64,000 bases of DNA from Dyella choica. Its GTDB lineage: Bacteria > Pseudomonadota > Gammaproteobacteria > Xanthomonadales > Rhodanobacteraceae. Below the pieces are notes generated by a model, which saw only the letters and a program-made list of their open reading frames with translations, was not told the DNA's origin and did no database searches. The translations under genes were made by a program, and so were the position numbers. The DNA lies in assembly GCF_003977665.1 (NCBI RefSeq), contig NZ_RYYV01000020.1:1-64000 (forward strand). Direction: 5' to 3'. Below, piece after piece: positions 1-64,000 of the stretch (the first letter of the stretch is position 1; the number at the start of each line of letters is the position of its first letter).

Positions 1-486
1 CTATCTTTCCGAAGCGTTGGTCCTAACCTTAAAACGTCAAGCTTTTGAATTGACTCTTAGGTTAGACGCTTGCAATTAATGGACAATCATCCATCTGCCG
101 CAAGACGCCCACACAAGTCACCTGCGCACACTGTCAAAGATCTCAATCACTTGCGAGCTTCTTTTGAAGTTCGCCCCGAAGCATTTCGTCCCGGGTGAGC
201 CGCCCATTCTACATCTCTTCAAGCTTCCGTCAACACCCAAATTCAAAAATGTTTTCGGAGTTTTGAGGGGAACCTTCGCGACGGGCTGTGTCGTCGAAGG
301 GGGTGAAATCATAGCGCCCCTTTACAGTCCTGTGAAGGGGCCTGAGCACGATCGGTGAGAAAATTTGCGCGCGGCAGACGAGACGCAAGCAAAGCCGGGC
401 GAATGTCGCCAGCGGAACGGCAAGGCCGAGCTCCCTAAGGCTCCGGCCGGCCAAGCTGTCCATGCAACGGGAACCGTCAGCGGCAG
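1..486. other. Intergenic stretch, no supported gene
   Basis: No frame here has convincing coding character. Short open frames exist on both strands but lack ribosome binding sites and family-like sequence. The first 110 bases are more AT-rich than the rest of the window and could be the promoter region of a gene lying beyond the left edge. The only structure I see is an inverted repeat at 317-340, listed separately. Confidence 0.5.
317..340. repeat. Short inverted repeat (hairpin)
   Basis: Arms CCCCTTTACAG (317-327) and CTGTGAAGGGG (330-340) pair along their length with one G-T wobble. It lies about 150 bp downstream of the small minus-strand gene at 487-654. It could be a transcription-end hairpin, but there is no T-run on either side. 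Confidence 0.35.
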
Positions 487-654
487 CTACTTCGCTGCAT
501 CCGGCAAACAGGCATGCATCTCGCCGGTCACATCCCCTTGCGCCGGGCCGGCTCCATGCATGGGCACCAAGCCGACGCGGTAGGGGATCAATGTTTCGGG
601 ATGCATCTTTTCCAGCGCATCCCAATCGTCTTCGAAGGGAATGAATTGCTGCAT
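487..654 (-). CDS. Small hypothetical protein (55 aa)
   Basis: A 55-residue acidic small protein beginning MQQFIPFEDDWDALEKMHPE. I do not recognise a family. The start is the ATG at 654, preceded on the minus strand by a GAGG ribosome binding site about 7 bases away. It follows the rubredoxin gene on the same strand by about 100 bp, so the two may be co-transcribed. The N-terminal half reads like a real protein. The C-terminal half (rich in Gly, Ala and Met) is less convincing, so a frameshift or recent end-replacement is possible. Confidence 0.4.
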   Translation of the reverse strand: MQQFIPFEDDWDALEKMHPETLIPYRVGLVPMHGAGPAQGDVTGEMHACLPDAAK

Positions 655-754
655 GGCCGTGCCTCGGGTGGGGTTTTGCACGAGGACATTGCAGCAGAGG
701 GAAAAGCCAGGGCGCTGGCGAAATCGGGCGATTTGCGGGCAGCGCGCGGCGGAA

Positions 755-949
755 TCAGTCGATCTCGACCATTTCGAAGTCGCTCTTGGTCGCGCCGCAG
801 TCCGGGCACGTCCAAGTATCGGGCACGTCTTCCCAGCGCGTACCGGGGTCGATGCCCTCATCCGGCAGCCCCTCGGCCTCGTCATAGATGAAGCCGCAAA
901 CCACGCACATCCATTTGCGCAGGGTGATTTCGGGAGAGATTTGGTTCAT
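755..949 (-). CDS. Rubredoxin
   Basis: A 64-residue one-iron electron carrier. The iron ligands are visible as two CxxC pairs, C15/C18 in MCVVCGF and C48/C51 in TCPDCG. The intervening sequence has the typical rubredoxin run [16 protein letters not shown]. Length is normal for a single-domain rubredoxin with a short N-terminal extension. It probably acts in the cytoplasm as donor to an oxygenase or reductase that is not in the window. The start at 949 is chosen because the upstream sequence is no longer rubredoxin-like and because this ATG overlaps the stop codon of an 11-codon upstream frame (946-981). Its own ribosome binding site is weak, so translation may depend on that upstream frame. 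Divergent from hemL. Confidence 0.95.
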
Positions 950-981
950 GGAGACTCGCAGGATCTGAGTGAATAGCGCAT
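946..981 (-). CDS. Possible 11-aa leader peptide upstream of rubredoxin
   Basis: An 11-codon frame, [11 protein letters not shown], has a near-perfect ribosome binding site GGAGGAG at 989-995, about 7 bases before its ATG (979-981). Its TGA stop (946-948) overlaps the rubredoxin ATG (947-949) as ATGA. The rubredoxin itself has only a weak Shine-Dalgarno, so the arrangement looks like translational coupling. Whether the peptide itself matters is unknown. The alternative is that this is only the ribosome loading site for rubredoxin. Confidence 0.4.
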
Positions 982-1188
982 TCTCGCAACTCCTCCGGTT
1001 ATGCGAAAGCGGTCGAACCGGCCTCTGCAACGCGGGTTCCGGACACGGCGGCATTCCCTGCAAGCCTTGTGCGTGAAATGAGTCGGAACATCCCCAGGCT
1101 GGCGGTCCGCGGACATCGCCCGGAAAATGGTGCACTTCGGCCGCGACCCCGGTATCGCGGAAGCCCCCACCTGAATCGAGTCCTTGCC

Positions 1189-2472
1189 ATGACCAACCAC
1201 GAATTGTTCCAGCGTGCCCTGAAGCTGCTGCCCGGCGGAGTGAATTCCCCGGTGCGCGCCTTCAAGTCCGTCGGTGGAGAGCCTTTTTTCACCGCGCGCG
1301 CGGACGGCCCCTATCTTTGGGACGTGGAGGGCAGGCGCTATATCGACTATGTCGGCTCCTGGGGCCCGATGATCGTGGGTCACAACCATCCGAAGGTGCG
1401 CGAGGCGGTCGAGCGCGCGGTGCGGGACGGCCTCTCGTTCGGAACCCCCTGCCCGGCCGAGGTCGTAATGGCGCAAACCATTACGCGCCTGGTGCCGTCG
1501 GTGGAGATGGTGCGCATGGTCAACTCCGGCACGGAAGCGACCATGTCAGCCATCCGCCTGGCGCGCGGAGCCACCGGCCGCAGCAAGATCGTGAAGTTCG
1601 AAGGCTGCTATCACGGCCATGGCGACAGCTTTCTGGTGAAGGCGGGCTCGGGCGCACTGACTTTCGGCGTGCCCACGTCGCCGGGCGTGCCCGCGGCCAA
1701 TGCCGATCTCACGCTGACCCTGCCCTACAACGACCTGCCGGCTGCCAATGCGCTGTTTGCTGAGCATGGCCGTGAAATAGCCGGCCTGATCATCGAGCCG
1801 GTCGCCGGCAACATGAACTGCATTCCGCCCCAGGACGGTTATCTGCAAGCATTGCGCGAGCTTTGCACGCGCCACGGCGCATTGCTGATTTTCGACGAAG
1901 TGATGACCGGGTTCCGCGTGGCACTAGGCGGTGCACAAGCGCTTTACAGCATCGAACCCGACCTCACCACCTTCGGCAAGGTCATCGGCGGCGGCATGCC
2001 GGTCGGCGCCTACGGCGGGCGTCGCGAGCTGATGGAACAAATTGCGCCAGCCGGCCCGATCTACCAGGCTGGCACCTTGAGCGGCAACCCCGTTGCGATG
2101 GCAGCCGGCCTGGCCATGCTGGAACTGGTGCAGGAGCCAGGCTTCTACGACACGCTGGCCGCGCGCACACGCTTACTGACCGACGGCATGCAAGCAGTGG
2201 CCGATAGCGAAGGTGTTCCATTCAGCACCAACCGCGTGGGCGGCATGTTCGGACTGTTCTTCACGCACGAGAAAGTAAGCAGCTACGCGCAGGCCACCGC
2301 AGCCGACACGACAATGTTCAATCGCTTCTTCCAGGGTATGCTTGAACACGGCGTGTTCCTTGCGCCCAGTGCCTTCGAGGCCGGCTTTCTTTCTTCCGCG
2401 CATAGCGAAGACGACATCGCGGCCACGCTGGATATGGCGCGCATCGCCATGCGGATGGCACGGGCTGGCTGA
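1189..2472 (+). CDS. hemL: Glutamate-1-semialdehyde 2,1-aminomutase
   Basis: Converts glutamate-1-semialdehyde to 5-aminolevulinate in the C5 route to tetrapyrroles, a cytoplasmic PLP enzyme. The protein is 427 residues, the usual length. It starts [19 protein letters not shown], the family N-terminus, which is why I take the ATG at 1189 rather than the further upstream in-frame ATGs. Visible signatures are [17 protein letters not shown], the PLP-binding run [12 protein letters not shown], and the Schiff-base lysine K264 in [15 protein letters not shown]. It is divergent from rubredoxin. Haem and sirohaem made from its product are needed by the sulfite reductase encoded at the far end of the window. 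Confidence 0.97.
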
Positions 2473-2513
2473 TACGCCCGCCCTTGGTCGATCGGCTCGC
2501 CCCAGCCTAGCGC

Positions 2514-2586
2514 GTACGCTGGGATGCCAATCCCAGCATCGCGCGAGTCGCCACATAGCAATGCTGGGTTTCACAACCCAGCCTAC
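2514..2586. repeat. REP-like palindrome pair (BIME), copy 1
   Basis: Two inverted hairpins: GCTGGGAT/ATCCCAGC at 2518-2537 with head GTAC on the left, and GCTGGGTT/AACCCAGC at 2563-2582 with head CTAC on the right. Loops are four bases. The pair lies between hemL and gloA, at the 3' ends of both genes. Confidence 0.8.
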
Positions 2587-2606
2587 GATTGCCCCAGCCT
2601 ACGCGT

Positions 2607-3026
2607 TTACCAATGGCCGACATTCGGCATCGATGCCCAAGGTTCACGCGGCGGCAGATGGCCGTCTTGCAGCAGTTCGATCGAGACCAGATCCGGTGAA
2701 CGCACGAATGCCATGTGGCCATCACGCGGCGGGCGGCTGATGGTGTAGCCCATCGACTGCAGATGCTCGCAGGTCGCATAGATGTCCTCGACCTGGAACG
2801 CGAGGTGCCCGAAGTTGCGCGCCGAGCCGTAGTCCTCTTGCGAACCCCAGTTGTAGGTCAGTTCGACTTCCGCTTCGGGATTTTCCGGCGCGCCCAGATA
2901 CACCAGCGTGTACCTGCCTTGCGGCACGTCCATGCGGCGCACTTCCTTCAGCCCCAGGCCCTCGCAGTAGAAACGCAGCGAGGCATCCAGATCGCGTACT
3001 CGAACCATGCTATGCAGGTATTTCAT
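2607..3026 (-). CDS. gloA: Lactoylglutathione lyase (glyoxalase I)
   Basis: Isomerises the hemithioacetal of methylglyoxal and glutathione to S-lactoylglutathione, a cytoplasmic detoxification step. The 139-residue length fits the bacterial family. All four metal ligands are in place: H5 (MKYLHSM), E55 (EVELTYNWG), H74 (NFGHLAF) and E117 (VSIELLQ). The core [13 protein letters not shown] and the run [10 protein letters not shown] are typical. The start ATG at 3026 has an AGGGA ribosome binding site. The gene begins 17 bp after argD stops, so the two are probably one operon. The functional link between them is not obvious. Confidence 0.93.
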
Positions 3027-3043
3027 GGTGATAGTCCCTGAGA

Positions 3044-4273
3044 CTACTGATGGGCCACGGATTGCGCTACGAACACATGCAAGGCGTTGCGCAAACGCGA
3101 CAGGCCGTCGGACAAGTCTTCATCGCTGATGTTCAGCGGTGGCACGAAGCGCAGTACGTCCGGACCTGCCTGCAACATTAGCAATCCATGCGCCGCCGCC
3201 ACATCGAGTACGTCGCCCGCCTTGCCGCGATAGGCTTGCGCCAGCACCGCTCCCAGCATCAACCCGCGCCCGCGCACTTCGGAAAATACGCCGAGCTCGG
3301 CACCGATCGACCTCAACGCTTCCTGCAGCCTGGCGGACTGTCGCTGCACGTTCGCCAGCAATTCCGGCGCAGACAGCTTGCGCAATGCGACGCGCGCGAC
3401 AGCGGCGGCCATGGGATTGCCGCCGAAAGTCGTGCCGTGCGCTCCGTACTGCATTACCTGCGAGACCTTCGGCCCGGCAAGCATCGCGCCGATCGGGAAA
3501 CCGCAGCCCAGGGCCTTGGCGAGCGTCACGATGTCCGGCGTCACGCCGTCCTGCACGTGTGCGAACAGCGTTCCGGTGCGGCCCATGCCGCATTGGATTT
3601 CATCCAGCACCAACAACGCGCCGTGCGCATCGCATAGCTCTCGCAGACGCTTGAGAAACCCGGGTGCCGCCGGCAGTACACCGCCTTCGCCCTGCACCGG
3701 CTCCAGCATGACGGCAGCAACGTCGCCCGCGGCAAAGGCCGCTTCCAGCGCGGCGGCATCATTGAAGTCCAGATAGCGGAAACCGGCGGGTAGCGGCTCG
3801 TAGCCTTCCTGGTACTTCGGCTGTGCGGTGGCGGTAACCGTCGCCAGCGTACGGCCGTGGAAAGAGCCGCGGAACGTGATGATCACCCGCTGCTCCGGTC
3901 CCCTGCCCTGTGCTGCCGCCCATTTGCGCACCAGCTTGATGGCCGCTTCATTCGCCTCGGCCCCGGAGTTGCACAGAAACACGCGCTCGGCGAAACCGGA
4001 TGCTTCGACCAATTCCTGCGCCAGATGCAGCGGCGGCTCGGTGTAGAACACGTTGCTGCTGTGCCAGAGCTTCTGCGCCTGAGTCATCAGCGCGGCAACC
4101 AGGTCCGGGTCCTGATGCCCCAAGGCATTCACCGCGATACCCGCGCCGAAATCGACATAGTCGCGCTGCTCGGTATCCCACACACGAGCCCCCTTGCCTC
4201 GATCGAGCACCAGCTCGCGCGGCTTGTAAACGGGTAACCAATAGCGCTTGCCAAGATCGACGAGGGACGACAC
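3044..4273 (-). CDS. argD: Acetylornithine/succinyldiaminopimelate-type aminotransferase
   Basis: A class-III PLP aminotransferase of 409 residues. It probably transaminates N-acetylornithine in arginine synthesis and possibly N-succinyl-diaminopimelate in lysine synthesis. The Schiff-base lysine is K253 in [16 protein letters not shown]. Other signatures are [39 protein letters not shown] and [14 protein letters not shown]. The start is a GTG at 4273 with an AAGGAG site 7 bases upstream. No nearer ATG gives the expected N-terminus. Related enzymes such as ornithine aminotransferase share these motifs, so the exact substrate is inferred. Confidence 0.88.
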
Positions 4274-4400
4274 CGAAGACTCCTTAATGTTTTAAGTACA
4301 TGCATGACCCCTAGCTCGGCCGTAGCCGCGCCAGGAGGATGGAAAGGCAAGAAAACGGGGGAAACGGCATCCTAGCAGCAAGCATTTGCCGCCAACATAC

Positions 4401-4427
4401 GCTCGCGTTGTCTACCGCAACGCGAGC
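4401..4427. promoter_or_regulatory. Inverted repeat upstream of the sigma-54 type promoter
   Basis: Perfect 10-bp arms GCTCGCGTTG (4401-4410) and CAACGCGAGC (4418-4427), about 160-180 bp upstream of the -24/-12 element at 4584. This distance is usual for an enhancer site of a sigma-54 activator, and such an activator is encoded 800 bp away. It could instead be a stem-loop with no binding role. Confidence 0.35.
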
Positions 4428-4489
4428 TGTATCAGAGCCGTTACACCATCTTCAAATCGCCACGCGGCGCCATTCGTCGCGATCCAGCT

Positions 4490-4515
4490 TGCACGCCGAC
4501 TGTAACAGGCGTGCA
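4490..4515. promoter_or_regulatory. Second inverted repeat, candidate enhancer site
   Basis: Arms TGCACGCC (4490-4497) and GGCGTGCA (4508-4515) are a perfect 8-bp dyad with half-sites 18 bp apart. The centre is about 95 bp upstream of the -12 element at 4597. Dyads of this spacing and distance are typical of Fis-type helix-turn-helix enhancer-binding proteins. The assignment rests on position only. Confidence 0.35.
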
Positions 4516-4583
4516 TGTTCCAAGCTTTGTCCGATCCTGCCCATTCACACGCTAAACCTTCATTTTCAAGGGTTTTCTGCAGC

Positions 4584-4599
4584 TGGCATAGGACTTGCC
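4584..4599 (+). promoter_or_regulatory. Sigma-54 (-24/-12) promoter candidate
   Basis: TGGCATAGGACTTGCC matches the sigma-54 consensus TGGCACR-N4-TTGCW, with the invariant GG and GC exactly 10 bases apart. Predicted start of transcription is near 4610. A GAGGAAGG ribosome binding site follows at about 4615-4622 and an ATG at 4633. Two dyads lie upstream, and a sigma-54 activator gene is convergent with the unit. Confidence 0.55.
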
Positions 4600-4632
4600 A
4601 TCTACCTAGTGACAGAGGAAGGGGACCAGCCC

Positions 4633-4944
4633 ATGGACACACGTCAGCTTGTGCATCATCACATCCAGACCCCGGCGACGCTGGTGCGTACAGGGTTGCT
4701 TGGCATGCTCCACGGTCCGGGCTTCGTCGATGTCGCTCGCCTTTGGCAGGGCGCCACGCCTGGTGAAATCGTGGTGACCCGCAACGTGGCGACGTGTCCC
4801 GCCAATCGTCCGGTCACCGCACCCGGCTCGGCGCTAAGGGTGAGCGGCTGGCACCGACAACATGCAGAGCTACCGCTTCGCCATCGATGTCTCCGACTCG
4901 TCATGGCGGGGCGAAAAGAGTGCGCCGTCGCAAGACGGCAATGA
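4633..4944 (+). CDS. Possible small protein downstream of the sigma-54 promoter (103 aa)
   Basis: An open frame begins MDTRQLVHHHIQTPATLVRT with a GAGGAAGG site 10 bases before the ATG and about 23 bases after the predicted transcription start. No domain is recognised. Codon third positions look coding until roughly residue 69 and then degrade. From 4844 on, the next frame (containing MQSYRFAIDVSDSSWRGEK from 4862) looks better. This suggests either a frameshifted remnant of a longer gene or two short peptides. The unit ends in a strong hairpin at 4986-5016. Confidence 0.3.
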   Translation: MDTRQLVHHHIQTPATLVRTGLLGMLHGPGFVDVARLWQGATPGEIVVTRNVATCPANRPVTAPGSALRVSGWHRQHAELPLRHRCLRLVMAGRKECAVARRQ

Positions 4945-4985
4945 GGGCGGTAACCCGGCGACATGCCGCCGGGCACCATGTGGAA

Positions 4986-5016
4986 GCCCCCGGCTCGTCC
5001 CCTGCGGGCCGGGGGC
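4986..5016 (+). terminator. Strong GC hairpin, possible terminator or attenuator
   Basis: Arms GCCCCCGGC (4986-4994) and GCCGGGGGC (5008-5016), followed by the pyrimidine run CTTCCCTTCCC. It could end the sigma-54 unit or act as an attenuator before the ATG at 5113. There is no true T-run, so it is not a canonical intrinsic terminator. Confidence 0.4.
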
Positions 5017-5112
5017 CTTCCCTTCCCAAGACCTTAAGGGGCTTGCATAGCCGATGCGGCATGAGCATGCCGCCGGACGCACCGACTCATCTTGTCGGTC
5101 AAGGAGCCATCC

Positions 5113-5235
5113 ATGTTCCGACGTTCGGCCGTTGCAGGCCGGGATGCCAATCCCAGCATCGCGAGCGTTTCATGCATGGCGATGCCGAGTTTCACAACCC
5201 AGCCTGCTCAGTGGGTATCTTCAAGCACCAGCTGA
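5113..5235 (+). pseudogene. Truncated gene start interrupted by a REP pair
   Basis: A clean ribosome binding site AAGGAG lies 5-6 bases before an ATG at 5113 that reads MFRRSAVAG. The frame then runs straight into a REP palindrome pair (from 5134) and ends after 40 codons inside the C-terminal end of the convergent activator gene. The well-placed start with no gene behind it suggests that the body of a gene was lost and replaced by the repeat and neighbouring sequence. A chance start is the alternative. Confidence 0.25.
5134..5207. repeat. REP-like palindrome pair, copy 2
   Basis: Inverted hairpins GCCGGGAT/ATCCCAGC (5138-5157) and GCCGAGTT/AACCCAGC (5184-5203), with outer heads GCAG and CTGC in place of GTAG/CTAC. 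This is a diverged copy that ends one base before the activator gene's stop codon. Confidence 0.7.
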
Positions 5236-6551
5236 TGTTTCTTGCACAACCGGTAGATCGTCACTCGCGACACTTTCAAACGTCGCGCGCATTCGCTGAT
5301 GTTGAATCGCGATTCGCGCAGGCATGCCAACACTGCATCGCGCTCTGCCGAAGTGCGCATCAATCCCAGGCTGGAATGCCCAGCTTTCGGCGCGACGACG
5401 TCTTCCAGATCAAGATCGGCCACGCTGATCTGGGCGCCCTCCGCCACCACTGCCGCACGCTGCACACGATTGAGCAGTTCACGCACGTTGCCCGGCCACG
5501 AGAAGTCGCGTAACGCCTTGCGCGCCAGCGCGCTGAACGTACGGGCGTGGCAATCGTGCTGCTTGCGGAAGTTGTCGAGAAAGATCTGCGCCAGTGGCAG
5601 CACGTCATCGGCGCGTTCGCGCAGTGCAGGCATGCGCAGGCGCAGCACATTGAGGCGGTAATACAGGTCTTCGCGGAAACGGCCCTGCGCCACCGCCTTT
5701 TCGAGATCCACGTGTGTCGCAGCGAGCACACGCACGTCGAGCTTGATCGATTGGGTGGAACCAACGCGCTCCAGGGTACCTTCCTGCAACAGGCGCAGCA
5801 GGCTGATTTGCGCATCCGGCGGCAGATCGCCCACTTCGTCCAGGAATACCGTGCCGCCGGCGGCTGCTTCAAAATGCCCGACACGGCGCGCGTTGGCGCC
5901 GGTAAAAGCGCCACGCTCGTGGCCAAACAGTTCCGACTGCACCAGATTGGCCGGCAATGCGCCGCAGTTGATGGCGGCGAACGGGCGATCACGGCGAGGC
6001 GACAATTTGTGCAGCGCACGCGCAGCCACTTCCTTGCCCGTACCCGTTTCACCGGTAACCAGCACCGGCAGATCCACCGGTGCGTATTTACGCAGGCTCG
6101 CCACCACCGCCATCATCGCCGGGCTGTTGCCGGTAATGCCCGGCACATCGGCATACGCCGAAACCTGTGGCGGAGCATCGCCCGCCAGCTTGCCGAGGGT
6201 CTCGACCAAGCGGTGCATGTCCACCGGCGCGGTGAAGAAATCGATGCTGGCGCGAAGCACGCGCTCCACCTCCGGCGCCTGCACGGACGTGTCGTTCGAT
6301 AACAGTGCAAGCCACGGTATGCGTGGGTGATCGGCCATCAGCTTGGCCATGCTGCGCAAGGTCTCGATGCCGGCCTGGCGCACGTCCGCCATCGCTACCA
6401 CAGTATCCCCTCGCCGGATACCAACGCCGCCTCCTTGCGCGCTCACGTCTCCTACACGCGTATGCCAACCAGCCTGTGCCAATCGCGCTCTTTCAATACT
6501 TGTCGGCTCCCCGAACCACACCAGACAGCGGATCGACGTATCGTTATTCAT
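5208..6551 (-). CDS. Sigma-54-dependent enhancer-binding protein, VpsR-like
   Basis: A 447-residue transcription activator for RNA polymerase containing sigma-54. Residues 1 to about 130 look like a receiver fold that has lost its switch: the stretch that should end in a lysine-proline reads DFFTAPVD. The AAA+ domain follows with Walker A GETGTGKE, the sigma-54 contact loop GAFTGA (GHERGAFTGA), Walker B GGTVFLDEVGDL and the arginine-rich ALRERADDVLPLA. The C-terminus is a Fis-type helix-turn-helix (NISECARRLKVSRVTIYRL). The ATG at 6551 is preferred because GGAGG lies 7 bases upstream. The nearest plausible target is the -24/-12 promoter at 4584. Because the receiver lacks key residues, control may be by a ligand or by protein level rather than by phosphorylation, as in VpsR. 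Confidence 0.88.
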   Translation of the reverse strand: MNNDTSIRCLVWFGEPTSIERARLAQAGWHTRVGDVSAQGGGVGIRRGDTVVAMADVRQAGIETLRSMAKLMADHPRIPWLALLSNDTSVQAPEVERVLRASIDFFTAPVDMHRLVETLGKLAGDAPPQVSAYADVPGITGNSPAMMAVVASLRKYAPVDLPVLVTGETGTGKEVAARALHKLSPRRDRPFAAINCGALPANLVQSELFGHERGAFTGANARRVGHFEAAAGGTVFLDEVGDLPPDAQISLLRLLQEGTLERVGSTQSIKLDVRVLAATHVDLEKAVAQGRFREDLYYRLNVLRLRMPALRERADDVLPLAQIFLDNFRKQHDCHARTFSALARKALRDFSWPGNVRELLNRVQRAAVVAEGAQISVADLDLEDVVAPKAGHSSLGLMRTSAERDAVLACLRESRFNISECARRLKVSRVTIYRLCKKHQLVLEDTH

Positions 6552-6801
6552 CGCAACGCCTCCCTCCAAAACCGCTGACCGCGGTGCCTGTCACATCCCT
6601 TGACAGGCTCTCGCCCCCGCGCCCGTGGCCAGCATCCGCCGATACAACCCGGCGTCGTTCACGGAATATACACCTGAATTTCTCGGTGGATCGCTAATTA
6701 CGCAAACAAAATCCGTGCCATTCCTCAGCCGAAATGGCATTAAGGTGCGTATCTAAGCACCAGACAGCGGCCGCCTGATGACAGCCTGCTTTTTGAACGT
6801 G

Positions 6802-7620
6802 TCAGTTCAGGAACAAATCGGGTAGGAGCGGCGTGTGCAGTTTATAGGCGTAAGTGTCGAAATCGCGTATCCCCGCTTCGCGCAGCACCTCCTCGTCGAT
6901 CGCGAAGCGTCCCGTGCATTGACGGGCCGGCTGGGTCAGCAGCACATGGGCGGCATCGGCGACGATCTCGGGGCGGCGGCATTGTTCCGGTTTCACGCCG
7001 TCGATCATGGCGATAGCTGCCGTCGCAATGACCGTGCGCGGCCACAAGGCATTCACCGCGATGCCCAGAGGCGCCAGTTCGGCGCTCATACCGAGAACGC
7101 AAAGGCTCATCCCGTACTTGGCGATGGTGTAGGCGGTATGCGGCGCAAACCATTTGGGATCGAGATTCGGCGGCGGCGAGAGCATCAGCACGTGCGGATT
7201 GCTCGCTTTCTTCAAGTGCGGCAGACATGCCTGGGTCACCATGAAAGTGCCGCGCGTGTTCACCTGATGCATGAGGTCAAAGCGCTTCATCGGCGTGCCT
7301 TCGGTACCGGCAAGCCAGATCGCGCTGGCATTGTTGACCACGATATCGATGCCGCCAAAGCGCTCCACCGCTTGCTCGACCGCCGCATGCACCTCGTCTT
7401 CCTCGCGAATGTCGACTTTCAACGCCAGCGCCCTGCCGCCGGCGGCTTCCACTTCAGCGGCCGCGGTATGAATGGTGCCGGGCAGCTTGGGATTGGGCAC
7501 GCCGCTCTTGGCGGCAATCACGATGTTGGCGCCGTCACGCGCAGCGCGCAGCGCAATGGCAAGGCCGATGCCGCGCGAGGCGCCGGTGATGAACAGGGTT
7601 TTCCCGGCCAGGTTGGTCAT
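6802..7620 (-). CDS. SDR family oxidoreductase, HSDL2-like
   Basis: A 272-residue NAD(P)-dependent short-chain dehydrogenase. The Rossmann fingerprint GASRGIG is at residues 13-19, NNASA marks the next signature, and the catalytic Tyr-Lys pair is in AYTIAKYGMS, with a serine in LMLSPPP before it. The unusual insertion PPNLDPKWFAPHTAY and the run RPEIVADAAHVLL resemble the hydroxysteroid-dehydrogenase-like 2 subgroup, which points to a lipid or acyl substrate that is not established. The start is ATG 7620. Its GGAG ribosome binding site lies inside the arm of a long inverted repeat (7621-7644). Confidence 0.85.
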   Translation of the reverse strand: MTNLAGKTLFITGASRGIGLAIALRAARDGANIVIAAKSGVPNPKLPGTIHTAAAEVEAAGGRALALKVDIREEDEVHAAVEQAVERFGGIDIVVNNASAIWLAGTEGTPMKRFDLMHQVNTRGTFMVTQACLPHLKKASNPHVLMLSPPPNLDPKWFAPHTAYTIAKYGMSLCVLGMSAELAPLGIAVNALWPRTVIATAAIAMIDGVKPEQCRRPEIVADAAHVLLTQPARQCTGRFAIDEEVLREAGIRDFDTYAYKLHTPLLPDLFLN

Positions 7621-7784
7621 ATGGATGCTCCGATCAATTCTGCGTAGGTGGCGCCGGTTTTGTCTGTTCGCAGGCCACAGGGGCGTCGGCGAAGGCAGAC
7701 TGGCCGTCTGTCGAGACGACGGACCGAAGGTATGCGGACAGACAGGGCCGGTGATGCCTGCGCAGAATTGATCGGAGCATCCAT
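7617..7784 (-). CDS. Possible 55-aa linker gene inside the inverted repeat
   Basis: On the same strand as its neighbours, an ATG at 7784 begins 7 bases after the stop of the Lon-domain gene. Its GAGGA site overlaps that stop. The frame, starting MDAPINSAQASPAL and ending YAELIGASI, stops by overlapping the SDR start as ATGA. Such tight packing is usual for real genes. Against it are poor codon use (AGA, ATA) and the fact that the whole frame lies in a 164-bp imperfect palindrome, so its ends mirror each other. I favour a non-coding origin. Confidence 0.2.
   Translation of the reverse strand: MDAPINSAQASPALSVRIPSVRRLDRRPVCLRRRPCGLRTDKTGATYAELIGASI
7621..7784. repeat. 164-bp long inverted repeat between two genes
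   Basis: The outer 24 bp are a perfect inverted pair: 7621-7644 matches the reverse complement of 7761-7784. About 30 more bases on each inner side remain complementary with mostly transition differences. The core holds AGAC/GTCT and CGTCG/CGACG dyads. The left arm contains the SDR ribosome binding site. The right arm is its mirror image. Confidence 0.85.
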
Positions 7785-7791
7785 GAAGTCC

Positions 7792-8403
7792 TCAGGCTTT
7801 CTGGAAACGCGGCAGAATATCGCGCAACGCAGCCAAGCGCTGCAATGAATCCGTCATTTCCAACATTTGCTGCTGCTCTTCGCGCGCCAGCGGCAACAAC
7901 TCCGCCAGACGAAAGCCGAGCCAGCCGGCTTCTTCGTAAGCCGTACGTGGCGCATGTCGCCAATGCGGCCCCATGGTTTCGATCAAACGCTCAAGGATGA
8001 TCTGCAACAGGGCAAATTCCACCGGTACCGGTTGCGGCATCTCATCTGGCCACAATTGGACGTCGCCGCGCACCAGGCCATCCGGACGCGCCCGTGTTCG
8101 CAATACGCGAAAGCGGTTGCCGCCTTCGGCGGAGATGCCGAGCAGTCCGTCCGCGCGGTGGCTGAAATCGACGATACGCGCCAGCGTGCCGATGGCGGCG
8201 GGCTGGGCTGGTGCACCAACCTCGGCGCCTTCCAGGATCAGGCAGACACCGAACTCCGTTCCGTTAGTGGTGCATTCACGCACCAGATCCAGGTAACGCG
8301 GCTCGAAGATGCGCAACTGCAATTGCCCGCCCGGATACAGCACCGTACCGAGTGGAAACAGGGGGACGTCCAAGCTGGAAATCTGGGCAGCCATGGCGCC
8401 CAT
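7792..8403 (-). CDS. LON substrate-binding domain protein
   Basis: About 203 residues with the N-terminal Lon-type fold only: VPLFPLGTVLYPGGQLQLRIFEPRYLDLVREC is the diagnostic opening, followed by FGVCLILEGAEVG and IGTLARIVDF. There is no AAA+ or protease domain, as is usual for the stand-alone family. The role is not settled in bacteria. A function in recognising misfolded proteins is inferred from the Lon parallel. ATG 8403 and ATG 8394 are both possible starts and neither has a strong ribosome binding site. It is divergent from the ABC transporter genes, with a shared promoter region of about 70 bp. Confidence 0.85.
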   Translation of the reverse strand: MGAMAAQISSLDVPLFPLGTVLYPGGQLQLRIFEPRYLDLVRECTTNGTEFGVCLILEGAEVGAPAQPAAIGTLARIVDFSHRADGLLGISAEGGNRFRVLRTRARPDGLVRGDVQLWPDEMPQPVPVEFALLQIILERLIETMGPHWRHAPRTAYEEAGWLGFRLAELLPLAREEQQQMLEMTDSLQRLAALRDILPRFQKA

Positions 8404-8473
8404 CTTAACCACTGGACGCGCCCTATCGCGCAAGGCACAGTGCTTTGGTCGAACCTGAGGGAACCGTGCAAGG

Positions 8474-9403
8474 ATGTCCGCCAACCCGCTCGCCACTACC
8501 GTACCTTCCCCCATGCCGGCCGCACACGCCATGCCGGCGGTCCTGCAGGTCCGTGGCCTGGAGAAATCCTTCAAGCAGCGCCAGGTGCTCAAGTCGCTGG
8601 ACTGGAGCGTGCCCAGCGGACGCGTGATCGGGCTGCTCGGCCGCAATGGCGCAGGCAAAACCACCCTGTTGCGCTGCCTGCTGGGGCTGTCTCCGATCGA
8701 TGGCGGCGGGGTCGAACTGTTCGGCGAGCCGATGCTGGAACCGGGCGGTGAGCGCATGCACCGCATCGGCTTCGTACCCCAGACCTTCGACCTGTTTCCA
8801 TGGATGAAGGTGCGTGCCTATCTGGACTTCACCGCGGCCTTCTACGCACGCTGGAATCGCGAAAGGGTGGAACGCCTGCTGGCGAATTGGGAGCTGGACG
8901 TCAGGCAGAAAATCGGCGAACTCTCGCAAGGCCAGCGCCAGAAGCTGGCGATCGTGCGCGCGATCGCACCCGACCCGGATCTGCTGGTGCTGGATGAGCC
9001 GGTGGCGAGCCTCGATCCGCAAGCCCGCCGCGCCTTCATGAATGAACTGCTTACTCTGATGCGCGCGCCGGGCAAGACGGTGATCTTCTCCACCCACATC
9101 ACCGCCGACCTCGAACGCGCCGATGCGGACATCGCGCTGCTGCGCGACGGCCGCATCCAGTTCACCCGGCCGCTGGCCGAATTGCGCGAACGTTTCAAGC
9201 GCGTAGTGCTGGCACGCCCGGAAGGCTGGACGCAGGCGCCCATGGTGGCAGGCAGCCTGAAGTCGCATGTGCAAGGCGATCACGCGATTGTGCTGGTCGA
9301 AGATCCCTGCATGGACAGCCTGCACGCGCTCGCCACGCACGAGAACGCCACCATGCACGTCGAGACGCCCACACTCGAAGACCTGTTCGTGGAGCTGGCA
9401 TGA
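8474..9403 (+). CDS. ABC transporter ATP-binding protein
   Basis: A 309-residue ATPase subunit. Walker A is GRNGAGKTT, the signature is LSQGQ, Walker B is LLVLDEP, and the switch histidine is in FSTHI. The pattern is that of exporter or drug/antibiotic efflux systems of the CcmA/NatA type. A C-terminal extension of about 80 residues follows the nucleotide-binding core and ends in THENATMHVETPTLEDLFVELA, as in that group. Its stop overlaps the start of the membrane partner by 4 bases (ATGA), so the two form a complex. The cargo is unknown. Confidence 0.9.
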   Translation: MSANPLATTVPSPMPAAHAMPAVLQVRGLEKSFKQRQVLKSLDWSVPSGRVIGLLGRNGAGKTTLLRCLLGLSPIDGGGVELFGEPMLEPGGERMHRIGFVPQTFDLFPWMKVRAYLDFTAAFYARWNRERVERLLANWELDVRQKIGELSQGQRQKLAIVRAIAPDPDLLVLDEPVASLDPQARRAFMNELLTLMRAPGKTVIFSTHITADLERADADIALLRDGRIQFTRPLAELRERFKRVVLARPEGWTQAPMVAGSLKSHVQGDHAIVLVEDPCMDSLHALATHENATMHVETPTLEDLFVELA

Positions 9404-10815
9404 ACGTCGCGTGGCAGCTCTGGCTGCAATTGTTCCGGCGCATGCCTGTACTGGCGGTGCTGGCCAATCTGCTACGTGCGGCGGCGCTGTATTGCGCCGT
9501 TCAATGGCTGCTCGGCGATGACGAATTCGGTGTCCTTGCGGCCTCCTTGTTCGGTGTGGCGACGTGGATGTGGCATACCGGCCAGGGTTACAACCTGCGC
9601 GGCGTATGCGCGGCGGAGAGCTTTCTGCTGCCGAATTTTCGCCGCCGCTTGCTGGAATATTGCGTGATCGATCTCGTGATGTGGGTGCTGTTGCCGTTGG
9701 TCGTGGCCGCCATGGGAGGAGTGCCGCATCTTCCACTGCTTGCCTGCGGCTTGCTGCTGATCGCCGCGACCGGCGTGATGATGGGCAGCAACCCGCGCAG
9801 CGGCGCGTTCATCTGGCCCGTGTTCGTCGTATTGGGCTGGATGCCGTCGTTCGTGGCCGATTTTTTCAAGGAGGCCCTGCGTTCACCGCTCACGCCGTGG
9901 TTGCTGCTGGCGATCGTGGCTTTGCTGTTGAGATTCAGCATTGCGCCGCTGTTGCGGATCGAAGACCGGCAAGCAGACGCATCGCCCCTGGAAAGCACCA
10001 GCCTGAGTCGCATGCAAACACGCGGCGCACCCGGCGAGCCGCGGCGCATGGGTGCGTTCGGCAAACGCATCAACGCGCTGTATGAGCAGCTTGCGGAGCG
10101 GGCGATGCGGCGCGCACTGGCTGCCTACCAGCGCAGCCCCGGCTTTCAGCGACGCATGCTCCTGGTAAGGCGATTGCTGCTGCCGAACGATAACCCGGAA
10201 GCAATCGGATTGCGCATCGTCCTGGTCTCGATGCTTGTCTGCTTCTATTTCATCGCGATCATGCACCGCCAACATTTCAATCCGGTGGTTGTGGGCGCTT
10301 ACGCCATCATGCTCAGCATTTCGCGCTACCCGCAATTGAACGTCGGCATGGTGCGCATGCGGCCGAACATGGCCGACCTGTATCTCACGCTGGCGCCGGA
10401 AACGCGCGCCGAATACCAGCGAACCATTTCGGAAGCACTGCTCGTCCTGGCGCCGATCAGCTTGCTCACCGCGCTGGTGTACACCATGCTCGGCGCCTGG
10501 CTGGTACATGCTCCGGATCCATGGCACATGCTGTTCGTGGCGGCGATCGTTTCGCTGGCGGCCAGCCTGGCCGCACTCGCCTTGCACCTGATCGGCCCGG
10601 AGGGCACGACCGGCCGCACCATCGTCAATCTGGTCGTGGTGTTTGGCACCATGGCCGTGTATTGGGGCGGCTATTGGCTGGTGGGTACGTTGGGCTATGC
10701 GCTGGGTGGCGGACTGCTCGCATTGCTTGCACTGGGTTTTGGCTTGGGTGTGTGGTTTGCGGCGCAACGGGAATACGTATCACGTGCTCCACGCTTCGAT
10801 GCGCCGATTGGCTGA
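9400..10815 (+). CDS. ABC transporter membrane subunit
   Basis: A 471-residue integral membrane protein, translationally coupled to the ATPase gene. Hydrophobic segments cluster in the N-terminal 180 residues (for example VLLPLVVAAMGG and LLLIAATGVMMG) and again after residue 265 (LRIVLVSMLVCFYFIAIM, LLALLALGFGLGVWFAA). A basic, Gln/Arg-rich cytoplasmic stretch of about 85 residues lies between them (AERAMRRALAAYQRSPGFQRR). No substrate-specific motif is visible. The gene pair looks like a two-component exporter. Confidence 0.82.
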   Translation: MNVAWQLWLQLFRRMPVLAVLANLLRAAALYCAVQWLLGDDEFGVLAASLFGVATWMWHTGQGYNLRGVCAAESFLLPNFRRRLLEYCVIDLVMWVLLPLVVAAMGGVPHLPLLACGLLLIAATGVMMGSNPRSGAFIWPVFVVLGWMPSFVADFFKEALRSPLTPWLLLAIVALLLRFSIAPLLRIEDRQADASPLESTSLSRMQTRGAPGEPRRMGAFGKRINALYEQLAERAMRRALAAYQRSPGFQRRMLLVRRLLLPNDNPEAIGLRIVLVSMLVCFYFIAIMHRQHFNPVVVGAYAIMLSISRYPQLNVGMVRMRPNMADLYLTLAPETRAEYQRTISEALLVLAPISLLTALVYTMLGAWLVHAPDPWHMLFVAAIVSLAASLAALALHLIGPEGTTGRTIVNLVVVFGTMAVYWGGYWLVGTLGYALGGGLLALLALGFGLGVWFAAQREYVSRAPRFDAPIG

Positions 10816-10891
10816 TTCCGCCGCTGACACGTGCTGGCACCCCACCTGTTTTGCTGGATCCAAACCCGCCTTGCGCAAAGCAGCCCTTAGC

Positions 10892-11398
10892 TCAGCTTCT
10901 TTTCGATGACTGGCCGGTCCCGCGACCGCCACCGCATGGATCGCCCATTGGCACCGCCATGATCATCTTGTCGGTATCATCGACCACCCGCGCGCCTTTC
11001 ATGAAGGGCACTGTCCGTTGCATTCCAAAGAGGCTCAACAGTTTGTATATCTGCGATGGCGTCAACTCCGCTTCGAGATCGGCATAGCTGAACGATGTTA
11101 TCCCTTTCCCATTGAATTGAAGACTGGATATAAAACGGTTTTTTGCCTCGGGACTTAGGTAGTCAAGCGGCGAATCTGCAGCGGGAGTCCGCGCGATATA
11201 CGCATTCAAGTCCTTGATGGATTTAATAGGCGCCAGCCTTGCTGCAATTTCATTTGTTTGCGTGACCTTATTTGCCGCACACAATTTTTCTTGCGCAATC
11301 GAAGCATTGGCATTGCTTCGCGCATAAGCGGAAAAATTAGAGCTCCATGCGACCAAAACGGACACTAGTAGCGGAATTTTTATCCACGACGCCTTCAT
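10892..11398 (-). CDS. Hypothetical secreted protein (168 aa)
   Basis: Starts MKASWIKIPLLVSVLVAWSS with a GGGAG site upstream (ATG 11398). The first 25 residues form a Sec-type signal peptide, probably cut after SAYA or nearby. The mature part contains YLSPEAKNRFISSLQFNGKG and SQIYKLLSLFGM but no domain I recognise. It is clearly lower in GC than its neighbours, as is the 200 bp upstream, which suggests acquired DNA. It is convergent with the ABC operon and alone in its unit. Confidence 0.7.
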   Translation of the reverse strand: MKASWIKIPLLVSVLVAWSSNFSAYARSNANASIAQEKLCAANKVTQTNEIAARLAPIKSIKDLNAYIARTPAADSPLDYLSPEAKNRFISSLQFNGKGITSFSYADLEAELTPSQIYKLLSLFGMQRTVPFMKGARVVDDTDKMIMAVPMGDPCGGGRGTGQSSKRS

Positions 11399-11632
11399 GA
11401 CTATCTCCCTATTGGCTGGAAACATGCATTTCGATCGAGATGAAGTTCAAACCGCACACAGGAACACCGTGCGGCCGGCAGTGATGATCACAAACGACCA
11501 TTACTGCTTCGCAGCACCCTGCTTCAATGCTTGGAAAAAGGAAATAGAACTAATTTGAATTTCGTGCTGGGGAAATCTTGATCAACCCGGGGGACATCGG
11601 CGTGCGGTTATGTCTACGCAAAGAGGGGCAAG

Positions 11633-11699
11633 GTAGGCTGGGATGCCAATCCCAGCTTTCTTGCCGCTTCCCGATGCTGGGATGGTCATCCCAGCCTAC
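11633..11699. repeat. REP-like palindrome pair, copy 3
   Basis: GTAG head at 11633, hairpins GCTGGGAT/ATCCCAGC (11637-11656) and GCTGGGAT/ATCCCAGC (11676-11695), CTAC tail at 11696-11699. This is the cleanest copy. The CTAC tail provides the TAG stop codon of mpl on the minus strand. Confidence 0.85.
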
Positions 11700-13051
11700 G
11701 AATGCAGCGCCTCGACGAAGCGGCGGGGTGCGTTTTCAAAACCGCCATTGGACATGAAGACCACGTGGTCGCCTGCACGCGTTTGTGATTTCAGCGCAGC
11801 AAGCAAGTCATTGACGCTGGGTGCCGTGCTGGCACGGCCATGCAGGGCGTCGGTGACGCGCCTTGCATCCCACGGCAGTTCCGGGCGATGCAGGAACACC
11901 ACGGCATCGGCATCGGCCAGCGAGGGGGCCAGGGCCTCGGCATGCGCGCCCAGCCGCATGGAATTCGAACGCGGCTCCAGCGCCACCAGGATGCGCGCCT
12001 TGCCCACTTTCGCGCGCAGGCCGGCAAGGGTGGTGGCGATGGCCGTGGGGTGATGGGCGAAATCGTCGTAGACGTGCACGCCATCGACTTCGCCGACCAC
12101 TTCCATGCGCCGCTTTACGCTCTGGAAAGTACCGAACGCCGGCAGCAAGGCCCGTGGCTCGGCACCGGCAGCCGCGGCAGCTGCAAGCGCCGCCAGCGCA
12201 TTCATAACGCTATGCTCGCCCAGCAACGGCCAGCGCACTTCACCGATGTGCTCGCCCTTGTATTGCACCAAAAAGCGGGAGCCATCGGCCACGACCAGCG
12301 TCGCCTGCCAATCGCCCTTGCCGATACCGAAGGTTTCCACCGGCGTCCAGCAGCCCATCGCCAGCACTTCGGCCAGGTACTTGTCGTGCGCATTGACGAT
12401 CAATCTGCCGTTGCCGGGCACCGTGCGTACGAGGTGATGGAACTGGCGCTGGATCGAAGCGACGTCCGGAAAGATGTCCGCGTGGTCGTATTCGAGGTTG
12501 TTGAGGATGGCAATGCGCGGACGGTAGTGCACGAACTTGGAGCGCTTGTCGAAGAATGCGCTGTCGTATTCGTCCGCCTCGATAACGAAGGGCTTGCCCT
12601 GCCCCAGGCGAGCGGAAATGCCGAAGTTGCCGGGCACTCCGCCGATCAGGAAACCGGGCGCGAGCCCCGCACTATCGAGCAGATGTGCGAGCAGGCTGGT
12701 GGTGGTGGTCTTGCCATGCGTGCCGGCCACTGCCAACACTTCGCGCTCGACCAGCAAACGCTCGCCCAGCCACTGCGGACCGGACACGTAGCGCAACCGT
12801 TGGTCGAGCATGTATTCCACTGCCGGATTGCCGCGCACCATGGCGTTGCCGACCACGACGAGGTCCGGCGCCGGCTGCAGATGTTCGGCGTGGTAGCCCT
12901 GCATCAGCTCGATGCCAAGCGCTTCTAGCTGGGTGCTCATCGGCGGATAGACGTTGGCGTCGGAACCTTCCACCGTTTCGCCGAGTTCGCGCGCCAGGGC
13001 GGCGACGCCGCCCATGAAGGTGCCGCAGATACCAAGGATGTGCAGACGCAT
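11696..13051 (-). CDS. mpl: UDP-MurNAc:L-Ala-D-Glu-mDAP ligase
   Basis: A 451-residue cytoplasmic ligase that recycles the murein tripeptide by joining it to UDP-N-acetylmuramate. The N-terminus MRLHILGICGTFMGGVAALARELG is the Mpl version of the Mur-ligase UDP-binding loop. The ATP loop is AGTHGKTTTTSLLAHLL, followed by ADEYDSAFFDKRSKFVHY and NLEYDHADIFPD (carbamylated-lysine and metal region), then YDDFAHHPTAI and EPRSNSMRLG, typical of Mpl. Length is normal. Its stop codon comes from the adjoining REP. It is followed by adk on the same strand after about 60 bp holding a small hairpin. Confidence 0.95.
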   Translation of the reverse strand: MRLHILGICGTFMGGVAALARELGETVEGSDANVYPPMSTQLEALGIELMQGYHAEHLQPAPDLVVVGNAMVRGNPAVEYMLDQRLRYVSGPQWLGERLLVEREVLAVAGTHGKTTTTSLLAHLLDSAGLAPGFLIGGVPGNFGISARLGQGKPFVIEADEYDSAFFDKRSKFVHYRPRIAILNNLEYDHADIFPDVASIQRQFHHLVRTVPGNGRLIVNAHDKYLAEVLAMGCWTPVETFGIGKGDWQATLVVADGSRFLVQYKGEHIGEVRWPLLGEHSVMNALAALAAAAAAGAEPRALLPAFGTFQSVKRRMEVVGEVDGVHVYDDFAHHPTAIATTLAGLRAKVGKARILVALEPRSNSMRLGAHAEALAPSLADADAVVFLHRPELPWDARRVTDALHGRASTAPSVNDLLAALKSQTRAGDHVVFMSNGGFENAPRRFVEALHS

Positions 13052-13080
13052 GAATAGCCCGTGTGCTGTTCTGGCCCGGC

Positions 13081-13097
13081 TCCCTCCAACGGAGGGA
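13081..13097. terminator. Small hairpin between adk and mpl
   Basis: TCCCTCC (13081-13087) pairs with GGAGGGA (13091-13097) across a 3-base loop. It sits 13 bp after the adk stop, so it may terminate or stabilise the adk transcript. It has no T-run and belongs to the window's C-rich hairpin type. Confidence 0.35.
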
Positions 13098-13109
13098 AGG
13101 GTCAGCGAC

Positions 13110-13694
13110 TCAACCGTTCGCCGCCGCCGCCTCGTTCGCCAGCGCGCGCTTTACTCGGGCCGTGACCTCATCCAGCTCGCCCACGCCGTCCACTACTTGC
13201 AGTTTGCCGCGGCGCGCGTAGAAATCGGCCACCGGCGCGGTCTGCTCGGCATAGACTTTCAGGCGGTCGCGCACCACCACCGGGTCGTCGTCCTTGCGGT
13301 GTTCCGCGGCAAAGCGGATTTCGCAACGCCTGATGATCGCTTCGTTGGGCACTTCCAGCTTCACCACGGCATCGAGCGGCTGGCCGATCTTGGTCAGCAG
13401 GTGGTCGAGCGCGTCGGCCTGCGCGAGGTTGCGCGGATAGCCGTCGAGGATGAAGCCCGGCTGGGTGTCCGGCTCCGCCAGCCGCTCCTCCAGCATGCCG
13501 AGCAGGATGTCGTCGGAAACCAGCTGGCCGGCATCCATCACGGCCTTGGCCTTCATGCCAAGCGGGGTCCCCGCTTTCACCGCCGCGCGCAGCATGTCAC
13601 CGGTCGAGATGTGCGGCACGCCAAGCTCGGCCTTGAGCCGTGCTGCCTGGGTACCCTTGCCCGAGCCGGGCGCGCCAAGAAGGACAAGTCGCAT
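13110..13694 (-). CDS. adk: Adenylate kinase
   Basis: A 194-residue kinase interconverting ATP, ADP and AMP in the cytoplasm. The P-loop is GAPGSGKGTQ at residues 7-16, followed by ISTGDMLRAAVKAGTPLG (AMP-binding) and the lid-flanking stretch GFILDGYPRNLAQADAL with the family Asp-Gly-Tyr-Pro-Arg. The protein is shorter than the E. coli enzyme: between RCEIRFAAEHRKDDDPVVVRDRL the lid is reduced and has no zinc cysteines. That is the short form common in Xanthomonadales. The ATG at 13694 is preferred because it starts directly at the first strand (MRLVLLGAPG). Confidence 0.95.
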   Translation of the reverse strand: MRLVLLGAPGSGKGTQAARLKAELGVPHISTGDMLRAAVKAGTPLGMKAKAVMDAGQLVSDDILLGMLEERLAEPDTQPGFILDGYPRNLAQADALDHLLTKIGQPLDAVVKLEVPNEAIIRRCEIRFAAEHRKDDDPVVVRDRLKVYAEQTAPVADFYARRGKLQVVDGVGELDEVTARVKRALANEAAAANG

Positions 13695-13888
13695 ATGTCT
13701 CCACAAGATCCCGTGTCCTGTCGCACACTGCGCCAGTTTCCCCAGGATTCCTCAGATGAATGCCGATCAAGGTAACGTCTGCGGGGGGTGGCGTCAAACC
13801 GCGAACGCCCCGAATTCACGCCAAGTCGCTGATATATATGCGATCCGCGATTGACGTCGAAATGTCATATGCCCTCGGAGAGCGCCCT

Positions 13889-15157
13889 ATGAAGTCCAAA
13901 ACCCGTTCCGCCACCGGCCGCCTGCTGTACGCCCAATCCGGCGGCGTCACCGCCGTGATCAACGCAACTGCCGCCGGCGTCATCCAGACGGCACGCGCCC
14001 ATCGCGTTCCGGTGTATGCGGCGCACAACGGTATCCTCGGCGCGCTCCGCGAAGAACTGATCGACACTACCAAGGAAACGGCAGCCGCCATTGCCGCGCT
14101 CCGGCACACGCCGGGCGGTGCGTTCGGGTCTTGCCGCTACAAACTGAAGTCGCTGGATGCCAACCGTGCCGAGTACGAGCGCCTGATCGAGATTTTCCGT
14201 GCGCACGAAATCCGCTGGTTTCTCTACAACGGCGGCAATGATTCGGCCGACACGGCGTTGAAAATCTCGCAGCTCGGCCAGGCCATGGACTATGACATCC
14301 GCTGCATCGGCGTGCCCAAGACGGTGGACAACGATCTGATGGTCACCGATTGCTGTCCGGGTTTCGGCTCGGTGGCGAAATACACCGCCGTTTCCACGCT
14401 GGAAGCAAGCCTGGACGTCGCCTCCATGGCCGACACGTCAACCAAAGTATTCATCGTGGAGGTGATGGGCCGGCACGCCGGCTGGATCGCCGCCGCCGCC
14501 GGCCTTGCAGGCGAAGGACCCGACGCGGCTCCGCACATCATCCTGTTCCCCGAACGCGTATTCGACGAGGCAGCCTTTCTGGCCAAGGTAAAGGCCACGG
14601 TGGAGCGCGTGGGCTGGTGCACAGTGGTGGCCTCCGAAGGCATACGCAGCGCCGATGGACAATTCCTCGCCGCCGGCTCTACCGATGCGTTCGGCCACGC
14701 GCAACTGGGCGGCGCGGCACCGGTGCTGGCCGCATTGGTGAAGGAGAAGCTCGGCTACAAATATCACTGGGCCTTGCCCGATTACCTGCAGCGTTCCGCG
14801 CGGCACCTGGCCTCGAAGACCGACGCCGACCAGGCCTATGCCGTGGGCAAGGCCGCGGTGGATTACGCGCTGGCCGGCATGAACGCCGTGATGCCGGTGA
14901 TCGTGCGTACTTCCGACGCACCGTATCGCTGGAAGCTGGAAGCAGCGCCGCTGGACAAGATCGCCAACCATGAAAAGAAGATGCCGGACAAATTCATCAG
15001 CCGTGACGGCTTCGGCATCACGGCTGCCGCACGACGCTATCTATCGCCGCTGATCCGGGGCGAAGCGCCGCCGCCGTATGGGCGGGAAGGTTTGCCCAAG
15101 TATGTGCAGCTGAAGAATGTGGCGGTGACAAAGAAGCTGCTGGCGTTCGTCCGCTAG
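13889..15157 (+). CDS. pfp: PPi-dependent 6-phosphofructokinase
   Basis: A 422-residue enzyme phosphorylating fructose 6-phosphate reversibly with pyrophosphate. Two positions mark PPi rather than ATP use: Asp in [12 protein letters not shown] (glycine in ATP enzymes) and Lys in [11 protein letters not shown] (glycine in ATP enzymes). [12 protein letters not shown] is the sugar-phosphate binding run. The start ATG at 13889 is preceded by CGGAGAG and is followed by the family N-terminus [17 protein letters not shown]. It lies directly upstream of a membrane pyrophosphatase gene, which suggests that PPi balance is handled here. Confidence 0.92.
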
Positions 15158-15162
15158 CCTGC

Positions 15163-15229
15163 GTAGGCCGGGATGACAATCCCAGCCTCAGGAACCCGAC
15201 AGAGAGCTGGGATTGCCATCCCAGCCTAC
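15163..15229. repeat. REP-like palindrome pair, copy 4
   Basis: GTAG head 15163-15166, hairpins GCCGGGAT/ATCCCAGC (15167-15186) and GCTGGGAT/ATCCCAGC (15206-15225), CTAC tail to 15229. It lies between pfp and hppA, 6 bp after the pfp stop, where it could protect the pfp mRNA end or separate expression of the two genes. Confidence 0.85.
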
Positions 15230-15366
15230 GCCGCCATCGCATTGCCTCATGCAATGGAGAACCCCACTCGCTGCGGCATTGCACAACAAGTCATCACGCA
15301 AGCTCTGCCTATACTCGACCTGAACCGCTCCATCTTGGACGGTCGACACAAACGAGGGAGGCACCG

Positions 15367-17391
15367 ATGCTGCAGCAGTATGGCTTGTGGATCGCGTTGG
15401 CTTGCGCGGTCGTGGCGATTTTGTACGGGGCTCTATCCGTGCGCTGGGTGCTGGCGAAATCGCCAGGCAACGCACGCATGCAGGAAATCGCCTCGGCTAT
15501 CCAGGAAGGCGCGCGCGCCTACCTCAACCGCCAGTACCGCACGATCGCGCTTGTGGGCGTGGTGCTGCTGGTGATCATCGGGTTCGCCCTGGACTGGGGC
15601 ACGGCCATCGGCTTTCTGATCGGCGCGGTATTGTCCGGCGCCACCGGCTATATCGGCATGAACGTCTCGGTACGCGCCAATGTGCGTACTGCCGAAGCGG
15701 CGCGTGCCGGGCTGGCATCCGCCTTGAACGTGGCTTTCCGCGGCGGCGCGATCACCGGCATGCTGGTGGTAGGGCTGGCCCTGCTTGGCGTGGCCGGCTA
15801 TTTCGCAGTGCTCAAGCACGTGGGCTACGACGATGGCCGCGCCCTGCACGCCATGATCGGCCTGGCGTTCGGCTCCTCGCTGATCTCGATCTTTGCGCGC
15901 CTTGGCGGCGGCATCTTCACCAAGGGTGCGGACGTGGGCGCGGACCTGGTCGGCAAGGTGGAAGCGGGCATTCCGGAAGACGACCCGCGCAATCCTGCGG
16001 TGATCGCCGACAACGTAGGAGACAACGTCGGCGACTGCGCCGGCATGGCTGCCGACCTGTTCGAAACCTACGCAGTGACACTGATCGCCAGCATGCTGCT
16101 GGGCGGCGTGGTCGGCGAACAAGCTGGGGCGAACGCGGTGCTGTATCCGTTGCTGCTCGGCGGCGCATCGATCATCGCCTCGGTGATCGGCACCTTCTTC
16201 GTGCGCGCACGTGGCGCGAAGATCATGAACGCGCTGTACATGGGCGTGGTGATTTCCGCGGTGCTGGCGGCCATTGCGTTCTGGCCCATCACCAAGAAAT
16301 TGATGGCCGACGCCACGCTGGGCGTCACACGCCTGTACGGAAGTGCGCTGATCGGCCTGGTGCTCACGGGCGTGATCGTGGTGATCACGGAGTACTACAC
16401 AGCTACCGAGTACGCGCCGGTCCGCCACGTGGCTAAGTCGTCGACCACCGGGCATGCCACCAACATCATCGCGGGCCTCGGTGTATCGATGAAATCCACC
16501 GCGCTGCCGGTGCTGGCGGTGTGTGCGGCGATCTGGGGTGCCTATGCCTTGGCAGGCTTGTACGGCATTGCCGTTGCCGCCACCGCCATGCTGTCGATGA
16601 CCGGCATGGTAGTGGCGCTGGACGCCTATGGCCCGATCACCGACAACGCCGGCGGCATTGCCGAAATGGCCGAACTGCCGCCGGAGGTGCGTGGTGTGAC
16701 CGATCCGCTCGACGCTGTGGGCAATACCACCAAGGCCGTCACCAAGGGCTATGCGATCGGCTCGGCCGGCCTGGCCGCGCTGGTGCTGTTTGCTGACTAC
16801 ACGCATCGGCTGTCACTGGATCATGCGGGCACGGTCTATTCTTTCGACCTTTCCGATCATCGTGTGATCGTGGGCCTTCTGATCGGTGGACTGATCCCGT
16901 ACCTGTTCGGTGCCATGGCGATGGAGGCGGTGGGCCGCGCTGCCGGCGCGGTGGTGGAAGAAGTGCGCCGCCAGTTCCGCGAAATCTCCGGCATCATGGA
17001 AGGCACCACCAAGCCGGATTATTCGCGTGCGGTGGACCTGCTGACCAAGTCGGCGATCAAGGAAATGCTGATCCCCTCGCTGCTGCCGGTGCTGGTGCCG
17101 ATCATCGTCGGTTTCGCGCTCGGCCCCGTAGCGCTCGGCGGCCTGCTGATCGGCACCATCGTCACCGGCCTGTTCGTGGCCATCTCGATGACCACCGGCG
17201 GCGGTGCGTGGGACAACGCCAAAAAGTACATCGAGGACGGCAATCACGGCGGCAAGGGCTCGGATGCGCACAAAGCCGCGGTCACCGGCGATACGGTGGG
17301 CGATCCGTACAAGGACACCGCCGGCCCGGCGGTCAACCCGCTGATCAAGATCATCAACATCGTCGCGCTGCTGTTGATTCCCTTGCTGTAG
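15367..17391 (+). CDS. hppA: Proton-translocating membrane pyrophosphatase, K+-independent type
   Basis: A 674-residue polytopic membrane enzyme that couples PPi hydrolysis to proton export across the inner membrane. The catalytic cytoplasmic loops are intact: [39 protein letters not shown], and the C-terminal [10 protein letters not shown] with [22 protein letters not shown]. The selectivity motif reads [16 protein letters not shown]. Lysine at that position is the mark of K+-independent enzymes (alanine in K+-dependent ones). There are about 16 hydrophobic helices. The ribosome binding site is GAGGGAGG upstream of ATG 15367. It probably recovers energy from PPi and offsets pfp. Confidence 0.95.
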
Positions 17392-17407
17392 CCAGCACCC
17401 TGCATGG

Positions 17408-17435
17408 CGCCCTCCCCTGCTTGCAGGGGAGGGCG
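17408..17435. terminator. Strong C-rich hairpin between convergent genes
   Basis: CGCCCTCCCCTGC pairs perfectly with GCAGGGGAGGGCG across a 2-base loop. It lies 17 bp after the hppA stop and 8 bp before the stop of the convergent HAF-repeat gene. There is no T-run, so it may act as a bidirectional mRNA end or a Rho-assisted terminator. Confidence 0.55.
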
Positions 17436-17442
17436 ATGCGGG

Positions 17443-18615
17443 TCAAAGACCATCCGGCACGGCGACAAAGGCGGAGCCGGCTTGTGCCGCGGCATTCCAA
17501 GACTGCCCGGTTATCACGCCGGCATCATTGATATCGTTGGCAGATACCAACGGATCGCTGTTGCCGCTCGTAACGCCGGGCCAATTGAGATTGACGATGC
17601 GGCCGTTGCGCCACACGACCGCGTTGCAGACATTCTTCGCATTGCAGGATTGGCCAACGACGGTGCCCTGGTCGTTGATGCCCAAGGCCTGGCTAGTGGC
17701 ATCGCCCGGCAGCGTACCCAGATCGCGCATGCCGCCGGCGGGCGTCCAAATGAAGGCGTGTGGATTGAAGTTCGCCGCACCTCCAGGGTTGGCGATATTC
17801 GCAAAACCTACGACGACGCCGCGCTCATTGATCGCCATGGGCGTGTTCCAGGCCGGCACGCCAAGATTTCCAAGGTCGATCGCCTGGCCGTTCTGCCATA
17901 GCACCGCATGGATCGCCGAATAGCGGCCTATGGCCTGATCGCACAAGCCCGAAATACCCACGACCTGCCCCCGATCGTTGATGGCTGTCGCCGCGCCGGA
18001 GGTATCGGTGCCGATCAGCGGCAAGGCGCGGATGTCGTCATTTCCCGGCCCCCATACCACGGGTTTGAACTGCAGCACCTGGCTGGAAGCAGGATCGCAG
18101 GTTGGGTCGTGCACCGTGTTTTCCGCCCACCCTACGGCCAGACCGAAATTGTTGGCGCCCGCGGCGAAACCATTGTTACCGCCAAGCGTAGGCAAGGCGT
18201 GCATATGACCCCACCGCCATACAAAGCCGCGGCAGCTGTGGCCGGTGGGGACCGGGAAGAAGAACGAGCAACTCCAGCTCTCGCCCAATGGGTCCATTTG
18301 CGCCGTTTCGGAGAACCCGACGAGCACGCCATAATCGTTTTTTACCGGCCAGTTGATGGCGCTATTGGCGCCACCCAACGTGCCCAGATCGAACGCCGAA
18401 CCGTTCAGCCAGATCGCGGCATGCACACGCTGGTCACCTGGCAAATTGGAAACGCCGCTGACCAGTCCAAATCGGTTGATGCTGGCGCCCGAACTGGACG
18501 ACCCGCCCAGCGAACCGAAGCTGCGGACCTGATAGTGGTCCGCCGCCGCTGCCGAGGGCAGCTCGGCTACCAGACCGGCCATGCAAACAGCGACCGTCAT
18601 CATAATGCGACGCAT
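17443..18615 (-). CDS. HAF-repeat secreted protein
   Basis: A 390-residue protein with an N-terminal signal peptide (MRRIMMTVAVCMAGLVAELP, cleavage near SAAAA). The rest is a series of degenerate repeats of about 45-50 residues, each containing an aliphatic/aromatic turn, AINxxGxVVG and xDLGTLGG, for example FDLGTLGGANSAIN, IDLGNLGVPAWNTPMAI, RDLGTLPGDATSQALGI. These are the HAF repeats of a beta-propeller-like surface or secreted family of unknown function. The ATG at 18615 has an AAGGAG site 6 bases upstream. Six cysteines suggest disulfides outside the cytoplasm. It is divergent from the MocR gene. Confidence 0.85.
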   Translation of the reverse strand: MRRIMMTVAVCMAGLVAELPSAAAADHYQVRSFGSLGGSSSSGASINRFGLVSGVSNLPGDQRVHAAIWLNGSAFDLGTLGGANSAINWPVKNDYGVLVGFSETAQMDPLGESWSCSFFFPVPTGHSCRGFVWRWGHMHALPTLGGNNGFAAGANNFGLAVGWAENTVHDPTCDPASSQVLQFKPVVWGPGNDDIRALPLIGTDTSGAATAINDRGQVVGISGLCDQAIGRYSAIHAVLWQNGQAIDLGNLGVPAWNTPMAINERGVVVGFANIANPGGAANFNPHAFIWTPAGGMRDLGTLPGDATSQALGINDQGTVVGQSCNAKNVCNAVVWRNGRIVNLNWPGVTSGNSDPLVSANDINDAGVITGQSWNAAAQAGSAFVAVPDGL

Positions 18616-18773
18616 GGGATGCTCCTTCATTCTCGTTGTGGGGCTGGAATCAGCTGTGGGGACGTACGGGCCAAGCGTGGTAGCTGGGACACGCGGCCAA
18701 AAGCGCCACTTTTGCGATGCCGGCTAGTCCGGTCCGCGCTATAGTCCTGGAGAAATCAGAGGCCACCTAAGCC

Positions 18774-20312
18774 ATGCGCCGCTGGGCATTGACCATTGCA
18801 CTCGATCCCCAACGCGAGCTGCCGATGTTTTTGCAGCTCGCCCGTGCGATTGCCGACGCCATTCGTGAGGGCCGCCTGCGTGCCGGGGAGCCGCTGCCCG
18901 GCACGCGCGAATTGGCCGAACAGCTCAGGGTGAACCGCAATACGATTGTGGCCGGCTACGAGGAACTGGCCGCGGAAGGCCTGGTGCAAACGCGCGTCGG
19001 CGGCGGCACTTTCGTTGCATCCCCTCTACCACCGGCTGCCCGCACCGCCGCGCCTGCGAAAGACACGTTGGCCGATGCCCCCACCTACGCCCTCGCCGGG
19101 TCCATCCACGCCACACCCACCGTCAAGCTGCCGCCACCGGGCAGCTTGATGATCGCGCACAGCCTGCCGGATACACGTCTGTTTCCAGCCGAAGCGCTGA
19201 CTCGCGCGTTCCGGCGCGCAATCCTGCAACGCGGCCGTTCACTGGTCGGATATGCCGATCCTTGCGGTCATCACCACTTGCGCGAAGAACTGGCAAGCAT
19301 GTTGCGCAGCACCCGCGCCCTGCCTGCCACGACCGACGGCCTGATGGTGACGCGCAGCCTCGAACAGGGCATCGACCTGGTGGCGCGGATGCTGCTCAAG
19401 CCCGGCGACGTCGTGGCGGTGGAAGCCTTCGGTTATCCGCCTGCATGGAGCGTGCTGCGCCTGGCCGGCGCGCAACTGATGCCCTTGCCCGTGGACGATC
19501 AGGGGCTGAATGTGGAGGCGCTGGAAGACGCTCTGAAGCATCAACGCATACGCGCCGTTTTCGTCACGCCGCACCATCAGTTCCCTACCACGTGCGTGAT
19601 GTCCCCGGCGCGCCGGGAACGGCTCGCCGCATTGGCCACGACGCATCGATTCGCCATCATCGAAGACGACTACGACCACGAATTCCATTACGCCGGCAAA
19701 CCCGTCCTGCCGATTGCCGCAGGACAGGACCGTGCGAATGTGATCTATATCGGCTCGCTTTCGAACCTGTTCGCGCCAGGCATCAGCACCGGCTTCATTC
19801 ATGCGCCGCCGGCCGTATTCGAGCATCTTGCCCATCTGCGCGCAGCCAGTGATCCACGCAGCGATGTAGCGATGGAGTGCGCGATCGCCGAACTGTTTGA
19901 AGACGGCGAGCTGTTGCGCCATATGCGACGCGTGCGCCGAACCTATGCCGCACGGCGCGACGCACTGGTTGCAGCCCTGCGGCGCCACCTCGGCAGCGCC
20001 TTGCATTTCCGGGTTCCCGAGGGCGGCATGGGGCTATGGGCGCACGTCGATGAAACCATCCCCATCGATCGCTGGAGCGAGCAAGGCGAACGCGCCGGCG
20101 TGCAGTTCTTCGGCGCCAGACGTTACGACTTCCATCAACGCGAACAGCCCTATTTACGGCTTGGATTCAGCTACCTCGACGAGAGTGAACTCGAAGAAGC
20201 CGTGCGACGCATGGCCCGCGCCTTGGCGGAGCTGAGCCCCCGTTCGCTCAAGCCGGCCCGCACCGCGCCCCCTGGCATGATCGGACATGATCCGCAGCCG
20301 GCTCGAACTTGA
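18774..20312 (+). CDS. MocR/PdxR-family regulator lacking the PLP lysine
   Basis: A 512-residue regulator with an N-terminal GntR winged helix (PMFLQLARAIADAIREGRL ... RNTIVAGYEELAAEGLVQT) joined by a linker to an aminotransferase-like domain. The fold-type-I landmarks are there: VTPHHQFPTTCV, IIEDDYDHEFHY and the C-terminal YLRLGFSYLDE. At the site that should read GTFSK-(x)-LRLGY, the sequence is GSLSNLFAPGIST: Asn331 replaces the Schiff-base lysine. PLP, if bound, would not be held covalently. The target is unknown. Divergent from the HAF gene, with 158 bp between starts. Confidence 0.88.
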   Translation: MRRWALTIALDPQRELPMFLQLARAIADAIREGRLRAGEPLPGTRELAEQLRVNRNTIVAGYEELAAEGLVQTRVGGGTFVASPLPPAARTAAPAKDTLADAPTYALAGSIHATPTVKLPPPGSLMIAHSLPDTRLFPAEALTRAFRRAILQRGRSLVGYADPCGHHHLREELASMLRSTRALPATTDGLMVTRSLEQGIDLVARMLLKPGDVVAVEAFGYPPAWSVLRLAGAQLMPLPVDDQGLNVEALEDALKHQRIRAVFVTPHHQFPTTCVMSPARRERLAALATTHRFAIIEDDYDHEFHYAGKPVLPIAAGQDRANVIYIGSLSNLFAPGISTGFIHAPPAVFEHLAHLRAASDPRSDVAMECAIAELFEDGELLRHMRRVRRTYAARRDALVAALRRHLGSALHFRVPEGGMGLWAHVDETIPIDRWSEQGERAGVQFFGARRYDFHQREQPYLRLGFSYLDESELEEAVRRMARALAELSPRSLKPARTAPPGMIGHDPQPART

Positions 20313-20418
20313 CGCATAGGGGGCTTCCCTACTTTCCCCACTGGCGTTTTCCGCCGGGACATGCATCCTGAGCGTTGCGCGCGAGGACTCTCCTCGTGCC
20401 CCACCAAGGAGCGGAAAC

Positions 20419-22542
20419 ATGAGTCTGAAAGCATCGATAAGGCTGGCTCTGGCCCTCACCGTCATAATGGGCGGCATGAGCCAAGCCCAAGACACCCCGG
20501 CGCCCGGCGCCGCCGCCGGCACGGAAGATCCTTATCTGTGGCTGGAAGACATCCACGGCGCACGAGCGATGGACTGGGTGAAGGCCCAGAACACCATCAC
20601 CCAGAAGCAGTTCGCCGACAACTCCAAATTCATGCACTCGCGCGACCGCATTCTGGAAGTGCTCGATTCCGACGCGCGTATTCCCTATGTGGAACGCCGC
20701 GGCGAATACCTCTACAACTTCTGGCAGGACAAGGCGCACCCGCGTGGCCTGTGGCGCCGAACCACGCTGGAGGAATACCGCAAGAGCGAACCGACGTGGG
20801 AAGTACTCCTGGATATCGATGCGCTGAACAAGGTCGAAGGCAAGCGCTGGGTGTTCAAGGCCAGCGATTGCCTGAAGCCCGACTACCAGCGTTGTCTGCT
20901 GCAGCTGTCGCCGGACGGCGGCGACGCGGTGGAGGTCCGTGAGTTCGATATCCCCACCAAATCGTTCGTGAAAGATGGCTTCCGGCTGCCGGCGGCCAAG
21001 ACCCAGGTTGGCTGGATCGATGACGACCACATCTATGTCGGCACCGATTTCGGTCCAGGCTCGATGACCACCTCCAGCTATCCACGCATTGCGAAGGTGT
21101 GGAAACGCGGCACACCGCTCAGTGCCGCCACCACCGTGTACGAAGGCAAGATGGAAGATCTATCGGTGAGCGCCTACCACGATCGCACGCCTGGTTTCGA
21201 ACGCGATTTCGTCAGCGTCACGCACGACTTCTTCCATAGCGACACGTATCAGCTCAAGGACGGCAAACTGATCCATCTGGAGGTGCCGACGGATGCCGCC
21301 AACGTGGATGCGCATCGTGAATGGCTGCTGGTGCAATTGCGCACGGCATGGACGGTCGAAGGCGTCACTTATCCGTCCGGCGCGCTGATCGCCGCCAAGT
21401 TCGATGATTTTCTGGCCGGCAAGCGCCAGTTCACCACGCTGTTCGTGCCGGACGAGCATACGGCCCTGTCGAGCTACTCCTGGACGCGTCATCACCTGAT
21501 CCTCGACATGATGGATGACGTGAAGAGCCGCCTCGACGTGCTTACGCCGAAAGCCGACGACCACTGGGCGCGCGAAGAGATGCCCGGCGCTCCGAAATTC
21601 AGCACGGTGCTGGTCGACACCGATCCGGACCATAGCGATGAATACTGGCTGATCGTCACCGGTTTCCTCACCCCTACCTCGCTGGAACGTGGTGTGTTGG
21701 GCGAAAGCCGGGCGCAGGTGCTCAAGCAAAGCCCGGCATTCTTCGACGCTTCGAAGTTCGAGGTGAGCCAGCACTTCGTCGCCTCCAAGGATGGCACTAA
21801 GGTGCCGTATTTCGAAATTGCACCGAAGAACATCAAGCTCGACGGCAGCCATCCCACCCTGCTGTATGGCTATGGCGGCTTCGAGGTATCGCTGCAGCCG
21901 TTCTACAGCGGCAGTATCGGCCGCTCGTGGCTGGAACGCGGCGGCGTGTATGTGATCGCCAATATCCGTGGCGGCGGCGAGTACGGTCCGCGTTGGCATC
22001 AGGCTGCACTGCAGGCGAACCGCCTGCGCGCGTACGAAGATTTCTCCGCGGTGGCGGACGACCTGATCAAGCGCGGCATGACTTCACCGGGACATCTGGG
22101 TGCCGAAGGCGGCAGCAACGGCGGCCTGCTGATGGGCAATATGCTTACCCTGTATCCGCAGCTGTTCGGTGCAATCGCCTGCGAGGTGCCGCTGCTGGAC
22201 ATGAAGCGCTACGTGCACCTTTCCGCCGGTGCTTCATGGATCGCCGAATACGGCAATCCGGACGATCCGAAGCAATGGGACTTCATCAAGACGTTCTCGC
22301 CTTATCAGAACGTCAAATCCGACGTTAGCTATCCCCCTGTGCTGTTCTACACCACCACCAGCGACGATCGCGTGGGCCCGGTGCAGGCGCGCAAGATGGC
22401 GGCAAGGATGGAGGGCATGGGCCACCGGAACGTGTGGTTCTTTGAGAACACCGAGGGCGGCCATGGAGCAGGTGCCGACAACAAGCAGTCGGCGTACATG
22501 CATGCGCTGGCCTATGAATTCCTGTGGGACAGGCTGAAGTAA
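20419..22542 (+). CDS. Prolyl oligopeptidase family S9A peptidase, secreted
   Basis: A 707-residue serine peptidase with an N-terminal signal peptide (MSLKASIRLALALTVIMGGM, cleavage near SQAQ), so periplasmic. Residues 35-420 are the propeller part starting EDPYLWLEDIHG. The catalytic alpha/beta-hydrolase domain follows. Ser566 is in EGGSNGGLLMGN, the acidic residue in TTSDDRVGP (649/650), and His682 in EGGHGAG. ANIRGGGEYGPRWHQAAL is the family hallmark. It should cut peptides after proline. An AAGGAG site precedes the ATG at 20419. It is monocistronic and ends in a 15-bp hairpin. Confidence 0.95.
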   Translation: MSLKASIRLALALTVIMGGMSQAQDTPAPGAAAGTEDPYLWLEDIHGARAMDWVKAQNTITQKQFADNSKFMHSRDRILEVLDSDARIPYVERRGEYLYNFWQDKAHPRGLWRRTTLEEYRKSEPTWEVLLDIDALNKVEGKRWVFKASDCLKPDYQRCLLQLSPDGGDAVEVREFDIPTKSFVKDGFRLPAAKTQVGWIDDDHIYVGTDFGPGSMTTSSYPRIAKVWKRGTPLSAATTVYEGKMEDLSVSAYHDRTPGFERDFVSVTHDFFHSDTYQLKDGKLIHLEVPTDAANVDAHREWLLVQLRTAWTVEGVTYPSGALIAAKFDDFLAGKRQFTTLFVPDEHTALSSYSWTRHHLILDMMDDVKSRLDVLTPKADDHWAREEMPGAPKFSTVLVDTDPDHSDEYWLIVTGFLTPTSLERGVLGESRAQVLKQSPAFFDASKFEVSQHFVASKDGTKVPYFEIAPKNIKLDGSHPTLLYGYGGFEVSLQPFYSGSIGRSWLERGGVYVIANIRGGGEYGPRWHQAALQANRLRAYEDFSAVADDLIKRGMTSPGHLGAEGGSNGGLLMGNMLTLYPQLFGAIACEVPLLDMKRYVHLSAGASWIAEYGNPDDPKQWDFIKTFSPYQNVKSDVSYPPVLFYTTTSDDRVGPVQARKMAARMEGMGHRNVWFFENTEGGHGAGADNKQSAYMHALAYEFLWDRLK

Positions 22543-22551
22543 CGCTGCATC

Positions 22552-22586
22552 GTCTCCCTCCCCTACTACACGTAGGGGAGGGAGAC
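22552..22586 (+). terminator. 15-bp stem hairpin after the S9 peptidase
   Basis: GTCTCCCTCCCCTAC (22552-22566) and GTAGGGGAGGGAGAC (22572-22586) form a perfect 15-bp stem with a 5-base loop, 10 bp after the stop codon. It belongs to the same C-rich hairpin type as 17408-17435. No T-run follows. Confidence 0.6.
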
Positions 22587-22638
22587 GGTTGCGACAAGGT
22601 TGAAACACTCTGCCCATGCCCGGGCTAAAATCGCCCGC

Positions 22639-23496
22639 ATGAAATCGCACCTCCCGATACGACCCGAACTGCGCGAATGGATCCTCACCACAACGCGTGC
22701 CGGCCACAGCGTCGACACCGTGCTGAAGATGATGCAGGACACCGGCTATGACCCACGGCAAAGCCGCGGCATCGTCGCCTCCGTGCTGAACATGCCGATT
22801 TCGGCACTCGATGCGCACACCCAGCCCTCCCCGCCGAAAAACCAGGGCCGTCGCACACGGCATCCGGAAGCGCCGCAGGTGGTAGTCAACGGCCACACCG
22901 TCCATGTCGGACTCAGCATGGATTCACCCGCGCTGCGTTTGCTAAACGATTTTCTTTCCGCCGAGGAGTGCGACGCGCTGATCGAACAGGCCAGGCCACG
23001 CCTGCAACGCGCCAGGACCGTCGACACTTCGGGCAAGCAGCAGCTCGATGCGCGCCGCACCAGCGAAGGCATGTTTTTCGCGATCAACGAAACACCGCTG
23101 ATCCAGCGCATCGAACAACGCATCGCAGGCATGCTGAGCATCCCGGTCGATCATGGCGAAGGCCTGCAGGTGCTGCACTACCTCCCCGGCCAGCAGTACG
23201 AACCGCATTACGATTGGTTCAATCCCGATCAGGCCGGGTTCGCCGCGATCACCGCCAGGGGCGGCCAGCGCATTGCCAGCCTGGTGATGTACCTGAATAC
23301 GCCCGAGGCCGGCGGCGGCACGGCGTTTCCACAAGTAGGGCTAACCGTGACGGCACTGCGCGGCGCGGCCGTCTATTTCGCCTATGACACGGGCGACGAG
23401 GCGTCACTGCACGCGGGACTGCCGGTGCAGCAAGGCGAAAAGTGGATAGCCACCAAGTGGTTGCGCGAGCGGCCGTTCCAGAAGGCCTTGCGCTGA
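22639..23496 (+). CDS. 2OG-Fe(II) dioxygenase, prolyl 4-hydroxylase type
   Basis: A 285-residue protein. The C-terminal 190 residues form the double-stranded beta-helix of prolyl 4-hydroxylases, using 2-oxoglutarate, O2 and Fe(II). The iron ligands are visible as HYD in YEPHYDWFNPD and the distal His in ASLHAGLPVQQGEKWIATKW, with the 2-oxoglutarate-binding Lys following. The first 90 residues are an N-terminal extension ending in a proline/lysine-rich linker. The start at ATG 22639 has no clear Shine-Dalgarno. The target residue is unknown. It lies next to a proline-specific peptidase gene, which may be coincidence. Confidence 0.9.
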   Translation: MKSHLPIRPELREWILTTTRAGHSVDTVLKMMQDTGYDPRQSRGIVASVLNMPISALDAHTQPSPPKNQGRRTRHPEAPQVVVNGHTVHVGLSMDSPALRLLNDFLSAEECDALIEQARPRLQRARTVDTSGKQQLDARRTSEGMFFAINETPLIQRIEQRIAGMLSIPVDHGEGLQVLHYLPGQQYEPHYDWFNPDQAGFAAITARGGQRIASLVMYLNTPEAGGGTAFPQVGLTVTALRGAAVYFAYDTGDEASLHAGLPVQQGEKWIATKWLRERPFQKALR

Positions 23497-23499
23497 GTC

Positions 23500-23573
23500 G
23501 CAGGCTGGGGTGCAAACCCCAGCATTACCATGCAAGCAACCCGCGTAATGCTGGGCTTGTCATCCCAGCCTAC
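23500..23573. repeat. REP-like palindrome pair, copy 5
   Basis: Hairpins GCTGGGGT/ACCCCAGC (23504-23523) and GCTGGG/CCCAGC (23550-23569), CTAC tail 23570-23573. The second hairpin encodes the last residues and the TGA stop of the minus-strand membrane gene that follows. Confidence 0.8.
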
Positions 23574-24057
23574 CGGCCCGTCGCGCGCTCAAGGCGATGG
23601 TCAGGCCGATGACCACGTGTATCACGATGCTGCTGGCGATCCAGCTCGGCACCGGTGGTGTCTTCGGCATTGCTGACAGGGGCACGACGATCAGGTTCAT
23701 TACGACGAAAAGCGCCAGACCGTACAAGCTCCCATACGACCAGGGCCGCTCGGTCAACGCGGTAGCACGCCGGCTGACCAGGTAGTACGCAGCCACCATC
23801 CCGCCCATGATGACGTAATGCAGCAAGCCACCAAGTGCCGCCGTGCTGCCGCCGCCGAGAAATGCGCGCTTGCCCAGCAAACCCGCAGCGATGCCTTGCA
23901 GGATGCGCATCGGCGGCACGCCATACAGCTCGCGCCAGAACGTGCATGCAAACATCAGGTCCGCCGTGGCCAGCACCAGCGTGACGAATACGGCGAACAA
24001 TACCGTGCGCTGCGCGCGCAGATTCCCGGGCGCACTCGAATCCATAGATACCGACAT
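23560..24057 (-). CDS. Small integral membrane protein (165 aa), function unknown
   Basis: Four hydrophobic helices are evident: RTVLFAVFVTLVLATADLMFAC near the N-terminus, LGGLLHYVIMGGMVAAYYLV, LYGLALFVVMNLIVVPLSAM, and IASSIVIHVVIGLTIALSA. A loop carries GIAAGLLGKRAFLGGGSTAA, which resembles DUF1440/YagU-like membrane proteins, but I am not certain of the family. ATG 24057 is a likely start. GTG and later ATGs are alternatives. The C-terminal RAGRLG and stop codon lie inside a REP palindrome, so the original C-terminus may have been replaced. Confidence 0.65.
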   Translation of the reverse strand: MSVSMDSSAPGNLRAQRTVLFAVFVTLVLATADLMFACTFWRELYGVPPMRILQGIAAGLLGKRAFLGGGSTAALGGLLHYVIMGGMVAAYYLVSRRATALTERPWSYGSLYGLALFVVMNLIVVPLSAMPKTPPVPSWIASSIVIHVVIGLTIALSARRAGRLG

Positions 24058-24304
24058 AACCACCACTCGATCAGAACTTAAGGGAACCCCAGCCGAAAAG
24101 ACCCCGCGGAACGGTCGTTGGGGACGAACCGCCCCGCGGGTGTGGGAAGCGAGGGAGACGTCGTCGCAATCGGGTTCGCCGGTCTGGGGAGGGCCGGTAA
24201 GATTTCGTTAGCAAGCCCTGCGACGTGTTCAGACTAGGCAGGTCGGCACCTTCCCTCCATAGCCAATTCGCCTTATTTTCGTAGAGCCATTGGGAGGGCG
24301 CGGT

Positions 24305-25738
24305 GTGTATTTAGAACTTGACGGCCAAGGTCCGCTTTACGATCAGCTGACGCGCGCATTGAAAACTTCCATCCTCGACGGCCGTATCACGGCGGGCACG
24401 CAATTGCCGCCCACGCGCGAGCTGGCGCACGAGCTGGAGATTTCACGCACCACAGTGTTGGCCGCTTACGAGCAACTGCGCGCAGAAGGCTTCATCGACG
24501 GCCGGGTCGGCTCGGGCAGCTTCGTCAGCCAGCTGCAAGCCAGGCCGCTGGCGCATCACGTCCACACCAGCATTCCAGCGCCCTCCCGTTACGTGCAACG
24601 CGCCCGCGCGGCGTGCAATTGGGACATCCCGCGGCTCCACCGCGGCTTGCGCTACAACCTGGCGTATGGTTACCCGATGATCAACCCCACGCTCAACAAT
24701 GCGTGGGGGCGGGAGCTCGCGCGAGCGGCGGTGTACACTCAGCTCAACGCCATCGAAGCCGCTGGATTGGGAGCGTTGCGCAAGCAGACCTGCGATTACC
24801 TGGCGCGCCGCCGTGGTGTGCAAGCGCAACCTGACGACGTGCTGATCGTCAGCGGCACCCAGCAGGCGATCAATCTGACCGCGCGCGTACTGCTGAACGA
24901 AGGCGATCGCGTGGTGCTGGAAGAGCCGCACTACTTCCTGGCCCATCAGGCGCTGGTCGCGCACGGTGCCGATGTAGTTGCGGTGCGCACGGATGAGCAC
25001 GGCCTGGTCTGTGAAGAGCTTCCCTCGCAAGCGCCGCGCCTGGTTTATGTGACGCCTTCGCATCATTTTCCTTCCGGCGCCGTGCTTTCCATGCAACGCC
25101 GGCTTGATCTGCTGCATTACGCCGAGCAGCACCAATGCTGGATCCTGGAAGACGATTACGACGGCGAATTCCGCTACGACTCCCATCCGCTGGCGGCACT
25201 ACGCTCGCTCGATGAACAAGACCGCGTGATCTATGTGGGCACCTTCTCCAAGGTGATGTTCGGCGGGTTGCGCCTCGCTTACATGGTGATGCCCGCCGCG
25301 CTGCGTTCGGACTTTCTCAATGCCAAATACCTTGGCGACATGGCCAGTCCGGTGATCGAACAGGCCGCCTTGGCCCGATTCATGGAGAACGGCGGCTTCG
25401 AGCGGCATCTGCGCCTGGCGCGTAAGGAGCTGAAGGCGCGCCGCGAAGCGCTGATCGCCGGATTGAAGGAGCATGCGGGTGACCGTGTCGAGATCGACGA
25501 TACGCCCGCCGGCATGCATATGGTGGCGTGGTTGCGCGACTATGACGCGCCACGCCGAGCGGCGCTGGTCGACTATGCCCATGAGCACGGCCTGGGCCTT
25601 CATCCGATGAGCCCGCTGTATTTGCATGCGCCGGATCGCCAGGGCCTGCTGCTGGGCTATTGCGGTCTCTCGGTAAACGAGTTGCGGGAGGCTATGCGCC
25701 TGTTCGGGCAGTGCCTGGATCATATGGAACGCACCTGA
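24305..25738 (+). CDS. MocR/PdxR-family transcriptional regulator
   Basis: A 477-residue regulator with an N-terminal GntR winged helix (GPLYDQLTRALKTSILDGRI ... SRTTVLAAYEQLRAEGFIDG) and a fold-type-I aminotransferase domain. In contrast to the other MocR gene in this window, the PLP site is complete: K316 in VGTFSKVMFGGLRLAYMV, with WILEDDYDGEF before it. The start is taken as GTG 24305 because GGGAGGG lies 7 bases upstream. The alternative is TTG 24290. It may respond to PLP or an amine/amino acid. The next gene, ppa, begins 118 bp downstream and need not be a target. Confidence 0.88.
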   Translation: MYLELDGQGPLYDQLTRALKTSILDGRITAGTQLPPTRELAHELEISRTTVLAAYEQLRAEGFIDGRVGSGSFVSQLQARPLAHHVHTSIPAPSRYVQRARAACNWDIPRLHRGLRYNLAYGYPMINPTLNNAWGRELARAAVYTQLNAIEAAGLGALRKQTCDYLARRRGVQAQPDDVLIVSGTQQAINLTARVLLNEGDRVVLEEPHYFLAHQALVAHGADVVAVRTDEHGLVCEELPSQAPRLVYVTPSHHFPSGAVLSMQRRLDLLHYAEQHQCWILEDDYDGEFRYDSHPLAALRSLDEQDRVIYVGTFSKVMFGGLRLAYMVMPAALRSDFLNAKYLGDMASPVIEQAALARFMENGGFERHLRLARKELKARREALIAGLKEHAGDRVEIDDTPAGMHMVAWLRDYDAPRRAALVDYAHEHGLGLHPMSPLYLHAPDRQGLLLGYCGLSVNELREAMRLFGQCLDHMERT

Positions 25739-25750
25739 GCCGCCCTTCCA

Positions 25751-25778
25751 CGGAGGCCGGGTAGCCCGGCAGCCTCCG
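25751..25778 (+). terminator. GC hairpin after the second MocR gene
   Basis: CGGAGGC-CGGG and CCCGG-CAGCCTCCG pair around a short loop, starting 12 bp after the stop codon. It may end the regulator transcript before the ppa promoter. There is no T-run. Confidence 0.4.
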
Positions 25779-25856
25779 CTCCTTGGTGCACCGCGACAAG
25801 CTTTGCCTTATGCTGAGCGGCTGTTTCCGCTTGGCTTAAGATGTAAGGAGTGCCCC

Positions 25857-26390
25857 ATGGGCCTGGATATGGTTAGCGCCGGCCGCGACGTGCCGAACGA
25901 AATCAACGTCGTCATCGAGATTCCGAAGGATGCGGAGCCGGTCAAATACGAGGTGGACAAGGAAAGCGGCGCGATCTTCGTGGATCGCATCCTCTCCACT
26001 CCCATGCGATATCCCTGCAACTATGGCTACGTTCCGGGCACCCTCGGCGGTGACGGCGATCCGCTGGATGCGCTGGTGATCCTGCCGCTGCCGCTGGTGC
26101 CGGGCTCGGTGATCCGCTGCCATCCGGTCGGCATGCTGAAGATGACCGACGAGGCCGGTGCCGACGAGAAGCTGGTGGTGATCCCGTCGAAGAAGATCTT
26201 CCCGGGCTACGCGCACATCGAGGACATCAAGGGCGTGTCGGGCCACTGGCTGGAGCGCATCGGCCACTTCTTCGAGCACTACAAGGATCTGGAGAAGGGC
26301 AAGTGGGTAAAGGTGGAAGGCTGGGTGGGCGCGGCCGAAGCCAAGGCTGAAATCCTCGCCGGCATCGAGCGCTGCAAGACTAAGAGCTGA
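25857..26390 (+). CDS. ppa: Inorganic pyrophosphatase (family I)
   Basis: A 177-residue cytoplasmic enzyme hydrolysing PPi to phosphate. The family signature DGDPLDALVI carries the metal-binding aspartates. RYPCNYGYVPGT and VVIPSKKIFPGYAHIEDI are also typical, as is the C-terminal HFFEHYKDLEKGKWVKVEGW. TAAGGAG lies 6 bases before the ATG at 25857. Together with pfp and hppA it gives this region three ways of using PPi: as a phosphoryl donor, as a proton-pump fuel, and as waste to pull biosynthesis. Confidence 0.96.
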   Translation: MGLDMVSAGRDVPNEINVVIEIPKDAEPVKYEVDKESGAIFVDRILSTPMRYPCNYGYVPGTLGGDGDPLDALVILPLPLVPGSVIRCHPVGMLKMTDEAGADEKLVVIPSKKIFPGYAHIEDIKGVSGHWLERIGHFFEHYKDLEKGKWVKVEGWVGAAEAKAEILAGIERCKTKS

Positions 26391-26394
26391 AGTC

Positions 26395-27345
26395 CTAGGC
26401 GCTCCCTCTCCCTTGCGGGGTGAGGGAGCCGTCCAAACCTCGCTCCCACGGCGGCACGTCCCCAAACTGTTCCGCCAGAAAGTCCACGAACGCTCGCACC
26501 CGCAGCGGCACCAGTCGCCGCTGTGGCATCACCGCATAGATGCCGGTTTCAGCGATCGAATACTCCGGCAACACCACCTTCAAGCGCCCGGTACGCAAGT
26601 CGTCACCCACGTGCCACGTGGAATGCTGTGCGATGCCCAGCCCCGCCAGCACCGAATCGCGCAACAGTTCGCCCAGCGTCGATTCCAGCCGGCCATTCAC
26701 CTTCACCGCATGTAGCCGGCCCTGCGCATCGTGCAGGCGCCAGATGTCCTGGCGCCCGTCGCTGCCCACCAGCATCAGGCACTCATGTTTGGCGAGCTCC
26801 TCCGCGGTTTTCGGCAGGCCGAAGCGCCGCAGGTAGTCCGGCGAGGCACACAGCACGCGTCGATTCGCCGCCAGCTTGCGCGCCACCAGGCGCGAGTCGC
26901 GCAGGGCGCCGATGCGGATGGCCAGATCGAAGCCGGCGCTGACCAGATCCTGCAGCTCGTCGCTGAAGTGCACGCTCAGGCGCACGCGCGGGTAGCGCGC
27001 CATGAAGGCAGGCAGCAGCGGCGAGACATATTGGCGCCCGAACGACGCCGATGCGGTAAGCCGCAAGGTGCCGCCTGCATCTGCGGCGCTCTGGCGCAGC
27101 CCTGAAGTCAGTGCCTCCAGATCCTCCACCAGGGTGCGTCCCTGTTCGGCCAGGGCCAGGCCCTCCGGGGTGGGATGCAGTCGCCGCGTGGTTCGATGCA
27201 ATAGCCGCACGCCCAGGTCCTGTTCCAGCCGTTTCAGGCGCTGGCTGGCTACGGCGACGGAAAGATCCAGGCTGCGCGCGGCGGCGCTGATCGAACCCTG
27301 GTCCAACACGCGCATGAACAGGATGAGGTCACTGACTCGGTCCAT
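26395..27345 (-). CDS. LysR-family transcriptional regulator
   Basis: A 316-residue regulator. The N-terminal helix-turn-helix is DLILFMRVLDQGSISAAARSLDLSVAVASQRLKRLEQDLGVRLLHRTTRRL, followed by a type-2 periplasmic-binding effector domain (GGTLRLTASASFGRQYVSPLL). ATG 27345 is the start. It is divergent from an MFS exporter and a reductase, which are its likely targets, and a perfect 19-bp palindrome sits right at its start codon. The C-terminal tail GSLTPQGRGSA is encoded by a C-rich hairpin repeat and is probably not part of the original protein. Confidence 0.92.
   Translation of the reverse strand: MDRVSDLILFMRVLDQGSISAAARSLDLSVAVASQRLKRLEQDLGVRLLHRTTRRLHPTPEGLALAEQGRTLVEDLEALTSGLRQSAADAGGTLRLTASASFGRQYVSPLLPAFMARYPRVRLSVHFSDELQDLVSAGFDLAIRIGALRDSRLVARKLAANRRVLCASPDYLRRFGLPKTAEELAKHECLMLVGSDGRQDIWRLHDAQGRLHAVKVNGRLESTLGELLRDSVLAGLGIAQHSTWHVGDDLRTGRLKVVLPEYSIAETGIYAVMPQRRLVPLRVRAFVDFLAEQFGDVPPWERGLDGSLTPQGRGSA
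26401..26429. repeat. C-rich hairpin inside the LysR 3' end
   Basis: GCTCCCTC (26401-26408) pairs with GAGGGAGC (26422-26429). It forms the last codons of the LysR gene and lies 10 bp after the ppa stop, so it can act as a transcript-end hairpin for both convergent genes. Confidence 0.5.
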
Positions 27346-27364
27346 TTTCAATAATTTATTGAAA
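27346..27364. promoter_or_regulatory. Perfect 19-bp palindrome at the LysR start
   Basis: TTTCAATAATTTATTGAAA, with 9-bp arms around one base, abuts the LysR ATG and lies 82 bp upstream of the MFS start. It is AT-rich in a GC-rich setting and fits a LysR-type box (T-N11-A core). It probably serves autoregulation and control of the divergent genes. Confidence 0.6.
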
Positions 27365-27445
27365 GTGATTCGTGATCATGGTGATTTTTACAGAAGATGC
27401 AAGCCCCTATGCTGCACCGCATCGTTTTTCGACGGACTCCATCGC

Positions 27446-28657
27446 ATGGCCAACCCGGCTTCCCGCTCCATGCCGCTAGCGCTGTACGCGCTGGCCGCCG
27501 GCGCCTTCGGCATCGGCACCACCGAATTCGTGATCATGGGCCTGCTGATCCAGGTAGCAGCCGACCTGCAGGTAGGCATCGCCGCCGCCGGCCTGCTGAT
27601 TTCCGGTTATGCACTAGGGGTCTTCGTAGGCGCCCCGGTCTTGACCATCGCCACCAGCCGCCTGCCGCGCAAGGCGGTGCTTCTCGGGTTGATGGCGATC
27701 TTTACGCTGGGCAACCTATGCTGCGCGATCGCACCCAATTACGCGGTGTTGCTGCTGGCGCGCGTGATCACTTCGCTCGCGCACGGCACCTTTTTCGGTG
27801 TGGGCTCGGTCGTGGCCACCCGCCTGGTGCCGGCCGATCGCCGCGCCTCGGCCATCTCGGTCATGTTTACCGGCCTGACCATCGCCACCTTGCTGGGCGT
27901 GCCTGCGGGAGCCTGGCTGGGGCTGCATTTCGGCTGGCGTTCCACGTTCTGGGCGGTTGCGGCGCTCGGGGTGGGGGCGATGCTGGTGATCGCCGGACTG
28001 GTGCCCACCGGCCACGAACATGGCGAGCGCATCGCGGTACGCGCCGAGTTGCGCGCCCTTGGCAATCTTTCGGTGCTGCTCGGCTTGCTGATGACCGTGC
28101 TCGGATTTGCCGGTGTGTTCACCGTGTTCACCTACATCCAGCCGATCCTGACCGAAGTAACCGGTTTCGCGCAGGGCGCGGTATCCCCCATCCTGCTGAT
28201 GTTCGGTGGCGGCCTGATCGCAGGTAATTTGCTGGGTGGCAAGCTGGCCGATCGTGATCTGACTCGCGCCCTGCTGCTGACGCTGACGGCCCTGATCGTG
28301 GTGCTGGGCGTGATGACGTTCGCGCTGCACAGCAAAGTGCTGGCGGTGCTGTTCGTCGGATTGCTCGGCGTTGCCGGGTTCGCCACCGTGCCGCCCCTGC
28401 AATTGTGGGTGCTGCACAAGGCCGAAGGCGCGAAGAGCCTGGCGTCCAGCCTGAACATCGGCGCGTTCAACCTCGGCAATGCGCTCGGCGCGTGGCTAGG
28501 CGGCGTTGTGGTAGCGCACGGCCCTGGCTTGGCCGCGTTGACCTGGGTAGCGGCCCTGCTCACCATCGTGGGGCTGCTGGTGGCGCTATGGGCGCGGCAG
28601 CGCGACATCGCGCTTCCACGCCTGAGCGCGCGTCTTTGCGCAGACCATGAAGCGTAA
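27446..28657 (+). CDS. MFS transporter, DHA1-type efflux
   Basis: A 403-residue twelve-helix major facilitator of the drug/arabinose-efflux (AraJ, YdhP) group. The first helix LALYALAAGAFGIGTTEFVIMGLL is typical of that group. The loop 2-3 motif appears as TSRLPRKAVLLGL, and motif C in helix 5 as GLTIATLLGVPAGAWLG. It sits in the inner membrane, probably exporting a small solute or drug. It overlaps nothing upstream, starts at ATG 27446, and is followed by a reductase gene after 52 bp. Divergent from, and probably controlled by, the LysR regulator. Confidence 0.9.
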   Translation: MANPASRSMPLALYALAAGAFGIGTTEFVIMGLLIQVAADLQVGIAAAGLLISGYALGVFVGAPVLTIATSRLPRKAVLLGLMAIFTLGNLCCAIAPNYAVLLLARVITSLAHGTFFGVGSVVATRLVPADRRASAISVMFTGLTIATLLGVPAGAWLGLHFGWRSTFWAVAALGVGAMLVIAGLVPTGHEHGERIAVRAELRALGNLSVLLGLLMTVLGFAGVFTVFTYIQPILTEVTGFAQGAVSPILLMFGGGLIAGNLLGGKLADRDLTRALLLTLTALIVVLGVMTFALHSKVLAVLFVGLLGVAGFATVPPLQLWVLHKAEGAKSLASSLNIGAFNLGNALGAWLGGVVVAHGPGLAALTWVAALLTIVGLLVALWARQRDIALPRLSARLCADHEA

Positions 28658-28709
28658 TCGCGCTTCCCTTGACCCCATCAAGCAAACCCCAGCACCAGGA
28701 GAAATCAGC

Positions 28710-29726
28710 ATGAAAGCCGTTGCCCTCACCCGTTACTTGCCGATCGACGACCCGCAAGCGCTGGTGGACGTTGAACTGCCCAAGCCGGAACCGGGCGCGC
28801 ATGATCTGCTGGTGCGCGTTGAGGCCGTATCCGTCAATCCGGTGGATACGAAACTGCGTGCACCCAAGCCGCAAGTGGAAGTGCAGCCGCGCGTGCTCGG
28901 CTTCGATGCCGCCGGGACGGTTGAAGCAGTCGGCGCCGCGGTCAACGGCTTCAAGCTGGGCGATCAGGTGTATTACGCTGGCGATATCACGCGAGCAGGC
29001 AGCAACGCTCAATACCAGGCCGTGGATGCACGGTTGGCCGCGCATCGCCCACGCCGGCTGGATGCAGCCGCCGCTGCGGCCTTGCCGCTCGTCGCGATCA
29101 CCGCATGGGAACTGCTGTTCCAGCGCATGCCTTACGCGCCCGAGCAAGGCGGCGATGGCAAGTCGTTACTGGTGATTGCAGGTGCGGGGGGCGTAGGTTC
29201 GATCGCGATCCAGCTTGCGCGCCGCGCCGGTTTCACCGTGATCGCTACTGCTTCGCGTCCCGAAACGCAGGCATGGTGCCGCGCAATGGGCGCGCAGCAC
29301 GTGATCGATCATCGCCAACCGCTGACGATGCAGCTGAAGGCGCTTGGATTCAACGAAATCGACGCAGCCCTCAATTTTGCCGACACTGACTACTACTGGG
29401 CCGAACTGGGCGAACTGCTTGCGCCACAAGCCCACGTGGGTCTGATCGTGGAACCGAAGTCGCCGGTGAACATCGGCGATCCCTACAAGGCCAAGTGCAT
29501 AGGCATCCATTGGGAAATGATGTTCGCACGCTCACGCTTTAAAACCTCGGACATGGCCGAGCAAGGGCGTATCCTGGCACGTGTGGCAGCGCTTATCGAT
29601 GAAGGCCAATTACGTGGCATTCACCGCGAGACCTTGAGCCCGATCAATGCTGGGAATCTGCGCGAGGCGCATCGGCGGCTGGAGTCGGGCAGCACGATCG
29701 GCAAGCTGGTGGTCGCAGGTTGGTAA
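28710..29726 (+). CDS. Zinc-type alcohol dehydrogenase family protein (quinone-reductase-like)
   Basis: A 338-residue MDR-superfamily NADPH reductase. The GroES-like half has VNPVDTKLRAP and VLGFDAAGTVEAVG. The Rossmann half has VIAGAGGVGSIAIQLAR, the nucleotide-binding AxxGVGS motif. Structural-zinc cysteines are absent, so this is the quinone oxidoreductase/ZADH type and not a true zinc alcohol dehydrogenase. A GGAG site precedes ATG 28710. It is likely co-transcribed with the MFS gene and may detoxify a reactive carbonyl or quinone. Confidence 0.88.
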   Translation: MKAVALTRYLPIDDPQALVDVELPKPEPGAHDLLVRVEAVSVNPVDTKLRAPKPQVEVQPRVLGFDAAGTVEAVGAAVNGFKLGDQVYYAGDITRAGSNAQYQAVDARLAAHRPRRLDAAAAAALPLVAITAWELLFQRMPYAPEQGGDGKSLLVIAGAGGVGSIAIQLARRAGFTVIATASRPETQAWCRAMGAQHVIDHRQPLTMQLKALGFNEIDAALNFADTDYYWAELGELLAPQAHVGLIVEPKSPVNIGDPYKAKCIGIHWEMMFARSRFKTSDMAEQGRILARVAALIDEGQLRGIHRETLSPINAGNLREAHRRLESGSTIGKLVVAGW

Positions 29727-29766
29727 TTCGCCTGACTGGCGCCGCCCTCGAGCCTGACCGTTTATC

Positions 29767-29840
29767 GTAGGCTGGGTTGCCAAACCCAGCATTGCCATGC
29801 ATGCAACCCGCGCGATGCTGGGATTGTCATCCCAGCCTAC
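29767..29840. repeat. REP-like palindrome pair, copy 6
   Basis: GTAG head 29767-29770, hairpins GCTGGGTT/AACCCAGC (29771-29790) and GCTGGGAT/ATCCCAGC (29817-29836), CTAC tail to 29840. It lies between the convergent reductase and DUF3224 genes. Confidence 0.85.
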
Positions 29841-29848
29841 GCGCCGAT

Positions 29849-30238
29849 TTACGGCAGCGTGTAGTCGAAGACGTAGGAATGCCTGCCCTGATCGATCAGG
29901 ATTTGCATCGACCCGCTCAAGCCGGTCAATTCGTCCGTTCCCGAATCCGGCACCACCATGACCGACAATTGCGGCGTACTGCGATTCATGATGCCGTGAT
30001 GCTGCAGCACGAAGCTGCCGCTCCTGCCTTGCAGTGTGCCGCTCACACGCTCGATCGCCACGTAACCCGCCGAGCCTTCCACTTGCCCCATGGCCGAGAG
30101 CATTTCGCCAAGGCTGGCCGCATCCAGGTCGCCCTGGAATTGCTTGTCGATCGTCATCCGTCCCAGCCTGGCCGGCTCGATGCCGGGAGCGGAAGGCTGC
30201 GGCACAAGTTTCACCGCGAATTGCCCTTTTGCCTGCAT
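29849..30238 (-). CDS. DUF3224-family protein
   Basis: A 129-residue single-domain protein of the DUF3224 beta-barrel family. Typical features are FAVKLVPQP at the start, RMTIDKQFQGDL, GSAGYVAIERVSGTLQGRSGSFVLQHHG and LSVMVVPDSGTDELTGLSG, ending in YVFDYTLP. It is cytoplasmic by sequence. Its function is unknown, and a lipocalin-like ligand role is only suggested by the fold. ATG 30238 has a CGGAG-like site. Divergent from the AraC gene, with 94 bp between starts. Confidence 0.82.
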   Translation of the reverse strand: MQAKGQFAVKLVPQPSAPGIEPARLGRMTIDKQFQGDLDAASLGEMLSAMGQVEGSAGYVAIERVSGTLQGRSGSFVLQHHGIMNRSTPQLSVMVVPDSGTDELTGLSGSMQILIDQGRHSYVFDYTLP

Positions 30239-30332
30239 GATGTGCTCCGATTCGATTGCCTGCCGCAACGTTAGTACAACTGCGCCGGGGGCGATTGGAA
30301 AAACGCGACAACTCGGACTGGACGCGGATACG

Positions 30333-31145
30333 ATGAAGATCGACATGGGCAAACCGCGCGGCGTGTTGCATCAACGGCTGGGGCAAGGCGAGTTCAAGCA
30401 CGCCCGTCGGGCGCCGTCATCCGCCCTTGCTGGCTTGGTTGAGCACTACTGGCATGTAGCGTGGGATTTGCGCGGCCTTCCGGCGCAGCAGCAGGAAACC
30501 CTGCCTCACCCCAACGTGCAGTTCGTGGTCGAGCACGGATGCACGGCCCTTTATGGCCTGCATACCGGGCGCTTCATGCGTCGGCTCAAAGGACAGGGCC
30601 AGGTGTTCGGCATCAAGTTCAAGGCCGGCGGTTTTCATCCCTTTTACGGAGCCCCCGTGTCGCGGTTGCAGGATCGGTCGCTCGATCCGAGGCAGGTCTT
30701 CGGTGCCGATGCAGCAGGCTTTGAATCAGACATCCTTGCCGGCGCGAACGTCGATGCGATGGCGGAAGTAGCCGAGCGCTTGTTGCTTGCTCACTTACCC
30801 ACCGCGGACCCGAACATCGGACTCGTCAGCGAACTGGTCGCCGATATCGCCACCGACCGTAGTCTGACCTCCGTCGTAGCGCTGGTTCAACGAACCGGGC
30901 TCGCCAAGCGCGCGTTGCAGCGCCTCTTCAATCAGTACGCGGGGGTTGGCCCCAAGTGGGTGATCAACCGCTACCGGCTCCACGAAGCCATTGCACAACT
31001 GCAGACTGGTACGCCTGTAGTGTGGGCGGAACTCGCGCTGCAGCTCGGCTATTTCGATCAGGCGCATTTCATTCACGATTTCCGCAAGCTCGTCGGGCGT
31101 CGTCCCGCCGAGTATTTGCGCGCGCAAGCTCAGCCCTCAGGCTGA
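30333..31145 (+). CDS. AraC-family transcriptional regulator (DUF6597-type sensor)
   Basis: A 270-residue regulator. The N-terminal half contains LVEHYWHVAWDL, PHPNVQFVVEHG and GIKFKAGGFHPF, the pattern of the DUF6597 sensor domain. The C-terminal half carries the AraC double helix-turn-helix: TGLAKRALQRLFNQYAGVGPKWVINRYRL and LALQLGYFDQAHFIHDFRKLVGRRPAEYL. The start could be ATG 30333 or 30345. Its likely target is the divergent DUF3224 gene and itself. Confidence 0.88.
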   Translation: MKIDMGKPRGVLHQRLGQGEFKHARRAPSSALAGLVEHYWHVAWDLRGLPAQQQETLPHPNVQFVVEHGCTALYGLHTGRFMRRLKGQGQVFGIKFKAGGFHPFYGAPVSRLQDRSLDPRQVFGADAAGFESDILAGANVDAMAEVAERLLLAHLPTADPNIGLVSELVADIATDRSLTSVVALVQRTGLAKRALQRLFNQYAGVGPKWVINRYRLHEAIAQLQTGTPVVWAELALQLGYFDQAHFIHDFRKLVGRRPAEYLRAQAQPSG

Positions 31146-31173
31146 GCCCGCACGGTGGCCCGACGGGGCATAT

Positions 31174-31189
31174 TCAACCAAAAGGTTGA
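31174..31189. promoter_or_regulatory. ArsR operator 1
   Basis: TCAACC-AAAA-GGTTGA, a perfect 16-bp dyad that overlaps the -35 box TTGACA at 31186. Its centre is 40 bp from that of operator 2. Confidence 0.65.
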
Positions 31190-31214
31190 CAAGCATCGCG
31201 ACCAGGCATAAATT
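31186..31214 (+). promoter_or_regulatory. Sigma-70 promoter of the ArsR gene
   Basis: -35 TTGACA (31186-31191), a 17-bp spacer, and -10 TAAATT (31209-31214). The predicted transcription start is 31220-31222, which coincides with the ATG at 31222, so the mRNA would have little or no leader. Confidence 0.65.
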
Positions 31215-31230
31215 CAACCTTATGGTTAAA
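31213..31230. promoter_or_regulatory. ArsR operator 2
   Basis: TTCAACC-TTAT-GGTTAAA, a near-perfect dyad (6 of 7 pairs) with the same half-site as operator 1. It overlaps the predicted transcription start and the ArsR start codon, ideal for autorepression. Confidence 0.65.
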
Positions 31231-31599
31231 CATTTGGCGGCCCAGCTCGACTATGTCTTCCAGGCGCTGGCCGACCCCACTCGGCGCGCCATGCTAGGCA
31301 ACCTGGCCAAACAGGCGCTCAGCGTGGGTGAACTGGCCGCGCCCTTCGACATGTCGCTAGCCGCAGCATCCAAGCACATCAAATTGCTGGAACGCGCCGG
31401 TCTGATCGAGCGGACCGTGCAGGGGCGCACGCACCTATGCCATCTGAATGCCATGCCGATGCACGCCGGCATGGAATGGATACGCCACTACGAACAGTTC
31501 TGGACATCACGACTGGATGCGCTCGCAGCGCTGCTGCACGCCGAGGACACAGCTAACACCCAATCCGCCCGCCAAAAACCGCGCCGCAGAGACAAGTAA
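31222..31599 (+). CDS. ArsR-family regulator
   Basis: A 125-residue winged-helix repressor: YVFQALADPTRRAMLGNLAK, then LSVGELAAPFDMSLAAASKHIKLLERAGLIERTVQGRTHLCHL. There are no clustered cysteines, so it is of the non-metal SRPBCC-associated subgroup. The start is the ATG at 31222, which overlaps operator 2. It has no Shine-Dalgarno, in line with a leaderless message. It is followed 40 bp later by an AHSA1/SRPBCC gene, the usual partner. Confidence 0.92.
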   Translation: MVKHLAAQLDYVFQALADPTRRAMLGNLAKQALSVGELAAPFDMSLAAASKHIKLLERAGLIERTVQGRTHLCHLNAMPMHAGMEWIRHYEQFWTSRLDALAALLHAEDTANTQSARQKPRRRDK

Positions 31600-31639
31600 G
31601 CCGCGGCGCCATCTTCATTGACCCAAGCAGGTGATCCTT

Positions 31640-32185
31640 ATGAACGACTACGGCGTTGTCACCGAACCCACTTCGATCCGTTTCGAACGTCTGCTTCCGG
31701 GCCCCATCGAGCGCGTGTGGAGCTATCTCACCGACTCGGAGAAACGCGGACAATGGTTTTCTTCCGGACGGATCGAACCGGTGGTCGGCGGTAAAACCGA
31801 GCATGTGTTCAACAACAGCAGGCTTACCGGGCACTTCGATCCGCCGCCCGAAAAATATGCGCGGCACGCGGGTGAAATACGCATGCACGGCCACGTACTG
31901 GCCTACGAACCGCCGCACTTGCTGGCTTATACATTTGGCAGTGAAGCAGACGGCGACGCGGGCTCGGAGGTGCGCTTCGAGCTCACTCCGCGCGGCGACC
32001 AGGTTCTGCTGGTGCTCACCCACACGCGGCTTGCGTCCTACGATGCGCTGATCGGCGTCGCCGGCGGTTGGCATACTCACCTGGGCATCCTGGCCGATCG
32101 TCTCAGTGGGCGCGAGCCGCCTGCGTTCTGGGCGACGCATGCGCGAATGGAGGCGGAATACCAGGAACGGATTCCGCGAACCTAG
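31640..32185 (+). CDS. SRPBCC (AHSA1-like) domain protein
   Basis: A 181-residue single-domain protein of the START/Bet-v1-like superfamily: IRFERLLPGPIERVWSYLTDSEKRGQWFSSG, then GHVLAYEPPHLLAYTFG and VRFELTPRGDQVLLVLTHTRL, with the family's WHTHLGILADRL near the end. These proteins hold a hydrophobic ligand in a central cavity. The ligand here is unknown. It is in an operon with the ArsR regulator, a pair found in many bacteria. The start is ATG 31640. Confidence 0.9.
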   Translation: MNDYGVVTEPTSIRFERLLPGPIERVWSYLTDSEKRGQWFSSGRIEPVVGGKTEHVFNNSRLTGHFDPPPEKYARHAGEIRMHGHVLAYEPPHLLAYTFGSEADGDAGSEVRFELTPRGDQVLLVLTHTRLASYDALIGVAGGWHTHLGILADRLSGREPPAFWATHARMEAEYQERIPRT

Positions 32186-32273
32186 GGCTTTTTGCGGATT
32201 CTTTATGCGATTTATACGGCGCCCTGCCCCTGCCATACCGCAACTTTATGCAGGGCGCCGGAGAATGCCGTCC

Positions 32274-32486
32274 ATGAAGATTCCAGCCACTCGTGCAGCG
32301 CGCGCAGTCCGGACGCGACGGGGCTACTACCAGATCACGCTAGCCCTGCTTTTCCTGGTCGCCATTTTTCAGCTCGCGCATGCACCTGCCACCGCTGTCC
32401 ATCCCATAGCGATTGACCTATGGCGGGCACTGGCGGTGGGAGCGCTGTTCTTGTTCTTCTGCGTACCGGGATCGAAGCGGCGTTGA
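32274..32486 (+). CDS. Hypothetical small membrane protein (70 aa)
   Basis: Starts MKIPATRAARAVRTRRGYYQ and contains two hydrophobic segments, ITLALLFLVAIFQLAHA and ALAVGALFLFFCV, with a basic N-terminus and a basic C-terminal tail (PGSKRR). A GGAG site lies about 10 bases before ATG 32274. No family is recognised. It may be the third gene of the ArsR-SRPBCC unit. Confidence 0.5.
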   Translation: MKIPATRAARAVRTRRGYYQITLALLFLVAIFQLAHAPATAVHPIAIDLWRALAVGALFLFFCVPGSKRR

Positions 32487-32504
32487 CTTGCATCCCAAGC
32501 CGTC

Positions 32505-32530
32505 GTCGCCCCGACTCTCGCCGGGGCGAC
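32505..32530. terminator. GC hairpin between convergent genes
   Basis: GTCGCCCCG (32505-32513) pairs with CGGGGCGAC (32522-32530), 10 bp after the thiC stop on the minus strand and 18 bp after the small membrane gene on the plus strand. No T-run is present. Confidence 0.45.
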
Positions 32531-32540
32531 GCTTCGTAAA

Positions 32541-34642
<2,102 letters not shown>

Positions 34643-34678
34643 TAACAACAACCCCGCTATTTGACCACGAAGCGGGGT
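34643..34678 (-). terminator. Intrinsic terminator of the TetR gene
   Basis: On the minus strand ACCCCGCT (34678-34671) and AGCGGGGT (34658-34651) form a stem followed by TGTTGTTAGG. It ends the regulator transcript just before the thiC leader begins. Confidence 0.7.
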
Positions 34679-34693
34679 GAGAAACGAGTGAGA

Positions 34694-35347
34694 TCAGGCT
34701 CGGGGGGCGTAGGCGCGCAGGAACATGGCCACGCCGGCGCGGGCGTTCTCCTCCACTTCCTTGGCGTAAGCCTGCGCGCAGTCGGCGCAACCGAACATGC
34801 GGCGCATCATCATGTCGCCCTTGATCAGGGAGATGAACTGGACGCCGGCGCGCGGCACGTCGCCGATGTCGAGCTTGCCGGCATCCACCGCCTGCTGCAG
34901 CAGGCGCTCCATCAGCGCACGCGTGCGCATGGGACCTTCTTCCCACATCAGCTTGCCGAAGCGCGGATTGCCCTGGCGGCAGTCACTGAGGATGGCGCGG
35001 AACGTGCCGACGTTTTCCGGATCGCAGTCCAGATGCGCGTGAATGAGGGCGATGCGGTTGAGGATGTCGCCGATGTCGGCGTCCGGGTCGAACTGATAGG
35101 TCTGTTCAGGGAGCAGATCCTGGATGCGCGAGCGGATGACCTCGCGAAACAGGTTGTCCTTGTCGCCGAAGTGGCTGTAGACAGTCAGCTTGGATACGCC
35201 CGCCTCCGCGGCAATCGCATCCATGCTGGTACCGGCGAAGGCATTGCGTATGAACAGAGCCTTGGCGGCGTCGAGGATCGCCGCGCGCTTTTCCATGTCC
35301 TTAGGGCGCCCTGGCCCATGCGGCTTGGTCAGCGGGATGGAGTTCAT
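34694..35347 (-). CDS. TetR-family transcriptional regulator
   Basis: A 217-residue repressor. The DNA-binding part is EKRAAILDAAKALFIRNAFAGTSMDAIAAEAGVSKLTVYSHFGDKDNLFREVI. The C-terminal ligand/dimer half (FRAILSDCRQGNPRFGKLMWEEGP ... ) is of the AcrR/TetR_C_7 type. ATG 35347 is the start. Upstream on the minus strand is a TATAAT -10 box at 35381-35386 and a TTCGGTTT/ATACCGAA dyad. A typical job would be repression of an efflux system; tolC lies 1.3 kb away and is a possible but unproven link. Confidence 0.9.
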   Translation of the reverse strand: MNSIPLTKPHGPGRPKDMEKRAAILDAAKALFIRNAFAGTSMDAIAAEAGVSKLTVYSHFGDKDNLFREVIRSRIQDLLPEQTYQFDPDADIGDILNRIALIHAHLDCDPENVGTFRAILSDCRQGNPRFGKLMWEEGPMRTRALMERLLQQAVDAGKLDIGDVPRAGVQFISLIKGDMMMRRMFGCADCAQAYAKEVEENARAGVAMFLRAYAPRA

Positions 35348-35380
35348 GGATGCACCTTCACAAATCAAAAGACCCAATTT

Positions 35381-35421
35381 ATTATACGGTTCGGTTTACT
35401 TATTTTTCGAATGATACCGAA
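35381..35421 (-). promoter_or_regulatory. TetR promoter and candidate operator
   Basis: A TATAAT -10 box on the minus strand (35381-35386) is embedded in AT-rich sequence. A dyad TTCGGTTT (35390-35397) / ATACCGAA (35414-35421) covers the -35 region. The -35 itself is weak. Confidence 0.35.
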
Positions 35422-35432
35422 ATATCCAGCCG

Positions 35433-35762
35433 ATGTGCGCAACTACCCCTGAAATGGCGCTTAGCGCGCCGTACCGCAAGATCCAGCGCCTGCTCTCGGG
35501 GTGGCTTGAGGACGGCCGGACAGCGCGCAGACAGGTATTCGCGATCCGCGCCGTACTGCCTACGCTGGATACCATCGACAAGCATCGTTTGTGCCGCTGG
35601 CTGGCCTGGTGGTGTGTCACGGCCGGACCACGTGGCGAGCGGCTGTTCGCCCGCATCGAGCGGCTGGATCCCGGCCTCGGCGCGGGCATCGAAGCGGCGC
35701 TCTCGCAGCTTCCCACCGGGGTGGGCCTGAGTACCGTCCAGAGCCCTCGGAAAAGCGCGTAA
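35433..35762 (+). CDS. Hypothetical protein (109 aa)
   Basis: A basic, tryptophan-rich protein: YRKIQRLLSGWLEDGRTARR, then HRLCRWLAWWCVTAGPRGERL and FARIERLDPGLGAGIEAAL. Third codon positions are strongly GC, as in real genes of this genome. No domain is recognised and no signal peptide is seen. There is no clear Shine-Dalgarno at ATG 35433 or at the second ATG, 35457. It is divergent from the TetR gene across about 85 bp, so it might be the regulator's target. Confidence 0.5.
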   Translation: MCATTPEMALSAPYRKIQRLLSGWLEDGRTARRQVFAIRAVLPTLDTIDKHRLCRWLAWWCVTAGPRGERLFARIERLDPGLGAGIEAALSQLPTGVGLSTVQSPRKSA

Positions 35763-35925
35763 ATGTCCGCGGACACAGGACAAAAGCATGACTTACGTCA
35801 GATCGCCGCGATGACTTCCGGCACTTCGAACAAGGCATGCCGCACCGCACCCTTACCATTGTCGAAACAGGGTCTAAACGCTTATCCTTTTTGACCTTTT
35901 TTCGATCCACATAGGCTTGTTTCCC

Positions 35926-36585
35926 ATGGCGATGAACTTCGATCAGGCGCGTCAAAACATGGTTGAGAACCAGGTGCGCCCCTGGGAGGTGCTGGATGGT
36001 CGCGTGCTTGACGTGCTGCGTCAGGTCCGGCGCGAAGACTTTGTCCCGCCCGCTCATCGCCAGTTGGCCTTTGCCGACATGAACCTGCCGCTGGGCCACG
36101 GCGAAGTGATGATGAAGCCGATCATCGAGGGCCGCGTGCTGCAGGCGCTGGAGTTGAAGCCCGAGGATAACGTGCTGGAAATCGGCACCGGCTCCGGCTT
36201 CCTCAGCGCCTGCCTGGCCAGCCTTGCCGCCCACGTGACCAGCGTGGACATGCACGCGGATCTCACCGCCGCTGCCGCCGAGCGCCTGAAGGCCGCGGGC
36301 ATCGGCAACGTGCAGTTGATTACCGCCGAAGCCGTCAGCGGCTGGCAGCCGCAGGAAACGTTCGATGCCATGGTTGTCACTGGCGCCGTCTACCGTATTC
36401 CCGACCGTTTCCTTGGCTGGCTCAATCCTGGCGGCCGCTTGCTCGTCGTTCGCGGCGAGTCGCCGGTGCAGCAGGCAGTGGTGCTGACGCATGAAGGCAA
36501 TGGCCGTTATCGCGAAGAAAGCCTGTTCGAGACTGATCTGCCCTATCTCGCGCACGCCCAACCTCCCCGCCAATTCGTTTTCTGA
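35926..36585 (+). CDS. Protein-L-isoaspartate O-methyltransferase family protein
   Basis: A 219-residue SAM-dependent methyltransferase. The SAM-binding motif is VLEIGTGSGFLSACLA, preceded by LPLGHGEVMMKPIIEGRVLQAL, the PCMT-type run in which the usual Ile-Ser-Gln-Pro is replaced by MMKP. Post-I motifs are VTSVDMHADL and FDAMVVTGAV. It would repair isoaspartyl residues in proteins, but the changed substrate loop leaves room for another substrate. It lies 31 bp before tolC and probably shares its transcript. Confidence 0.85.
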   Translation: MAMNFDQARQNMVENQVRPWEVLDGRVLDVLRQVRREDFVPPAHRQLAFADMNLPLGHGEVMMKPIIEGRVLQALELKPEDNVLEIGTGSGFLSACLASLAAHVTSVDMHADLTAAAAERLKAAGIGNVQLITAEAVSGWQPQETFDAMVVTGAVYRIPDRFLGWLNPGGRLLVVRGESPVQQAVVLTHEGNGRYREESLFETDLPYLAHAQPPRQFVF

Positions 36586-36616
36586 CCCGATCGACCCGAA
36601 CCCACGAGGCGAAACC

Positions 36617-37972
36617 ATGCGCTTGAAGCTTCTGACCCTTGCCCTGTCCCTGGCTGCAGTCTCACTGCCCAGCCACGGCGAGGATTTGCTGGATGCATAC
36701 CGTCAGGCGCGTGCGAACGACCCTGTGCTGGCCAAGGCCGACGCCACCCGTCTGGATATCCATGAAGCCGTTCCGCAGGCGCGTGCAGCGTTGCTGCCGC
36801 AAATCAACGGCAAATTTGCCTTGGAGCAAGATAGCCTCAGCGGCAGCAATGCAACCGGCAGCGGCAATTCCGGTGCCAACGGCCCCAGCGCCAGTCATAG
36901 CCGTACGCGCACGATATCGGCCAGCGTGGACCAGGTCATCCTCGACCTGTCCAAGATCGCGAGCCTGCAGGCCGCCCATTCGACCGCGGATGCGGGGGAA
37001 AAAACCTATGAGGCAGCCGCGCAGGACTTGTTCTTTCGCGTAGCCTCGGCCTACTTCACCGTGCTCAACGACCAGGAACAGCTGGCCGTTGCCCAGTCCA
37101 ACGAAGAAGCCTTGCGCATCACCTACGACCAGGCAGAGCAGCAATACAAGGTGGGCATTTCCGCCGTCACCAGCGTCTACCAGGCCAAGTCGCAATACGA
37201 TCTGGCCAAGGCAACCACCGTCAGCGCGCAAAACACGCTTGCCAACGACCGTCAGCTGCTAGGCGTGATCACTGGCAAGCCCGTAGGCGACCTGAAGAAG
37301 CTGCGCCCCGACCTGCCGATGGATGCTCCTTCACCGGCCGATCCGCAAGCCTGGGTGGACAACGCGATCAAGAACAACCCGACCCTGGCCTCAGCACAGC
37401 TGTCGGTCGATGCCGCCGAGCACAACGTCAACGCGGCCCGTGCCGGTCACTTGCCGACGATCAACGCCACCCTCAGCCGCGGCAAAAGCACCTCGTGGCT
37501 GGAAAACGGCAGCTACAACGACTTGCGCCCAGGCGTCAACGATCGCTGGGGCAACACCATCGGCGTCACCCTGTCAGTGCCGATCTTCTCCGGCGGACTG
37601 ACCCAGTCGCAGGTGCGCCAGAACATCTACAGGCGCGACGAAGCTCAGGACGACCTGGAGCTGGTACGGCGTGAAACCATCCAGGGCACCCTCAACGGCT
37701 ACAACTCGGTGCTCACCGACATCAGCAAAGTAGAGTCGGGCAAGGCTGCGGTGGAAGCGGGACAGAAATCGGTGGACGCCACCAAGGCGGGCTTCCAGGT
37801 GGGCACGCAGATCATGCTGGACGTGCTCAATTCCATTCAGATCCTGACCCAGGCGCAAAGCAGCTATGCGGCCTCCCGGCACCAACTGGAGCTCGATCGC
37901 CTGGCGCTGAAGCTACAGGCGGGCACCCTCAGCTACGAAGATCTGCAGGCAGCCAATTCGCTGCTGCAGTAA
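36617..37972 (+). CDS. tolC: TolC-family outer membrane efflux protein
   Basis: A 451-residue outer-membrane channel with a periplasmic alpha-helical barrel. The signal peptide is MRLKLLTLALSLAAVSLPSH, cleaved before GEDLLDAYRQ. The two structural repeats are visible: DLLDAYRQARANDPVLAKADA and NPTLASAQLSVDAAEHNVNAAR, each followed by a long heptad-rich helix region. It matches TolC of type I secretion and tripartite pumps. The inner-membrane partners are not in the window. ATG 36617 is the start, and a strong terminator follows. Confidence 0.93.
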   Translation: MRLKLLTLALSLAAVSLPSHGEDLLDAYRQARANDPVLAKADATRLDIHEAVPQARAALLPQINGKFALEQDSLSGSNATGSGNSGANGPSASHSRTRTISASVDQVILDLSKIASLQAAHSTADAGEKTYEAAAQDLFFRVASAYFTVLNDQEQLAVAQSNEEALRITYDQAEQQYKVGISAVTSVYQAKSQYDLAKATTVSAQNTLANDRQLLGVITGKPVGDLKKLRPDLPMDAPSPADPQAWVDNAIKNNPTLASAQLSVDAAEHNVNAARAGHLPTINATLSRGKSTSWLENGSYNDLRPGVNDRWGNTIGVTLSVPIFSGGLTQSQVRQNIYRRDEAQDDLELVRRETIQGTLNGYNSVLTDISKVESGKAAVEAGQKSVDATKAGFQVGTQIMLDVLNSIQILTQAQSSYAASRHQLELDRLALKLQAGTLSYEDLQAANSLLQ

Positions 37973-37992
37973 TTGGTATCGATGGTTGCAAG

Positions 37993-38016
37993 AAAGGCCG
38001 GGACATCCCGGCCTTT
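37993..38016 (+). terminator. Intrinsic terminator after tolC
   Basis: AAAGGCCGGGA (37993-38003) pairs with TCCCGGCCTTT (38006-38016), and the T-run TTTTT follows on the plus strand. It is placed between tolC and the convergent waaA. Confidence 0.9.
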
Positions 38017-38017
38017 T

Positions 38018-39283
38018 TCATTCCTGCAGCATCCGGTCGATCAACCCCATCACCCGCCCGACCGCTCCGCGCTCGCTGTCGAACACGATGCGCGCCTGCC
38101 TGCCCATATGCTTGCAGCGCGTTCCATCCTGCAGCAGGTCGAGCACGGCGCCACCCAGTGCTTCACTGAGCAACACCCGCTTGGCGCCGCCGCCGCGGAT
38201 CAAGGCCAGGGTGATTTCCTCGAAGTTGAAAGTATGCGGTCCGACCAGCACGGGCCGGGATAGCGCTGCTGGCTCAAGCACGTTGTGTCCTCCGATGGGC
38301 ACCAGGCTGCCACCTACGAAGGCCACGTCGGCCGCCGCGAAGAACGGCATCAGCTCGCCCATCGTGTCGATCAGGAATACCTGGTGCGACTCGCCTGGTA
38401 TGCGGTCGGTACTGCGCATGGTCATGCTAAAGCCCAAGCTGCGCACCGCGTGTTCGACCAGCCGGAAGCGCTCAGGATGGCGCGGCGCGATCAGCAGCAA
38501 GGCATCCGGCAGCCGCTTGAGCACTTCCAGGTGCGCCTCCAGCACAGCCAATTCCTCGCCTTCATGCGTGCTCGCGGCGATCCACACCGGGCGCAGACGG
38601 CCCCACTGCTGACGGAACGCCTCGCCGGCTTCCGGTGCGCCTTCCGGCACCGGCATGTCGAACTTCAGGTTGCCGCTGACGGTGACCTGGGCCGGATCGG
38701 CGCCCAGCAAGCGATAGCGCGCCGCATCCGTGCGCGATTGCGCCGCGATCTGGCGCACGCAGCGCAAGGCCGAACGCAGCAGCGCGCGCATCGGCGCGTA
38801 GCCGCGGAGCGAGCGGCCGGACAGGCGTGCGTTGACGATCATCAGCGGAATACCGCGCCGGTAGCAGCCGAAATACAGGTTCGGCCAGATCTCCGTCTCC
38901 ACGATCAGAGCCAGCCGCGGCCGGGTCTGCCTGAGAAAGCGTTGCACGGAAAACGGTAGGTCGTACGGCAGGTACACGTGAAACACGCTGTTGCCGAACA
39001 ACTGCTGCACGCGCGCCGAACCGGTCGGCGTGACGGTAGTGACTACCAGCGGCGCATTGGGGTAATCCTGGCGCAGCGCCTTGATCAGCGGCTCCGCCGC
39101 GTTCACTTCGCCCACCGACACTGCATGCACCCAGATACTGCCGCGCAGATCCGGCGCCTTGAAAATGCCGAAGCGCTCCGGCCAGCGCTGGTGGTAGTTG
39201 CCATAGCGCATCCCACGCGTCAGCAGCCGCAGCACGATCAACGGCGTAGCCAGGTACATCAGGAGGGTATAGAGATAGCGCAA
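38018..39283 (-). CDS. waaA: 3-deoxy-D-manno-octulosonic acid transferase
   Basis: A 421-residue membrane-anchored GT30 glycosyltransferase that adds Kdo to lipid A precursors. The N-terminus LRYLYTLLMYLATPLIVLRL is the membrane anchor. HAVSVGEVNAAEPL holds the catalytic Glu and VETEIWPNLYFGC is a core motif, with VGGSLVPIGGHNVLEPAAL in the CMP-Kdo site. By alignment with known WaaA the start is the TTG at 39283. An ATG at 39259 would lack the first eight residues. Divergent from the lpxL-like gene, so Kdo transfer and late acylation are encoded together. Confidence 0.93.
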   Translation of the reverse strand: MRYLYTLLMYLATPLIVLRLLTRGMRYGNYHQRWPERFGIFKAPDLRGSIWVHAVSVGEVNAAEPLIKALRQDYPNAPLVVTTVTPTGSARVQQLFGNSVFHVYLPYDLPFSVQRFLRQTRPRLALIVETEIWPNLYFGCYRRGIPLMIVNARLSGRSLRGYAPMRALLRSALRCVRQIAAQSRTDAARYRLLGADPAQVTVSGNLKFDMPVPEGAPEAGEAFRQQWGRLRPVWIAASTHEGEELAVLEAHLEVLKRLPDALLLIAPRHPERFRLVEHAVRSLGFSMTMRSTDRIPGESHQVFLIDTMGELMPFFAAADVAFVGGSLVPIGGHNVLEPAALSRPVLVGPHTFNFEEITLALIRGGGAKRVLLSEALGGAVLDLLQDGTRCKHMGRQARIVFDSERGAVGRVMGLIDRMLQE

Positions 39284-39335
39284 CGTCGCATCGGTTCGAA
39301 GTCCGGAGCGCGGAAGTATACGGGGCCACGCGCCC

Positions 39336-39364
39336 GGCTCCCTCTGAAGAAGCAGAGGGGAGCC
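39336..39364 (+). promoter_or_regulatory. Hairpin that covers the lpxL-like ribosome binding site
   Basis: GGCTCCCTCT (39336-39345) pairs with AGAGGGGAGCC (39354-39364) with one bulged G. The GAGGGGAG Shine-Dalgarno of the ATG at 39371 is inside the 3' arm, so the hairpin could restrict translation. It also resembles the C-rich hairpins found elsewhere in the window. Confidence 0.45.
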
Positions 39365-39370
39365 GCTACA

Positions 39371-40306
39371 ATGGTCCGAATGCCCGGAACACCCCGCCCC
39401 CCCTTCACCCGCTCCCTGCTCGCACCAAGCCTCTGGCCGGCGTGGCTCGGCGTGGGCGTCATGAAGCTGATCGCGATGCTGCCGTTCCCGCTGCTGATGG
39501 GGATCGGGCGTGCCTTGGGCTGGATGATCGAGCGCCTGCCCTCGCCACGACGCAAGGTGGCCGCCACCAATGTGGCGCTGTGCTTTCCGGAACTGGATGC
39601 CAAGGCGCAGGCGGCGCTGGTGGACGCACATCTGCGCGACATTGGACTGATGCTGATCGAGTTCGCCCTCGGCTGGATGGGCTCGGATCGCGCCATCGGC
39701 AGGATCCCAGTCCGCGTCGAGGGATTGGAGCACCTGGAAAGCGCGCGTGCGCAAGGGCACGGCGTACTGTTGGTCGGCGGACACTTCTCGCATCTGGAAC
39801 TGTGCGCGCGGCTGGTCTCGCAGCGCATCCGCATCGCCGGCATGTATCGGCGCATGGACAACCCGGTATTCGAGTGGACCGTGCTGCGCGCACGCCTGGG
39901 CTATGCGCGTGCGATGTTCGACAAGGACGACATCCGCGGCACGGTGAAATATCTGCGCAGCGGCGGCACGCTCTGGTACGCGCCCGACCAGGACATGCGC
40001 AGCAAGGACAACGCTTTCGTGCCCTTCTTCGGCGTGATCGCCGCGACCATCACCGGCACTCATCATCTGGCCCGCCTGTCCCATTCAGTGGTCGTGCCGT
40101 TCTTCCATCGCCGCCTGCCGGGCAGCGCTGGTTATGTGCTGCGTCTGGGCGCGCCGCTGGCAAACATGCCCGGCGCTGAGGCCGAGGCCGATACCGCACG
40201 CGTCAATCTCTGCATCGAGGACATGGTGCGCGAGGCGCCGGAGCAGTATCTGTGGGTGCACAAACGCTTCAAGACACGGCCGGAAGGGTATCCGCCCATT
40301 TATTGA
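39371..40306 (+). CDS. Lipid A biosynthesis lauroyl/myristoyl acyltransferase family
   Basis: A 311-residue inner-membrane acyltransferase (LpxL/HtrB family) that transfers a fatty acid to Kdo-lipid A. The catalytic H-x4-E motif is seen in GGHFSHLELCARL. Other marks are IAGMYRRMDNPVFEW, LWYAPDQDMRSKDNAFVPFFG and the C-terminal PEQYLWVHKRFKTRPEG. The N-terminal hydrophobic helix is MKLIAMLPFPLLMGIG. The choice between LpxL and LpxM cannot be made from sequence alone. It is divergent from waaA. The start is ATG 39371. Confidence 0.9.
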   Translation: MVRMPGTPRPPFTRSLLAPSLWPAWLGVGVMKLIAMLPFPLLMGIGRALGWMIERLPSPRRKVAATNVALCFPELDAKAQAALVDAHLRDIGLMLIEFALGWMGSDRAIGRIPVRVEGLEHLESARAQGHGVLLVGGHFSHLELCARLVSQRIRIAGMYRRMDNPVFEWTVLRARLGYARAMFDKDDIRGTVKYLRSGGTLWYAPDQDMRSKDNAFVPFFGVIAATITGTHHLARLSHSVVVPFFHRRLPGSAGYVLRLGAPLANMPGAEAEADTARVNLCIEDMVREAPEQYLWVHKRFKTRPEGYPPIY

Positions 40307-40389
40307 CGATTGCCATCCCGGCCCATGCGGCTGTCGGGGGTGGCCCATCCAATGCGACAATACGCACAGCTGAAGCTTGATTGAGCCTC

Positions 40390-41112
40390 ATGTCCGCCTA
40401 CCCGATTTTCATGTACCACAACATTGCGCAGGCACCGCGTGGCCTCAAGCGCTGGCGCAGCCTGTATGTGAGTCCGGGCGCGTTCGGGCGGCAGATGTGG
40501 CTGCTCAAGTGGTTCGGCTATACAGGACTTTCGATGTCCGACGCGATGCCGTACCTGCGCGGCGAAAAGCACGGCCGCATCGCAGTGATCACGCTGGATG
40601 ACGGCTACGTCGACAATCTCGAATCCGCGCTGCCGGTGCTCAAGCGCTATGGCTTTAGCGCGACCTGCTATGTGGTGAGCGGCAGCATCGGCCGCTACAA
40701 CCACTGGGATGCGGAAAAGCTCGGCATCCAGAAGCCATTGATGGCACCTGCGCAACTGCGCGCGTGGCAGGAAGGCGGCATGGAAATCGGTGCGCACACA
40801 CGTTCCCATCCGCGCCTCAGCCAATGCAGCGCCGCGCAGCTGCAAGACGAAATCGCCGGCAGCAAGGCCGACCTGGAAGACGTGCTGGGGGTGCCGGTCA
40901 CGCAATTCTGCTATCCGTACGGCGACATGGACGATCGCGTGGCCGAGACGACACGCGCTGCGGGTTACGCCGCTGCCACCACCACACAGCGTGGCCGCGC
41001 GATCCTCGGCACTGACCTGTGGCGCCTGCCGCGCGTGCAAGTCGCGCGCCATCACATGTTGCCGCAATTCGCTATGCGCGCATTCACCGACTACGAGAAC
41101 AAACGCGCATGA
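40390..41112 (+). CDS. Polysaccharide deacetylase family protein
   Basis: A 240-residue NodB-homology enzyme. The first metal motif is VITLDDGYVDNLESALPVLKRYG (the DD pair), the second is EIGAHTRSHPRLSQ (H-x3-H), and the terminal motif is FCYPYGDMDDRV. There is no signal peptide or anchor, so it works in the cytoplasm or at the inner membrane face, as for deacetylases that act on lipid-linked sugars. Its stop overlaps the next glycosyltransferase start as ATGA. It probably modifies an LPS or capsule sugar. Confidence 0.88.
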   Translation: MSAYPIFMYHNIAQAPRGLKRWRSLYVSPGAFGRQMWLLKWFGYTGLSMSDAMPYLRGEKHGRIAVITLDDGYVDNLESALPVLKRYGFSATCYVVSGSIGRYNHWDAEKLGIQKPLMAPAQLRAWQEGGMEIGAHTRSHPRLSQCSAAQLQDEIAGSKADLEDVLGVPVTQFCYPYGDMDDRVAETTRAAGYAAATTTQRGRAILGTDLWRLPRVQVARHHMLPQFAMRAFTDYENKRA

Positions 41113-42185
41113 AATTTCTTTTCGTCGGCACCAACCCCGAAAACACCGGTGCCGCCACGCATTTCGTAGCGCTGGGCCAGGCCCTGGTGGAAGCCGGGCA
41201 TCAGGTCAGCGCGGTGGTGTACCCGGACGGGCTGATCGCCAACGCGCTCGCCAGGGCTGGCGTAAGACTTTATCCGGCGAAATTCCGCAACGTGTTCGAT
41301 CTGCGCGGCTATCGCGCGACGTTCAAAGCCGCGCGCGAACTGAAACCCGACTGGCTGGTAGGCAATTTCGGCAAGGAATACTGGCCGCTGATCCTGGTCA
41401 GCCGCCTGCTCGGCGTGCCGGTTGCCCTGTTTCGTCATCGCACGCCGCCGATGGGACGGGCCTCGGGTTATCTGGTACCGCGTCTGGCTCAGCGTTTTTT
41501 TGCCGTGTCCGCGAACGCGCGGCAAGCCTATGTGGAACGCGGCGTGCCGCAGCAACTGGTGCGTGTGCTGTACAACCCGGTGAACATGCAAGAGTGCAGG
41601 CCCGACACGGAACGCCGCAACGCGATCCTGCACCGGCTCGGCATTCCGCAGGATGCCATCGTGCTCGGCTACTTCGGCCGCATCCATCACAGCAAGGGCA
41701 TCCTCACCTTGCTCGAGGCCCTCGATGGCGCCATGGCGCAGGAACCGCGCCTGCATTGCATTTGGCTGGGCCACGGTCCGGACGTGCAGCAGCTGGGCGA
41801 GCGCATCGACGCCGGCTCATTCGCGCACCGCCATCACATGCTTGGCTGGATCGACGACGTGCACCCGTATTACAGCGCGATCTCCATGCTGGCGTTTCCT
41901 TCCATCGCTACGGAAACCTTTGGCCGTGTTTCGGTGGAAGCGCAGGCGGCCGGCGCGCCGGTGCTGGGCAGCAACATCGGCGGCGTGCCGGAAACGCTCT
42001 CGCCCAACGTTACTGGATTATTGTTGCCGCCGGGCAACGCAGCCGCGTGGCGCAACGCGATCCTCAAGATGTGCGAAGTGCAGATGCGCGAGCCGATGGG
42101 TGTGGCGGCGCGTGATTTCGTGGATCGGCATTTCAGTACGCGGGTGATCGCGGACGAATTCGTACGCATCTTGAGCGACGGTTGA
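41109..42185 (+). CDS. Glycosyltransferase family 4 (GT-B)
   Basis: A 358-residue retaining glycosyltransferase. The N-terminal nucleotide-sugar domain starts MKFLFVGTNPENTGAATHFV. The C-terminal donor domain carries VLGYFGRIHHSKGILTLLEAL, the HHMLGWIDDVHPYYSAISML run, and the E-x7-E motif in ATETFGRVSVEAQAAGAPVLGSNIGGVPE. It is translationally coupled to the deacetylase, so both likely build the same LPS core or O-antigen structure. The sugar is unknown. Confidence 0.92.
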   Translation: MKFLFVGTNPENTGAATHFVALGQALVEAGHQVSAVVYPDGLIANALARAGVRLYPAKFRNVFDLRGYRATFKAARELKPDWLVGNFGKEYWPLILVSRLLGVPVALFRHRTPPMGRASGYLVPRLAQRFFAVSANARQAYVERGVPQQLVRVLYNPVNMQECRPDTERRNAILHRLGIPQDAIVLGYFGRIHHSKGILTLLEALDGAMAQEPRLHCIWLGHGPDVQQLGERIDAGSFAHRHHMLGWIDDVHPYYSAISMLAFPSIATETFGRVSVEAQAAGAPVLGSNIGGVPETLSPNVTGLLLPPGNAAAWRNAILKMCEVQMREPMGVAARDFVDRHFSTRVIADEFVRILSDG

Positions 42186-42194
42186 GGTTGCCCC

Positions 42195-42980
42195 TCAATC
42201 CTCTCTGCGAAGGGGAGAGGAAGTAGAGCGTGCAGCTCGCCGCGCCTCGTGCAACTTGGCGTATTTCAGGAATACGTAGAACGCCCCCAGCACGCTGGCG
42301 ATAAACCCCGCCCAGCCGTTGAGGAAGTAACGTTTCAACACAAACTGCCGCAAGAAGAACAGCGGCGGATAGATCACCATGCGTACACCGGTAAAGCGCT
42401 GTCCGCGACGTAGCTTGTGCGCCACCATGCCGCTGCTGTAGCGGTTGATCTTCTCCACGCGCGTGGCGATATCGCCATCGCCGCTGTTGACGAAATCCGC
42501 TCCCCACAAAGTCTTCACCGGCCCGCGCACTTCGACCGCGGCATGCACTTCCACGTCATTCATGCCGCCATGCTTGCGATTGAACAGGCGCAGATGACCG
42601 TTGCGATGGCTCCAGCGGTGCTGCACGGTCCAGAACATGCGCTCGCGGCGCGGAAGCCGAAAACCCGCATGCATGGGATCTTCCAGCGCGCGCTCGATGA
42701 TGGCGCGCGTGCCGGGCGAGAGGATCTCGTCCGCATCCAGATTCAAGATCCAGTCGTTGCGTGCCAGCTCGTAGGCACGCTGCTTCTGCGGACCGTAGTC
42801 GTCGAACGGATGCGCTTCCACCCGCGCACCGTGCATGCGCGCGATCGCCACCGTGCTGTCGCTGGAACCGGAGTCCAGCACGACGATTTCATCCACCCAG
42901 TCCACTTCGCGCAGGCAGGCATCCAGCGTATCGGCGTTGTTATAGGTGATCAGCACCACCGAGAGCGGTTCACGCGCCAT
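42195..42980 (-). CDS. Glycosyltransferase family 2, WaaE/KdtX-like
   Basis: A 261-residue GT-A enzyme. Signatures are SVVLITYNNADTLDACLREV, IVVLDSGSSDSTVAIA, LNLDADEILSPGTRAII (the DxD-type metal site) and RLPRRERMFW, as in LPS core beta-1,4-glucosyltransferases of the WaaE/KdtX type. A hydrophobic segment near the C-terminus (WAGFIASVLGAFYVFLKYA) may anchor it. The start is ATG 42980 with AAGGAG about 8 bases upstream, and it overlaps the end of the O-antigen ligase gene by 11 bp. Its last residues, TSSPLRRED, come from a C-rich repeat. Confidence 0.88.
   Translation of the reverse strand: MAREPLSVVLITYNNADTLDACLREVDWVDEIVVLDSGSSDSTVAIARMHGARVEAHPFDDYGPQKQRAYELARNDWILNLDADEILSPGTRAIIERALEDPMHAGFRLPRRERMFWTVQHRWSHRNGHLRLFNRKHGGMNDVEVHAAVEVRGPVKTLWGADFVNSGDGDIATRVEKINRYSSGMVAHKLRRGQRFTGVRMVIYPPLFFLRQFVLKRYFLNGWAGFIASVLGAFYVFLKYAKLHEARRAARSTSSPLRRED
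42200..42220. repeat. C-rich hairpin in the GT2 3' end
   Basis: CCTCTC (42200-42205) pairs with GAGAGG (42215-42220). It codes for the C-terminal tail of the GT2 gene and sits 15 bp after the stop of the convergent GT4 gene. Confidence 0.45.
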
Positions 42981-44238
42981 CGCCCTGCTCCTTCGCATAT
43001 AGCGCTGCACACCATAACGCCAACAGCCAGGCGAACAACAGGCCCCACCAAGCTGAATAAAAAGCCAGGTGGGCATTGAGCGGAAACAGCATCGCCGCCA
43101 GCGATACCGTCACCGGGAACGCTCCCGCGCGACCGGCCTCACCCGCCCGGCGCCAGGCACGCCACGCAACCACCAGACCGATCAACCACAGCAGCATGCC
43201 CGCCGCTCCGGTTTCGGCAAGCACCTCCATGAGCCATTGGTGCGGATGGCAGGCGCCGACGCCATCACCGCAATTCTCCTCCACGAGGAAGTGGTCATTC
43301 GCCGGGGCGTAGTGTGGATAGGCATAACGGAATCCACGCACGCCCACGCCAAGCAGCGGATGCGCTTCGATCATGCGCAGACCGGTGTGCCAGATGTCGA
43401 GCCTGCCGGTCGTTGCCTCGTTGACGGACTGCTCGCCGCCACCCAGGACCAGCAAGGTGCGCTCAAAGCGTGCATCGAAACGCGTGGAGGCCTTCCAGGC
43501 GATGCCGCCCGCTGCCAGCAGCACCAGGCTGCATGCCGCGCAAACTGCAACAAATCGCACAAGCGAACCTGCTTCGCGCCTTATGAACAGCAAGGTCACC
43601 AGCCCGAAGCCAATCCATGCGGAACGCGATCCGCTCAGCATCACCGGCCCGAGCAGCAGCAGGAACGCGACGCCCAATCCCGCTCTTCCCGCATATTGGC
43701 GTGCGGTCCACAACAGGAACGGGGACAACACCGCCAGCGTTGGCCCCAGCTTGGGATCATCCGCTCCGAACAAGCCGGAGATGCGCTCGGGCTCCGCCTG
43801 TCCGCGCAGGCTCCAACCGGTGAGCATTTGCATCCAGGCGTCCAGGACCCAGAAGCCGATCACGGCAGCCAGTGCGGTATAGAACCCATGCAAGAATCGC
43901 TGGTCGCGCAGCGCATAAGCGGCGTACAGCCCAAGCGGCAGATAGCGTAGTAGCCCTGCCGTGGTGCCCCAACTTTTGCCGGGCATCACGGCGGCGAATG
44001 ATGACAGCAGTGCAGCGCCGACATAGCAGGCGAGCAAGGCCAGAAACAACCACGCGCCTGGGTCGTCGCGCCATGCCGCACGCCGGCTACGGAGCAGCAG
44101 CACCACGCCTACCAGGCACAGCAAGGTGCTCAGCTCTGCACTGCGGCCAAACGGCAGCAGCAGCGCGAACAGCCACAATGGCCACCAGGCGGTGAAACCC
44201 TTGCTCGTCAAGAAATTGGAGGGACGCTGATCGGTCAC
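42970..44238 (-). CDS. O-antigen ligase family membrane protein
   Basis: A 422-residue membrane protein with about 11-12 helices (for example LWLFALLLPFG, LLCLVGVVLLL, GVAFLLLLGPVMLSGSRSAWIGFG, GMLLWLIGLVVAW). The long periplasmic loop contains VRGFRYAYPHYAP ... GVGACHPHQWLMEVLAETGAAG with the conserved His of the WaaL/Wzy_C family. It would ligate O-antigen or another glycan to lipid A-core, or polymerise it. No ATG fits the N-terminus. GTG 44238 is my choice, with TTG 44286 possible. It overlaps the GT2 gene downstream. Confidence 0.85.
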   Translation of the reverse strand: MTDQRPSNFLTSKGFTAWWPLWLFALLLPFGRSAELSTLLCLVGVVLLLRSRRAAWRDDPGAWLFLALLACYVGAALLSSFAAVMPGKSWGTTAGLLRYLPLGLYAAYALRDQRFLHGFYTALAAVIGFWVLDAWMQMLTGWSLRGQAEPERISGLFGADDPKLGPTLAVLSPFLLWTARQYAGRAGLGVAFLLLLGPVMLSGSRSAWIGFGLVTLLFIRREAGSLVRFVAVCAACSLVLLAAGGIAWKASTRFDARFERTLLVLGGGEQSVNEATTGRLDIWHTGLRMIEAHPLLGVGVRGFRYAYPHYAPANDHFLVEENCGDGVGACHPHQWLMEVLAETGAAGMLLWLIGLVVAWRAWRRAGEAGRAGAFPVTVSLAAMLFPLNAHLAFYSAWWGLLFAWLLALWCAALYAKEQGDGA

Positions 44239-44308
44239 GGGAAACGACGCAAAGGCAGATCGACACAGGACAATAAACGAGCCCAACAGCTGCTGTCACT
44301 GCGCAATG

Positions 44309-44402
44309 GTGGGCTGGGATGGCAGTCCCGGCATCGCGTGTGCTGCCTACATGGCAATGCTGGGTTTCACAACCCAGCCTACGATTGGCATCCCAGTCTA
44401 CG
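44309..44402. repeat. REP-like palindrome group, copy 7
   Basis: Left hairpin GCTGGGAT/GTCCCGGC (44313-44332, degenerate), right hairpin GCTGGGTT/AACCCAGC (44359-44378) with CTAC tail, followed by an extra half-site ATCCCAGTCTAC up to 44402. This shows partial duplication of the unit. It lies between the O-antigen ligase and GT4 genes. Confidence 0.75.
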
Positions 44403-44410
44403 CCAGCTAA

Positions 44411-45535
44411 TCAGCCGGCTACTTCTTCGTAGAGCGCCAGGGCAGCGTGCTGCATGTCGATCAGGCGGTAACGTTGCAACGGCGAAATCGGCGGCGCAAC
44501 GCGCAGCAGCTCCGCCGCACGCTCAACCAGACGCTCGCGATCGCCGGGCGGCACCCGGCCGGCGGGATAGAGTTCGGCCAGCAGCTCGCCCACGCCACCA
44601 TGGGCGTAGCCGAGCACGGGTCGGCACAAGGCCAGAGCTTCGACCACGGTGCGGCCGAATGCTTCGGGCTTGTTGGAAAGCTGCAGCACCAGGGCGGACA
44701 TGGCAAAGACGTCGCGTACGTCGTCGCGCGGTGCCGTCAGCACCACCTGGTTTTCCACGCCGCGGCCCCTGATCAGCTCGTTCAGTTCGCGCGCATAGGC
44801 TTCGCGACCCGGCTCGATCACGCCCAGCAGCAGCAGGCGCGTGTCGATGCCGCGTTGCTTGAGCTCGGCCACCAGCTCGATCGCGTCATGATGCCCCTTC
44901 AGGCGCGTGCCGCGGCCGGGCAAGGTGAGCAGAGGCGCGCCAGCAAGCTGGGGAAATTCGTTGAAGAAGGCCTTCTGCCATCCTTCGTCCGGCCGGTGCC
45001 CATAGGGAAAGGCCTCCGGATCGATGCCGCGAGGGACGATGCGAATGCGGCCGGTATCCAGCTTCAGGTAATGACTGATGATGTAGTCGCGCACCGTCTG
45101 CGAGACCACCACGATGCGTTCGCCGCGCAGCATGATGGCGCTGTAGCGGCCAGGCGAATTGAGCCCGTGCACGGTAGTGATGAAATGCGGCCTGGGCGAG
45201 AGGCCCTTGAGTGCCCACCAGCCCATCCATGCCGGGAGCCGCGAACGGGCGTGGACGATATCCGGCTTCAATTCGCGCAGGATGCGTCGCAAGCGGCCCA
45301 GGCGCCCGACGGTAAGCAGCGACTTGCGGCCCACATCCAGGGTGAGGTGCTCGCTGCCTTCGGCCTCCAGCTGAGCCACCATGCGGCCACCCGCCGAGAT
45401 CACCACCGAACGATGCCCGGCCTGCACCAGCGCACGCCCCACTTCCAGCACAGAGCGCTCCGCGCCACCAGAGTGCAACGCGGGGATAAGCTGCACAACG
45501 GTCAGCGTTCTGGCCGGTGTGGCGGCAACAGACAT
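44411..45535 (-). CDS. Glycosyltransferase family 4
   Basis: A 374-residue retaining glycosyltransferase. The acceptor domain starts TLTVVQLIPALHSGGAERSVLEVGRAL. The donor domain contains PLLTLPGRGTRLKGHHDAIELVAEL and the E-x7-E region PEAFGRTVVEALALCRPVLGYAHGGVGELL. The GGAER run and HARSRLPAWMGWWAL resemble enzymes of the LPS core (WaaG-like). The start is ATG 45535, preceded by GAGGG. It is in the same direction as the O-antigen ligase and GT2 genes, but a REP group separates them. Confidence 0.92.
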   Translation of the reverse strand: MSVAATPARTLTVVQLIPALHSGGAERSVLEVGRALVQAGHRSVVISAGGRMVAQLEAEGSEHLTLDVGRKSLLTVGRLGRLRRILRELKPDIVHARSRLPAWMGWWALKGLSPRPHFITTVHGLNSPGRYSAIMLRGERIVVVSQTVRDYIISHYLKLDTGRIRIVPRGIDPEAFPYGHRPDEGWQKAFFNEFPQLAGAPLLTLPGRGTRLKGHHDAIELVAELKQRGIDTRLLLLGVIEPGREAYARELNELIRGRGVENQVVLTAPRDDVRDVFAMSALVLQLSNKPEAFGRTVVEALALCRPVLGYAHGGVGELLAELYPAGRVPPGDRERLVERAAELLRVAPPISPLQRYRLIDMQHAALALYEEVAG

Positions 45536-45623
45536 GGTTCCCTCGTTAGCGACTCTCATCCGTAAAGACCCAAGCAGCAATCGTGCCGTTTGGCGCGATT
45601 TATGCTCGTGGCGGGGCCTGGAT

Positions 45624-45833
45624 TCAGTCGCGCAGGACGTAATGTGCGCCGCAGTAAGGACATACGGACTCCCCGCCATCCTCCACGATCGGCAGATACA
45701 CCTTAGGGTGGGAGTTCCACAGGGCCATGCCGGGCATCGGGCACGACAACGGCAGGTCCGAACGCGTCACTTCGTAACGATTTTCGGCATTCGCCGGGAT
45801 GAGCTTCTGGGCTGCGGCGGGCTGACCCGACAT
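45624..45833 (-). CDS. Zinc-ribbon protein (NDUFS6-like)
   Basis: A 69-residue protein with a single zinc ribbon near the C-terminus: one Cys in LSCPMPGMALWNSH, a His in HPKVYLPI, and CPYCGAHYVL. This is the CHCC zinc finger of NDUFS6-type proteins. In bacteria it is often next to branched-chain aminotransferase or envelope genes. The function is not known, and a link to complex I is not established here. ATG 45833 is the start, with a GGAG site. Confidence 0.88.
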   Translation of the reverse strand: MSGQPAAAQKLIPANAENRYEVTRSDLPLSCPMPGMALWNSHPKVYLPIVEDGGESVCPYCGAHYVLRD

Positions 45834-45940
45834 GGGAGGTTGCTCCGGGGTGAGGCTATCAGGCCGCCTATCTTAGCAAGGGACAAGGGGCGAGTAGCGA
45901 GGGCGCGATGCCGCCTCTGTTCACTCGCCCCTCGCCGTGT

Positions 45941-46102
45941 GCTAACAGGCTGTTGAGAAACAGCTTGTTAGCGCAGGCCACGGATGGCCTGGCACGAATC
46001 AAGCACAGCAAGTGCTTGATTCGTGGGCACCGAGTTCGAACATCCGCCGAACTTAAGTGCGTTGAGAACGTGCAGGAAAGCACTGTCTCAACATCCTGCT
46101 AA
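45941..46102. mobile_element. 162-bp MITE-like element with terminal inverted repeats
   Basis: The left end (45941-45958) and the reverse complement of the right end (46086-46102) share CAGG-TGTTGAGA and flanking bases. Inside are three strong dyads: GCTAACA/TGTTAGC with GCTGTT/AACAGC nested (45941-45972), and a 12-bp pair ACGAATCAAGCA/TGCTTGATTCGT (45994-46024). There is no transposase gene. Its ends resemble those of some insertion sequences, but the family cannot be named. Confidence 0.5.
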
Positions 46103-46117
46103 GGGCGCCCTTGAACC

Positions 46118-46705
46118 TTACTGCCCGGCCTTCGGCACCGAACCCTCGGTGGTGATATTGATCTGGATCTCGTCGCTCACTTTCGGCGCATACGCGCCCA
46201 GGCCGAAATCCGAGCGCTTGACCAGACCGGTGGCGTTGAAACCGATCGACGGCTGGCCGGTCATCGGGTGCGTGCCGACGTTGTTGAGCGTGGCATTGAG
46301 CACCACCGGCTTGGTCACGCCATGTACGGTGAGATCGCCGGTCACCTTGTATTTCTTGTTGCCCAGCGACTGCACGCCGGTGCTCTTGAAGGTGATGGTG
46401 GGGTACTTGTCGGCATCGAAGAAATCCGGTTCCTTCAGGTGCTTGTCCAGGGCCGGCACGTGCGTGTCCAGATTGCTCAGCGGCATGGTCACTTCCACCG
46501 AGGCCTTGGCCGGGTCTTTGTCATCGAACACCAGCGTACCGTCGGTAATGCCGATGTCGGCCACCGGATGGGAAAAGCCGAAGTGGCTCCAGCTGAACAG
46601 CACCATGGTATGACCCGGGTCCAGCTTGTAGCTGACCGGGGCGGCCTGGGCCGAGAGCGCCGTGCCGAGCAGTCCGGCCAGCAATACATAGCGAAGATTG
46701 CGCAT
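46118..46705 (-). CDS. YceI-family periplasmic protein
   Basis: A 195-residue lipocalin-fold protein exported to the periplasm. The signal peptide is MRNLRYVLLAGLLGTALSAQ, cleaved after AQA. The fold markers are YKLDPGHTMVLFSWSHFGFS, TMPLSNLDTHVPALDKHLKEPDFFDADKYPTITFKSTG and GDLTVHGVTKPVVLNATLN. The family binds isoprenoids or similar amphiphiles. The ligand here is not known. ATG 46705 follows a GGAG site. It lies just beyond the MITE-like element. Confidence 0.92.
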   Translation of the reverse strand: MRNLRYVLLAGLLGTALSAQAAPVSYKLDPGHTMVLFSWSHFGFSHPVADIGITDGTLVFDDKDPAKASVEVTMPLSNLDTHVPALDKHLKEPDFFDADKYPTITFKSTGVQSLGNKKYKVTGDLTVHGVTKPVVLNATLNNVGTHPMTGQPSIGFNATGLVKRSDFGLGAYAPKVSDEIQINITTEGSVPKAGQ

Positions 46706-46815
46706 GAAAAAAGTCTCCTGCATCGATCAAAAGTGGGTGGAAAAAGGCACTCTCACGTTCAACTACGCCGATCGCCGCTGCAGCACAAGCCAGCGACCAT
46801 CGGTAGGAAAAATCC

Positions 46816-47409
46816 TTACGCGATGAGGCATGCCTCATCGAACGCAAGCCGCGGGCTGCGCGGGAAAAGGTCACGGCTACTGTCGCCGTAGCCGATGTTG
46901 ATCAGGAAATTCGACTTCACGGTGGTGCCGGCGAAGAACGCCTGGTCCACGCCGGCATTGTCGAAACCGGACATCGGGCCGCAGTCCAGGCCCAGCGCAC
47001 GTGCCGCAACGATCACGTAGGCACCCTGCAAAGTGGCATTGCGGAAGGCCGTGGTGTCGATCAGCGGCTGATTGCCGACGAACCAGCTACGGGCATCGGC
47101 GTGCGGAAACAGCTTGGGCAGGTTTTCGTAGAAGGCGTGATCGGTCGCCACGATGGCGGTGACCGGCGCAGCCATGGTCTTGGCGCGGTTGCCATCGGAG
47201 AGAAACGGCTTGAGCTTTTCCTTCGCCGCCGCGGACTTGACGAACACCAGGCGCATGGGCGAGGAATTGGCGCTGGTCGGGCCGAACTTCGCCAGCTCGT
47301 ACAACGCGTGCAACTGCTCGTCGCCCACTTCCTTGGGCAGGAACGCATTGTAGGTACGGGCGGTACGGAACAGCTGATCCAGTGCCGACTCGGCAAGCTT
47401 CTCGCTCAT
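46816..47409 (-). CDS. Nitroreductase family, RutE/HadB-like
   Basis: A 197-residue flavin-dependent oxidoreductase. [44 protein letters not shown] is the family N-terminus with the FMN-contacting run, and [17 protein letters not shown] is the characteristic malonic-semialdehyde reductase (RutE) segment. The true substrate is uncertain since rut genes are not nearby. ATG 47409 is the start, with AAGGA about 8 bases before it. Divergent from the ELM1-family gene. Confidence 0.9.
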
Positions 47410-47490
47410 GGGTATCCTTTGGCTCAGAAAACAAAGTCCATAGTCTAAGCGCAACCCGGGCGTACCAGCGGCGAGCGAGGCGAACGTACT

Positions 47491-48504
47491 GTGCACGATC
47501 CGGCGACAATCGGCGCTCCCAACCACGAACCGCTTCACCCCTTAGCGGGGGAATGCTGGGTAATTACCGACCAGGCCGCCGGCAACCAGCGCCAGGCCCT
47601 GGCGCTGGCCGAAAAAATGGGCATGCCGGTGCGGCACCTTGTTCTTTCGCCGCGCGCGCCATGGTCATGGCTGTCACCACGCCTGACCCTCGGCGGCCGA
47701 CTGGCCCTACCCGCCGCGCAGCGGATGGCCTTTGCTCCGCCATGGCCATCCCTCGCCATCGGCTGCGGACGCAGCGCGGCTTTGCTGACGCGGCTATTGC
47801 GACGCCTGACGGAGGGCTACTGCCATACCGCGCAGATTCTCGATCCGCGCATTGACCTCATGCATTGGGACACCGTCATAGCGCCCAAGCATGACGGCCT
47901 TGTCGGCCCCACCGTATTGAACCCGCTGGGATCGCTCAATCCGGTCGACGAGGCCTGGCTTGCGGATGGTCGCGAAGCCAGCCCGGCGCTGGATTATCTG
48001 CCGCGCCCGCGCGTGGGCGTGCTGCTGGGTGGGCCACGCGCAGGCATTCGCATCGACGTCGAATATGCGCAGCGCCTCGTAGAACACCTGCTGGCACGTC
48101 GACAGCGCGAGGGCGGCAGCCTGCTGGTGTTGGCTTCGCGCCGCACGCCTATGGGTGTTGCCGAGCTGCTGCGCAACGCGCTGCGTGGCGTTCCCGGCCT
48201 GCTGTGGACCGGTCCCGACGATGGCAGCAATCCCTATCCCGGCGTACTCGGCTGGGCCGACCGCCTGGTGGTGACGCCGGATTCGGTGAACATGTTGAGC
48301 GAGGCCTGCGCGGTAGGATGCGACGTGCATACCTTCGTTGCGGAAACCTTGCCGCCGAAGCTGGCGCGCTTTCATGGCAGCTTGCGCCAGGCGGGCTTGT
48401 TGTACGATATCGATGAGGATGCGTCGGCACGACAGGTACCGTTGCGCGAGACGGCGTTTATCGCCGAAGCGTTACGCAAGCGCATCCTTGCCCGCCAAAC
48501 ATAG
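47491..48504 (+). CDS. ELM1/GtrOC1-family protein
   Basis: A 337-residue protein of the mitochondrial fission ELM1-like family. Features are [22 protein letters not shown] at the start, [53 protein letters not shown] and the C-terminal [22 protein letters not shown], a nucleotide-sugar-like GT-B site. It is thought to be a glycosyltransferase-like protein, often near LPS genes. It starts with GTG 47491. Some support for an envelope role comes from the neighbouring LPS genes. Confidence 0.85.
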
Positions 48505-48520
48505 TTGCATGGCCTCATGG

Positions 48521-48544
48521 GCTGGGATGACCATCCCAGCCTAT
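48521..48544. repeat. Single REP-like hairpin, copy 8
   Basis: One GCTGGGAT/ATCCCAGC hairpin (48521-48540) with CTAT tail, between the convergent ELM1 and glnE genes. It is a solo unit without the mirrored partner. Confidence 0.75.
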
Positions 48545-48565
48545 GCGGGCATTTGGGCGTTATGC

Positions 48566-51418
48566 CTAGAAATCGAATCCGAGCGCACGCGTTACGACAT
48601 TCACTTCGCCGCATAGCTCGTCCAGCTGAACATCTCTTGGCGCAATGCGCGGGCGTAGATCCAGCGTACAGAACAAAGCCCTGCGCAACAGCTCCGCGTG
48701 CGCACGGGTGAAACAGTTCGCCTGCGCAACATCCAGCACGCCCGCATCGCGACAGACTTCGATCAGTCCGGCATTGGCGGTGGTCGACAGCAGTTGGGGT
48801 GATTGCGAAGCGTGCGCCAGCACCAGGCCTTGCAGGGCAAAATCGATATCGAGCAAGGCACCACGCCCCTGTTTCAGGTCGATCTGCCCGGCATCCGAAC
48901 GATCCCGCTCTGCCCGCCAGCGTTGCCGCATGTTGCTGACTTCCGCCAGCACGGCCGCACGATCGCGCGCCACGGCAAGCGTGCGACGCCGCACTTCAGC
49001 CAGCCCCGCGTTCAAGGCCGCGTCGCCGACAACGGGACGCGCGCGCAGCAAGGCCTGGTGCTCCCATGTCCAGGCGCGGCTTTCCTGATAGGCGACAAAG
49101 GCTTCCAGGCTGCCGATCAGCAGGCCTTTGGAGCCATCCGGTCGCAAGCGCGTATCCACTTCATACAGGCGTCCTGCACGCGTCAGCACCGTCAGCCAGT
49201 TCATCACGCGCTGGGTGAGGCGCTGATACCAGCGCGACCCCTCCAGCGGGCGCGGTCCATCGCTCATGGCCTGCGCGCGCTGGCCATCGAACACGAACAC
49301 CAGGTCGAGGTCGGACGCAAAACCCAATTCTTCTCCGCCAAGGCTGCCATAGCCAAGGATCGAAAAGCCCGAGCCCACGCCTGGCAAACGACCATGCGCG
49401 ACAATCACTTCGCGTTCGGCGAGAGCGGCCACGGCATTGACCACGGACTCTGCCAATGCAGCCAGTCTGCGCGCCGTCGCCACCGCATCCGCGCGCCCAT
49501 CATTGAAAGCCAATCCCAGGCGAAACGCGATGCTCGACTTGAACTCGTTGATGCGTTCCAGTTCCGCTTCTGCTTCGCGCTCGTCCAGCGTGGTGAGCAC
49601 ATGGGCGATCTCAGCGCTGATGTCGGCGCGCTTGAGCGGCAATTGGTCGATGCGCGGATCGAGCACATCGTCCAGCAGCAAGGGTTGCGCGATCACCCGC
49701 TCCGCGAGAAAGGCACTTGCGGCAAACAGCTGTGCCAGGCGCTTGCGTGCCGATGGTTGTTCTTCCAGCAACGCAAGATAGGAAGGACGGCGCGCCACCG
49801 TCTGCACCAGGCGACACAGACGCAGCAGGCACGGTACCGGCGCCGCAGTTTCGCGGGCTGCCGCCAGCAATTGCGGCATCAGGTGATCCAGCTGTTCGCG
49901 TGCCCGCGCGGACATGGCGCGCAGCTGCGAGGCCTGCGACAACTTCAATAGCGCCTCAGCCGCTTCGGCGCCCGGCGCGAAGTCGGAAGCTTCCATCTCA
50001 CCGCCGCCCAGCAACTCATCGCACGCCCTTTGCCACAGGATCGCATCCGCAGCCGGCACGCTGGCTTTGGCGCCGCCTTCAGGCATCAGCACGGCCTCGA
50101 ATTCATTGGCGACAATGTCCCGGTATCTCGCCAGCTCCTCGCCCAGCGGCTCCCAGGCCGGATAATCCATTCCCAATGCAAGCCGCTCGCGGGTCAGCTC
50201 GTCTTCAGGCAAATCGTGCGTCTGTGCGTCGCGCATCATCTGTACGCGATTCTCCAGTCGCCGTAAGAACACATAGGCCTCGCGCAAGGCCTTGGCACGC
50301 GACGCGGGAATATGTCCTCGCGCCTCGCACGCGGTAAGCGCTGGTAACAGGCCACGCACCCGCAAACCCGGTTCGCGGCCGCCGCGAATCAGCTGTACCA
50401 GTTGCACGATGAATTCGATCTCGCGAATGCCGCCCGGGCCCAGTTTGAGGTTGTCGGCCAGGTCCTTGCGCGCCACTTCGGCATCGATCAACGCTTTCAT
50501 CTCGCGTAAACCCGCGAAAGCGGTGTAATCCAGGTACTTGCGATACACAAACGGCCGCAATATTTCCTGCAATTGCTTGCCCCCATTACGGTCACCGGCT
50601 ACTGCGCGTGCCTTGATCCATGCGTAGCGCTCCCAGTCGCGACCTTCGCGCTGGTAGTACTGCTCCATGGCGCTGAATGGCAAAGCCAGCCGGCCGGAAT
50701 TGCCGAACGGACGCAGACGCAGGTCCACGCGTGCGCAGATGCCATCATTGGTGGGCTCATGCAGCAGGCGAACCAGCTGGCGTCCCAGGCGCACGAAGTA
50801 CTCGCTGTTGTCCAGCACACGTGCACCGTCACTCTCGCCGCCCTGCGGATAGGCCAGCACCAGGTCGATATCGGAAGAGAAATTCAGCTCGCTCCCGCCC
50901 AGCTTGCCGAAGCCGACCACCACCAGACGCTGCAGGCTCCCATCTTCTCCGCGCGCGTGGCCATAACGCACGGCCAGCGAACGCTCCGACCAGTCGAGTG
51001 CGGCGCCAAGCAAGGCTTCATACAGAACGCTGGTGGCGGAAAGCGTTTCCGGCAGGTCGTCCAGGCCGTTGACGTCCCGGAACACCAGGCGCAAGGCCTC
51101 GGCGTGCCGAAAGCGCCGTAACGTGGACATGCAGACCGCTTCGTCGGCATCCGGCTTCAGCGAATCTATGCGCGCCGATGCGTCCGCACTGGCTCGCAGC
51201 CGCTCCAGCCCCTGCGGCGCCAACAACTGCGGCTGGCTGCGCCAGGTTTCGAAGGCGAAATCGCTGGCCAGCAAGGTGCGGCGGATGCGCTCGGCCACGC
51301 CCGCGTCGTCGTGCAGGGGCACGCCGGCGGTGCGGCAACGAGCCACGAGCTGGGCATAACGGTCATCGATCAAGGCCCGCAGCGCGGGCGATTCGGTGGG
51401 TACGGGGATGGCAGCCAT
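48566..51418 (-). CDS. glnE: Glutamine synthetase adenylyltransferase/adenylyl-removing enzyme
   Basis: A 950-residue bifunctional enzyme that adds or removes AMP on glutamine synthetase according to the glutamine and PII state. The two nucleotidyltransferase domains are both complete: the N-terminal one has GFGKLGGSELNFSSDIDLVLAYP and the C-terminal one GYGSLGGEELGFASDLDLVFVFD, each with the Gly-Ser and Asp-x-Asp motif. The regulatory four-helix regions follow each domain. ATG 51418 is the start. Length is normal. Confidence 0.97.
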   Translation of the reverse strand: MAAIPVPTESPALRALIDDRYAQLVARCRTAGVPLHDDAGVAERIRRTLLASDFAFETWRSQPQLLAPQGLERLRASADASARIDSLKPDADEAVCMSTLRRFRHAEALRLVFRDVNGLDDLPETLSATSVLYEALLGAALDWSERSLAVRYGHARGEDGSLQRLVVVGFGKLGGSELNFSSDIDLVLAYPQGGESDGARVLDNSEYFVRLGRQLVRLLHEPTNDGICARVDLRLRPFGNSGRLALPFSAMEQYYQREGRDWERYAWIKARAVAGDRNGGKQLQEILRPFVYRKYLDYTAFAGLREMKALIDAEVARKDLADNLKLGPGGIREIEFIVQLVQLIRGGREPGLRVRGLLPALTACEARGHIPASRAKALREAYVFLRRLENRVQMMRDAQTHDLPEDELTRERLALGMDYPAWEPLGEELARYRDIVANEFEAVLMPEGGAKASVPAADAILWQRACDELLGGGEMEASDFAPGAEAAEALLKLSQASQLRAMSARAREQLDHLMPQLLAAARETAAPVPCLLRLCRLVQTVARRPSYLALLEEQPSARKRLAQLFAASAFLAERVIAQPLLLDDVLDPRIDQLPLKRADISAEIAHVLTTLDEREAEAELERINEFKSSIAFRLGLAFNDGRADAVATARRLAALAESVVNAVAALAEREVIVAHGRLPGVGSGFSILGYGSLGGEELGFASDLDLVFVFDGQRAQAMSDGPRPLEGSRWYQRLTQRVMNWLTVLTRAGRLYEVDTRLRPDGSKGLLIGSLEAFVAYQESRAWTWEHQALLRARPVVGDAALNAGLAEVRRRTLAVARDRAAVLAEVSNMRQRWRAERDRSDAGQIDLKQGRGALLDIDFALQGLVLAHASQSPQLLSTTANAGLIEVCRDAGVLDVAQANCFTRAHAELLRRALFCTLDLRPRIAPRDVQLDELCGEVNVVTRALGFDF

Positions 51419-51502
51419 GCCGCCATTATGGGCCTTATCCCTTGCGCGGCAGAACCGTTCGGTGCTGCCCCACGAGATGGCGCCTCTGTCGGGAATAAGC
51501 GC

Positions 51503-52648
<1,146 letters not shown>

Positions 52649-52661
52649 GCTGCGGGAATCC

Positions 52662-53519
52662 TCAATCATTGGCGTTCCATTCGCCGCCGTGCCGCCACTT
52701 CACCAGCCGCTTGATGGCGAGCGTGAAAACAGTAAGCAGCGCAAGCAGCGAAGCCACCGCGAAGGCGGCGGAAAAATTCTCCTGGCTTAGCTGATCCACT
52801 TGCAGCGGCAACGTATTGGTGATTCCGCGCAGGTGTCCGGAGACCACATAGACGGCGCCGAATTCGCCCATCGCCCGCGCGTTGCAGAGCAGAACGCCCT
52901 GCAGCAAAGCCCAGCGAACGCGTGGCAAGGTGACGCGAAAGAAGATCTGCCATCCACTGGCGCCGAGCGTAAGCGCTGCCTCTTCCTGGTCCGAGCCCTG
53001 CGCCTGCATCAGGGGAATCAACTCACGCGCCACATACGGCAGTGTCACCAACACTGTCGCCAACACCAGGCCCGGCAAGGCGAAAATCACCTGCAAGCCA
53101 TGGGCTTCCAGCCAGGACCCCAGCCAGCCATTCTTCCCATAGACCAGGATCAGCATCATGCCGCAGACCACCGGCGAGATCGAAAACGGCAGATCGATCA
53201 ACGCGCCGAGCCATGCCTTGCCGCGAAACTCGAAGTACGCCATCGACCAGGCCGCGGCCAGGCCGAACACCATGTTCAAGGGAACGGCTATCGCTGCCAC
53301 CGTCAACGTCAGCCGCACCGCGCCAAGCGTATCCGGCTCGCGAATGGCATGTAGGTAAAACGCCAAGCCGTGCTGCAAGGCTTCCGCGAATATCGCCAAC
53401 AATGGCAACACCATCAACCATCCCAGCACCACCAGCGCGCCAAGCACCAGCACAACGCGTGCAACATGTGTCGTCCGCGCTGGCTGCCCAATCGACACCA
53501 CGGCAGCAACGGCAGCCAT
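52662..53519 (-). CDS. cysW: Sulfate ABC importer permease
   Basis: A 285-residue inner-membrane permease with six helices. The EAA-loop coupling motif is seen in [33 protein letters not shown], and the conserved [15 protein letters not shown] is CysW-typical. Its ATG overlaps the cysT stop by one base (TGATG), so the two are translated together. CysW pairs with CysT in the membrane. Confidence 0.94.
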
Positions 53520-54352
53520 CAGCGCACCACCGCCCAGCGCCGTGTCCAGCGCTGCAGCCACGCCATCGCTACCAGCAGCAACAGCGACGACGCCAGCATC
53601 ACTGCACCCAGGGCTGCTGCACCGCGATAGTCGTACTGCGAGTCGATCTTCTGCACGATCAGGTACGGCGCGATTTCAGTGCGGAACAGGCGGTTGCCTG
53701 CAATGAAGATCACCGAGCCGTATTCGCCGATCGCTCGCGCCAGCGCCAAGGCGTAGCCCGTCAGCAACGTGGGCAGCAAAAGCGGCAGCAGCACGCGGAA
53801 GAATCGCTGGAAGGAAGTAGCGCCGAGCGTATAGGCGGCTTCCTCCAGGTCGCTCTCCATGCTTTCCAATACCGGTTGCAACGTACGCACCACGAACGGC
53901 AAGCCGACGAACACCATCGCCAGCAACACGCCCACACGCGTATAGGCGACTTCGATGCCGAGCGGCAACAAGCGGCTGCCTAGCCAGCCGTTGGGCGCGT
54001 ACAGCGCAGTCAAGGAAATACCTGCTACGGCCGTCGGCAGGGCAAACGGCAGATCGACCAGCGCGTCAAACTGCCGCCTGAGCGCGAATCGATAGCGGAC
54101 CAGCACCCATGCGACCAGCAAGCCGAGTACCGCATCGATGGTCGCCGCGAGCAGCGCTGCACCAAAACTCAACCTCAACGATGCCAGCACACGGCGTGTA
54201 CCGATCTGTGCCCACCAGCCCTCGGGCCCGAGTTCACATGCAGTCCACAGCAGTGCGGCGAGCGGCAGGAGCACACAGCTGCCCAAGACCAGCAGGGTAT
54301 AGCCGGTGCTGAGGCGAAAACCTGGCAATACAGACCGTGCCATCGCCGTCAT
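53519..54352 (-). CDS. cysT: Sulfate ABC importer permease
   Basis: A 277-residue inner-membrane permease (CysT, also called CysU). It has six helices and the coupling loop LEEAAYTLGATSFQRFFRVLLPLLLPTLLTG, followed by GEYGSVIFIAGN, with ALPTAVAGISLTALYAPNGWLG before it, typical of CysT. It begins at ATG 54352, which overlaps the sbp stop as ATGA. A shorter start at 54343 is possible. Confidence 0.94.
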   Translation of the reverse strand: MTAMARSVLPGFRLSTGYTLLVLGSCVLLPLAALLWTACELGPEGWWAQIGTRRVLASLRLSFGAALLAATIDAVLGLLVAWVLVRYRFALRRQFDALVDLPFALPTAVAGISLTALYAPNGWLGSRLLPLGIEVAYTRVGVLLAMVFVGLPFVVRTLQPVLESMESDLEEAAYTLGATSFQRFFRVLLPLLLPTLLTGYALALARAIGEYGSVIFIAGNRLFRTEIAPYLIVQKIDSQYDYRGAAALGAVMLASSLLLLVAMAWLQRWTRRWAVVR

Positions 54353-55350
54353 TGCGCCTCTTCGAGGATGCTGTCGAACAGGCCACCGTCCGCGAAATAG
54401 CTCGTCTGCACGTTGCGCCAATCGCCAAATTGCTCGCCGATGGTGAAGGTCTTCACCGCGGGAAATTGCGCGGCGTACTTACCGGCGACGGAAGCCAGGC
54501 GGGGGCGGAAGAAATGCCTGGCGGCAATCTCCTGGCCTTGCGGGCTATACAGAAATTGTAGATAGGCCTGCGCAACTCGCGCTGTGCCATGCCTGGCCAC
54601 GATCGCGTCCACCACCGCCACCGGCGGTTCCGCCACAATCGTCGAGGACGGCACTATGATCTCGTAGTTGTCCTTGCCCGATTCCTGCAGTGCCATCAAC
54701 GCCTCGCTCTCCCACGCGATCAGCACGTCGCCTATGCCACGCCGAACGAAAGTATTGGTGGCGCCGCGTGCGCCGGTATCGAGCACCGGCACGTTCTTGT
54801 ACAGCGCCGTAACGAAGGCGCGCGCCTTGTGCGAGTTGCCGCCCGGCTGACGCAAGGCCCAGCCCCAGGCGGCGAGGAAATTCCAGCGCGCGCCGCCGGA
54901 GGTCTTGGGATTGGGTGTGATGACCTGCACGCCGGCACGAATGAGATCCGGCCAATCACGGATCTGCTTCGGATTGCCCTTGCGTACCAGGAACACGACG
55001 GTGGAAGTGTAGGGCGAGCTGTTGTTCGGCAATCGCGCCTGCCAGTCCCTCGCCAATAGACCCTTGTCCGCCAGCACGTCTATGTCGTAGGCCAGGGCCA
55101 GGGTGACCACGTCCGCCTGCAAGCCGTCGAGCACGGCGCGCGCCTGCTTGCCAGAGCCCGCGTTGGAGGTGGTGACCGTTACGTCCTGCCCCGACTGCTG
55201 GGCCCAGTACGCCTTGAAGGCCGTATCCGCGTCCTGGAAATACTCGCGGGTGGGGTCGTAGGAGACATTCAGCAATTTAACGTCCTGAGCAGGAACATTC
55301 CCTGCGCTCAGTGACAGCAGCACTGCCAGAGCCAGCAGTAGACGTCTCAT
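54349..55350 (-). CDS. sbp: Sulfate-binding periplasmic protein
   Basis: A 333-residue ligand-binding protein exported by a signal peptide (MRRLLLALAVLLSLSAGNVP, cleavage near AQD). Family marks are LLNVSYDPTREYFQD and TSNAGSGKQARAVLDGLQADVVTLALAYDID, then PKTSGGARWNFLAAWG and GARGATNTFVRRGIGDVLIAWESEAL. It delivers sulfate to CysTWA. AAGGAGA precedes the ATG at 55350. A GGACGTCT motif lies about 60 bp upstream, shared with the cysJ region. Confidence 0.94.
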   Translation of the reverse strand: MRRLLLALAVLLSLSAGNVPAQDVKLLNVSYDPTREYFQDADTAFKAYWAQQSGQDVTVTTSNAGSGKQARAVLDGLQADVVTLALAYDIDVLADKGLLARDWQARLPNNSSPYTSTVVFLVRKGNPKQIRDWPDLIRAGVQVITPNPKTSGGARWNFLAAWGWALRQPGGNSHKARAFVTALYKNVPVLDTGARGATNTFVRRGIGDVLIAWESEALMALQESGKDNYEIIVPSSTIVAEPPVAVVDAIVARHGTARVAQAYLQFLYSPQGQEIAARHFFRPRLASVAGKYAAQFPAVKTFTIGEQFGDWRNVQTSYFADGGLFDSILEEAQ

Positions 55351-55407
55351 AGCTACCAATCTCCTTCGGGCAGGTTCGCCCATGCTGCACTATAGGTTTG
55401 GAAGGCT

Positions 55408-55415
55408 GGACGTCT
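55408..55415. promoter_or_regulatory. GGACGTCT motif upstream of sbp
   Basis: An 8-base half-site GGACGTCT (AGACGTCC on the minus strand) lies about 60 bp before the sbp start. The same sequence is the first half of the dyad before cysJ at 56884. Confidence 0.4.
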
Positions 55416-55474
55416 GAAAGCACTTGTCGTCCTATCCATATGCCCGCTCGAAAACCGTGTTTTCACCCGAAGGG

Positions 55475-56680
55475 CTACAGGAAAACCTCGGCACGCAATT
55501 CGAAGATGCGTGGATCGACCACCAGACCCCTGCGGTTGCTGAAAGCACGGATGTAGTTGGCTTGCAAACGCAGATGCGAGCCGATGTACCAATTCGCCCC
55601 CGCCGTCCAGTCATGCTCCCTGCCGCCCAGCACCCGTCCATCGTTGAGGTTCAGTTCGCTGTAGCGCAGGGCCAGCTCCAGCGCGCCCCATGCGCGCGCG
55701 GGAATCACGTTGCTGACGTTGCCATCGTGGTATTGACGTGATTCGCCCGTAAGGACCCAACTACCGAAGAGGTAATAGCCGTCCAGGTCATAATGGGGCT
55801 TGGGTAGCTCGAAGCTGGTCTGAGCCCGCAGGTATTCGCCCTGTACCGACCAGGGGCCGTCGATCCACACTTCTTCCAGCCCCAGGCGATTGATGTGGCT
55901 GACGCCGCCGAGCGTGCCGGAGCTGACCAAATTGACTCCCGTAAGCCCCGCCTCTGGAGTCGCCTTGAAGCTGGCCGTAGCAGGTTGTTGCACGCCAAGG
56001 GCGTTGACCAGGCCGTAGGGATGCTCCTCCGAAGCGGCGACGCCCAGGTGCAGCACTGTCGTCGCCTCGTGAATCGGTACCCAGGCAACGCGCGCCGCAA
56101 GCGTATGTCCACGATTCTTGCCGATAAGGCTTTTCCCGTAATAGCCCAGGCTGGCCAGCCAGTGTGCATGCTGGATTGCCCAATCGGCGCCGACGCGGCG
56201 ATTCTCATAGACCGCCTGCGAGGGCAAGGCCAGCTCGATGAAGGTGGTCTGGGTCGAAGTGGTGACGCCTTCAAGACTCACCGGGGTCTTGCTCTGCCCA
56301 AAACGGAGGGCGCCGTAGTCGCTGCCCAACACCGCTTGTGACTGCAAGCGCGCAAAGACATCCTGCCACTGCCTGGACTGGAAATCGTAGTACACGGTGG
56401 CGTCGTAGACGCCCGGCTTTTTCACGTAGAAGCCCAGGTACTTGCGGCGATTGGTATGCGCATCGGTGAACCTGTTTTTGTCATGCGAAAAATCGTTTAC
56501 GTCGTACTGATAGCGCAGCACCAGCCCCAGTTCCGTCCCATCCCCCGTCTTGAAGTGAGTGGGCCACTGGTAAAGCCCGTCATCGTCACCTGCCCTGGCC
56601 TTGGCCGGGGCCAGCACCGCCAGCGAGACCGAAGCGGCCCAAATCAACACGACCAAAGCGGGCCTGGATCGTCGCGGCAT
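55475..56680 (-). CDS. Porin of the OprO/OprP (phosphate-selective) type
   Basis: A 401-residue outer-membrane protein. A signal peptide (LVVLIWAASVSLAVLAPAKA, cleavage near RAGDD) precedes a 16-stranded barrel of alternating strands, for example LGLVLRYQYDVNDFSHDKN, LGFYVKKPGVYDATVYYDF, YGALRFGQSKTPVSLE and LELALRYSELNLNDGR. The last residues RIFELRAEVFL form the typical C-terminal strand, though ending in Leu rather than Phe. It lies within the sulfate cluster, so a role in oxyanion passage, perhaps sulfate, is likely but not proven. A GGAG site precedes ATG 56680. Confidence 0.88.
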   Translation of the reverse strand: MPRRSRPALVVLIWAASVSLAVLAPAKARAGDDDGLYQWPTHFKTGDGTELGLVLRYQYDVNDFSHDKNRFTDAHTNRRKYLGFYVKKPGVYDATVYYDFQSRQWQDVFARLQSQAVLGSDYGALRFGQSKTPVSLEGVTTSTQTTFIELALPSQAVYENRRVGADWAIQHAHWLASLGYYGKSLIGKNRGHTLAARVAWVPIHEATTVLHLGVAASEEHPYGLVNALGVQQPATASFKATPEAGLTGVNLVSSGTLGGVSHINRLGLEEVWIDGPWSVQGEYLRAQTSFELPKPHYDLDGYYLFGSWVLTGESRQYHDGNVSNVIPARAWGALELALRYSELNLNDGRVLGGREHDWTAGANWYIGSHLRLQANYIRAFSNRRGLVVDPRIFELRAEVFL

Positions 56681-56883
56681 GGATAACTCCGGCGCCGCTG
56701 CAGGCGCCTGTGAAAGGTAGGTGAGAAAAAACCCCGTTGGAACGCCTTGAGAGGGGAGGAGCGTCCTGGATCCCATGCTGCCTTCCGCGCTTCCTGCGAA
56801 GGAAAGGAGGGAATGGCATGCGGATATGCCGGCCCATCATTTCTTCACCAAAAAACGAAGTTCTAACATCGTCGCATTCAGAT

Positions 56884-56899
56884 GGACGTCTAAACGTCC
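56884..56899. promoter_or_regulatory. GGACGT-CTAA-ACGTCC palindrome upstream of cysJ
   Basis: A perfect 6-bp-arm dyad (56884-56889 and 56894-56899), 14 bp upstream of the cysJ ATG and in the divergent region shared with the porin gene. It can also be read as two adjacent 8-mers close to AGACGTCT. It probably binds a regulator of sulfur genes, or it could be a hairpin covering the cysJ leader. Confidence 0.5.
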
Positions 56900-56913
56900 A
56901 GGGATGCAAATCA

Positions 56914-58710
56914 ATGACCGCCGCCACCTTATCACCGTTGCCCGAAGACAAGCAGCCCCTGGTTGCGCGTCTGATCGACGGGCTGGAAGCGCCTACGCTG
57001 TTGTGGCTCTCCGGCTATCTTGCGGGTGTGGCCGGTCAACGCCAGCTGCCCGGCAGAAGTTCCGCCGCCGAACCTGCAGCGCCCACCGAAGCGCAAGCCA
57101 AGCTCACTGTGCTTTATGGCAGCCAGACCGGCAACGCCAAGCGCCTAGCCGAAGATATCGGGCGCCGGGCATCCGCCGCGGGCCTTGCCGTGCGCATAGT
57201 TCGAGCCGATGCGTACGCGACTCGTGAACTGAAGCAGGAACGCCTGCTCTACGTGGTGATCAGTACGCAAGGTGATGGCGAGCCGCCGGACGACTCGCGC
57301 GCCCTGGTCGAGTTCCTTGCCGGCGCCCGCGCACCCAGTCTGGAAGCGTTGCGCTATGCCGTGCTTGGACTGGGCGATTCCAGCTATCCGAACTTTTGCG
57401 CAGTCGGCCGCCAGCTCGACGAACGCCTCGCGGCGCTCGGCGCGCAACGCCTTTTTGCAGCCGGCGAAGCGGACGTCGACCTGGAAACCGTGGCCCGGCC
57501 TTGGACTGAACAAGCGCTGCAGCAGGCCCGTGAGCAACTGAAAACCTCAGCCCCGCTCGCCAAGGTCACCCCTTTGCGTACGGCGCGCAGCACGCCGGCA
57601 TGGCATCGCGAGCAGCCCTTTCCGGCACAGCTGTTGCTTAACCAGCGCATTACCGGCCGTGGCAGCGATCGCGACGTGCGCCATCTCGAATTCTCACTGG
57701 ACGGTTCCGGCCTGCACTATGCGCCCGGCGACGCGCTTGGCGTATGGCCCTCACAATCGCCGGCGCTGGTTGAAGCGGTATTGAGCACACTGCAGCTCGA
57801 CGGCGACACCTCTGTGCGCGCCGGCAACGAAGAACATGCGCTACGGACATGGCTGACCGAGCATCGCGAACTGACCCAGCTCACGCGCCCCTTTTTTGCG
57901 GCACATGCCGAGCGCAGCGGCGATGCCCAGTTGCGCGAGTTCCTTTTGCCCACAGCGCGCGAAACGCTGGCCGCGCTGTTCTCGCGCTGGCAGGTGCTGG
58001 ATCTGCTGCGCCGCCACCCCGCCGATTGGACAGCGGAAACCCTGGTCGCTGCGCTGCGTCCGCTGGCGCCTCGCCTGTATTCCATCGCCTCCAGCCAATC
58101 GGTGGTAGGTGACGAAGTGCATCTCACCGTCAGTCACGTCGACTACGCCTTGGACGGCAACGCGCGCTGGGGGGCTGCCAGCCGTTACCTCGCACACCGT
58201 GCGGAAAGCGAGAACGTGCCGGTGTTCATCGAAGCCAACGAGCGCTTCCGCCTGCCCCAGGATGATCGCGACATCATCATGATCGGCGCCGGCACCGGCG
58301 TTGCGCCCTATCGCGCGTTTGTGCAGGAACGAGCCGAGCGCGGCGCCGAAGGGCGCAACTGGCTGGTATTCGGCAACCCGCATTTCCATTCCGACTTCCT
58401 CTACCAGGTGGAATGGCAGCAGGCCCTGAAGAGCGGGCAGCTGCATCGTCTCGACCTGGCGTTCTCGCGCGATCAAGCCACCAAGACCTACGTCCAGCAT
58501 CGATTGATCGAACAGGGACGCCGGCTGTACGAATGGCTGGAAAGCGGCGCGCATCTGTACGTGTGCGGCGATGCCAATCGAATGGCCAGGGACGTACACA
58601 AGGCCCTGGTCGCGATCGTCGCCGAACAGGGCGCCCGGACGACCGAAGATGCCGAAGCCTGGCTGAGCCAGTTGATCCAGCAGGGCCGCTACGCCCGCGA
58701 CGTGTATTGA
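56914..58710 (+). CDS. cysJ: NADPH-sulfite reductase flavoprotein alpha subunit
   Basis: A 598-residue diflavin reductase that passes electrons from NADPH via FAD and FMN to the CysI haemoprotein. The flavodoxin domain comes first ([42 protein letters not shown]), then an FAD domain ([12 protein letters not shown]) and an NADPH domain ([39 protein letters not shown]). It ends in YARDVY as in other CysJ proteins. The start is ATG 56914, and cysI begins 8 bp after its stop. Confidence 0.96.
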
Positions 58711-58718
58711 GGCGTGTC

Positions 58719-60416
58719 ATGAGCAAAGCGACCCTTTCCGACTTCGAGCGCATCAAGGCGAACAGCCGCTTGCTGCGCGGCACGCTGGTCGAAAGCCTCG
58801 CCGACCCGGTGACGGGTGCGATCAGCGAGGACGACAATAAACTGCTGAAATTCCACGGCAGCTACCAGCAGGACGATCGCGACGTGCGCGAAGAACGCCG
58901 CAAGCAGAAGCTCGAACCTGCTTACCAGTTCATGGTGCGCGCCCGGCTGGCCGGCGGCGTGCTTAGTCCCGCCCAATGGCTGTCGTTCGACGCCATCGCG
59001 CGCACGTGGGCCAATCACACCCTGCGCATCACCACGCGGCAGACGTTTCAGCTGCATGGCATTCTCAAGCGCGATCTGAAGCGCTCGATTGCCGCCATGA
59101 ACAAGGCGCTGGTCAGCACGATCGCCGCCTGCGGCGACGTGAACCGCAACGTGGTCGCCAGCGCCAATCCGGTGCAGACGCCGGCGCATAGGCTCGCCTA
59201 TCGCTGGGCCGAACGCCTGTCGGAGCATCTGAAGCCGAAGACGCGCGCCTACCATGAGATCTGGCTGGATGAAAAGCTGGTCGCCGGTGGCGAGGAAGAG
59301 AGCGAGCCGCTGTACGGTCCGACCTACCTGCCGCGCAAGTTCAAGATCGGCATCGCCGTGCCGCCCACCAACGACGTGGACGTGTTCGCGCAAGATCTGG
59401 GTTTCGTTGCGATCATCGATCGCAGCGAACTGCTCGGCTTCAATGTTTCGGTCGGCGGCGGCATGGGCGCAAGCCACGGGGATGCCAGCACCTACCCGCG
59501 CCTTGGCAGCGTGATCGGCTTCGTCGAACCCGAACAGCTGCTGCGCACCGCTGAGGCTGTGATTGAAGTGCAACGCGATCACGGCGATCGCCAGGAACGC
59601 AAGCACGCACGCCTGAAATACACCCTGGATCGCATGGGTGTTGGTGCATTCAAAGCGGAGCTGGAGCGGCGCCTCGGTTTCGCGTTGCAACCCTCGCGCG
59701 CGTACCGCTTCGATCACAACGGCGACCGCTACGGTTGGAGCGAGGGTGACGACGGCCGCTGGCACCTGACCTTGCAGATCGAGTCCGGCCGGCTGGCCGA
59801 TCTTCCCGGGCGCCCCCATTTGAGCGGCCTGCGTGCGATTGCCGAGCAACACCAGGGCGATTTCCGGCTGACCTGCAACCAGAACCTGATCATCGCCAAC
59901 GTGCCGCCGGCCCAACGCGAGCGCATCGACGCACTGGTAGCCGAATACCAACTGGACGGCTATCGCCGGCTCAGCGGCATTCGCCGCCATGCCGTGGCTT
60001 GCGTAGCATTGCCAACCTGCGGCCTGGCGATGGCCGAAAGCGAACGCTATCTGCCGCAATTGCTGCCCAAGCTGGAAGCCTTGCTTGAACGGCATGGACT
60101 GCGTGACGAACCGATGTTGCTGCGCCTCTCCGGCTGCCCGAACGGCTGCTCGCGGCCGTACCTGGGCGAAATCGCCCTGGTGGGCCGCGCCGTCGGCCGC
60201 TACGACCTGCGCCTGGGCGCCGACTTCGCCGGACAAAGGCTCAATCGCCTGGTGCGCGAAAACATCGGTGAAGCCGAGATCCTCGCCGAGCTGGATGGCC
60301 TGTTCGCCCACTACGCCGCCGAACGCAACGAACAAGAGCGTTTCGGCGACTTCTTAGTGCGCAGTGGCGTCTTGCCGACAGCACACCATGCCATCGACGC
60401 AGAGGTTTTCGCATGA
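58719..60416 (+). CDS. cysI: NADPH-sulfite reductase hemoprotein beta subunit
   Basis: A 565-residue siroheme and [4Fe-4S] enzyme that reduces sulfite to sulfide. The cluster cysteines are in [16 protein letters not shown] and [12 protein letters not shown]. The substrate-binding region has [18 protein letters not shown]. It is in the cytoplasm with CysJ. The gene lies between cysJ and cysH, overlapping the cysH start by ATGA, so cysJIH is one transcription unit. Confidence 0.97.
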
Positions 60417-61135
60417 ACCTGCCCACGCCCGAGCAAGCTGCGCATGACGCGCGTGCACGCGACAAGCTCGAGGCCGGGCTACTTGCGCTCGGCGCGGAAG
60501 AACGTATCGACTGGGCGCTGGAACAGCTTCCGGGCCGGCACGTGCTTTCCTCCAGCTTCGGCGCGCAGTCGGCGCTGTCGCTGCACCTGCTGACCCGGCG
60601 CGTACCGGGGATTACGGTGCTCGTCATCGATACCGGCTACCTGTTTCCCGAGACGTATCGGTTCATCGACGAGCTGGCCGAACGCCTTTCACTCAATCTC
60701 CACGTCATCCGCCCCAGTCTCTCGCCGGCGTGGCTGGAGGCACGCCATGGCGAACTGTGGAACCAGGGGCGCGAAGGACTCGACCGCTACAACCGGCTCG
60801 CCAAGGTGGAACCCATGCAGCGCGCCTTGGCGGATCTCGGCGCCGGCACGTGGTTTGCGGGCTTGCGTCGCCAGCAGTCGCTGAGCCGCGCCGCGGCGCC
60901 TGTGCTGGATAACCGGCATGGACGCTGGAAGGTGCATCCCATCGTCGACTGGACCGACCGCGACGTCGGCATCTACCTGCGCCGTCACGACCTGCCCTAC
61001 CACCCATTGTGGGACCAAGGCTACATCTCGATTGGCGATACGCATACCACGCGCCGCTGGGAACCCGGCATGCGCGAGGAGGACACCCGCTTTTTCGGCT
61101 TCAAGCGCGAATGCGGATTGCATCTGGACGTGTAG
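60413..61135 (+). CDS. cysH: PAPS reductase (thioredoxin-dependent)
   Basis: A 240-residue enzyme that reduces 3'-phosphoadenylyl sulfate to sulfite. The PP-loop-like start is [16 protein letters not shown], then [29 protein letters not shown] and the C-terminal catalytic [10 protein letters not shown] with C234. There is no extra Cys-Cys pair, so it uses PAPS and not APS and has no iron-sulfur cluster. This fits the fused ATP sulfurylase/APS kinase that comes next. Confidence 0.96.
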
Positions 61136-61187
61136 GCAACACTCATTGCATTCAAAAACAAACGCTGTCCCGATTAGAGGAACTCCT

Positions 61188-62933
61188 ATGAAAGCCCTCG
61201 CTGCCGAGCTTGTCTCGGCCGAACTTGAAGCGCTGGTCGCGCCGCACGGCGGTGTGCTGCGCGAACTGTATCTTCCGGCCGCCGAAGCCGAAGCGTTGAA
61301 GCGACGCAGCGCGTCGCTGCCGCAATGGACACTCAATCAACGCCAGTTGTGCGACCTGGAACTGCTGCTAAACGGCGGCTTCTCGCCTCTGCAAGGCTTC
61401 CTGGGACGCTCGGACTACGATCGCGTGGTGAGCGAGATGCGGCTGGCAGACGGTACATTGTGGCCGATCCCGATCGTCCTGGACGTGGACGAAGCCTTTG
61501 CCTCCAAGCTGGCAGACAACACACAGATCAGCCTCAACGACACGCAGGGTACGCCGTTGGCGGTGCTGACGGTGGAAGATGTGTATTTCCCCGACCGCAT
61601 CGCCGAAGCGCGCCAGGTGTTCGGCACGACCGATCGTGCGCACCCGGGGGTGGCCGAGCTGCTGGATCGTACCGGATCGGTGTATCTGGGTGGCCGCGTG
61701 CAGGGCATCCAGCCACCGGCGCATTACGATTTCACCTCATTGCGCCGCAGCCCGCGCGAATTGCGCGACTGGTTCCACCAACATGGCTGGCATCGCATCG
61801 TGGCGTTCCAGACCCGCAATCCGATGCACCGAGCGCATCGCGAGCTGACTTTGCGTGCGGCCGAACAGGTAGGCGCGAAGCTGTTGATCCAGCCATCGGT
61901 GGGACGCACCAAGCCCGGCGACGTCGATCACTACACCCGCGTGCGCTGCTACCGCGCACTGCTGGAACATTATCCGCACGACCAGGCCACTCTATCCCTG
62001 CTGCCGCTGGCGATGCGCATGGGCGGGCCGCGCGAGGCACTGTGGCACGCCATCATCCGCAAGAACTACGGCGCCAGCCACTTCATCGTCGGGCGCGATC
62101 ACGCCGGCCCCGGCAAGGACTCGCAAGGCAAGCCCTTCTACGATCCTTATGCGGCGCAGCATCTGCTGGCCAGGCACCAGGCCGAACTGGACATCGAGAT
62201 CGTGCCTTTCCCGGCGATGGTCTACGCCGCCAATCGTGACGCCTATCTGCCGCAAACCGAAGTACAGCCGGAAGACGAAGTACGCGACATCTCCGGCACC
62301 GAGCTGCGCCGCCGGCTGCAAACCGGTGAAGCGATCCCGGAATGGTTCACTTTTCCGGACGTGGTGAAGATCCTGCGCGAGCGCCACCCGACCCAGCAGC
62401 GGCAGGGCTTTTCGCTGTTCTTCACCGGCCTTTCCGGCTCGGGCAAATCCACTCTCGCGCAAGCCGTCCTGGCGCGCTTGCTGGAGACCGGCAGCCGTCC
62501 CGTGACCATGCTGGACGGCGATGAAGTGCGCCGTCACCTGTCGAAGGGGTTGGGATTCTCGCGTGAGGACCGCGATGCCAACATCACCCGCATCGGCTTC
62601 GTTGCCAGCGAAGTAGTCCGCCACGGCGGCATAGTGATCTGCGCACCGATCGCGCCGTATGCCAACGCGCGCAGCGAAGCGCGGCAGCTGGTGGAAGCGC
62701 ATGGGCGATTCGTGGAAATCCACGTCTCCACTCCGCTGGAAATCTGCGAAGCGCGCGACCGCAAGGGCCTGTATGCGGCGGCACGTGCAGGAAAGATCAA
62801 GGGTTTCACCGGCATCGACGATCCGTACGAAACACCGGTGGCACCGGAGCTGCGCATCGATACCAGCCAGGCGCCGGTGAACGAGGCGGCCAACAAGGTG
62901 TGGGAGTGGCTGCAAAACCAGGCGCTGGTTTGA
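61188..62933 (+). CDS. Bifunctional ATP sulfurylase / APS kinase
   Basis: A 581-residue fusion that makes PAPS from sulfate and ATP in two steps. Residues 1 to about 400 are a monomeric-type (Sat/MET3) ATP sulfurylase: QTRNPMHRAHRELTLRAAEQ (QTRNP and HxxH), GRDHAGPGKDSQGKPFYDPY and EVRDISGTELRRRLQTGE. From residue 405 on is an APS kinase with Walker A FTGLSGSGKSTLAQA and DGDEVRRHLSKGLGFSREDRD, followed by GIVICAPIAPYANARSEAR. The P-loop is complete, so the kinase should be active. An AGAGG site precedes ATG 61188. Bacteria of this group more often use CysD/CysN(C). Confidence 0.95.
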   Translation: MKALAAELVSAELEALVAPHGGVLRELYLPAAEAEALKRRSASLPQWTLNQRQLCDLELLLNGGFSPLQGFLGRSDYDRVVSEMRLADGTLWPIPIVLDVDEAFASKLADNTQISLNDTQGTPLAVLTVEDVYFPDRIAEARQVFGTTDRAHPGVAELLDRTGSVYLGGRVQGIQPPAHYDFTSLRRSPRELRDWFHQHGWHRIVAFQTRNPMHRAHRELTLRAAEQVGAKLLIQPSVGRTKPGDVDHYTRVRCYRALLEHYPHDQATLSLLPLAMRMGGPREALWHAIIRKNYGASHFIVGRDHAGPGKDSQGKPFYDPYAAQHLLARHQAELDIEIVPFPAMVYAANRDAYLPQTEVQPEDEVRDISGTELRRRLQTGEAIPEWFTFPDVVKILRERHPTQQRQGFSLFFTGLSGSGKSTLAQAVLARLLETGSRPVTMLDGDEVRRHLSKGLGFSREDRDANITRIGFVASEVVRHGGIVICAPIAPYANARSEARQLVEAHGRFVEIHVSTPLEICEARDRKGLYAAARAGKIKGFTGIDDPYETPVAPELRIDTSQAPVNEAANKVWEWLQNQALV

Positions 62934-63017
62934 GCCATGCAAAGTGATGCGAGCTTCACCGCGATTCGGTGGGGCTCGTAGGCTTGTCTAGGGGAAGCCC
63001 CACAGTACCTCGTAGTT

Positions 63018-63128
63018 ATTCCGGCGAAGGCCGGAATCCAGTATCAACACGTCGTGCGAAGCACTCAGCATAAAGCTGATGTGTCTTTCGGACGAGTATT
63101 TGGACTGGATTCCGGCCTTCGCCGGAAT
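63018..63128. repeat. 25-bp inverted repeat pair
   Basis: A 25-bp sequence beginning ATTCCGGCGAAGGCCGGAAT (63018-63042) is repeated exactly in inverse orientation at 63104-63128, with 61 bp between. Each copy is itself a short dyad (TTCCGGC/GCCGGAA). It lies between the fused sulfurylase gene and the CysB-like gene. Confidence 0.8.
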
Positions 63129-63151
63129 GACTGCGGTTACTCCCCGACCGC

Positions 63152-64000
63152 TCAGGCGGCGCGATTCACCGTACGCCGCACATGGCGCTGCTGAAGCTCG
63201 CTCCACAGCGGCGGCGCGGGCCAGTTCGGCTGTGCGTTTCCAGCCACCACCCGGCGCAATTCCGCTTCATCGATCTGCGGCGCCACCAGCCGTGCGAATT
63301 GCGCGACATAGCTGCGCAACACGTGATCACGGCGCAGCACCATCCAGCTTGTGCAGACCGGCAGCAGCGTGTCGATGTCGAGCGTGACCAGTTCGCGCGT
63401 GTCGGCCGGAGTGATCGCCATCTCGGCCAGGATGCCCACGCCCAGCCCGGCCAGCACGTAGGTCTTGATCAGGTCGGCGTCTGCCGAGGTGCAGGCGATA
63501 CGCGGGATCAGGTCCGCGGCTGAAAACGCCCGCCGCAACGAGGATTCGGGCTGCAGCGAGGACTCGTAGCTGACCAGCGGGTGCGCCGCCAGGTCTTCGA
63601 TCCGCAGGGGACGCCCCAGCTTGGCCAGCGGATGCCCCTGCGGCACGACGGCGCGGCGGTACCAGCGGAACAGCGGCACCGCAATGCCACCCTCCGGCGC
63701 CAGACCGCTGGTGCTGACGATGACCAGGTCCACCTCGCCGCTTTCGAACAGGCCGATGATGCGTCCTTCGCCTTGTGGACGAATATGCACATTGAGCTCG
63801 GGATAGTGCTGTTTCAGGCGGGCGATGGCCTCCGGCAGGACGAAGCGCGCCTGGGTATGCGTGGTGGCCATCGACAGCTCGCCTTGCGCCTCCTCGCGCA
63901 GGTTGGCGGCCAATGCGCGGATGTTGCGTGCCTCATGCAGGATGGTGCGGGCCCGCTCCAGCACCTGTGCCCCGGCCGGCGTCACCGCGTCCAGGCTCTT
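63152..64000 (-). CDS. CysB-like LysR regulator (5' end beyond the window)
   Basis: A partial gene. The visible 283 residues are the C-terminal effector domain and the linker helix SLDAVTPAGAQVLERARTI. MATTHTQARFVLPEAI is the diagnostic CysB/Cbl motif of the sulfate or O-acetylserine binding pocket, followed by GLFESGEVDLVIVS and LAGLGVGILAEMAI. The frame runs open past 64000 on the minus strand, so the helix-turn-helix is outside. Placed beside the cys genes, it is the most likely controller of the cluster. Confidence 0.9.
   Translation of the reverse strand, partial: KSLDAVTPAGAQVLERARTILHEARNIRALAANLREEAQGELSMATTHTQARFVLPEAIARLKQHYPELNVHIRPQGEGRIIGLFESGEVDLVIVSTSGLAPEGGIAVPLFRWYRRAVVPQGHPLAKLGRPLRIEDLAAHPLVSYESSLQPESSLRRAFSAADLIPRIACTSADADLIKTYVLAGLGVGILAEMAITPADTRELVTLDIDTLLPVCTSWMVLRRDHVLRSYVAQFARLVAPQIDEAELRRVVAGNAQPNWPAPPLWSELQQRHVRRTVNRAA

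Follow-up and report, generated by a model that had tools for sequence, protein, structure and literature searches.

In the available text of PMC6917764, Lys312 of the MocR-type regulator GabR (Bacillus subtilis) forms the internal aldimine with PLP and Arg319 contacts the PLP phosphate, and the 2019 classification, in the part available (PMC6677901), describes Lys312 and Asp279 as conserved across all MocR clusters. For a second member of the subfamily, PdxR, the accessible text of PMC5320631 reports that the apo form activates the target and represses its own gene, with PLP as an anti-activator. The same text describes the PdxW group of Suvorova and Rodionov, with regulons containing PNPOx-like (pyridoxamine-5'-phosphate-oxidase-like) genes and acetyltransferases, and gives CTGGACYTAA as the published half-site of TauR. 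A MocR without the lysine is described as a laboratory mutant in the available text of PMC8739950: EnuR Lys302His cannot take up PLP, still folds and dimerises, and acts as a constitutive repressor. We found no description of a natural MocR lacking this lysine in the titles and abstract openings searched, mostly those of papers free of subscription.

Here we describe a MocR-type regulator, named MocR_N in this work, that carries Asn at the position of the lysine. It is encoded in the window (the whole stretch of 64,000 nucleotides that was analysed) next to a divergent HAF-repeat gene:

17443..18630, minus strand: HAF-repeat gene, divergent from MocR_N and its predicted main target (TIGR02913, conserved Cys, propeller model, co-occurrence)
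18774..20312, plus strand: MocR_N, MocR-type regulator without the PLP lysine, 512 aa (Pfam GntR, Aminotran_1_2)
19764..19766, plus strand: codon 331, AAC (Asn), which profile alignment places at GabR Lys312 (Schiff-base lysine)

A MocR regulator with Asn in place of the PLP lysine

MocR_N has the architecture of the MocR subfamily, an N-terminal GntR winged helix-turn-helix (Pfam GntR, 59.2 bits) joined to a fold-type-I aminotransferase-like domain (Aminotran_1_2, 84 bits). With its AF2 model (pLDDT 86), the best Foldseek match is GabR, over the full length of the fold; PdxR is also matched (7pq9, VIA Z 42.2, rmsd 2.0 over 360 residues). Throughout, GabR residues are numbered as in the papers and mapped onto MocR_N via profile alignment. 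The open reading frame is intact and, as the initial annotation had read from the sequence alone, Asn331 sits within GSLSNLFAPGIST of a protein that retains EDDYD (297-301) and the C-terminal RLGFS (with R462). The second MocR gene of the window (24305-25738), whose reading frame we followed from 24305, keeps GTFSK and its lysine, K316, again as proposed.

From this second gene it had been argued that the missing lysine does not characterise the genome as a whole. This holds for the own-genome paralogues L002-L006, all of which have Lys (L007 and L008 were left out), and needs qualification among relatives: 80 other MocR paralogues, chosen from the listed matches in relatives' genomes and not at random, divide into 73 with Lys and seven with Arg (L252, L253, L254, L256, L259, L260 and L262), so that loss of the lysine is not unique to MocR_N. 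Four of these seven proteins retain the phosphate Arg and three have Gln instead; they are another Lys-less type.

The non-lysine proteins form one clade under purifying selection

The search covered 61 relatives' genomes, with the own genome among them, 233 Rhodanobacteraceae genomes and the GTDB contig collection. A MocR_N orthologue is present in 28 of the 233 family genomes. Dropping copies identical over residues 6-250 reduced the orthologue rows from 49 to 28, which share at least 58% identity with MocR_N and all match Rhodanobacteraceae genomes; named hosts are Dyella, Rhodanobacter, Rudaea and Dokdonella, together with MAGs, some of them carrying broader names. At residue 331, 26 of the 28 have Asn, one has Gly (L018) and one has Ser (L132), and the codon in all 49 rows, copies included, is AAC (40), AAT (6), AGC for Ser (2) or GGC for Gly (1). 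The initial annotation had considered that N331 might be a singleton or a sequencing error at 19764-19766; both are ruled out by 28 orthologous rows without Lys, with Asn written by two codons. The others among the best 80 GTDB loci, which we call the sisters, have Lys in 59 of 59 rows; they are 41-53% identical and belong mostly to Myxococcota, also to Gemmatimonadota and others.

In a tree computed by a quick method without the changed columns, and with seven paralogues as outgroup, all 25 full-length rows without Lys group together as one clade (SH-aLRT 99), with a single change of state. We speak of a loss because Lys is the state in all 44 other tree rows; the root is not firm, since one of the seven outgroup paralogues fell among the sisters. 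Furthermore, NG86 dN/dS ratios, derived from the dN and dS values, are 0.07-0.15 over 11 chosen MocR_N pairs and 0.06-0.11 when only the aminotransferase domain is counted. Such low ratios indicate purifying selection on the gene and rule out a pseudogene. One copy with Ser331 (L132/L055), from a fragmented MAG, is out of frame past query residue 419, which may be decay or an assembly error.

The phosphate side of the PLP socket is replaced and the ring side retained

Two further sites in the pocket, which the initial annotation did not mention, differ between the clade and the sisters:

19356..19364, plus strand: codons 195-197 (Ser-Leu-Glu here), the GSQ loop in the sisters
19785..19787, plus strand: codon 338, Ser in MocR_N, at the position of GabR Arg319 (PLP phosphate); all 59 sisters have Arg and none of the 28 clade rows does

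A G-S/T-Q (GSQ/GTQ) loop binds phosphate in fold-type-I enzymes, and we take the GSQ loop at 195-197 to be this phosphate-binding loop. In alignment A1 (25 of the 28 clade rows and 37 of the 59 sister rows, with L131-L133 and 22 sister rows omitted), six columns are at least 95% conserved in the sisters and at most 10% in the clade, namely G195, S196, Q197, D318, K331 and R338. The loop reads S-(I/L/V)-E in all 27 clade rows with residues there, with Glu in every one, and residue 338 is S in 16, G in nine, C in two and H in one of the 28 clade rows. The clade thus lacks three features of PLP-dependent MocRs, namely the lysine of the Schiff base, the Arg at the phosphate and the GSQ loop. EnuR Lys302His, by comparison, is an engineered single change, whereas MocR_N belongs to a natural clade in which the phosphate cup has been replaced as well.

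The other half of the pocket is preserved. The Asp that faces the pyridine nitrogen is present as D298 in all 25 clade rows, where Y221, F270, Y300 and R462 are equally invariant. Profile alignment pairs Y221, F270, D298 and Y300 with GabR Tyr205, Phe250, Asp279 and Tyr281, so that relative to GabR the aromatic cage and the Asp279 equivalent are kept while the equivalents of Lys312 and Arg319 are lost; R462 is presumably the carboxylate-binding Arg of aminotransferases. At the position of GabR Arg207, all 25 clade rows have Pro223, as do 86% of the 37 sister rows. In the former phosphate cup new residues have become fixed (S195, E197 and Q198 in 25 of 25 clade rows, N331 in 24 of 25), and across the domain 63 of the 74 columns that are at least 95% conserved in sisters have an unchanged residue in 90% or more of the clade rows. 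Collectively, the PLP socket appears to have been dismantled under purifying selection, and MocR_N appears to be free of PLP.

These replacements also bear on the classification of the protein. MocR_N scores 355 bits against the NCBIfam equivalog NF052282 (PdxR; cut-off 320), and five of the five clade members tested pass it, so they are likely annotated as PLP-sensing PdxR. With PdxR of Bacillus clausii, MocR_N does share architecture, divergon layout and fold. It differs in lacking the Schiff-base Lys, phosphate Arg and GSQ loop, and in having a HAF gene as neighbour rather than a B6 gene. The PdxR label is probably wrong for the clade, a case of database over-annotation.

A probably exported HAF-repeat protein is the probable partner

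The start of the HAF reading frame is probably at 18615, with AAGGAG just upstream, and not at the first ATG at 18630. The protein matches TIGR02913 with 106.9 bits in three stretches (cut-off 22.65). Its N-terminus resembles a signal peptide and several Cys are invariant in 28 rows; from its sequence it is probably exported. The model (pLDDT 85) is a beta-propeller, for which Foldseek gave weak matches, the best to CylK (3e-7) followed by lectin propellers among others; VIA-align returned Z 28.4 with CylK (rmsd 4.0 over 304 residues) and Z 22.3 with virginiamycin B lyase (rmsd 2.5 over 240 residues). We accordingly regard the fold as a predicted beta-propeller. Among the papers listed by a literature search on HAF proteins or Dyella, none contains 'HAF repeat'.

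HAF orthologues at E<=1e-87, a cut-off placed at the gap seen in the results (next match 7e-66), occur in 28 of the 233 family genomes, exactly those 28 that have MocR_N. At E<=1e-20 there are matches in 37 of the 233, nine of which are without MocR_N and have only weaker relatives. In six genera or more (g1, g41, g14, g19, g6 and g18), some genomes have the HAF/MocR_N pair and others have neither orthologue. Part of this co-occurrence is due to linkage: HAF is divergent from the regulator in 24 of 26 clade rows and in 0 of 57 sister rows (two rows of the clade and two of the sisters, with fewer than 700 bases upstream, were dropped). The POP and P4H neighbours on the other side (20419-22542 and 22600-23496) were rejected as constant partners, being absent beside the regulator in L043, L044, L048, L050 and L058, which keep HAF.

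The sisters have another neighbour. In 39 of the 57 sister rows the divergent gene is PNPOx-like, two more have it in the other orientation and 16 have none; this count used a model built from ten neighbours picked by eye, all ten of which contain PF12900. Several of the PNPOx-like genes are fused to a GNAT domain. No PNPOx-like neighbour was recognised for the sisters L056 and L066. A PNPOx-like divergent neighbour is found in 0 of 26 clade rows. The sisters thus resemble the PdxW-type MocRs in the available description (PMC5320631), a likeness of gene neighbourhood. They keep Lys, Arg and GSQ and mostly face PNPOx-like genes, and MocR_N does neither.

A conserved predicted operator follows the HAF gene

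The intergenic region contains two candidate elements:

18706..18733, no strand assigned: predicted operator CCACTTTTGCGATGCCGGCTAGTCCGGT between the divergent genes, from conservation across most of the clade
18740..18745, plus strand: TATAGT, probable -10 element of the MocR_N gene, picked by eye, six bases downstream of the operator

Allowing up to 3 mismatches over 22 specified bases, the operator pattern gave 24 sites in 23 of the 28 MocR_N genomes; 23 of these sites immediately precede HAF. At the same tolerance it gave no match in 28 genomes of the family that lack MocR_N. The remaining site, in G061 (L165 around 1501, 2 mismatches), is upstream of an AraC-type reading frame and may be chance. 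The reversed pattern, used as a control, matched 8 times in the 28 MocR_N genomes and 11 times in 28 genomes without MocR_N, and an isolated match with 3 mismatches is therefore of chance grade; the argument for the operator is that all true matches but one are placed at HAF, which is beyond chance. Five genomes without a match (G107, G112, G129, G130 and G064) have a diverged site in the same place, with 6-8 mismatches in the 27 bases of a longer pattern, so weaker additional targets would also escape a 3-mismatch search.

Two Dokdonella genomes separate the site from the regulator gene. In G087 and G088, HAF lies on another contig from the regulator and keeps the operator (1 and 2 mismatches), while upstream of the regulator itself the best matches have 10 and 7 mismatches of 22; thus, the site follows HAF. 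Furthermore, the two weaker HAF relatives examined from genomes without MocR_N (L162 and L163) have no operator (12 mismatches).

The sisters share an operator architecture with the clade. The pattern CCRSTT-n12-CTRGNCCRGT, composed post hoc after viewing the sister upstream matches, is present within 1 mismatch in 21 of 54 sister rows, against 0 of 1080 Markov resamples, and in 21 of 26 clade rows. This comparison covered 54 of the 59 sister and 26 of the 28 clade rows, leaving out L131 and L133 (no start) and the sister rows starting past query residue 10 or having little upstream sequence. For the clade's own pattern, best matches in sisters average 8.6 mismatches of 22. The CTRGNCCRGT half resembles the TauR half-site.

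Between the end of the operator half CTAGTCCGGT and TATAGT lie 6 bases, so that a protein bound there would probably obstruct the promoter of the regulator gene. The HAF start is farther from the operator, at 18615 or 18630, which is compatible with activation. A scan of the intergenic region for consensus promoters found none. By eye, most relatives have a TATAGT/TACAAT-like element 6-7 bases before the regulator ATG, as if the mRNA were leaderless; the gap from this element to the regulator ATG is longer in the window (18733-18774) than in the relatives.

Discussion

Taken together, the lysine-to-Asn change appears to be a real, clade-wide feature of a MocR that is seemingly cofactor-less and has a conserved operator and a swapped target. 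Loss of the anchors in one clade, purifying selection, the conserved operator, HAF co-occurrence and the change of neighbour are features of the sequences; the absence of PLP, DNA binding, autoregulation, the sign of regulation and the ligand of MocR_N are predicted. The common core of the explanation, that MocR_N holds no PLP and regulates HAF, we consider likely. We propose that a PdxW/PdxR-like MocR ancestor lost the PLP anchors in one lineage, and that the aminotransferase-like domain would still fold, presumably dimerise and hold no PLP. MocR_N would bind the retained two-half-site operator in the intergenic region, this site having been kept while the target switched from a B6 gene to the HAF gene, and would mainly serve the divergent HAF gene and probably also control its own promoter. 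Given the precedents of apo-PdxR (PMC5320631) and EnuR Lys302His (PMC8739950), each in the text available, a MocR free of PLP can function as a regulator.

The initial annotation had suggested that MocR_N senses a different ligand, and of the mechanisms considered we favour this one: a socket refitted for another, non-phosphorylated small ligand, still using the aromatic/Asp298/Arg462 side, is a reading on which our judgement is about evenly balanced. The fixed residues S195, E197, Q198 and N331 favour a ligand over a permanently locked form. The full scenario, in which the MocR fold has become a cofactor-free one-component sensor with its socket refitted (Ser195, Glu197, Asn331) for another ligand, an inherited operator and the exported HAF beta-propeller as new target, is tentative and falls slightly below that balance.

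Within the same core, MocR_N may instead be held permanently in the apo state and activate HAF constitutively, as apo-PdxR does its target, or repress it constitutively, in the manner of the EnuR mutant, with no small-molecule input. We regard this as possible and clearly less probable than a refitted socket. Both precedents speak for it, and so does the finding that conservation of the pocket as a set is not significantly higher than that of random positions of the aminotransferase-like domain (0.065), a result that also tempers the proposal of a different ligand; an unused pocket, on the other hand, would be expected to drift, whereas here the emptied socket has acquired fixed new residues and its ring side does not vary.

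A different reading concerns the partner. Regulator and HAF gene could co-occur through joint travel as neighbours, with the operator serving autoregulation alone, as the divergent adjacency in nearly all clade rows would allow. The unlinked Dokdonella pairs, in which the site stands at HAF and the regulator's promoter is without a good one, make this improbable, as do the two HAF relatives examined from genomes without MocR_N, which lack the site.

Returning to the ligand, the initial annotation had offered as a second option that MocR_N binds PLP (or PMP) non-covalently, with no Schiff base. The retained Asp298, whose GabR counterpart meets the pyridine nitrogen, and the cage of Tyr221, Tyr300 and Phe270 would fit such a sensor. 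Against this, Arg338 is lost in every clade row, the GSQ loop has given way to one with an invariant Glu, and the neighbour is no longer a gene of PLP metabolism, so that from the pocket residues non-covalent binding is unlikely, somewhat more so than joint travel. A decaying gene or a sequencing error, of which the single out-of-frame Ser331 copy might be a sign, is a far more distant prospect in view of the 28 orthologous rows, their low dN/dS and two Asn codons.

The preferred reading, a cofactor-free regulator of HAF, has several consequences. The NCBI PdxR label is suggested to cover proteins that probably cannot sense PLP, and MocR_N offers a regulator, and thus a genetic handle, for a HAF-repeat protein. 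The clade is also a natural test of the role of the aminotransferase-like domain without PLP. MocRs are defined by PLP chemistry and, if the reading is true, a natural clade without the anchors would show cleanly how a regulator can lose its cofactor and be rewired, with DNA recognition retained and both input and output altered.
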